From: a virus
DNA: 22,076 bases
Reading direction: 5' to 3' (one strand)
IMG/VR virus record: IMGVR_UViG_3300009604_004001
Span: 1-22,076 of that record
The translations under genes and the position numbers were made by a program. Position 1 is the stretch's first letter. Every line of letters begins with the position of its first letter. Under the pieces are notes generated by a model. That model did no database searches. It was not told the DNA's origin and saw only the letters and a program-made list of their open reading frames with translations. Shown one piece after another: positions 1-22,076 of the stretch.

Positions 1-244
1 CCAAGTCATCAACGTCATTTCAACTGCGGCCATTACTTATGACGTGACGGGCACTAATCTCAAGGGAGGTAGTGTTGACCTCGTTACAGCCAGCGGGGAC
101 GTGACGCAGTGGTTCTTTGACGGCACTAATTGGTACTTGACCTACTTCATGGACGTGTCCGCTGACCACTCGGTTATCGGTGGTGGTGGTGGCGCTTCGG
201 CAGACGATGGCAACCTCATCATTGGCATTCAATCTTTTAGTTAG
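1..244 (+). CDS. Partial C-terminal end of a probable phage virion protein
   Basis: The frame is open from base 2, with no stop until TAG at 242-244, so this is the 3' end of a gene that starts left of the window. An internal GTG at 44 could be read as a start, but the open frame upstream argues against it. About 80 residues are visible. They are rich in Thr, Gly, Val and aromatic residues (a WFFDGTNWYLTYF stretch), then a run of five glycines and a hydrophobic tail. This style is common in small phage capsid-decoration or tail-fiber-end proteins, but no named family is recognised. The next gene starts 9 bp downstream on the same strand. The virion role is inferred from composition and neighbours only. 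Confidence 0.6.
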   Translation, partial: QVINVISTAAITYDVTGTNLKGGSVDLVTASGDVTQWFFDGTNWYLTYFMDVSADHSVIGGGGGASADDGNLIIGIQSFS

Positions 245-253
245 GAACAACTC

Positions 254-622
254 ATGGCTGTTACGTTCAATAAGAGAAGACTTTCCGGGTCAACTGCTGG
301 AAGAGGCCTTACCGTTACTGCTACCGCTAGCGGCAATCAGGTTGTTCACGACCCGATTACGACGGCAATTGCTACTGGCGACTTCGATGAGGTTTGGCTC
401 TGGGCAACCAACATCCACACCACGTCTGTCAAACTTACAATCGAGTTCGGCGCAACAACGGCAGCGAATGACCACATCGTGGTAACCATTCCCCCAGACA
501 GTGGCCTTGTTCAGGTGCTCCCTGGTCTGCTTATTAGCGGCAACAATGATATCCAAGCCTTCGCGGGCGTTGCGAGCAAGATCAATCTCTTTGGCTTCGT
601 CAACCTGATTACGGAAAGCTGA
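254..622 (+). CDS. Small beta-rich phage virion-type protein, paralogue of the gene at 10460-10876
   Basis: A 122-residue protein whose ATG follows an AGGA Shine-Dalgarno by about 8 nt. It has no signal peptide or membrane segment and is made of alternating hydrophobic/Thr-rich strands, as in phage decoration or fiber-associated beta sandwiches. Recognisable landmarks are DEVWLWATN near residue 54, a Pro-rich VTIPP turn, VLPGLLI, and a C-terminal GFVNLI. The same landmarks occur in the same order in the minus-strand protein at 10460-10876, so the two are homologous. Similar small proteins occur in late regions of many environmental phages; their exact virion position is not known to me. The TGA stop overlaps the ATG of the next gene by one base (TGATG), suggesting translational coupling. 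Confidence 0.75.
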   Translation: MAVTFNKRRLSGSTAGRGLTVTATASGNQVVHDPITTAIATGDFDEVWLWATNIHTTSVKLTIEFGATTAANDHIVVTIPPDSGLVQVLPGLLISGNNDIQAFAGVASKINLFGFVNLITES

Positions 623-1590
623 TGTCGCGTAGGTCACGAGGCTCACTGAGGCTCGGAAAGCCAGACCCTGGATCGGCACAGCCAACCTTCTCCATGGAGG
701 ACGTTGGCTTCCAACGCCTCTACCTCGGCAATGCAGACGCCTCGGAACTTGCGCCTGTCAACAGGACCGGAGTAGAAGTCCCGGCAAGTGGCGCGACGTT
801 CGCCATTTCAAGCGCTACTGATACGGCTGATTACAGCACAGCTACTGTTGCCGGAACTTGTCAAGGCTCGGGTCTCCAGCCACACAACGCCTATGTTTCG
901 GCTTGTTGGAGTTGGAAGATGTTCGATATCCTCGGCAACCCAGTGACTGGCGCCACCCCTGTTATCCTTCAGTGGGCCGTTGTGCTGACATCAAGAGATG
1001 CAGTAGGGGAGGAATTCCCAGACAGCGGCAATCTCAGTGTAAATCCAAGATCGTGGCTGTGTTTGGGGGTTTCCGGGGACGATGCAGAGAACTTAGACGA
1101 CAACTCGCAGCCAGCCCTCTCTGGATTTGAGGTCAAAACCCACGGCAATGTCGCGAGGCACTTGTCTGGAATGGCTTTGAAGGGCGGAAACATGACGGGT
1201 GAGGCTGGTCTTGCTACCACTTGCGGTAAGGTAACAGTGGCCACCATGACCATGGGCCCCGATGATTCGGGGATCTGTACTGCTGGGCCGCTGGCCAGTA
1301 CTATCTTGGGGGTAAAGACGGCTGGAACTAATACCTATGCCGGGCAAGAGATCTATGATTCGCGGAATTATGATCGAGACACATCCGCAGGACTCATCGG
1401 CCTGGAGCTTGCTCCAAACTCAACAACACAATTGAACTGGATGCTTGCTCTGGGCAGGCAGACACTCACCCCCGCTACCTCGGATACTGTCGCTGTGTGG
1501 CGTTTCCGTATCTACGCCCGTGCCATCCCAGCGATAATGTACTCAAATGCGGACCCGACTTGGCGGAACTTCGCCAGAACTTGGTTGTAA
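622..1590 (+). CDS. Hypothetical late-region structural-type protein, 322 aa
   Basis: A 322-residue protein, the largest complete one in the + strand block. It is Gly/Ser/Thr/Ala rich with no membrane segment and no catalytic motif that I recognise. The N-terminus is basic (MSRRSRGSLRLGKPDPG). The rest alternates short beta-type strands and loops, and the end is aromatic/basic (WRFRIYARAIP...TWRNFARTWL). Composition and position among small beta-rich proteins suggest a virion or host-recognition component, but no family assignment is possible by eye. The ATG overlaps the preceding stop by one base. The next gene starts 8 bp after the stop, so it belongs to the same operon. Confidence 0.65.
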   Translation: MSRRSRGSLRLGKPDPGSAQPTFSMEDVGFQRLYLGNADASELAPVNRTGVEVPASGATFAISSATDTADYSTATVAGTCQGSGLQPHNAYVSACWSWKMFDILGNPVTGATPVILQWAVVLTSRDAVGEEFPDSGNLSVNPRSWLCLGVSGDDAENLDDNSQPALSGFEVKTHGNVARHLSGMALKGGNMTGEAGLATTCGKVTVATMTMGPDDSGICTAGPLASTILGVKTAGTNTYAGQEIYDSRNYDRDTSAGLIGLELAPNSTTQLNWMLALGRQTLTPATSDTVAVWRFRIYARAIPAIMYSNADPTWRNFARTWL

Positions 1591-1598
1591 GGTAAAGC

Positions 1599-1880
1599 AT
1601 GGATGCTGCACTACTTGTAAGGGCCGCTGATTCTGCATCGGCTGACGCTATCGTCTCGGATGGGGGCAGTGGCTCTTTGTGGGGGGTTGCCCTACCAGCC
1701 GGTACATTTCTCATAGCCAAGGATAGATGGGCTCTCATTGCATCGGAGTATGCCGTTCTAGATGAGCTAGATGAAAACCTCCCTGCGGGGGTCGAATACT
1801 TTCAGACCTTCGAGTATGACCTCTCTTCCCTCTCAATCAACCAGTTGACCTACTACCTCTTGGGCAAGGGCTCGGCGTGA
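1599..1880 (+). CDS. Small acidic hypothetical protein, 93 aa
   Basis: A 93-residue protein starting at an ATG with AAGG about 8 nt upstream. It is acidic in the middle (DELDENLPAGVEYFQTFEYD) and has no cysteine and no clear membrane helix. The family is not recognised. It sits between the 322-residue structural-type gene and a membrane-anchored small protein. Its stop overlaps the GTG of the next gene by 4 bases (GTGA), the usual sign of translational coupling. A virion assembly or accessory role is possible from context only. Confidence 0.55.
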   Translation: MDAALLVRAADSASADAIVSDGGSGSLWGVALPAGTFLIAKDRWALIASEYAVLDELDENLPAGVEYFQTFEYDLSSLSINQLTYYLLGKGSA

Positions 1881-2170
1881 GCAAAGACCTCTTAGCTAAG
1901 ATTGCATTGTGGTCTTTGCCTGTCTTTTGGGGCGCAGCGGGAGTCTACGCCCAAGTGCTTGGTACAGTGGAAGACGTCGAAGAGGTCGCCGAAAAGCTTG
2001 ACGTTCACGAGGACCTCCCCGGTCACCCGGTGGACCACCAAAGAATGCAGGACCACACACAGGTCATGGTAGAGATCGTTACCGAGCAGCGCGAGATGCG
2101 GTCAGAGCAACAGGACCTGGCTTTGTCGGTCGCGGCTATCTGCCAGGCGACTGACGCGAGGTGTAACTAA
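1877..2170 (+). CDS. Small membrane-anchored, coiled-coil-like protein (holin/spanin-like candidate)
   Basis: A 97-residue protein with a GTG start that overlaps the previous stop (GTGA); there is no strong Shine-Dalgarno, so coupling probably drives initiation. Residues about 7-28 (LAKIALWSLPVFWGAAGVYAQV) form one N-terminal hydrophobic segment, either a membrane anchor or an uncleaved signal. The remainder is highly charged, with Glu/Gln/Val heptad-like spacing (EEVAEKLDVHEDL; VMVEIVTEQREMRSEQQDLAL), consistent with a coiled coil. It ends with two cysteines in a short tail. One transmembrane helix plus a coiled coil is the layout of phage inner-membrane spanins and some holin accessory proteins, and an endolysin gene lies in the same operon. 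The lysis role is inferred. Confidence 0.55.
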   Translation: MSKDLLAKIALWSLPVFWGAAGVYAQVLGTVEDVEEVAEKLDVHEDLPGHPVDHQRMQDHTQVMVEIVTEQREMRSEQQDLALSVAAICQATDARCN

Positions 2171-2559
2171 TGGCTGTAAGCAGCACGAATGGGCTTGAGC
2201 TCAACACTCATGTAATCAAGAGCACGGCTATCAATGCCACTGTTTCAGACAACGTCAAGTTGTCATCTGGAACCCTCCATGCGATTTCGCTCTCAGCAGC
2301 AACAAACGGCGGGACAGAGACCGGCTTCATCAAGCTCACGTTGACGGACACAGCTGTTGTGGTTGCTACAGACCCATCGGACATTCAGTTTCCGCTTAGA
2401 GAAGGCAATACGATTTCAGTAGACATCACTGATTCGTCGGTGAGCTCTGCTGGCGGTGTTGCCTTTGATGTCCTTGGTGTATGGCAGGTCAATGCCGCGG
2501 CCAAAGCAGGCAATACAGCGATTGGTGATACCATCACCGGGTACTTCACGGTCAAGTAA
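2170..2559 (+). CDS. Beta-rich virion-type protein, member 1 of a local paralogue family
   Basis: A 129-residue protein whose ATG shares one base with the previous stop (TAATG). It has no cysteine or membrane segment and is dominated by Thr/Ser/Val strands. It shares a pattern with the proteins at 2559, 4412 and 4782: a strand of the type SGTLHAISL, then a FIKLTLTDTA-like strand, a loop, an ILRV/IQFPL-type strand followed by a Gly-containing turn, and a final strand ending in charged residues. This suggests an Ig/jelly-roll-like decoration protein repeated by gene duplication. The fold and virion role are inferred; no catalytic residues are visible. Confidence 0.6.
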   Translation: MAVSSTNGLELNTHVIKSTAINATVSDNVKLSSGTLHAISLSAATNGGTETGFIKLTLTDTAVVVATDPSDIQFPLREGNTISVDITDSSVSSAGGVAFDVLGVWQVNAAAKAGNTAIGDTITGYFTVK

Positions 2560-2954
2560 TGGCAACTTCAAAAATCACAGCACTGACTCCCCTCGCTTCC
2601 TTCATGTGGAAGGACACGGCGGCGACAACAACTGTCGTTACAGTGACTGGCGCTACGAGTGGTTCTCTGCTGCAGGTAGATCTCGATAATCAGGTCGGTA
2701 GTGCCGCTGTGTTTTTGAAGATGACCTTCCCGAGTTCCGGAACACCAGATATTGGCACCACAGCAGCTGACATGAAATTCTACGCGCCGGCAGGCAAGCG
2801 CATCATCTACACGATTCCACAGGGGATCCCGTTGGCGTGGATCAACGGAAGCGGGCAGTTGTACTACTGGCTCTCCACGAGCAATACAGAGTCAAGCTCT
2901 GCAGCTCCGGCTTCTGGAGAAGAGCCTACTGTGCGAATCACGCTGACGGCATAG
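2559..2954 (+). CDS. Beta-rich virion-type protein, member 2 of a local paralogue family
   Basis: A 131-residue protein, again starting by a TAATG overlap with its upstream paralogue. It carries the family pattern most clearly: SLLQVDLDN, AVFLKMTFPSSGTPDIGTT, MKFYAPAGKRIIYTIPQGIPL, LYYWLSTSN, and a final TVRITLTA strand. The PAGK-x-I-x-Y-T-I-P-x-G turn matches the QAGVKRQF turn of the 4782 protein in position. There is no membrane segment and no recognised enzyme motif. It is probably a virion accessory or decoration protein; this is inference from composition, duplication and operon position. Confidence 0.6.
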   Translation: MATSKITALTPLASFMWKDTAATTTVVTVTGATSGSLLQVDLDNQVGSAAVFLKMTFPSSGTPDIGTTAADMKFYAPAGKRIIYTIPQGIPLAWINGSGQLYYWLSTSNTESSSAAPASGEEPTVRITLTA

Positions 2955-2975
2955 TCGTGTATAGGATCGTGTGTG

Positions 2976-3290
2976 ATGCCCGATGATGACAAAGGAAAGG
3001 GTTTCAATCCTCTCTCGGGCATGCCGCCGTGGGCCTGGGTTTTGCTACTGGGCAGCGGTAGCGGTATCGGTTTGGGTGGGTTGTCTCTTGTTGAACAAGA
3101 AGAACAAGAAGAACGAGAATGCCCTGACGAGAACGAAATATCTGTAGCTGTTGCTCGGGCAGAGGCGGCAGAGGCCAGCCACCGGGCAATGATTGATAGC
3201 CTCCAAACCATGGCTCTTCTTTTAGGTGAGTGTCAGACAGACAGGGATGAGGAGCCTCCGAGGAACTCCACCATGAGGTCATCCTGGTGA
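2976..3290 (+). CDS. Small single-pass membrane protein with charged tail (lysis accessory candidate)
   Basis: The ATG at 2976 is preferred; a GTG one codon upstream at 2973 is also in frame. The product is 104 residues: a charged, Gly-rich start, then a hydrophobic Gly-rich segment (PPWAWVLLLGSGSGIGLGGLSLV, about residues 17-39) that can span a membrane. A strongly acidic region (EQEEQEERECPDENE) and an Ala-rich helix (VAVARAEAAEASHRAMIDSL) follow. The layout echoes the protein at 1877: one transmembrane segment plus a charged helical tail. A holin, spanin or membrane-tether role is plausible in a late operon with an endolysin, but the sequence does not prove it. The stop overlaps the next GTG by 4 bases (GTGA). 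Confidence 0.55.
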   Translation: MPDDDKGKGFNPLSGMPPWAWVLLLGSGSGIGLGGLSLVEQEEQEERECPDENEISVAVARAEAAEASHRAMIDSLQTMALLLGECQTDRDEEPPRNSTMRSSW

Positions 3291-3793
3291 GTGGTGGCTT
3301 CTCCCTCGATGAACTAACCACCGCGCTCCACGACGCGGTCATCAAGGCCTCGAACATAGGTGAGCAGGCCGCTCTATCCGCTATTCAAAAGGAAGAGCAG
3401 TGGGTCGTTGTGCTAAACGACGACGGAACTCCAGCGCAAGATGACCACGGTAATGCTGTCTACAGGCCGCGCATGGTCACTCTGCGGTTGCCGTTCTGGG
3501 AGGATGGCAAAAAGATTGAGCGAGACATCGAGGTTCCACTCTCTACCTTGACGACCAACAGCCAGCTGATGCTCGACAAGATCTCCGTGAAGATGAAAGT
3601 TCAACTCCATGGCCTCGATGACAAGGCCGATCTTGGTTGCGAGCACAGAAAGATTCGCATCAACACGAATACGGGCGGGTTTCTTGGAAAGAAAAGCGGT
3701 AATATGGCTGAGCTTGAGCTCGTGTTTAGCGGCAACGATGCAGCGGAAGGCGCAGTAAGAATCGATAACCAACTGATCAAGCTCATTCCTTAG
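3287..3793 (+). CDS. DUF2589-like protein, short partner of the pair
   Basis: A 168-residue protein with a GTG start coupled to the upstream stop. The N-terminal third is helical (LTTALHDAVIKASNIGEQAALSAI). It is followed by strands containing RPRMVTLRLPF and the core IEVPLSTLTTNSQLMLDKISVKMKVQL. That core aligns by eye with VPLLAILNTPSLSVKEVDVEFTMEV of the next gene, a clear DUF2589-type protein. The tail has a glycine-rich loop and ends IDNQLIKLIP. No enzyme residues are apparent. In bacterial genomes DUF2589 genes commonly occur as adjacent unequal pairs, and the same arrangement is seen here. Function is unknown. Distant homology to the neighbour is my reading of the pattern and needs a profile search. 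Confidence 0.6.
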   Translation: MSGGFSLDELTTALHDAVIKASNIGEQAALSAIQKEEQWVVVLNDDGTPAQDDHGNAVYRPRMVTLRLPFWEDGKKIERDIEVPLSTLTTNSQLMLDKISVKMKVQLHGLDDKADLGCEHRKIRINTNTGGFLGKKSGNMAELELVFSGNDAAEGAVRIDNQLIKLIP

Positions 3794-3801
3794 GAGAAAA
3801 A

Positions 3802-4404
3802 ATGCCTGATGGCCTCGTCTCAATGTCCTCCCAGTTTGGTGGCTTGCCGATGGATCAACTCATCGGTGGACCACTCAAGGCTGCATGCGATTCACAGGTA
3901 CAGCTCGCGGCTGCTACTGCAGACTTCATTCAGACCGTTGGCCTTGAGAAGGATGCGAATGGTGTCCTCACAACCAGGACGGTTGACTTCACCTACCAGA
4001 AGCCGGTGAACGATGGGCAGGGTGGGTTCACAGAAGAAACCAATAGTCTTTCTGTTCCCTTGCTTGCTATCCTGAATACTCCATCGCTATCTGTGAAGGA
4101 AGTGGACGTGGAATTCACGATGGAGGTGAAGTCCAGCACCTCATCCAAGGCCAGTCGCGATTACCAGGCCACCCTGGATACCGAAATCAAAGCAGGGTGG
4201 GGCCCGGTCAGTGTTGACGTGAAGATCCACGGGTCAGTCTCATCTCACAATGAGAACACGAGGAGCTCGGATAACTCCGCAAAGTACACTGTGAAGGTAC
4301 TAGCCCGAGACGACGGAATGCCTGAAGGACTAAAGCGATGTCTTGACATCGTTCAACAGGCTATTGCAGAGAAGCCACAACCAGCAGCTCCAGTCCAACC
4401 GTAG
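3802..4404 (+). CDS. DUF2589 family protein
   Basis: A 200-residue protein with a very strong AGGAG Shine-Dalgarno about 5 nt before the ATG. It shows the features I associate with DUF2589 (PF11655): an N-terminal helix LIGGPLKAACDSQVQLAAATADFI, the RTVDFTYQKP strand, the VPLLAILNTPSLSVKEVDVEFTMEV core, a variable polar linker (about residues 115-155), and a C-terminal KYTVKVLARDDGMPEGLKR strand-helix. The tail is Pro/Ala rich. The family's biochemical role is not established to my knowledge. Lack of a signal peptide suggests a cytoplasmic or virion location. It follows its shorter relative at 3287 by 8 bp, and a beta-rich virion-type gene starts 7 bp after it. Confidence 0.8.
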   Translation: MPDGLVSMSSQFGGLPMDQLIGGPLKAACDSQVQLAAATADFIQTVGLEKDANGVLTTRTVDFTYQKPVNDGQGGFTEETNSLSVPLLAILNTPSLSVKEVDVEFTMEVKSSTSSKASRDYQATLDTEIKAGWGPVSVDVKIHGSVSSHNENTRSSDNSAKYTVKVLARDDGMPEGLKRCLDIVQQAIAEKPQPAAPVQP

Positions 4405-4411
4405 GTAGATC

Positions 4412-4777
4412 ATGGCAATCAGCATTACAACAATGTCGACCAGTATTGGTGCCGACGTTGTTTACGACACCGGAGTCGGTCTTACCGCTGTCGAGAACAT
4501 CGTTGGCGGCTCTGGCACCTGGTATACGATCTGCGCCAAGAACACAGACTCTGCAACTGCATACCTCAAGTTGTTCGACGCCAAGACATGCGTGCCTGGT
4601 ACTGATCATCCGAACTGGGTGCTGCAGTGCAAGGGTAGCGATACCAGCATCTGGACTGTTCCAGACGGGGTGACGTTCCCAACTGGTTTGAGCTACTTTG
4701 CGTCGGAAGAGCAGGGCATTACGGCCACAACGGCACCGAGTGCGCTGACTATGTGGATCGTTATTAAGAAGGATTGA
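4412..4777 (+). CDS. Beta-rich virion-type protein, member 3 of a local paralogue family
   Basis: A 121-residue protein, Thr/Ser/Val rich, with three cysteines. It fits the family pattern of the 2170, 2559 and 4782 proteins: GTWYTICAKNTDSATAYLKLFDAK, then WVLQCKGSDTSIWTVPDGVTF, then LSYFASEEQ and a last strand MWIVIKKD. The last strand closely resembles VRVLIKDMS at the end of the 4782 protein. There is no membrane segment. The ATG is preceded by a TAGGTAGATC sequence that is nearly identical to the junction before the endolysin at 5191. A virion accessory role is inferred. Confidence 0.6.
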   Translation: MAISITTMSTSIGADVVYDTGVGLTAVENIVGGSGTWYTICAKNTDSATAYLKLFDAKTCVPGTDHPNWVLQCKGSDTSIWTVPDGVTFPTGLSYFASEEQGITATTAPSALTMWIVIKKD

Positions 4778-4781
4778 TACC

Positions 4782-5183
4782 ATGGCTACTTCCGCAACAA
4801 CATTCAGAACGAATATCGCATCCATTGAGGTGGTGGATACCGATTGCACTACGACCAGCAGCAACGACCTTACTGGTAGTGTTGGAAGTCTAGGGCCGAT
4901 CATGTATGAGATCGACAACACCGGAAACACCACGACCTTTGCTCACCTCAAGGTGTACGACAGCGCGGACCCTGCTGACGGCGGCAGTGCAAGTCCAGAA
5001 CTCATTCTTCGCGTGCAGGCCGGCGTGAAGCGGCAGTTCATTTGTATGACTGAAAATACGACCCCAGCAGGAGACGAAATTGCCAACCTGTCGCTGCGAT
5101 GCGTGACGGAAGGCGGTATTGCCGGAACCACCAGCCCAACATCTGACGTGACTGTTCGTGTTCTGATTAAGGACATGTCGTAG
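4782..5183 (+). CDS. Beta-rich virion-type protein, member 4 of a local paralogue family
   Basis: A 133-residue protein starting 4 nt after the preceding stop. Its pattern MYEIDNTGNTTTFAHLKVYDSADP, then ELILRVQAGVKRQFICMTENTTP, then LSLRCVTEGG and VTVRVLIKDMS parallels the neighbour at 4412 segment by segment, so this looks like a tandem duplicate with strong divergence. There are three cysteines and no membrane segment or enzyme motif. A decoration, fiber or other virion role is inferred from family expansion and location immediately before the endolysin. Confidence 0.6.
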   Translation: MATSATTFRTNIASIEVVDTDCTTTSSNDLTGSVGSLGPIMYEIDNTGNTTTFAHLKVYDSADPADGGSASPELILRVQAGVKRQFICMTENTTPAGDEIANLSLRCVTEGGIAGTTSPTSDVTVRVLIKDMS

Positions 5184-5190
5184 GCAGATC

Positions 5191-5964
5191 ATGTTGATTC
5201 GACGTGGAGCTCGGGGAGAGCACGTTCGCGAGATTCAGGTGATTCTGAACAGAATTGGGTTCGGGCCCCTAGCCGAGGACGCTATCTACGGGCGCGGATG
5301 TGAGAGCGCGATCCGCCTTTTCCAGAAGGCCGAAGGGTTGGGGGTAGACGGCATCATAGGCCCGAACACCATGGCGGCCCTAAGGGGCGAGCCAACGCCA
5401 AATACGGGCCAGGAACCGGCCATCCTCGGCGTGCTTCGCGCCAAAGGGTACACGGTTTTTGACGATGGCCAGGTGAACATAATTGGCGTCAGGTCCAGCA
5501 ATGCCATTGCCAACAGCTTCGATGATGAGATGCACCTGGTTTGGAAGAAGGGCAGCTGGAATCACAAGACCTATCCGTGTACTTGCGATCCAGGCACTTA
5601 CTATCTGGAGCATCCAATGAAGGTAGAGGGCACTGCCATACTCTGCCCAGGGCAGTACCCGGTCTACAAATTCGACAAGCATCGGGGCACCTATGTCACT
5701 TTGTGCCAGAGGGCAGGTCCCGTGAAATGCTGGCGCGATAATACGAAGGACTCCATCCTTGACCACACAGGGGACCCCTCCATTTCGTGGGGAATTAACA
5801 TCCACCATGCTGGCACTGACAGCACTGAAGTTCAAAAATGGAGCGCCGGCTGCCAGGTTTTCAAACGGCTGGAAGACTGGAGTGAAGCCGTGTCTATCTG
5901 GAAGAGCTCAGGTGCTGATCTATTTACCTATACGCTCATCGATGATACAGATCTGACCTCTTAG
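5191..5964 (+). CDS. Probable endolysin: peptidoglycan-binding domain plus L,D-transpeptidase (YkuD)-like domain
   Basis: A 257-residue protein. Residues about 1-65 form a PG_binding_1 domain: LIRRGARGEHVREIQVILNRIGF, DAIYGRGCESAIRLFQKAEGL, VDGIIGPNTMAAL. The C-terminal part (about 90-245) ends with NIHHAGTDS followed by WSAGCQVF (His205/His206, Ser218-x-Gly220-Cys221). This resembles the His...S-x-G-C active-site signature of the YkuD/L,D-transpeptidase fold, with Cys221 the likely nucleophile. The role would be cutting or remodelling peptide cross-links in peptidoglycan during lysis; export would depend on a holin because no signal peptide is visible. It follows its upstream gene by 7 bp. 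The alternative is a virion-associated wall hydrolase. The binding domain is secure; the catalytic class is moderately sure. Confidence 0.75.
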   Translation: MLIRRGARGEHVREIQVILNRIGFGPLAEDAIYGRGCESAIRLFQKAEGLGVDGIIGPNTMAALRGEPTPNTGQEPAILGVLRAKGYTVFDDGQVNIIGVRSSNAIANSFDDEMHLVWKKGSWNHKTYPCTCDPGTYYLEHPMKVEGTAILCPGQYPVYKFDKHRGTYVTLCQRAGPVKCWRDNTKDSILDHTGDPSISWGINIHHAGTDSTEVQKWSAGCQVFKRLEDWSEAVSIWKSSGADLFTYTLIDDTDLTS

Positions 5965-5973
5965 GAGGAGAAA

Positions 5974-6228
5974 ATGGACCTCAAAGCACTACTAGAACAG
6001 CACAAGATCAAGGCCAGCTTCGTTGGCGGCGCCCTTGTGGTGAGCACAGCATACGGAAGCTGCCAGTTTATGGCCCCCGCGGAAGAGCCAGCGCCTGTAG
6101 AAGAGGCTGCTCCCGATGCTGAAGAGTCGGCAGAGGAAGAGGAGGCACCTGCTGCTGAAGAGCCTGCAGAGGAGGCACCTGCTGCTGAAGAGCCTGCAGA
6201 GGAAGAGGAGGCCGACGAGGAGGCATAG
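5974..6228 (+). CDS. Small acidic repeat protein with a possible N-terminal membrane segment
   Basis: An 84-residue protein with an excellent GGAGGAG Shine-Dalgarno before the ATG. Residues 1-32 include a mildly hydrophobic segment (ASFVGGALVVSTAYGSCQF) that could be a membrane anchor. From about residue 35 onward the protein is almost entirely Glu, Ala and Pro (repeats of APAAEEPAEE). The DNA encodes this through a perfect 30-bp tandem duplication. It is the last gene of the rightward block, directly after the endolysin, so a lysis accessory role (holin, antiholin or spanin) is possible. Low complexity prevents any family call. The stop codon lies inside the loop of the convergent terminator hairpin. 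Confidence 0.6.
   Translation: MDLKALLEQHKIKASFVGGALVVSTAYGSCQFMAPAEEPAPVEEAAPDAEESAEEEEAPAAEEPAEEAPAAEEPAEEEEADEEA
6141..6200 (+). repeat. Perfect tandem 30-bp direct repeat inside an acidic protein gene
   Basis: Positions 6141-6170 and 6171-6200 are identical. The unit is a multiple of three, so it encodes a repeated ten-residue Glu/Ala/Pro block without breaking the frame. Partial copies of the Glu-rich sequence flank it. Identity at every base points to recent slippage or duplication, and copy number may vary among relatives. Confidence 0.95.
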
Positions 6229-6236
6229 GCCTCCTC
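6217..6236. terminator. Hairpin between convergent genes (candidate bidirectional terminator)
   Basis: An 8-bp perfect stem GAGGAGGC / GCCTCCTC closes a 4-nt loop ATAG. The loop contains the TAG stop of the rightward gene ending at 6228, and the leftward gene's stop begins at 6248. There is no strong T-run on either side, so rho-independent function is uncertain, but the location exactly where the two transcription blocks meet fits a bidirectional stop. Confidence 0.55.
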
Positions 6237-6247
6237 ACGCGCCTACC

Positions 6248-6883
6248 TCACTCTGTCGCGGCTTCACTGCCCACGGCATCAGTCGCCTGGCTCGCATCGC
6301 TTTCTGGGATGGGGGCCATGGTGACGATGAGTTGCTTGAGGAGCTCCTTGAGCTCATCGTCTCCGGTGCTTCGGCTTGACAGCGCCGTGAGGACCTCATC
6401 AGGCAGCGGCTGCGTCTTCACGCTGACATTCACAGCTGGCGCACCGTTGTGGTACTGCAGGTCGGTTTGATTGAGCGCGTCGACCCAGCGGACCACGAGC
6501 ATCACACATTCGTTACTCGAGGCATCCCGGCGGATGTCGGCCTCGAACTCCATCGGCTTCCACTCACCGTTGCCCTGGGTGTGCTCGATGTGCTTGAGCA
6601 TGTCCTTGATCGTATCGTTCACCTTCTGCTCGAACAGGCCGGCTCCGATGTTTCCAATCAGACCAGTGAGTTTCCACTTTGTGTCGTGAAGCCTGGTCCT
6701 GTGACTCGACCAGGCCTTGGCTGTTTTCTTGTCGATGAGGATGCTATCGCAAACCTTGCGGACGATCTTGAGAAATTCCTCAGCCCGCATGATGGAGTCT
6801 TCTTCCTCCGAATCCTTGTTGGCGCTGGGCTTCAAGCCAATCTTCTGCGCATTGATGTGGTCCATTTCGGTCAGCAAAGACAT
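6248..6883 (-). CDS. Hypothetical protein downstream of recT, 211 aa
   Basis: A 211-residue protein with a strong AAGGAG Shine-Dalgarno before the ATG. It is charged and mainly helical in appearance, with an acidic Glu/Asp run near residue 25, a central mixed region containing MLVVRWVDALNQTDLQYHNGAPAVNVSV, and a helical C-terminus (DDELKELLKQLIVTM). There is no signal peptide, membrane helix or metal-binding cysteine cluster. The family is not recognised. It is the last gene of the leftward exonuclease-recT unit and follows recT by 35 bp, so a supporting role in phage recombination or replication is possible. Confidence 0.6.
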   Translation of the reverse strand: MSLLTEMDHINAQKIGLKPSANKDSEEEDSIMRAEEFLKIVRKVCDSILIDKKTAKAWSSHRTRLHDTKWKLTGLIGNIGAGLFEQKVNDTIKDMLKHIEHTQGNGEWKPMEFEADIRRDASSNECVMLVVRWVDALNQTDLQYHNGAPAVNVSVKTQPLPDEVLTALSSRSTGDDELKELLKQLIVTMAPIPESDASQATDAVGSEAATE

Positions 6884-6918
6884 TGAGATACTCCTTAGGC
6901 TGTTGGCCTATATCCTGA

Positions 6919-7872
6919 TTAAGCGAACGGGTCAGCGTCTTCCGCGAGCTCGACCGGCTCTTCTGGTTCTGGGTGGTCGTGTACGAATTCGTTTGCGGGC
7001 TCTTCTGCAGCAGTCTCGACCACCCTCTTGGCCCTGCTCTTTCGCCTTTTCCTCTGCGCAGGCGGTGCGTCCGCATCAATGGTCTCGGTGACATTGAGCA
7101 GTGCCTGCTCGCCCGCATCCTTCTCAAGGTCCTTGCGGACGGCTTCTGGCACGAACATGTCCGTATTCTGGCCAGCAATATCCGAGACTGTGTCGTGGGC
7201 CAGCGCGGCCCTCGCATCAGCTGTGAGTGGCAGGTACTTGCAGATGCGTCGGATGACGGTCTTGCGCCACATCTCTTCGGTGTGCGTGACCCACGGCCCT
7301 GACTGGCCGCTGCGTGCCGAGTTGCGGATGGACTCGATCTGGTCTCGGCGCATGACCTCAACCTGCTTCTGGCCATCCTTGAAGAAGCACACAGCGTATG
7401 CGAGCACGGGCTGACCGGGATCCCCATCGTACTTCGGGCGGTGCCGAAGGACCTCTCCTCCCTCCAGATCGAAGACGTGTTCGAAGTCCTCGTTCTCGTG
7501 GACCACCCGAGCCACAAAGTTGGCGACATCGCCTGATCGGCGCACCAACTCCATCAGGCCGGTGTAGTCAATCCAGAGCTCGGCTTCCATGGTTTTCCGC
7601 TTGCTGTTGTAGAGCGGAACCAGGTGGGCTCGGTGTAGCACACCGCCGGCGACAAGGTTGAGCTCGCAGGCCTTGGCTAGAGAGGTGTAGACAGACTCTG
7701 GGCTGCAGTCCAGAAGGCGTTCGTTCTTGTAGGCCTCAAAGCAGGCCAGGTTGACGATGCGCTCAATATCTGTGCCCTTGGGGGCGATTCGCTTGAGGGT
7801 GGGGGATTTTCGCTCAAGGTATCGCTTGAGATCGTTCAGTCTGCCTGACTGTGTAAGTGCTGTGTTGCTCAC
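6919..7872 (-). CDS. recT: RecT family single-strand annealing protein
   Basis: A 317-residue protein. Residues about 25-245 match the RecT family (PF03837) by recognisable segments: SPESVYTSLAKACELNL, HLVPLYNSKRK, a central LWIDYTGLMELVRRSG, the motif WVTHTEEMWRKTVIRRICKYLPL, and conserved spacing between them. RecT proteins anneal complementary single strands exposed by a partner exonuclease; here the partner is the YqaJ gene immediately upstream, whose stop overlaps this GTG start (GTGA). A GGAG Shine-Dalgarno precedes the GTG. After about residue 270 there is a basic patch (QRKRRKSRAKR) and an acidic tail ending EDADPFA, reminiscent of SSB C-terminal tips. Assignment is confident; the tail function is inference. 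Confidence 0.92.
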   Translation of the reverse strand: MSNTALTQSGRLNDLKRYLERKSPTLKRIAPKGTDIERIVNLACFEAYKNERLLDCSPESVYTSLAKACELNLVAGGVLHRAHLVPLYNSKRKTMEAELWIDYTGLMELVRRSGDVANFVARVVHENEDFEHVFDLEGGEVLRHRPKYDGDPGQPVLAYAVCFFKDGQKQVEVMRRDQIESIRNSARSGQSGPWVTHTEEMWRKTVIRRICKYLPLTADARAALAHDTVSDIAGQNTDMFVPEAVRKDLEKDAGEQALLNVTETIDADAPPAQRKRRKSRAKRVVETAAEEPANEFVHDHPEPEEPVELAEDADPFA

Positions 7873-8834
7873 GATTTATCTCCAATGATGCGCAGCACCC
7901 GGGCGCCAACGCGTACTGAAAGGTAGGACTCGTATAGTTCCGGGTGGTCCTTTTGAAACTTCTTCTGGTCGAATCGCTGAGAGTCTTTGTTCTTCTTCCA
8001 GGTGGCGATCTTATCTATGCCGGCGCCGTCGCCGATAGCGGCCCTCAGTCTGTTTTCGATTGTGCTCTTCTCAGACGAGAGCTCCTTGTGGAGCCGACGA
8101 ACCTCGAGTAGACGCTCGTGCATTCCGATTTCATTCCCAGTCGCTGGGCGAAGTGACTCCGCTTTTGGGCGCGGGTGCATCAAGGCGAGTGCCGCCTTGG
8201 CTAAATCGCTGCCATCCGGAGGTGGCGGGACGTTCCCATCGACGTGCTTGCCCCACCAGGCGAGGGCGGTATCGAGGATCTGTGTGCCAAGTTCCTTGTC
8301 GCGATCGATTCGATATTCTCTGTAATCGTCCAGTCCAATCAGAACGGCGACATCCCATCGATCCAGATCGGACACCTCCATGTAGACTCTGCACTGCACC
8401 TCGACATCGAGTGGAACCAGGCCTGTCCCGCCTTCTCCCCATCCGCGCGAGGATCTGCGGGTCTTGATCTCCAGCCCCCACGTTTGATTGCGTGAGTCTG
8501 TGACAATGCGATCCGGAGTGCCAAAGATATGCGGCCTTTCGGGGTGCCAGACCAGGCCACACTCCTTCACCTCTACGTTTGGATTGCTCTCGGCGTAGAG
8601 CTCAGACACATACTTCTCCATGATCCGGCCACGCTTCATGACTGGATTGTCTGATTGCTCTTCGATTTCGAGGCGCATCTTGTTCGACCAGAGCGCAAAC
8701 GGGCTCTTCCCGAAGGAACCGTTCTTCATTTCACTGCTGGCTGATGCGCACACGATGGAGGCGATATCGGTACCGCCTAGTCCACCCTTTCGTTCACGGA
8801 GCCACTGCTGCCGTTCGTTGGTTGTCATGTTCAT
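7869..8834 (-). CDS. yqaJ: YqaJ-family phage exonuclease (lambda Exo-like fold)
   Basis: A 321-residue protein when started at the ATG at 8834; an in-frame GTG at 8879 would add 15 residues but sits upstream of the promoter -10. Motifs of the YqaJ nuclease family (PF09588) are in order: GLGGTDIASI at 19-27, G69 to E73, GTPDRIV at 105-111, LEIKT at 121-125 (metal-binding Glu/Lys), and a following Gln in VEVQCRVYM. Such enzymes resect double-stranded ends to give the 3' single strands used by RecT, the next gene. The C-terminal half carries a helical extension (HERLLEVRRLHKELSSEKSTIENRL) and ends before recT by a 4-nt overlap. High confidence in family, moderate in start. Confidence 0.9.
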   Translation of the reverse strand: MNMTTNERQQWLRERKGGLGGTDIASIVCASASSEMKNGSFGKSPFALWSNKMRLEIEEQSDNPVMKRGRIMEKYVSELYAESNPNVEVKECGLVWHPERPHIFGTPDRIVTDSRNQTWGLEIKTRRSSRGWGEGGTGLVPLDVEVQCRVYMEVSDLDRWDVAVLIGLDDYREYRIDRDKELGTQILDTALAWWGKHVDGNVPPPPDGSDLAKAALALMHPRPKAESLRPATGNEIGMHERLLEVRRLHKELSSEKSTIENRLRAAIGDGAGIDKIATWKKNKDSQRFDQKKFQKDHPELYESYLSVRVGARVLRIIGDKS

Positions 8835-8840
8835 AAAGGA

Positions 8841-8869
8841 AGCGTAGTCACGGCTGATGGGTGTGTCAA
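8841..8869 (-). promoter_or_regulatory. Leftward promoter for exonuclease-recT unit
   Basis: On the minus strand TTGACA (8869-8864), a 17-bp spacer and TACGCT (8846-8841) are present. The -35 is perfect and the -10 matches TATAAT at three positions. A start about 7 nt downstream would coincide with the ATG at 8834, implying a leaderless or nearly leaderless message. The -35 is embedded in an inverted repeat. Confidence 0.55.
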
Positions 8870-8880
8870 GGAGGCACACA
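8862..8880. promoter_or_regulatory. Candidate operator (TGTGT-N9-ACACA) over the leftward -35
   Basis: Arms TGTGT (8862-8866) and ACACA (8876-8880) flank 9 bp and cover the leftward -35 box. The site lies 7 bp from the -35 of a divergent rightward promoter, so a bound dimer could switch between the two directions. The Cro-like protein at 8936 is the obvious candidate ligand. The arms are short, so this is tentative. Confidence 0.4.
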
Positions 8881-8886
8881 TCGGGG

Positions 8887-8915
8887 TGGACATATTATGG
8901 TAGTTTGGCTATTCT
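8887..8915 (+). promoter_or_regulatory. Rightward promoter for the Cro-like gene
   Basis: TGGACA (8887-8892), a 17-bp spacer and TATTCT (8910-8915) are present on the plus strand. The expected transcript start is near 8922, just ahead of the GGAG that precedes the ATG at 8936. The 9-bp near-palindrome CATATTATG lies in the spacer. Confidence 0.55.
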
Positions 8916-8935
8916 TGCCAGCGGAGAAGCACCCG

Positions 8936-9178
8936 ATGGCCACAGTCGAGCAGTACCGTATGGCGTTACCTGGCCGCAGTAGCCGAGCTTCCTTTACAGA
9001 GTGGTTGAACGAACAGCTGGCGCCAATGGATCAAAGCCTTAGCGTTCACTACCTGCGCGACCTGGAACGAGGAAGAAAGATTCCATCACTATCATTGGCC
9101 GTCGCCATTTCACGCGCAACCAGCGGTGTTGTTTCACCCGCCGAGTGGCCTGGCCTCTCGTTCAAATTGCGGCTTTGA
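8936..9178 (+). CDS. Small Cro/CI-like helix-turn-helix regulator
   Basis: The ATG at 8936 is chosen because it lies just after the promoter and a GGAGA Shine-Dalgarno; the frame is open upstream to a GTG-type start at 8861, which would precede the promoter. The product is 80 residues. It resembles the Cro/CI (XRE) HTH fold: FTEWLNEQLAPM (helix 1), then SVHYLRDLERGRKIPSLSLAVAISRATSG, where the Y-x-x-x-x-E-R-G-R-K-x-P-S pattern is typical of the recognition helix and following turn. It is the only rightward gene at this divergent locus and faces the leftward exonuclease promoter. It probably acts as a repressor of that promoter and perhaps its own. The 3' end overlaps the antisense zinc-ribbon gene by 45 bp. 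Confidence 0.65.
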   Translation: MATVEQYRMALPGRSSRASFTEWLNEQLAPMDQSLSVHYLRDLERGRKIPSLSLAVAISRATSGVVSPAEWPGLSFKLRL

Positions 9179-9385
9179 ATAGCGGCACCAGGTGCACACC
9201 TTGTTTGAATCGATCAGCAGCAGCACTGACCCTGGACCGCACCGAGCGCAGAAGCCTGGAATGACTACGCCGGATTCACCATCAAGGGCGAAGACGTCTC
9301 CATGCCGAACGACTGTTCCGTTGGGGATATCTTCCCAGTTAAGCTCGTGCCCCGGAAACGGTACAATCACGCCTGAAGTTGCCAC
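9134..9385 (-). CDS. Small zinc-ribbon-like protein
   Basis: An 83-residue protein with a GTG start preceded by an AGGATGGGG Shine-Dalgarno-like sequence. Its C-terminal half holds two CxxC knuckles, CARC (46-49) and CTWC (64-67), 14 residues apart, the layout of a zinc ribbon. The N-terminal half is a short beta-type domain (VIVPFPGHELNWEDIPNGTVVRHGDVFALDG). Zinc ribbons in small phage proteins bind nucleic acid or host RNA polymerase, but nothing here shows which. The 3' end runs 45 bp into the opposing Cro-like gene, so the two transcripts are convergent. The precise start is uncertain; the cysteines argue that the gene is real. Confidence 0.55.
   Translation of the reverse strand: MATSGVIVPFPGHELNWEDIPNGTVVRHGDVFALDGESGVVIPGFCARCGPGSVLLLIDSNKVCTWCRYSKPQFEREARPLGG
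9339..9367 (+). promoter_or_regulatory. Candidate rightward promoter for the lysine-rich protein gene
   Basis: TACAAT at 9362-9367 is a five of six match to the -10 consensus, with TTAAGC at 9339-9344 after a 17-bp spacer as a weak -35. A transcript from here would start near 9374 and have a roughly 40-nt leader before the ATG at 9414. Confidence 0.35.
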
Positions 9386-9413
9386 AACCCCATCCTAACA
9401 AACAGGAGTTCCC

Positions 9414-9719
9414 ATGCCTCTTATTGATCGAGACAAACTTAGAGATATCCGAAGAAACTGGAAACGGCGGAATCTCAGCAAGGACTTGCCGGAACTGCTG
9501 GCTCACATCGACATGCTTGAATCGATGGTCGGAGAAGGCAAGATCACCGTCAACGTCGGCGCCATCAAGGCCACAGTTGATGCGGGCCCAGACGGCAAGT
9601 TCGGCACCAAGGACGACTCGGTGAAGCTCAGCCGCGCCAAGAGGAAGCCTGCCGCACGGAAGAAGGCACCCGCAAAGAAGGCCGCCGCAAAGAAGCCGGC
9701 GGCTAAGAAGAAATCCTAG
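9414..9719 (+). CDS. Small protein with histone H1-like lysine/alanine-rich tail
   Basis: A 101-residue protein with an AGGAG Shine-Dalgarno about 7 nt before the ATG. Residues 1-45 look helical and charged (LRDIRRNWKRRNLSKDLPELLAHIDMLESM). A short beta region with a DAGPDGKFGTKDD loop follows. From about residue 73 the tail is nearly all Lys, Ala, Pro and Arg (AKRKPAARKKAPAKKAAAKK). Such tails bind DNA nonspecifically, as in histone H1 and bacterial histone-like proteins, so a nucleoid- or phage-genome-binding role is likely, though unproven. It is one of only two rightward genes inside the leftward half. Its stop overlaps the convergent gene's stop within a perfect palindrome. Confidence 0.65.
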   Translation: MPLIDRDKLRDIRRNWKRRNLSKDLPELLAHIDMLESMVGEGKITVNVGAIKATVDAGPDGKFGTKDDSVKLSRAKRKPAARKKAPAKKAAAKKPAAKKKS

Positions 9720-9723
9720 GATT
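9712..9723. terminator. Perfect 12-bp palindrome covering two convergent stop codons
   Basis: AATCCTAGGATT is its own reverse complement. The TAG of the rightward gene (9717-9719) and the TAG of the leftward gene (CTA on plus, 9716-9718) share its centre. There is no loop or T-run, so it is more likely a compact convergent junction or a protein site than a strong intrinsic terminator. Confidence 0.35.
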
Positions 9724-9913
9724 CGATTTCGGTGCGCAGCGCAGCTGTCATCAACTGGAACGCGATCCACTCCTTGCGAAGCCGAAGAGTTTTCTTGAGC
9801 TCTGTGCGCACGGCTTCGTACCGTGGTCCGTAGGCGACCAGGTCATCGTCATCGTCTACTACCATCCAGCCGTTTTCACTGCTTTCAAGATTCCAGCCCT
9901 CGGGTAGTATCAC
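9716..9913 (-). CDS. Small hypothetical protein, about 65 aa
   Basis: The frame is open up to 10030, but that would overlap the preceding gene by more than 100 nt. A GTG at 9913, 8 nt after the preceding stop, is a more likely start and gives 65 residues beginning MILPEGWNLESSENGW. The protein is acidic in the middle (five aspartates in a row) with a basic helical end (RTELKKTLRLRKEW). The family is not recognised. It closes the leftward unit that includes primase and VapE. The start choice is uncertain because no good Shine-Dalgarno is visible. Confidence 0.5.
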   Translation of the reverse strand: MILPEGWNLESSENGWMVVDDDDDLVAYGPRYEAVRTELKKTLRLRKEWIAFQLMTAALRTEIES

Positions 9914-9921
9914 TTGGCTAT

Positions 9922-10455
9922 CTACCGAGGCATTGGGAAGCTTTCGATCGGCACCAGGCTCTGGAGGAACTCGCTCACGAACGCCATATGCCAGGCTCTC
10001 GCTGACTCCATGAAGGAGAGCACGAAGCATTCCTCGGACAGAAGGTTCCAGAACGTCTCCTCTTCACTACTCAGCATACGACGGGAAGCGTCCGCGTGCT
10101 TCCACAACTCGTATGGACGCATCCCTATCCACTTCTCTATCCCGGCAATCTCAATGTCGTCTGGTAGTTCTCCGTCCTGCTCCAGCTCGAACAGGGCGTC
10201 TCCAACATAGGAGTTGACATCGCTGATCGATTCCAGCTGGAGCTCCTCAACAACCCAGGGGGGCTCTGTAAACATGGCGTTGATTCCAATCATCAACAGC
10301 CTGAGCATGCTGCCGTCATCAATCATGGTTTCGATTTCGGTGGACGTTGAGTCGTAGAGACTGAACAGCCTCTTCACGGAGACCGGGAACCCGAGTCCTG
10401 ACTGCAGGTCGATCTTATCGATCTTGGCGAGAAAGTAATCTACTTGGTTGTTCAT
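9922..10455 (-). CDS. Hypothetical protein, 177 aa
   Basis: A 177-residue protein starting at an ATG 4 nt after the stop of the virion-paralogue gene, with no clear Shine-Dalgarno, so initiation may be coupled. It is acidic and largely helical in appearance (LFSLYDSTSTEIETMIDDG; MLSSEEETFWNLLSEECFVL), with no membrane helix and no catalytic motif that I recognise. It travels with the virion-like gene at 10460 inside the primase/VapE operon, which suggests a two-gene insert (moron-like) or a functional pair. No function can be assigned. Confidence 0.55.
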   Translation of the reverse strand: MNNQVDYFLAKIDKIDLQSGLGFPVSVKRLFSLYDSTSTEIETMIDDGSMLRLLMIGINAMFTEPPWVVEELQLESISDVNSYVGDALFELEQDGELPDDIEIAGIEKWIGMRPYELWKHADASRRMLSSEEETFWNLLSEECFVLSFMESARAWHMAFVSEFLQSLVPIESFPMPR

Positions 10456-10459
10456 AGTT

Positions 10460-10876
10460 CTACGATGGTGTGGCTGCGGCCGATATGGTTGTGATGGCTG
10501 TCCTGTTCACATACCCCATGACATTGACTACGTTGGCGCTGCCAGCATAGGCCGCAATGCGGCGACCTAAGGTGCCGTTCCCACGCAGTGGTTGACCAGG
10601 TAGTACAAGCATCCAACCAGCCTTTGGCGGGACGGTGAAGATAGTTCTCTGGTCCACGGCTGCAGTGGCTGTTGTCAGGTAGCCGATGTGCATCGTGACC
10701 TCTACTGGTGCGGCCGATGTATTGGTCATCCACAGCCAGACCTCGTCTTTGACGTTTGTAGACAAGGGCGTGTCGTGAATGAAGGACCCGTTCCCGCTCG
10801 TGTCCGTGATTTTGATTGGGTCGCCATCGCCTTCTGTGCCGCTTGGCGCCAGGTTCATTTTTCTATAGGAGGCCAT
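10460..10876 (-). CDS. Virion-type beta protein paralogue located in the replication operon
   Basis: A 138-residue protein with AGGA about 7 nt before the ATG. It shares ordered landmarks with the + strand late protein at 254-622: DEVWLWMTN versus DEVWLWATN, VTMHIGY versus LTIEFGA, a TVPPKAGWMLVLPGQPL stretch versus TIPPDSGLVQVLPGLLI, then AAYAGSANVVNVMGYVNRT versus QAFAGVASKINLFGFVNLI. The homology is clear by eye. The N-terminus is longer and different. It lies 8 bp after the VapE gene and 4 bp before an unknown gene. A virion-type protein expressed with replication genes is unexpected; it may be a mobile moron, an alternative decoration protein, or recruited for another role. Confidence 0.7.
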   Translation of the reverse strand: MASYRKMNLAPSGTEGDGDPIKITDTSGNGSFIHDTPLSTNVKDEVWLWMTNTSAAPVEVTMHIGYLTTATAAVDQRTIFTVPPKAGWMLVLPGQPLRGNGTLGRRIAAYAGSANVVNVMGYVNRTAITTISAAATPS

Positions 10877-10884
10877 GTGAATTC

Positions 10885-12243
10885 CTAAAAGTACGAGGCG
10901 TCGTCTTCAACTTCTCTGGGCCGATCGATCTCGATGACATCTCCCATCTTAGACCAGAGATAAGTACGAGTGCCCTTGTGCATCTTTCTCACTCTCTCGT
11001 AACCGAGAGAGCGCATGATTGTTCCGACACGCATTTCGGAAGGCTTGCTCATCTGGTACGGTTCCAGCTTGAGGCCCTCTTGCATAATCTCCTGGGTGGT
11101 GACCTGGCTCTGGTACCTTGTGTCCATCCAGACGACCAGTATCTCCTCCCACGGATCCTGCTGTCGGTACTCGTCCGAAACCTGCTGAAGGTCATCTTCC
11201 CGGTCATCCTGCAGCCACCAAGACTCATTGTTCCGATAGGCTACGACGGCCTCAGCCCACAGCTGTTCCCTGTTGGCGTTGAGCCAGTCCAGATTGACGG
11301 TGCCCACCTCGACCGGCCAGAAGCGGCGTGAGCCAGTCATGTCAGAGATGAAGGACTTCTCGTTGGTGGTGCCGCAGAACACGCAATGCCGCTTCTTAGT
11401 GACCGCGTGGCGGCCGTATGCTGGGCGGTAGGTGTCTTCTTGGGCGGACAGGAATGCCTTGGTGGCTGAGTTCGCGCTCTTCCGGATGGAGTCGAGCTCG
11501 GCCACCTCGTAGATCCAGGTGCGCTGAATCTGTGCGTAGGCGTTTGGCGAGCCGATATCCATCGGCGTATCGCAGAAGTACTGCTCGCCGGCCAGGGTGC
11601 GGAAGGCTGTGCTCTTTCTGGCGCCCTGCTTGCCGATCAAGATGAGCACGGTGTCTGCCTTGCAGCCAGGCTGCACGGCTCGGGCTACGGCCTGAATGAG
11701 CCATCGGCGAGCTACATCTCGATGCAGTTCATTGTCGGCCGCACCGACCCCCCGGATCAACCACTCAGAGATGCGCGGCGTTCCATCCCAGATGCAAGAG
11801 TCCAACCACTCTATGAGTGGGTTTCGCTTGCGTTCTTCACCAATCAGCGATGCCACCTCGGTAACCAGGCCGGTGCTGAGTCTCATGTCGTACACCTTCT
11901 CAAGCCAGATGGCGATGCGGGTGTCGTCTGTATCTCTGTATTCCTGGTCGGCGAGCATCAGGACGTTTCTGAAGTCATCCTTCCAGACCTTCTTTTTCCA
12001 GCGTCGGTCGTGGGAAATGATGAGGTACGCGTTTCTCTTGGTGGGGCGAACGGCCTTGGTGCCGTCCTTGGTAGTCATCATCTGAAGCATAGACAGGACG
12101 CTGCTGCTGGCCTGCTCTTCCTGCCCAGCGCTGCCCGTGGGTTTACCATCCGGACCTACGGGTCCAGTGTCTATCGCTGCCTCCATGAGCTCAACTAGAG
12201 TGGGGGCGTTTGCTTCGGTCAGGGTTTCGGACAGATCAGGCAA
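10885..12243 (-). CDS. VapE-family P-loop ATPase / putative replicative helicase
   Basis: A 452-residue protein if started at the TTG at 12243, which has GGAG 7 nt upstream and overlaps the primase stop by 8 nt; a TTG at 12297 would add 18 residues. Recognised as the virulence-associated E family (PF05272), common in phages and phage satellites, by NPLIEWLDSCIWDGTPRI, RWLIQAVARAVQPG, the Walker A LIGKQGARKST, the WIYEVAELDSI Walker B region, the DTYRPAYGRH segment, and FCGTTNEKSFISDMTGSRRFWPV. These are thought to act as SF3-like helicases alongside a primase, matching the gene directly upstream. The Walker A has Ala-Arg before the Lys where Gly-x-Gly is usual. Confidence in family is high. 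Confidence 0.87.
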   Translation of the reverse strand: MPDLSETLTEANAPTLVELMEAAIDTGPVGPDGKPTGSAGQEEQASSSVLSMLQMMTTKDGTKAVRPTKRNAYLIISHDRRWKKKVWKDDFRNVLMLADQEYRDTDDTRIAIWLEKVYDMRLSTGLVTEVASLIGEERKRNPLIEWLDSCIWDGTPRISEWLIRGVGAADNELHRDVARRWLIQAVARAVQPGCKADTVLILIGKQGARKSTAFRTLAGEQYFCDTPMDIGSPNAYAQIQRTWIYEVAELDSIRKSANSATKAFLSAQEDTYRPAYGRHAVTKKRHCVFCGTTNEKSFISDMTGSRRFWPVEVGTVNLDWLNANREQLWAEAVVAYRNNESWWLQDDREDDLQQVSDEYRQQDPWEEILVVWMDTRYQSQVTTQEIMQEGLKLEPYQMSKPSEMRVGTIMRSLGYERVRKMHKGTRTYLWSKMGDVIEIDRPREVEDDASYF

Positions 12244-13261
12244 TGGTTCGCTCCAGTGGAAGCCTGTAGACTTTGCGTGGCGCCAAGGTCTTGGCAATCG
12301 TGCTGGCGTATTCGTCGCCCTGTTCGTCAGGGTCGCACCCGATGTAGATGGTTGCGTTGTCTGGCACGTTCAAACGGGAAAGTGAGGAGAAAGATCCGGA
12401 GGCACCGGAGATAATAGCGAGTTTGGTGTTGGCCTTTGCGGCTTCGGAACAGGCCATGATGAGATCAGTGATGCCTTCGCAGATGAGAAGGCCTTGTAGA
12501 TCCTTTGTAGCGCTGCCTTTCATCAGCATCATCCCTTCGCGGTTGGCCATAAAAAGACCGCCAGCCTCGACACCTAACGGCCACCTGGTCTTCGGGGCAT
12601 CTTTCCGATCAAAAACTGATCTGGCGTGAATGCTGGCAAAGGTGCCGTCGATTTCAAAGGCCGGCACGATGAGCTTCCACTGAGAACTCCATCGTCTTGG
12701 CCACCAGTCTGGCCAGGTGTATTGGTTTGGGTCCGGTAGTACGCGGGCCACGCCTGACTTGATGAGTGAGGGGATGTCGAACTGTCGTCGTTCAAGGAAC
12801 CGCAGCACTGCGGTGTCTGTGTTTGAGCCAGTGAGCGTCTCGATCTTTCGGCTGGCAGACCACAAGGCGATGACCTCTTCTTGACTTGGCCGTTGCCTCT
12901 TTCTGGGTTCTCGTCGTTGTGGCTGCGTCACCGGTGTGCCGTTGGTTTGTTCTTCAATCCATCCACTCTGGAGGAACCACTCTTTCACAGATCGCTTCTT
13001 TTCTGCGGTGAGATTCCTCAGCCTGTCGCCCTCCATCTTGATGGCCACCAGATCAATAGCATCACCACCTGAACCGCAAGCGTGGCACTTCCAGGCGCGG
13101 TCATCCCTCGTCACACCGACGGGACCGCGCTTGTCGTTGCTGCCGCGTGTCTCTGCGCCACAGTGGGGGCATGGTCCGAATGACCTACCGCGCTTCGGTG
13201 CTAAACCGACAGCTGTAGCTATGGTGCCAAGCGGCACCTCTTTTGCAGATTGAATCCACAT
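12236..13261 (-). CDS. DNA primase with CHC2-type zinc finger and TOPRIM domain
   Basis: A 341-residue protein with GGAG before the ATG. A zinc-binding domain is visible at C31-x-x-C34 and C59-x-x-C62 (CPHC...CHAC), followed by GSGGDAIDLVA as in DnaG-type primases. The TOPRIM domain lies in the C-terminal third: LLICEGITDLIMA (catalytic Glu) and IYIGCDPDEQGDEYA (Asp310/Asp312 region). Residues 100-150 include a basic linker (RREPRKRQR). The enzyme would make RNA primers for phage DNA synthesis and probably works with the VapE ATPase that overlaps its 3' end. At 341 residues it is shorter than bacterial DnaG and lacks an obvious C-terminal helicase-binding domain. Confidence 0.9.
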   Translation of the reverse strand: MWIQSAKEVPLGTIATAVGLAPKRGRSFGPCPHCGAETRGSNDKRGPVGVTRDDRAWKCHACGSGGDAIDLVAIKMEGDRLRNLTAEKKRSVKEWFLQSGWIEEQTNGTPVTQPQRREPRKRQRPSQEEVIALWSASRKIETLTGSNTDTAVLRFLERRQFDIPSLIKSGVARVLPDPNQYTWPDWWPRRWSSQWKLIVPAFEIDGTFASIHARSVFDRKDAPKTRWPLGVEAGGLFMANREGMMLMKGSATKDLQGLLICEGITDLIMACSEAAKANTKLAIISGASGSFSSLSRLNVPDNATIYIGCDPDEQGDEYASTIAKTLAPRKVYRLPLERTIA

Positions 13262-13298
13262 GGTGTCTCCGCGGAGGATTCGAAGACTGACGCGAAAG

Positions 13299-13583
13299 TC
13301 AGCCAGCCATTTCCACGGAGTAGGTGAGCTCTCCAGTATGACTAATGGTAAAGCTCATCTGGATTCCGGTTTCTGCCTTTGCGCGCCTTGCGTAAGCGAC
13401 CATCGTGTCCATCATGGGCGGGGGCCTGTTGCCCTTCATCATGTGCCATAGCGCTGTGTGACTCGTGCCGAGGACTCTGGCCACTGGGCGAATGCCGCCA
13501 CCTAGCGATTCGACAAGAGCATCGAGCGCGGGCTTAGTGTCCACGCGTTCTTTTTGGTCTACATATTTCCTGCTATGTCCCAT
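13299..13583 (-). CDS. Small helix-turn-helix regulator
   Basis: A 94-residue protein with an AAGGAT Shine-Dalgarno before the ATG. It contains an HTH pattern: LDALVESLGGGIRPVARVLGTSHTALWHMMKGNRPPP, where ARVLGTSHTALWHMMKGN is the helix-turn-helix core of the type found in Cro/XRE-like regulators. The C-terminal part is a short beta tail (GIQMSFTISHTGELTYSVEM). It is the second gene of the leftward unit starting at 13973, downstream of a promoter with nested inverted repeats, so autoregulation at 14003-14035 is a natural hypothesis. DNA-binding function is inferred from the motif. Confidence 0.65.
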   Translation of the reverse strand: MGHSRKYVDQKERVDTKPALDALVESLGGGIRPVARVLGTSHTALWHMMKGNRPPPMMDTMVAYARRAKAETGIQMSFTISHTGELTYSVEMAG

Positions 13584-13586
13584 GAT

Positions 13587-13973
13587 CTATCCTTGGAATA
13601 AATTGTAAATAGGTCGTTTGTTTGTGCTGTCTTCGGAGCGTGTGGCCATGAGTGTCACCTCGCCGGCATCGTCTCCGTTGTCGTTGCGCACGCTCTTGCA
13701 GATCGAGAGCGTCTCTCCGAGGTTGAACTCCTCATCACTGTCTGGAAGTTCCATGACGATTTGATCGAAGGCCAGGTCAATCATCGGAACGATGTTCGTG
13801 TGAACGCCTGTGGCGCCACAGTATTCGTAATGCCCGATGCCCTGATCCTCAAAGTCTAAGGAGCTATTGTCAAGTACGGCCCAGAGCTCATCAAGTACCT
13901 GGTCGCATACGTCACGCTCGTAGTTCTCGTCGTATTCAACGAGCAGTGGTCGGGGGGCTGCGCTTCGCTTCAT
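13587..13973 (-). CDS. Hypothetical acidic protein, 128 aa
   Basis: A 128-residue acidic protein (many Asp/Glu; EYDENYERDVCDQVLDELW) without membrane segment or recognised motif. It is first in the leftward regulator-primase-VapE unit, downstream of the best promoter in the window. The leader carries a CTCG(T)TGTTGTGT element (plus-strand reading) also found before two other starts. An early role such as host takeover or replication control is possible; the sequence shows nothing specific. The next gene, the HTH regulator, follows after 3 nt. Confidence 0.6.
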   Translation of the reverse strand: MKRSAAPRPLLVEYDENYERDVCDQVLDELWAVLDNSSLDFEDQGIGHYEYCGATGVHTNIVPMIDLAFDQIVMELPDSDEEFNLGETLSICKSVRNDNGDDAGEVTLMATRSEDSTNKRPIYNLFQG

Positions 13974-14002
13974 GTCTGTTCCTCGTGTTGTGTGCTGTAG
14001 CC

Positions 14003-14031
14003 AATGTAGGCAACTGCCTGCTGCCTGTCAA
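14003..14031 (-). promoter_or_regulatory. Strong leftward promoter for the regulator-primase-VapE unit
   Basis: On the minus strand TTGACA (14031-14026), an exact 17-bp spacer and TACATT (14008-14003) are present: a perfect -35 and four of six in the -10. It lies in the 65-bp gap between the radical SAM gene and the gene at 13973, leaving a leader of about 20-25 nt. Confidence 0.7.
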
Positions 14032-14035
14032 GGCA
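14008..14035. promoter_or_regulatory. Two adjacent inverted repeats forming a candidate operator
   Basis: Site 1 is AGGCA-AC-TGCCT (14008-14019). Site 2 is TGCCT-GTCA-AGGCA (14022-14035). The same pentamer is used in all four arms. Site 2 covers the -35 box and site 1 the spacer/-10 edge, the classic placement for a repressor. Arms and spacings are read directly; the binding protein is unknown. Confidence 0.6.
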
Positions 14036-14038
14036 ACG

Positions 14039-14926
14039 TCACTCGTTGAGAGTTTTTTGATGTCCGCGGAACAATGGCGCCACAAATTTGAGAGCTTGCT
14101 CCTTCGCTTTGTGGGCCCCGTACATGGCGGCAGGCCTTGACCAGAGACGAGACAGGAGCCTCCACTCTGTGGGGTAATCGATCCACCTGTCCTCTGGTTG
14201 GTACAGCTGGGCATGAGGAATACAGTCGAGTTCCCACACCCGCTCGAGGCGGCTGGTCGCCTTCTCTATGGTGTCGTTGCCGAAGCCAATGAGGGTGTAG
14301 ACCCGGAGCCTCTTCATGGAGACGTCACTGAGGATCTCTCTCGCCTTCTCCAGGTGGTGGATGGCCAGCTTGGTGTCGGCCGCGAGGAAGATCTGTCCGA
14401 GCCTGATGGTCTGTACCTGTTCTGCAAACCAGGGATTGACCAGGCGACAGTCGATGCCGCCGGCGAACTCAATGCGTTCTGACTGGTTCCGCAACATCTC
14501 GAACACTCCGGCCTGGTGAGCTCTTGAGGCCTGCAGGAAGTTGTTGTCCTGGATTATCCAACCAGGCGGATAGTCTGGTATCTCAACGATGCGTCCTTCC
14601 CGAGCTGGGACCCGACACCATGGACACTTTCTGTTGCAGCCCCGTGTTGTGAATGTCACGCCTTCCTTGATGTACTTGCCCGGAACAAACTTCCCTTGCT
14701 CCTCATCAAAGGCGGGGCCGCCAATCTTGACGACGGGGTAGTGGGCTGCCCATGCTCTCTGGAGCCTCTTGCCTTTCTCGATGTCCCAGGTGAATGCCAC
14801 GGAGACATGCACCTCACTCACGACCGATGGGTCAGGTCTGAACATGGGCGGGTCGCCGACGAATGCCAACGCATCCTTCGGGGTGTGGGAGTTGCGCCTT
14901 GGGAATACCCGGATGAGTTTCTTCAT
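14039..14926 (-). CDS. Radical SAM enzyme
   Basis: A 295-residue protein started at the ATG at 14926 (MKKLIRVFPRR...), with GGGG upstream and 5 nt after the previous stop; a GTG at 14956 would overlap that gene. The signature TTRGCNRKCPWC has C97-x3-C101-x2-C104, the canonical ligands for a SAM-binding 4Fe-4S cluster. Residues 1-90 (FPRRNSHTPKDALAFVGDPP; VHVSVAFTWDIEKGKRLQ) form the N-terminal region seen in a phage/bacterial radical SAM subfamily and resemble a degenerate B12-binding-like domain. IEFAGGIDCRLVN and LRVYTLIGFGNDT continue the barrel. The substrate is unknown. Adjacent PP-loop and methyltransferase genes suggest nucleic acid modification. Confidence 0.87.
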   Translation of the reverse strand: MKKLIRVFPRRNSHTPKDALAFVGDPPMFRPDPSVVSEVHVSVAFTWDIEKGKRLQRAWAAHYPVVKIGGPAFDEEQGKFVPGKYIKEGVTFTTRGCNRKCPWCRVPAREGRIVEIPDYPPGWIIQDNNFLQASRAHQAGVFEMLRNQSERIEFAGGIDCRLVNPWFAEQVQTIRLGQIFLAADTKLAIHHLEKAREILSDVSMKRLRVYTLIGFGNDTIEKATSRLERVWELDCIPHAQLYQPEDRWIDYPTEWRLLSRLWSRPAAMYGAHKAKEQALKFVAPLFRGHQKTLNE

Positions 14927-14931
14927 CGCCC

Positions 14932-15918
14932 CTACTTCTCTGAACCAGTGTCGCACATCCCCCAGCGCACACAGCCCTGATGGCCTGTCGGGTCAGTGAA
15001 GAGTTCTACCTGGTTCATGCTCCCGCCTCGAGTGGTGCGAGCCCACTTGATCACCTTGTCGATAGGCCAGCCATCACCCGCACGCTTTCCCGTCTTCGCG
15101 TCAGTTCTGGAGATCGGATTCTGGAACCAGGTAGGGGGATGATATCCGAGAGACTCGAAGGTCTCACCCTTGTCGGCATATCGAGCCGCGGCCATATCCA
15201 TAACGACCTCTTCGAGCTCGCCAAGAATGCTTAGGCGTTCTGGCGTGAAGTCGCTCATGGCCCGCAGCTCCGCCTTTCTAGCAAAGATGCATGGGTAACA
15301 GCCTACCCTGGTCGATCCTTGCTCAAGGTAGAGTCGGCAGGGGCGCACCCCGTGGCGCTGGTGGATAGCGATGACATCCTCTTCCGACCAGTCGATCAGT
15401 GGGCGCCAGACATCACACTTGAAGGTTCCGCTGTGTTCCCATTCCAGCATGAGAGACCGGGCGGCACTCTCCTGGGCCCGGATGCCCACGACATTGACCA
15501 CTTGGCCCTCGCGCTCAAGGAGGTAATCCCTTGCCGGGAAGACCTTGAGGCCTTGAGTACACCACCGCCTGACGCGAGAGGGAAACATTCCCTTCTTCAG
15601 ACAGAGCCGCACCATCGAGGAATACTCCACTCCAAGCATCTTCTCGAAATGCTCTGCGATTGGAACCAACTCTTCCTTGAGGTCGATCTTGGCTTGAAGC
15701 CTGGTCACGGGCCCCACGACAGCTGGGAGATCGTTCTCTACATACTCATAGAGCAGGTCGTGTTCCCATCCAGTATCGAAGAAGATGCGGTCGTACTCGT
15801 CAGGCTCGAAGCCCAACTCCATGAGGTACAGGCAGCAGGCCGTGGAGTCCTTGCCACCGCTGACAGAGACAACCAAGCGTCGTCCTGCGAGGATGTCATT
15901 GAGTTCTGTGCGTGTCAT
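14932..15918 (-). CDS. PP-loop ATPase, PAPS reductase/DndC-like family
   Basis: A 328-residue protein whose ATG overlaps the methyltransferase stop by 4 nt. The PP-loop VVSVSGGKDSTAC (16-28) activates a substrate by adenylation. Downstream are RRWCTQ (C120), VVGIRAQESAAR, WRPLIDWSEEDVIAIHQ, and C194 plus VGCYPC (C207/C210). The cysteine set is consistent with an Fe-S cluster as in DndC, some tRNA thiolases and many phage PAPS-reductase-like proteins. The SGGKDS form favours a thiolation or modification ATPase over sulfate assimilation. No DndA, DndD or DndE is present, so classical phosphorothioation is not supported here. The tail (VELFTDPTGHQGCVRWG) is unassigned. Confidence 0.83.
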   Translation of the reverse strand: MTRTELNDILAGRRLVVSVSGGKDSTACCLYLMELGFEPDEYDRIFFDTGWEHDLLYEYVENDLPAVVGPVTRLQAKIDLKEELVPIAEHFEKMLGVEYSSMVRLCLKKGMFPSRVRRWCTQGLKVFPARDYLLEREGQVVNVVGIRAQESAARSLMLEWEHSGTFKCDVWRPLIDWSEEDVIAIHQRHGVRPCRLYLEQGSTRVGCYPCIFARKAELRAMSDFTPERLSILGELEEVVMDMAAARYADKGETFESLGYHPPTWFQNPISRTDAKTGKRAGDGWPIDKVIKWARTTRGGSMNQVELFTDPTGHQGCVRWGMCDTGSEK

Positions 15919-16763
15919 CGTCCTTCCCTAACTTGTCGGAACAAAGGCGCGTCGCCCCTGATTCGTCTGCGAGCTTCTTCTGCGTACTCTTCGTTGAGCT
16001 CATAGCCCAGGAAGTTTCTGCCCAGCCTGTTCGCCACCAGGCCGGTGGTGCCAGCGCCGGCGAATGGATCGAGCACCAGGTCTCCGACTGCACTCCCGGC
16101 CTTGATGCAGCGCTCTGCCAGCAGCTCCGGCATGACCGCTTGATGGCTTCCTGCGTACCTGGCCACAGGCATGGACCAGACATCTCTCGGTCGGCGGCCG
16201 TCGAGCTCGTCAGCGTTGTACACGCGCCCGCTGTAGGTGTCGTTGCCGCTCTGCTTGTGCCCGCCAAAGCCAGCTGTGATGGTGGCGTTCGGATGCTTGA
16301 GTGGTTCAAGCACAGCCTGCATATCGAAGTAGTAGTCGTGCTGCTTGGCAAAGAGAAAGATGTATTCGTGCGATGGCGTGAAACGATTGGTGACGCCACC
16401 TCCTGCAGGGATGGGATTGGTCTTGTGCCAGATGATGTCGGAGCGCAATATCCAGCCACGGCGCTTGAGTTCAAGAGCCACGCGCCACGGCATGCCAACC
16501 AACTCCTTGTTGTGGTAGCCGTCTCCGATGTTCAGCCACAGCGTTCCGTCGTCTGTGAGGATGTTCCCGACTATGTCCAGCCTGTTGGCCAGTTGGTAGA
16601 CGTATTCATTCCTGGTCTGGTCAGCGCCGAGCTCGCCATCGGTTCCATAGTTCCGTTGGTTCCAGTAGGGCGGGCTCGTCACGCAGCACCTGGCCGCGTT
16701 GGTAGATGATTCTGTAAGGTTCTGGCAGTCTCCATGGATTACTGCAGCCCACGTTTCAGGCAT
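15915..16763 (-). CDS. DNA methyltransferase, beta-class (N4-cytosine or N6-adenine)
   Basis: A 282-residue protein from the ATG at 16763, chosen because GGAG lies 9 nt upstream and the overlap with the preceding gene is only 8 nt; the frame is open to 16850. Catalytic motif IV SPPYW (30-34) comes first and the SAM-binding motif I DPFAGAGTT (about 232-240) comes last, the order that defines beta-class amino-methyltransferases. IHGDCQNL and ILTDDGTLWLNIGD are additional conserved segments. SPPY favours N4-cytosine, though N6-adenine is not excluded. No restriction endonuclease gene is adjacent, so it is probably an orphan phage enzyme that shields DNA or marks regulatory sites. Confidence 0.92.
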   Translation of the reverse strand: MPETWAAVIHGDCQNLTESSTNAARCCVTSPPYWNQRNYGTDGELGADQTRNEYVYQLANRLDIVGNILTDDGTLWLNIGDGYHNKELVGMPWRVALELKRRGWILRSDIIWHKTNPIPAGGGVTNRFTPSHEYIFLFAKQHDYYFDMQAVLEPLKHPNATITAGFGGHKQSGNDTYSGRVYNADELDGRRPRDVWSMPVARYAGSHQAVMPELLAERCIKAGSAVGDLVLDPFAGAGTTGLVANRLGRNFLGYELNEEYAEEARRRIRGDAPLFRQVREGR

Positions 16764-17268
16764 GTTGTATGTCTCCGGAGAACAGTTGGAGGGTTGAGTT
16801 GATTGCCAGTTCTGCTGGCGGCATGTCTGCGGGCAACAGCTGGAGCGCAATGAGGCCCAGGTCTTTGGTCTTGCCCACTTCCTTGAATCCTGCCCGCCTA
16901 TAGCACCGGCCGAAGTCCCGCTTCTTGCGGACCTTGCGTGGGTCTACGAAGGTGATCATGCCGAGCTCTGGCGGGTCTCCCCACACAGCACGGGTAGCGG
17001 CGATGGCCTCGAGTATGAGCTCACTGGAGAGGCCGGCGCCCTCGTTCCGGAACAATGAGTTCACCCAGGCGCCAGCCCATGCGTGCTTGGTGTACTCCGG
17101 AAAGGGCCAGGACGTGACCCACAGCGCCTTGGCGGGAGCTCCTGCCAAGAGCACGACGCACCGACCAGGCGGGACGAACTGCGAGCTTCCAACCTTCTGT
17201 CGGTTGTAGTGCCTATCGGCTAACGGCAACGCTTCCTTGTCGGCGCGGCTGGATACTCGCCACCTCAC
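16756..17268 (-). CDS. GNAT-like phage protein, 170 aa
   Basis: A 170-residue protein with a GTG start overlapping the microprotein stop by 4 nt. I recognise the layout of a phage family with GNAT-acetyltransferase-like appearance: ADRHYNRQKVGSSQFVPPGRCVVLLA, ALWVTSWPFPEYTKHAWAGAWVNSLFRNEGAGLSSELILEAI, GMITFVDPRKVRKKRDFGRCYRRAGFKEVGKTKDLGLIALQL. The strand-helix order and CYRRAGFKEVGKT resemble the acetyl-CoA-binding end of GNATs, but a clear Q/R-x-x-G-x-G/A loop is not evident. It sits directly upstream of the methyltransferase, so involvement in DNA modification or anti-restriction is possible. Substrate unknown. Confidence 0.6.
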   Translation of the reverse strand: MRWRVSSRADKEALPLADRHYNRQKVGSSQFVPPGRCVVLLAGAPAKALWVTSWPFPEYTKHAWAGAWVNSLFRNEGAGLSSELILEAIAATRAVWGDPPELGMITFVDPRKVRKKRDFGRCYRRAGFKEVGKTKDLGLIALQLLPADMPPAELAINSTLQLFSGDIQHA

Positions 17269-17333
17269 ATCGCCTGCTCAAGCAGCCAGGTCACGGCAAA
17301 CCAGAGGACCAACAAGATTAAAACTTCTTTCAT
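17265..17333 (-). CDS. 22-residue hydrophobic membrane microprotein
   Basis: ATG at 17333, stop TGA at 17267-17265, product MKEVLILLVLWFAVTWLLEQAM. It is almost one continuous transmembrane helix with a single Lys/Glu pair at the start and Glu-Gln near the end. It overlaps the upstream stop by 4 nt (ATGA) and the downstream GTG by 4 nt (GTGA), so both boundaries are tightly coupled, which strongly suggests it is translated. GGGGA lies 3-8 nt before the ATG. Function unknown; small phage membrane peptides can affect host membrane enzymes or superinfection. Confidence 0.6.
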   Translation of the reverse strand: MKEVLILLVLWFAVTWLLEQAM

Positions 17334-17731
17334 GCGTCCCCCACCGGGCCTGCTTGGTCTACGAGGGCGCGTTGGTATTCAAGGGCTTCGTTCGCTTCCT
17401 GCTTCCTCTCCTCTTGTTTCGCTTTCCGAACCCTTGCAACCAGGTTCTCTTGCCACTGGTACTTGATCGACGGGAGCAGCGCACACACGCTGGGGTCTCG
17501 CGGATCCCCATGGTGCCTGAGGCAGTAGTGCAGGAAGTCTTCCGCCATTTCCCATGGGTCTTCCGGCAGATCAGCCAGGCCACAGTAGTCTCGCCAGATT
17601 TCCTCGTAGGCGTCATCGTCCTGAATCTCGTGCCGTGCATCGCGAATGCCTGGGCCAAAGGCTACGCCGGTGGTGTTGCAGTAGAACACTGCGATTCCCT
17701 TTCGCTTGTCGTGTAGAACATCAATCGCCAT
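17330..17731 (-). CDS. Hypothetical protein, 133 aa
   Basis: A 133-residue protein with a GAGG Shine-Dalgarno overlapping the helicase stop 3 nt upstream of the ATG. It has an N-terminal beta-type region (AIDVLHDKRKGIAVFYCNTTGVAFGP), an acidic middle rich in Trp and Asp (DDDAYEEIWRDYCGLADLPEDPWEMAEDFLHYCLRHHG), and a basic helical coiled-coil-like tail (ENLVARVRKAKQEERKQEANEALEYQ). There are four cysteines but no paired knuckle. The family is not recognised. It lies between the SF2 helicase and a membrane microprotein in the same translational chain. Confidence 0.6.
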   Translation of the reverse strand: MAIDVLHDKRKGIAVFYCNTTGVAFGPGIRDARHEIQDDDAYEEIWRDYCGLADLPEDPWEMAEDFLHYCLRHHGDPRDPSVCALLPSIKYQWQENLVARVRKAKQEERKQEANEALEYQRALVDQAGPVGDA

Positions 17732-17734
17732 GAT

Positions 17735-19114
17735 TCAAACCTCGCATCCGAGCTCTCTGTAGAGCTTCATTCGTTTCTTAGAAAGCGCAAAGAGTGCGCC
17801 AGATCTGTCGACACAGTCGATCACCAGTGGAGTCTGCTTGTTCTCGGCCACGCGCATGATGCGCCCGATGCGTTGCTGCACTCTGCCCATCGCCTTGGTT
17901 GGAGAGGTGAGCACAACGGTGTCCAGGCTAGGCAGGTCGAGTCCTTCGTCGGCAACCGTAGTGGCAAAGATGGCCCGCAGTTCTCCGGAGTCGGCGGCCT
18001 CAAGTACAGCTGCCCGCTTCTTCTTTGACATCGTGCCGACCAGCGCAGCGGCACTGAAGCCTGCGTCAGCCAACTCCTCTGCCAGGTCTACACAGTGCGC
18101 TACCCTATCGGAGAGCACCAGCACTTGGCGGCCTGCGTTCAAGAGCTCACAGATTCGACCGATGATCTTCTCGTTTCGATCTGTGTCGCCGCACATCTTG
18201 TTGATCAGTATGGGCCAGTCGACTCTAGTGGCTGGCGGTTCCCATCCGGTGAACAGTTGTTCCACCCTGGGCGCCATGACGCGTCCTGCATCCACCATGT
18301 TCTTAGTGCTGATTTCCTTGAGCACGTCACCGAAGTGCCAGTACAGGAGTTTGGTGAGCCCGTCGTTTCTCTCTGGCGTTGCAGTCAGCCCCAGTCTGTA
18401 GGTCGAGGGGATAGCCATGAGCACACGGGAGAAGGTGTGCGCCGGTACATGGTGAGCTTCATCGAGGATGCACAGCCCGAACTCGTTGTCGACAGCCCAC
18501 TGGTACAGTTCATCCCAACGCCAGCGAATCAGGCTCTGGATGGTAGCCACGACCACGCGCCCGGTGTCGTCGTTGTCTCCACCACCGATGACCGTCGCGT
18601 CGATGTTCAGTTGTTCCTTGCACCTGGTGACCCACTGCATCGCAAGGTCGAGTGTATGGACCAGCACCAGAGCTCTGGTTGGCAGTGCTGAGATTGCGCC
18701 GATGCCGATGGTGGTCTTGCCTGCACCGCATGGTGCCACTACCAGGCCACTGCCTGTGTTCAGGAGCTCCTGCACGGCCTGGTTTTGGTAGTCCCTAAGG
18801 GTGATGTGGTCGGCTATGTCGAGGCGGTCAGCGTCACCGCACACTGTTCGCCTTGTGATGTCCAGGTCCAAGTCGTCCAGGCTCACGGCTCTCGGCACCA
18901 TGATGCCGCCGTACCAAGGATGCCAGACAGGGAACAGCTGTGCCCCGTATACCCAGCGCTCCGGCAGAGGCAGCCTCTTGCCTTGGCTTCGCAGCCTCAT
19001 GGCCTGTTGCCACTCGGGGCTTTCTAGCTTGTAGGTGTCCTTGATCTCGCCCAGGTATGGAGAGCCAGGCGGCAGGTACCATCCACCAGCAAGCACGGCG
19101 CGGGTGTCGGTCAT
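17735..19114 (-). CDS. SF2 DNA helicase, UvsW/XPB-like
   Basis: A 459-residue protein with motifs in order: LRDYQNQAV (Q-like, about 106-114), Walker A PCGAGKTT (128-135), ALVLVHTLDLAMQW (motif Ia), DEAH (218-221), LTATPERNDG (motif III), then in the second RecA domain QVLVLSDRVAHC, IFATTVADEGLDLPSLDTVVLTSPT and QQRIGRIMR (motif VI). DEAH plus this C-terminal layout is typical of phage UvsW and the XPB/RAD25 group, which unwind branched DNA such as D-loops and stalled forks. Residues 1-100 form a separate N-terminal region (YLGEIKDTYKLESPEWQQAMRL...). It would act with RecT recombination. Overlaps the upstream gene by 4 nt. Confidence 0.9.
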   Translation of the reverse strand: MTDTRAVLAGGWYLPPGSPYLGEIKDTYKLESPEWQQAMRLRSQGKRLPLPERWVYGAQLFPVWHPWYGGIMVPRAVSLDDLDLDITRRTVCGDADRLDIADHITLRDYQNQAVQELLNTGSGLVVAPCGAGKTTIGIGAISALPTRALVLVHTLDLAMQWVTRCKEQLNIDATVIGGGDNDDTGRVVVATIQSLIRWRWDELYQWAVDNEFGLCILDEAHHVPAHTFSRVLMAIPSTYRLGLTATPERNDGLTKLLYWHFGDVLKEISTKNMVDAGRVMAPRVEQLFTGWEPPATRVDWPILINKMCGDTDRNEKIIGRICELLNAGRQVLVLSDRVAHCVDLAEELADAGFSAAALVGTMSKKKRAAVLEAADSGELRAIFATTVADEGLDLPSLDTVVLTSPTKAMGRVQQRIGRIMRVAENKQTPLVIDCVDRSGALFALSKKRMKLYRELGCEV

Positions 19115-19638
19115 CGCTCGTCCCTCATCTTTCCTACAGCGTAGCTCGCGAAGAGCTCAAGCACGCGCTTGGCGTTGAGCACGATGCCGGCGTCCTCGGC
19201 TTCTTCGAAGGCCTTGTTCAGGTTCTCGGTTGCGCCGACGAGCTTGGCGTTTTCCGCCTTGAGTCTGTCGATTTCGTTCAGTGCGTTGACCAGTCTCTTC
19301 CGCATCCAGCGGGTTTCTTTCTCTTGGTCCGGGCTTCGCATGAGTGGCGTGACGCCGTCGGCCAGTCTCCAGGTCGTGAAGCCATTGGCGCCACGCTTGC
19401 CGTTGACATAAACGAGCAGGCCCTTCTTTCGTAGCGCGTCTAGAGATGTTCTGGCTCGGTTGTTGGGCTCTGACTGCAAGACTTTGCCGGATCTGCTGGT
19501 CTCCTTTTCCTTGGTGCGGAGGCCTAGTAGTTCAACTACGTCGTCGGTTGTGAACAAGGACCCCGGGTAAAGTCGAGTATAGGCCCAGCAAAGTATGGCT
19601 GCCTGGTTCGTTCCTTCTCGGACGCCTTGGAAGATCAT
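19111..19638 (-). CDS. Winged-helix-like protein with C-terminal coiled coil
   Basis: A 175-residue protein. Residues about 10-95 look like a winged helix: a helix (NQAAILCWAYTRLYPG), a second helix with LFTTDDVVELLGL, and a long helix ARTSLDALRKKGLLVYVNGKRGANGFTTWRLADG containing a wing with Gly-Lys-Arg. Residues 110-150 form a likely coiled coil (MRKRLVNALNEIDRLKAENAKLVGATENLNKAFEEAEDAG). The architecture suggests a DNA-binding dimer, perhaps a regulator or replication accessory, but no family name is assigned. The ATG overlaps the upstream stop by 4 nt, and its stop overlaps the helicase start by 4 nt. The fold is read from sequence pattern only. Confidence 0.6.
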   Translation of the reverse strand: MIFQGVREGTNQAAILCWAYTRLYPGSLFTTDDVVELLGLRTKEKETSRSGKVLQSEPNNRARTSLDALRKKGLLVYVNGKRGANGFTTWRLADGVTPLMRSPDQEKETRWMRKRLVNALNEIDRLKAENAKLVGATENLNKAFEEAEDAGIVLNAKRVLELFASYAVGKMRDER

Positions 19639-19964
19639 TCCTCACCACCCGGGGTGTCTGATGCGCGACACCCTTCGAGTATTGAGAGTGACAACTCCTG
19701 GATGGCCGCGCCACGCTCACGGTCTGCCTTCGCTTCACTTGGGACGTCATGCCGCGCGAGATGGAGAACCAGGTCAGCCACCGTGAACAGTGTGCTTGCC
19801 AGGTTTCTCAGCGCAATCGCCTCTGAACCGCCGCCGCTGTTGAAGTAGACCTCGTCTTGTCCCTCGCGAAGCACGAGCCTCACTTCTGCCATATATATGA
19901 GGTGTCCGTGAATGATCTCGGATTCTATGATTCGAACGGTGGGCTTTGCTTGCAGGTCGATCAT
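19635..19964 (-). CDS. Hypothetical protein, 109 aa
   Basis: A 109-residue protein with a strong GGAGGTC Shine-Dalgarno before the ATG. A beta-rich start (PTVRIIESEIIHGHLIYMAEVRLVLREGQDEVYF) precedes a helical middle (EAIALRNLASTLFTVADLVLHLARHDV) and a Ser/Gly-rich end. There is no cysteine knuckle or membrane segment. The family is not recognised. It forms 4-nt overlaps with both neighbours. An early accessory role is inferred from operon position only. Confidence 0.55.
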   Translation of the reverse strand: MIDLQAKPTVRIIESEIIHGHLIYMAEVRLVLREGQDEVYFNSGGGSEAIALRNLASTLFTVADLVLHLARHDVPSEAKADRERGAAIQELSLSILEGCRASDTPGGEE

Positions 19965-20326
19965 GACTGACCTCCGCTGCTGGCGTTCCAGTAGTCTCTG
20001 ACGTCGTCGTCATCGACACCGTGCTGGCTCTCCATGGCGCTGTCGACCAGCCCGACGATGTCCTGGGCTGCCGCCTGGTGGTCGTCGCCGTACAACTCGT
20101 CTGCGATGAGGTTCACAGCCAGCTGAACAGGCAGTTCCACAGTGACCGTGGCCTTGTCCTTCACCAGGTTCTCAAGGTGTCCTCTGGAGTCGTCGGGGGG
20201 TGATTGAATTGCTCGGTCTTTCATGGTGGTCTCGTTGTTGTGTTGTAGTGAAAGGTGGTGCTCGATGATCTTCTGCATGTCGTTGTAGACAGCAACCGGG
20301 ATGACGATGTCTGTGGGTCGGGTCAC
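19961..20326 (-). CDS. Hypothetical protein, 121 aa, with a likely internal start
   Basis: A GTG at 20326 overlaps the upstream stop (GTGA) and has AGGGGGTGA upstream, giving 121 residues. An internal in-frame ATG at 20224 gives an 87-residue form (MKDRAIQSPPDDSRGH...). It is preceded, 6 nt away, by a 13-nt leader element identical to the one before the gene at 21050, which suggests the internal start is real or ancestral. The protein is acidic with a helical segment VTVELPVQLAVNLIADELYG and ends DVRDYWNASSGGQS. No family recognised. Both starts may be used. Confidence 0.5.
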   Translation of the reverse strand: MTRPTDIVIPVAVYNDMQKIIEHHLSLQHNNETTMKDRAIQSPPDDSRGHLENLVKDKATVTVELPVQLAVNLIADELYGDDHQAAAQDIVGLVDSAMESQHGVDDDDVRDYWNASSGGQS

Positions 20327-20874
20327 GCCTCACCCCCTTCGACCATCTCGCTGTTCGAGAAGGCAGCCGGTGAGCTCATGCGGCGGCGCACGCGCTCTCG
20401 GTGTTGAGCTACCTTGTCCTCAAGGAAGCCCTCGTCTTCACCCTCGGCATCGCTTCCGCAGTCGTTGCATACGAACTCGCTTGAGTCGATCTTCTCCAGA
20501 CCGCCCGTCAGGCCACGGTCAGCGTCGACATACACCGAGATGATGAACGTCGGGTCTCCAGCGAAGTGGGACTCGCACATTGGGTTGCTGCACTTGATGA
20601 TGCCTTTTCCTTCAATCTCAGGGAGGCCGGGCCACGCGGTGGTATTGGCCGCCTCGTAGACAGGCTCCAGCTTTTCACGCGCCTGGCAGACAGACTCGCG
20701 CAGGTGTTCCCACAGCGTCTTGTCTTCAGATGCTCCGGGGCACTTGGCCAGAAGCATTGGTATGGAACACTTCGATGTGCCCAGCAAGTCGAACACATGT
20801 CCGAGTTCTACCGTAGCCTCATCCAGATGCTCGTAGATTTCCACAAGGAGTTCGTACAGTTCGTCGCGGGTCAT
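20323..20874 (-). CDS. Hypothetical protein with zinc-ribbon-like cysteines, 183 aa
   Basis: The ATG at 20874 is preferred: it overlaps the preceding stop by ATGA, and its first residues MTRDELYELLVEIYEHL match MTRNELFELIEAV of the preceding gene. The frame is open to 20910. The N-terminal half is helical. The C-terminal half holds IIKCSNPMCESHF and FVCNDCGSD, two cysteine pairs about 40 residues apart, which could form a zinc site. A long acidic then basic tail follows (AEGEDEGFLEDKVAQHRERVRRRM). The family is not recognised. It belongs to the coupled chain leading to the helicase. Confidence 0.6.
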   Translation of the reverse strand: MTRDELYELLVEIYEHLDEATVELGHVFDLLGTSKCSIPMLLAKCPGASEDKTLWEHLRESVCQAREKLEPVYEAANTTAWPGLPEIEGKGIIKCSNPMCESHFAGDPTFIISVYVDADRGLTGGLEKIDSSEFVCNDCGSDAEGEDEGFLEDKVAQHRERVRRRMSSPAAFSNSEMVEGGEA

Positions 20875-21050
20875 GACTGGCCTCCTTCCATCAAAGCGAT
20901 GCCTTGGCACTCGGATTGCTTGATTGCCTCAAGCGCGTCGCGGGCGTCTTCAAGACTCTCCCTCCAATCGGCAGGCGGGTCGTCTTGCACGGCTGACACG
21001 ATAGAGTGGTCAACGGCTTCGATGAGCTCGAACAGTTCGTTGCGGGTCAT
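20871..21050 (-). CDS. Small hypothetical protein, 59 aa, sharing an N-terminus with the next gene
   Basis: ATG at 21050, stop TGA at 20873-20871. The product begins MTRNELFELIEAVDHSIV and ends GIALMEGGQS; it is acidic and helical. The first 25 nt closely resemble those of the downstream gene (ATGACCCGC-AAC/GAC-GAACTGT...), implying duplication of the start region. A promoter (21096-21124) and a leader element (21057-21069) lie just upstream, and its stop overlaps the next ATG by 4 nt. This makes it the likely first gene of the large leftward modification/helicase unit. Function unknown. Confidence 0.6.
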   Translation of the reverse strand: MTRNELFELIEAVDHSIVSAVQDDPPADWRESLEDARDALEAIKQSECQGIALMEGGQS

Positions 21051-21092
21051 GGGTCTCTCGTTGTTGTGTGTCTTGTCAGAATGCCTGACCTA

Positions 21093-21221
21093 TTAGTAGT
21101 AACCAAGGCGGATAACGGTGTCAAGCAAGGCACCGGTACCCACTGCCACACATGCCACCAGCCAGGCCAGCATGCTGCCAGCCATCGCGCATTCCACCAG
21201 GTCGTAGTCAGTCGTTCTCAT
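21093..21221 (-). CDS. 42-residue single-pass membrane protein
   Basis: ATG at 21221 with GGAGG about 8 nt upstream; stop TAA at 21095-21093. The sequence starts MRTTDYDLVECAMAGSMLAW and continues LVACVAVGTGALLDTVIRLGYY. Residues about 12-34 form one hydrophobic helix rich in Ala/Gly/Val, with a charged start and an aromatic end. It starts 4 nt after the stop of the upstream gene. The 3' end carries the TTGACA promoter of the next unit. Function unknown; possibilities include a membrane effector or superinfection factor. Confidence 0.5.
   Translation of the reverse strand: MRTTDYDLVECAMAGSMLAWLVACVAVGTGALLDTVIRLGYY
21096..21124 (-). promoter_or_regulatory. Leftward promoter for the modification/helicase unit
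   Basis: On the minus strand TTGACA (21124-21119), a 17-bp spacer and TACTAC (21101-21096) are present. The -35 is perfect; the -10 is weak by TATAAT but shares the TAC start with the other two leftward promoters. An inverted repeat CGGTG-N10-CACCG overlaps the -35. Confidence 0.5.
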
Positions 21222-21225
21222 TGTC

Positions 21226-21783
21226 TCACTCCTCCAGGCCGAATGGATTCTCGGCCACGGCTTGTATCCCTTCCGCCTTGTTGCGGTACCACCGGGTCGC
21301 CCGAACCCCGTCGCGCATGTTTCGCTTGGGGTACCAACCGAGCTCGCGCAGAGCAGCGGCGACCATCATCTCTCTTTGCTTCAATGAGCTCACAGCCTGG
21401 ACCACTGGGTAGTCTCCCACCGCAAGCAGCACGTCACCCACCGTCATACCCGCTCGCGCGCGAAGGTCGGTGTAGTCCTCGACCGCAGCCACCAGGCCAG
21501 CGTCCGGAACCAGGTGAGCATCCCGCTTGCGCTTGTGCTTGGAGCTCCTCTTCTCCGCACCAGTCAACAGCCCCAGTCTCACGATGTCAGGGTGCGCATT
21601 CACACTGTGCTTGTCGTACAGATACAGAACCATCCTGGCCAGGTCAATCTCAGTCATCTCCCGGCCACGCCAGTACAGACGAGCTTGCCCAGCACCAGTC
21701 AGCTGATACGACAGCCGACCGCTGAACACTGGGTCTGTCAAGACAGCGTTGGATACGTCACGAATACCGCTCTTAAAGGACAA
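21226..21783 (-). CDS. Hypothetical protein, about 185 aa, TTG start with near-perfect Shine-Dalgarno
   Basis: The frame is open to 21933, but a TTG at 21783 follows GGAGGTGAT, close to the full anti-16S complement, at proper spacing, so I take it as the start. The product begins MSFKSGIRDVSNAVLTDPVF. It has a mixed alpha/beta N-terminus (SYQLTGAGQARLYWRGREMTEIDLARMVLYLYDK), a basic patch (EKRSSKHKRKRD), helices (VGDVLLAVGDYPVVQAVSSLKQREMMVAAALRELGWYPKRNM) and a C-terminal TRWYRNKAEG. The LRELGWYPKRNMRDGVRATRWYR end resembles a DNA-binding winged tail often seen in phage replication accessory proteins, but this is uncertain. First visible gene of the leftward half. Confidence 0.6.
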   Translation of the reverse strand: MSFKSGIRDVSNAVLTDPVFSGRLSYQLTGAGQARLYWRGREMTEIDLARMVLYLYDKHSVNAHPDIVRLGLLTGAEKRSSKHKRKRDAHLVPDAGLVAAVEDYTDLRARAGMTVGDVLLAVGDYPVVQAVSSLKQREMMVAAALRELGWYPKRNMRDGVRATRWYRNKAEGIQAVAENPFGLEE

Positions 21784-21920
21784 AATCACCTCCAATAGGG
21801 GTATCCATACCTTACAGTGCCACCCACGTCTACCTTTTTGCCACACCTTTCGGTTTTTGGTAAAGGGTATGGCAAAACGCCTGAAAGTAGGCGAAATGAG
21901 CCTGGTTTGCCCCTCAGTGT

Positions 21921-21930
21921 GCCACGTGGC
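21921..21930. promoter_or_regulatory. Perfect 10-bp palindrome GCCACGTGGC
   Basis: It equals its own reverse complement and lies in the noncoding region upstream of the leftward gene at 21783. It could be a dimeric protein binding site. Nothing else supports a specific regulator. Confidence 0.3.
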
Positions 21931-21965
21931 CACATAGTAGTGGGTAAAAATGGCTCAAAGGGGGG

Positions 21966-21999
21966 CAGTGGTAAGTTGCTGATGTCGCTACTGTTTTTT
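21966..21999 (+). terminator. Weak rightward hairpin followed by a T6 run
   Basis: CAGTGGT (21966-21972) can pair with GCTACTG (21987-21993) using two G-T wobbles, with a 14-nt loop, and TTTTTT follows at 21994-21999. This is the shape of an intrinsic terminator on the plus strand, but the stem is weak and no rightward gene is seen upstream. Confidence 0.25.
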
Positions 22000-22051
22000 A
22001 GGTTTGCCTCTCCTGCCCTACCTTCTTCCCTAAAACAAACATTCCTGAAAA

Positions 22052-22075
22052 GGGGGGAGAGGGGATAGGGTGGGG
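22052..22075 (+). other. G-quadruplex motif (four G tracts)
   Basis: The plus strand reads G6-AGA-G4-ATA-G3-T-G4, with loops of 3, 3 and 1 nt, satisfying the standard four-tract quadruplex rule. It sits at the window edge in the noncoding region beyond the last leftward gene. Confidence 0.6.
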
Positions 22076-22076
22076 A

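Follow-up and report, generated by a model that had tools for sequence, protein, structure and literature searches.

A coupled methyltransferase, GNAT-fold, PP-loop and radical SAM cassette in a tailed-phage-like virus: a probable DNA-modification island of exchangeable modules

Do four adjoining viral genes for a GNAT-fold protein, a DNA methyltransferase (MTase), a PP-loop protein and a radical SAM (rSAM) enzyme form a set that modifies viral DNA and protects it from restriction, as the initial annotation of this locus proposed? The window considered here, i.e. the whole 22,076-nt stretch of IMG/VR record IMGVR_UViG_3300009604_004001, carries the four genes as intact open reading frames (ORFs) on the minus strand, within positions 14039–17268. 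Measured from start codons with a plausible ribosome-binding site (RBS), the GNAT and MTase genes overlap by 8 nt (MTase ATG at 16763, GNAT stop at 16756), the MTase and PP-loop genes overlap by 4 nt (15918/15915), and the PP-loop and rSAM genes are separated by a 5-nt gap (14932/14926), in agreement with the coupling by 4–8-nt overlaps or a 5-nt gap described initially. The four genes are thus arranged in a way that would probably allow translation from one message. An Rfam search of the window gave no match, and a nucleotide search of phage records returned fragments only.

The MTase gene (15915..16763, minus strand) encodes a predicted DNA N6-adenine/N4-cytosine methyltransferase (PF01555, E 3.5e-49; 168 bits vs. 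a cut-off of 26.7). In its translation, TSPPYW (motif IV, SPPY) precedes DPFAGAGTTG (motif I), an order that places the enzyme in the beta class, as assigned initially. The ORF is open to 16850, and the ATG at 16763 is preceded by an RBS-like GGAG.

The adjoining gene (16756..17268, minus strand) specifies a 170-aa protein of phrog_24928, a family without functional annotation. Its earlier label as GNAT-like held at the level of fold: GNAT structures made up nearly all of the top PDB matches of the AlphaFold model (pLDDT 85; match probability as high as 1.00, E only 4e-3), placing the predicted model in the GNAT superfamily, though a Pfam scan gave GNAT support in 0 of 25 relatives. The protein carries an ADRHYNRQK motif and conserved TFVD and GRCYRxAGF stretches. 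With the GNAT-superfamily adenine modifier Mom of phage Mu (PF25680/phrog_1384) it shares the GNAT fold, an N-terminal HY(S/N)R motif and the [ST]FxD and GxxYx4Fx3G spacing. Unlike for Mom, however, PF25680 matched none of the 25 relatives, a profile–profile comparison with hhalign was weak (E 0.063), and in a viral fold search a Mom protein came no higher than rank 13; Mom identity was rejected as not established. A further link to Mom is that genuine Mom-family proteins adjoin members of phrog_9298, the family of the window rSAM.

The PP-loop gene (14932..15918, minus strand) encodes a 328-aa ATP-pyrophosphatase-type protein with an SGGKDS loop (phrog_424; PF01507, E 1.5e-19) and five invariant cysteines (C120, C207, C210, C316 and C322), in keeping with its description as a DndC/PAPS-reductase-like protein with Fe–S-type cysteines. 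A PP-loop PAPS-reductase fold with conserved cysteines is likewise found in SspD, DndC and BrxP, and PADLOC returned SspD as the nearest defence model (E 6.3e-23; DndC, E 1.4e-10). Together with the invariant cysteines, these matches would fit phosphorothioation of the phage DNA by an SspD/DndC-like enzyme working with a host cysteine desulfurase. We consider this extremely improbable: the NCBIfam DndC model scored 32 bits against a cut-off of 290, SspB/DUF4007 (PF13182) was detected in 0 of 9 phage records (the control genomes gave no match either), and a cysteine desulfurase (PF00266) was encoded in 0 of 9 phage records, an enzyme for which that of the host could substitute. In contrast to the SspD, DndC and BrxP systems, the partner genes were not found. 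Nor does the protein group with sulfate assimilation, its scores falling far under the cut-offs for CysH-type reductases (PRK02090, 33 vs. 154; APS_reductase, 27 vs. 235; cysH, 22 vs. 165 bits). CysH identity was rejected, and DndC or SspD identity could not be upheld, curated cut-offs having been missed or partners not found.

The rSAM gene (14039..14926, minus strand), whose ATG at 14926 is preceded by AGTAGGGG and whose ORF is open to 14956, encodes a member of phrog_9298 (E 2.9e-25; PF04055 only 0.016). Its CX3CX2C motif, already recognized in the initial annotation, corresponds to C107-C111-C114, conserved in 67, 66 and 67 of 67 relatives, respectively; the N-terminal domain is of a degenerate B12-binding type. 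The motif and a partial TIM barrel place the protein in the radical SAM superfamily, and the predicted model (pLDDT 91) matched MiaB, RimO and AprD4 in the PDB with E values down to 1e-5. As MiaB is a tRNA enzyme, these best fold matches are consistent with RNA rather than DNA being the substrate, i.e. with a MiaB/RimO-like rSAM and a PP-loop protein of the TtcA/MnmA superfamily modifying tRNA during infection, the MTase being incidental. Profiles of the PP-loop protein weakly match MnmA and TtuA, and a LoVEphage PP-loop locus also carries RtcB, a tRNA ligase. Yet the window rSAM, only 305 aa long, lacks the three further auxiliary 4Fe–4S cysteines that define MiaB/RimO methylthiotransferases, the motif residues being the only three cysteines conserved in the 67 relatives, and MiaB/RimO identity was rejected on these grounds. 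Moreover, the neighbours of PP-loop genes are MTase, QueC and DpdA-like genes, and we give tRNA modification only a small chance of being the correct explanation.

Genomic neighbourhoods are more in line with DNA. DNA-modification genes (MTases, Mom-type or other GNATs, DpdA-like and PP-loop genes) were counted around phrog_9298 rSAM genes at 86 loci, representing 50 clusters at 60% identity. The immediate same-strand neighbour of the rSAM gene was a DNA-modification gene at 12 of 80 positions, compared to 13 of 439 at ranks 2–8, making such genes five times commoner next to an rSAM gene than at a distance of 2–8 genes. The Fisher test gave p = 8e-5, and still p = 7e-4 once two loci fetched via GNAT, L056 and L071, were taken out of the numerator. 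Partners were MTases (L157, L163, L164, L173, L190), GNATs (L020, L056, L071, L168), Mom-family proteins (adjoining in L158/L159 and L165; nearby in L151–L153 and L178), a DpdA-like gene (L206/L207), and PP-loop genes (the window, L181, L187). Independent sets of MTase, PP-loop and rSAM genes are present in unrelated (pro)phage-like contigs from genomes of Pseudobacteroides (PP-loop/ParB-MTase/rSAM/ParB-MTase), Ruminococcus (MTase/rSAM/PP-loop) and Phyllobacterium (MTase/PP-loop/DUF/rSAM), and a contig of an Eubacteriales metagenome-assembled genome shows the order MTase/rSAM. A cultured relative, Bacteroides phage BKO1-TP3, likewise carries rSAM, MTase and PP-loop genes. For the immediate-neighbour position, the rank test was significant only when centred on the rSAM gene, not on the GNAT (p = 0.15) or the PP-loop gene (p = 1.0).

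The exact four-gene set occurred only in near-identical contigs. Among 50 GNAT-bearing phage records, 25 encoded PF01555 MTases, six PAPS-type proteins and four an rSAM; because most GNAT-bearing phages thus lack rSAM and PP-loop genes, a joint product of the four genes is not required. A sister phage retains the GNAT, MTase and PP-loop genes, and lacks the rSAM gene, with QueC and a DpdA-like gene at that same place. GNAT, DpdA-like, QueC, MTase and PP-loop genes form one run in the sister phages L014 (where QueC identity was confirmed) and L112, and DpdA-like and QueC genes are paired with a PP-loop gene in L110, L117 and L124 as well. More generally, QueC scored above its cut-off in 6 of 27 records of PP-loop relatives, which also have DpdA-like genes and MTases as neighbours; in Agrobacterium phage Rivra, the PP-loop relative is flanked by two MTases. 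Given the low rSAM and PAPS-type counts and the swap of rSAM for QueC and the DpdA-like gene, co-conservation, on which the initial annotation had staked its proposal, fails for the whole set and holds for the functional theme of DNA modification. The parts of the cassette behave as exchangeable DNA-modification modules and not as one fixed pathway.

The sister-phage island recalls the DpdA/QueC loci for 7-deazaguanine DNA modification in phages (PMC6884629), raising the question of whether the window cassette belongs to a Dpd-type pathway, in which DpdA would insert a base for the PP-loop protein, MTase and GNAT to elaborate, with DpdA and QueC lost or outsourced in the window phage. Besides the sister-phage runs and pairings, this is favoured by the homologues of the DpdA-like gene being so annotated in mycobacteriophages. 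However, QueC and the DpdA-like gene are absent from the window and from a 34-kb contig of the same phage (G001), which has an rSAM gene instead; most GNAT and PP-loop relatives occur without QueC or DpdA-like genes; and the DpdA-like label itself derives from 37%-identical annotated homologues, a PDB profile search with this gene giving no match. A 7-deazaguanine pathway was rejected for the known 34 kb of the window phage and appears very unlikely even in truncated form. The initial view that no complete known pathway is visible stands, as complete Dnd, Ssp or 7-deazaguanine sets were not found in this phage, and none of the Dnd, Ssp, 7-deazaguanine, Mom and sulfate-assimilation assignments passed its tests.

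Phage early regions gather small accessory genes anyway, for which the rank statistics provide a partial control. The cassette might accordingly be a stack of unrelated genes, in which an orphan MTase lies beside three enzymes (GNAT, PP-loop and rSAM) whose substrates are small molecules or proteins, and adjacency reflects early-region collecting. This would agree with the missing co-conservation of the four genes and with PP-loop genes being equally frequent in rSAM and GNAT records (6/50 each). It would also agree with phage 186 orf84 (P2-like 'cysH'), a PP-loop homologue that is 33% identical to the window protein across 94% of the latter's length, is annotated as 'unknown function; not essential' and, unlike its window counterpart, stands without MTase, rSAM or GNAT genes in the 4.5 kb inspected. 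We nonetheless deem such stacking unlikely in view of the enrichment at the immediate rSAM neighbour and the recurrence of rSAM/PP-loop/MTase sets in unrelated contigs. On balance, the cassette is probably a post-replicative DNA-modification (anti-restriction) island built from exchangeable modules, in which the rSAM would carry out a chemical step on DNA. This retains from the initial proposal of a restriction-protecting set that relatives of each component repeatedly lie beside other DNA-modification genes, and drops the notion of one conserved pathway.

DNA is the probable substrate of the island and evasion of restriction its probable role, and the chemical steps may be proposed as follows. 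The MTase would methylate a sequence-specific base, and the GNAT-fold protein most likely acylates a base with an acyl-CoA as donor, as thought for Mom. The PP-loop enzyme may adenylate an oxygen, activating it so that sulfur or nitrogen can take its place, and the rSAM could use a 5′-deoxyadenosyl radical to functionalize a base carbon or the installed methyl or acyl group. Each modification layer would block a different set of host nucleases.

A precedent for suspecting a phage rSAM in DNA modification is the rSAM/DUF483 module of the Thermus phages Cumys and phiMa, for which an unspecified DNA modification was proposed (PMC11437467). As there, relatives of the window rSAM lie beside deazapurine genes; unlike in those phages (compared by description), the partners in the window are GNAT, MTase and PP-loop genes, and tblastn matches included no Thermus phages. 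A resemblance may also be drawn to Elp3, a single tRNA-acting protein with both an rSAM and a GNAT domain, whereas the window encodes the two as separate genes; Elp3 was absent among the 50 best structural matches of the window rSAM, and one weak match to it was obtained from the GNAT side (E 0.38).

No source of unusual DNA bases is richer than phages, and we know of no radical SAM enzyme shown to build such a base. It is conceivable, albeit speculative, that phrog_9298 rSAMs represent a common tailoring step in phage DNA hypermodification, elaborating the group installed by the adjacent partner (methyl by an MTase, acyl by a GNAT or Mom, deazaguanine by a DpdA-like protein); with a GNAT, they might constitute a two-protein Elp3-like system on DNA, yielding an as yet undescribed base modification of a carbon-linked or branched kind. 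A family recurring beside MTase, Mom, GNAT, DpdA-like and PP-loop genes offers a concrete, testable candidate. The locus likewise provides a context for phage genes annotated as 'PAPS reductase', for which sulfate assimilation is unlikely here.

On the minus strand, a gene for a GNAT-fold protein comes first, at position 17268, followed by those for a DNA methyltransferase, a PP-loop protein and, ending at 14039, a radical SAM (rSAM) protein, as the initial annotation had described. Measured from start codons preceded by a plausible ribosome-binding site, their junctions matched that description exactly: the first two gene pairs overlap, by 8 and 4 nt, and a 5-nt gap separates the last pair. 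Translational coupling of the four genes is therefore likely. In a profile search, the methyltransferase scored 168 bits against PF01555, and its motif IV lies ahead of motif I, assigning it to the beta class; the PP-loop protein matched PF01507 (1.5e-19) and the rSAM protein PHROG 9298 (2.9e-25; weak Pfam match). Elsewhere in the window, the replication region (6919-8879) carries a RecT-like annealing protein paired with a RecE-like exonuclease.

The cassette is best read as an anti-restriction island that works in layers on phage DNA after replication, in which methylation and acylation would be joined by a PP-loop substitution and a radical step. The data themselves show only which genes these are, how they are coupled and folded, what surrounds them and that modules are exchanged; the DNA substrate and the chemistry are inferred. 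One main rival is that the four are accessory genes unrelated to each other. rSAM loci were gathered from viral (80) and genome contigs (67); the viral loci, with a few added phage and GNAT-derived ones, made up the rank-test set of 86 loci, which form 50 clusters at 60% identity. A DNA-modification gene was the immediate same-strand rSAM neighbour at 12 of 80 positions, compared with 13 of the 439 positions at ranks 2-8 (Fisher p = 8e-5; p = 7e-4 with the numerator lowered by two GNAT-fetched loci). The partner varied by locus, being a beta methyltransferase, GNAT, Mom-family, DpdA-like or PP-loop gene. Rank tests centred on the GNAT or PP-loop gene were not significant, and PP-loop genes were equally frequent in rSAM and GNAT records (6/50 each), i.e. 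showed no excess with rSAM.

The window record is a 22,076-base IMG/VR fragment of a phage also represented by a 34,030-base contig (L003, or G001; 99.9% identity across 21.9 kb). Only near-identical contigs (L002, L003, L012 and L013) held the complete four-gene set, L004 being a truncated copy. A sister phage (L014; 35,275 bases) carries the GNAT (94% identical), methyltransferase and PP-loop genes in unchanged order and no rSAM gene; its GNAT-methyltransferase interval (L014:3584-5049) harbors a QueC gene (PF06508, 4e-41) together with a DpdA-like one (phrog_15826), the latter with 37%-identical mycobacteriophage homologues labelled DpdA-like. These two genes represent a natural exchange of DNA-modification modules. 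The same arrangement recurs in L112 and in L110, which is truncated before the GNAT gene. In a set of 50 GNAT-bearing phage records, 4 contained rSAM, 6 PAPS-type proteins and 25 PF01555 methyltransferases. The four-gene island is modular. A reduced 7-deazaguanine route is a further main rival to DNA modification by the layered island; phage 7-deazaguanine pathways have already been described (PMC6884629). Just past the window's rSAM gene (13587-13973) lies a 128-aa protein without PHROG or Pfam match, whose sister-phage counterpart (60% conserved) directly follows the PP-loop gene. Outside the window, both phages encode giant single ORFs, 59% identical to each other: 3,362 aa in the window phage (L103, i.e. 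G001:C1, 26-10114, plus strand) and 4,004 aa in the sister (G002:C1, 21172-33186, minus strand).

Phosphorothioation, another main rival, concerns the PP-loop enzyme. Five of its cysteines were invariant across 24 relatives, and its closest defence model was SspD (6e-23). Its scores lay far under the curated cut-offs for CysH, APS reductase and DndC. No cysteine desulfurase was found in the phage; an SspB search matched neither the phage nor the control genomes. PP-loop proteins adjoining rSAM in other genomes scored highest with BrxP or DndC, unlike that of the window. PAPS-reductase proteins have published roles in phosphorothioation and BREX (PMC12839542, PMC12707154). A homologue, phage 186 orf84 (L145:1744-2748; 'PAPS reductase'), is recorded as of 'unknown function' and non-essential.

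tRNA modification, also a main rival, touches on the rSAM enzyme. The predicted model (pLDDT 91) includes a radical SAM barrel and structurally most closely matched MiaB, RimO and AprD4. Across 67 relatives, only the three cluster cysteines were conserved, and by this criterion the enzyme is not a methylthiotransferase. Its N-terminal region resembles the B12-binding type in sequence, with no cobalamin motif seen there.

The GNAT protein belongs to phrog_24928, a PHROG without assigned function; none of 25 relatives matched Pfam, and its AlphaFold model (pLDDT 85) resembles GNAT structures. With Mom it shares an HY(S/N)R motif, [ST]FxD and the GxxYx4Fx3G spacing, which is frequent among GNATs. 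Formal tests of Mom-family membership failed. Mom-family GNATs are published phage DNA modifiers (PMC7824862). At L016:9986-12373, no stop codon separates the GNAT frame from a family A DNA polymerase domain, possibly a fusion or read-through.

Phage PAPS-reductase and rSAM modules have been reported without explanation, and an unidentified DNA modification by a phage rSAM locus was suggested as possible (PMC11437467); the general idea of rSAM DNA modification is therefore not new. In searches of open-licence papers, neither this four-gene arrangement nor the phrog_9298 neighbourhood pattern turned up. The cassette is real and coherent, a new variation on phage DNA-modification islands, and its main interest lies in the rSAM family (phrog_9298).

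Related sets occur elsewhere: consecutive PP-loop, ParB-methyltransferase, rSAM and ParB-methyltransferase genes in a Pseudobacteroides cellulosolvens genome contig; methyltransferase, rSAM and PP-loop in a Ruminococcus flavefaciens MAG; helicase-methyltransferase, PP-loop, a gene without assigned function and rSAM in a Phyllobacterium genome contig; and methyltransferase then rSAM in a Eubacteriales MAG. In the Bacteroides phages LoVEphage and BKO1-TP3, a stretch of a few kilobases contains rSAM, PP-loop and methyltransferase genes. The P. cellulosolvens run (L236:3293-8336), which lies in a prophage-like region, also holds a cytosine methyltransferase-like ORF. In another phage lineage (L206, L207), a DpdA-like gene directly follows rSAM, and no further set member was found in these short loci. 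The product of L005:7420-7887, flanked by helicase and SSB/rSAM genes, belongs to the XF1762 family and also resembles Mom (phrog_1384, weak PF25680).
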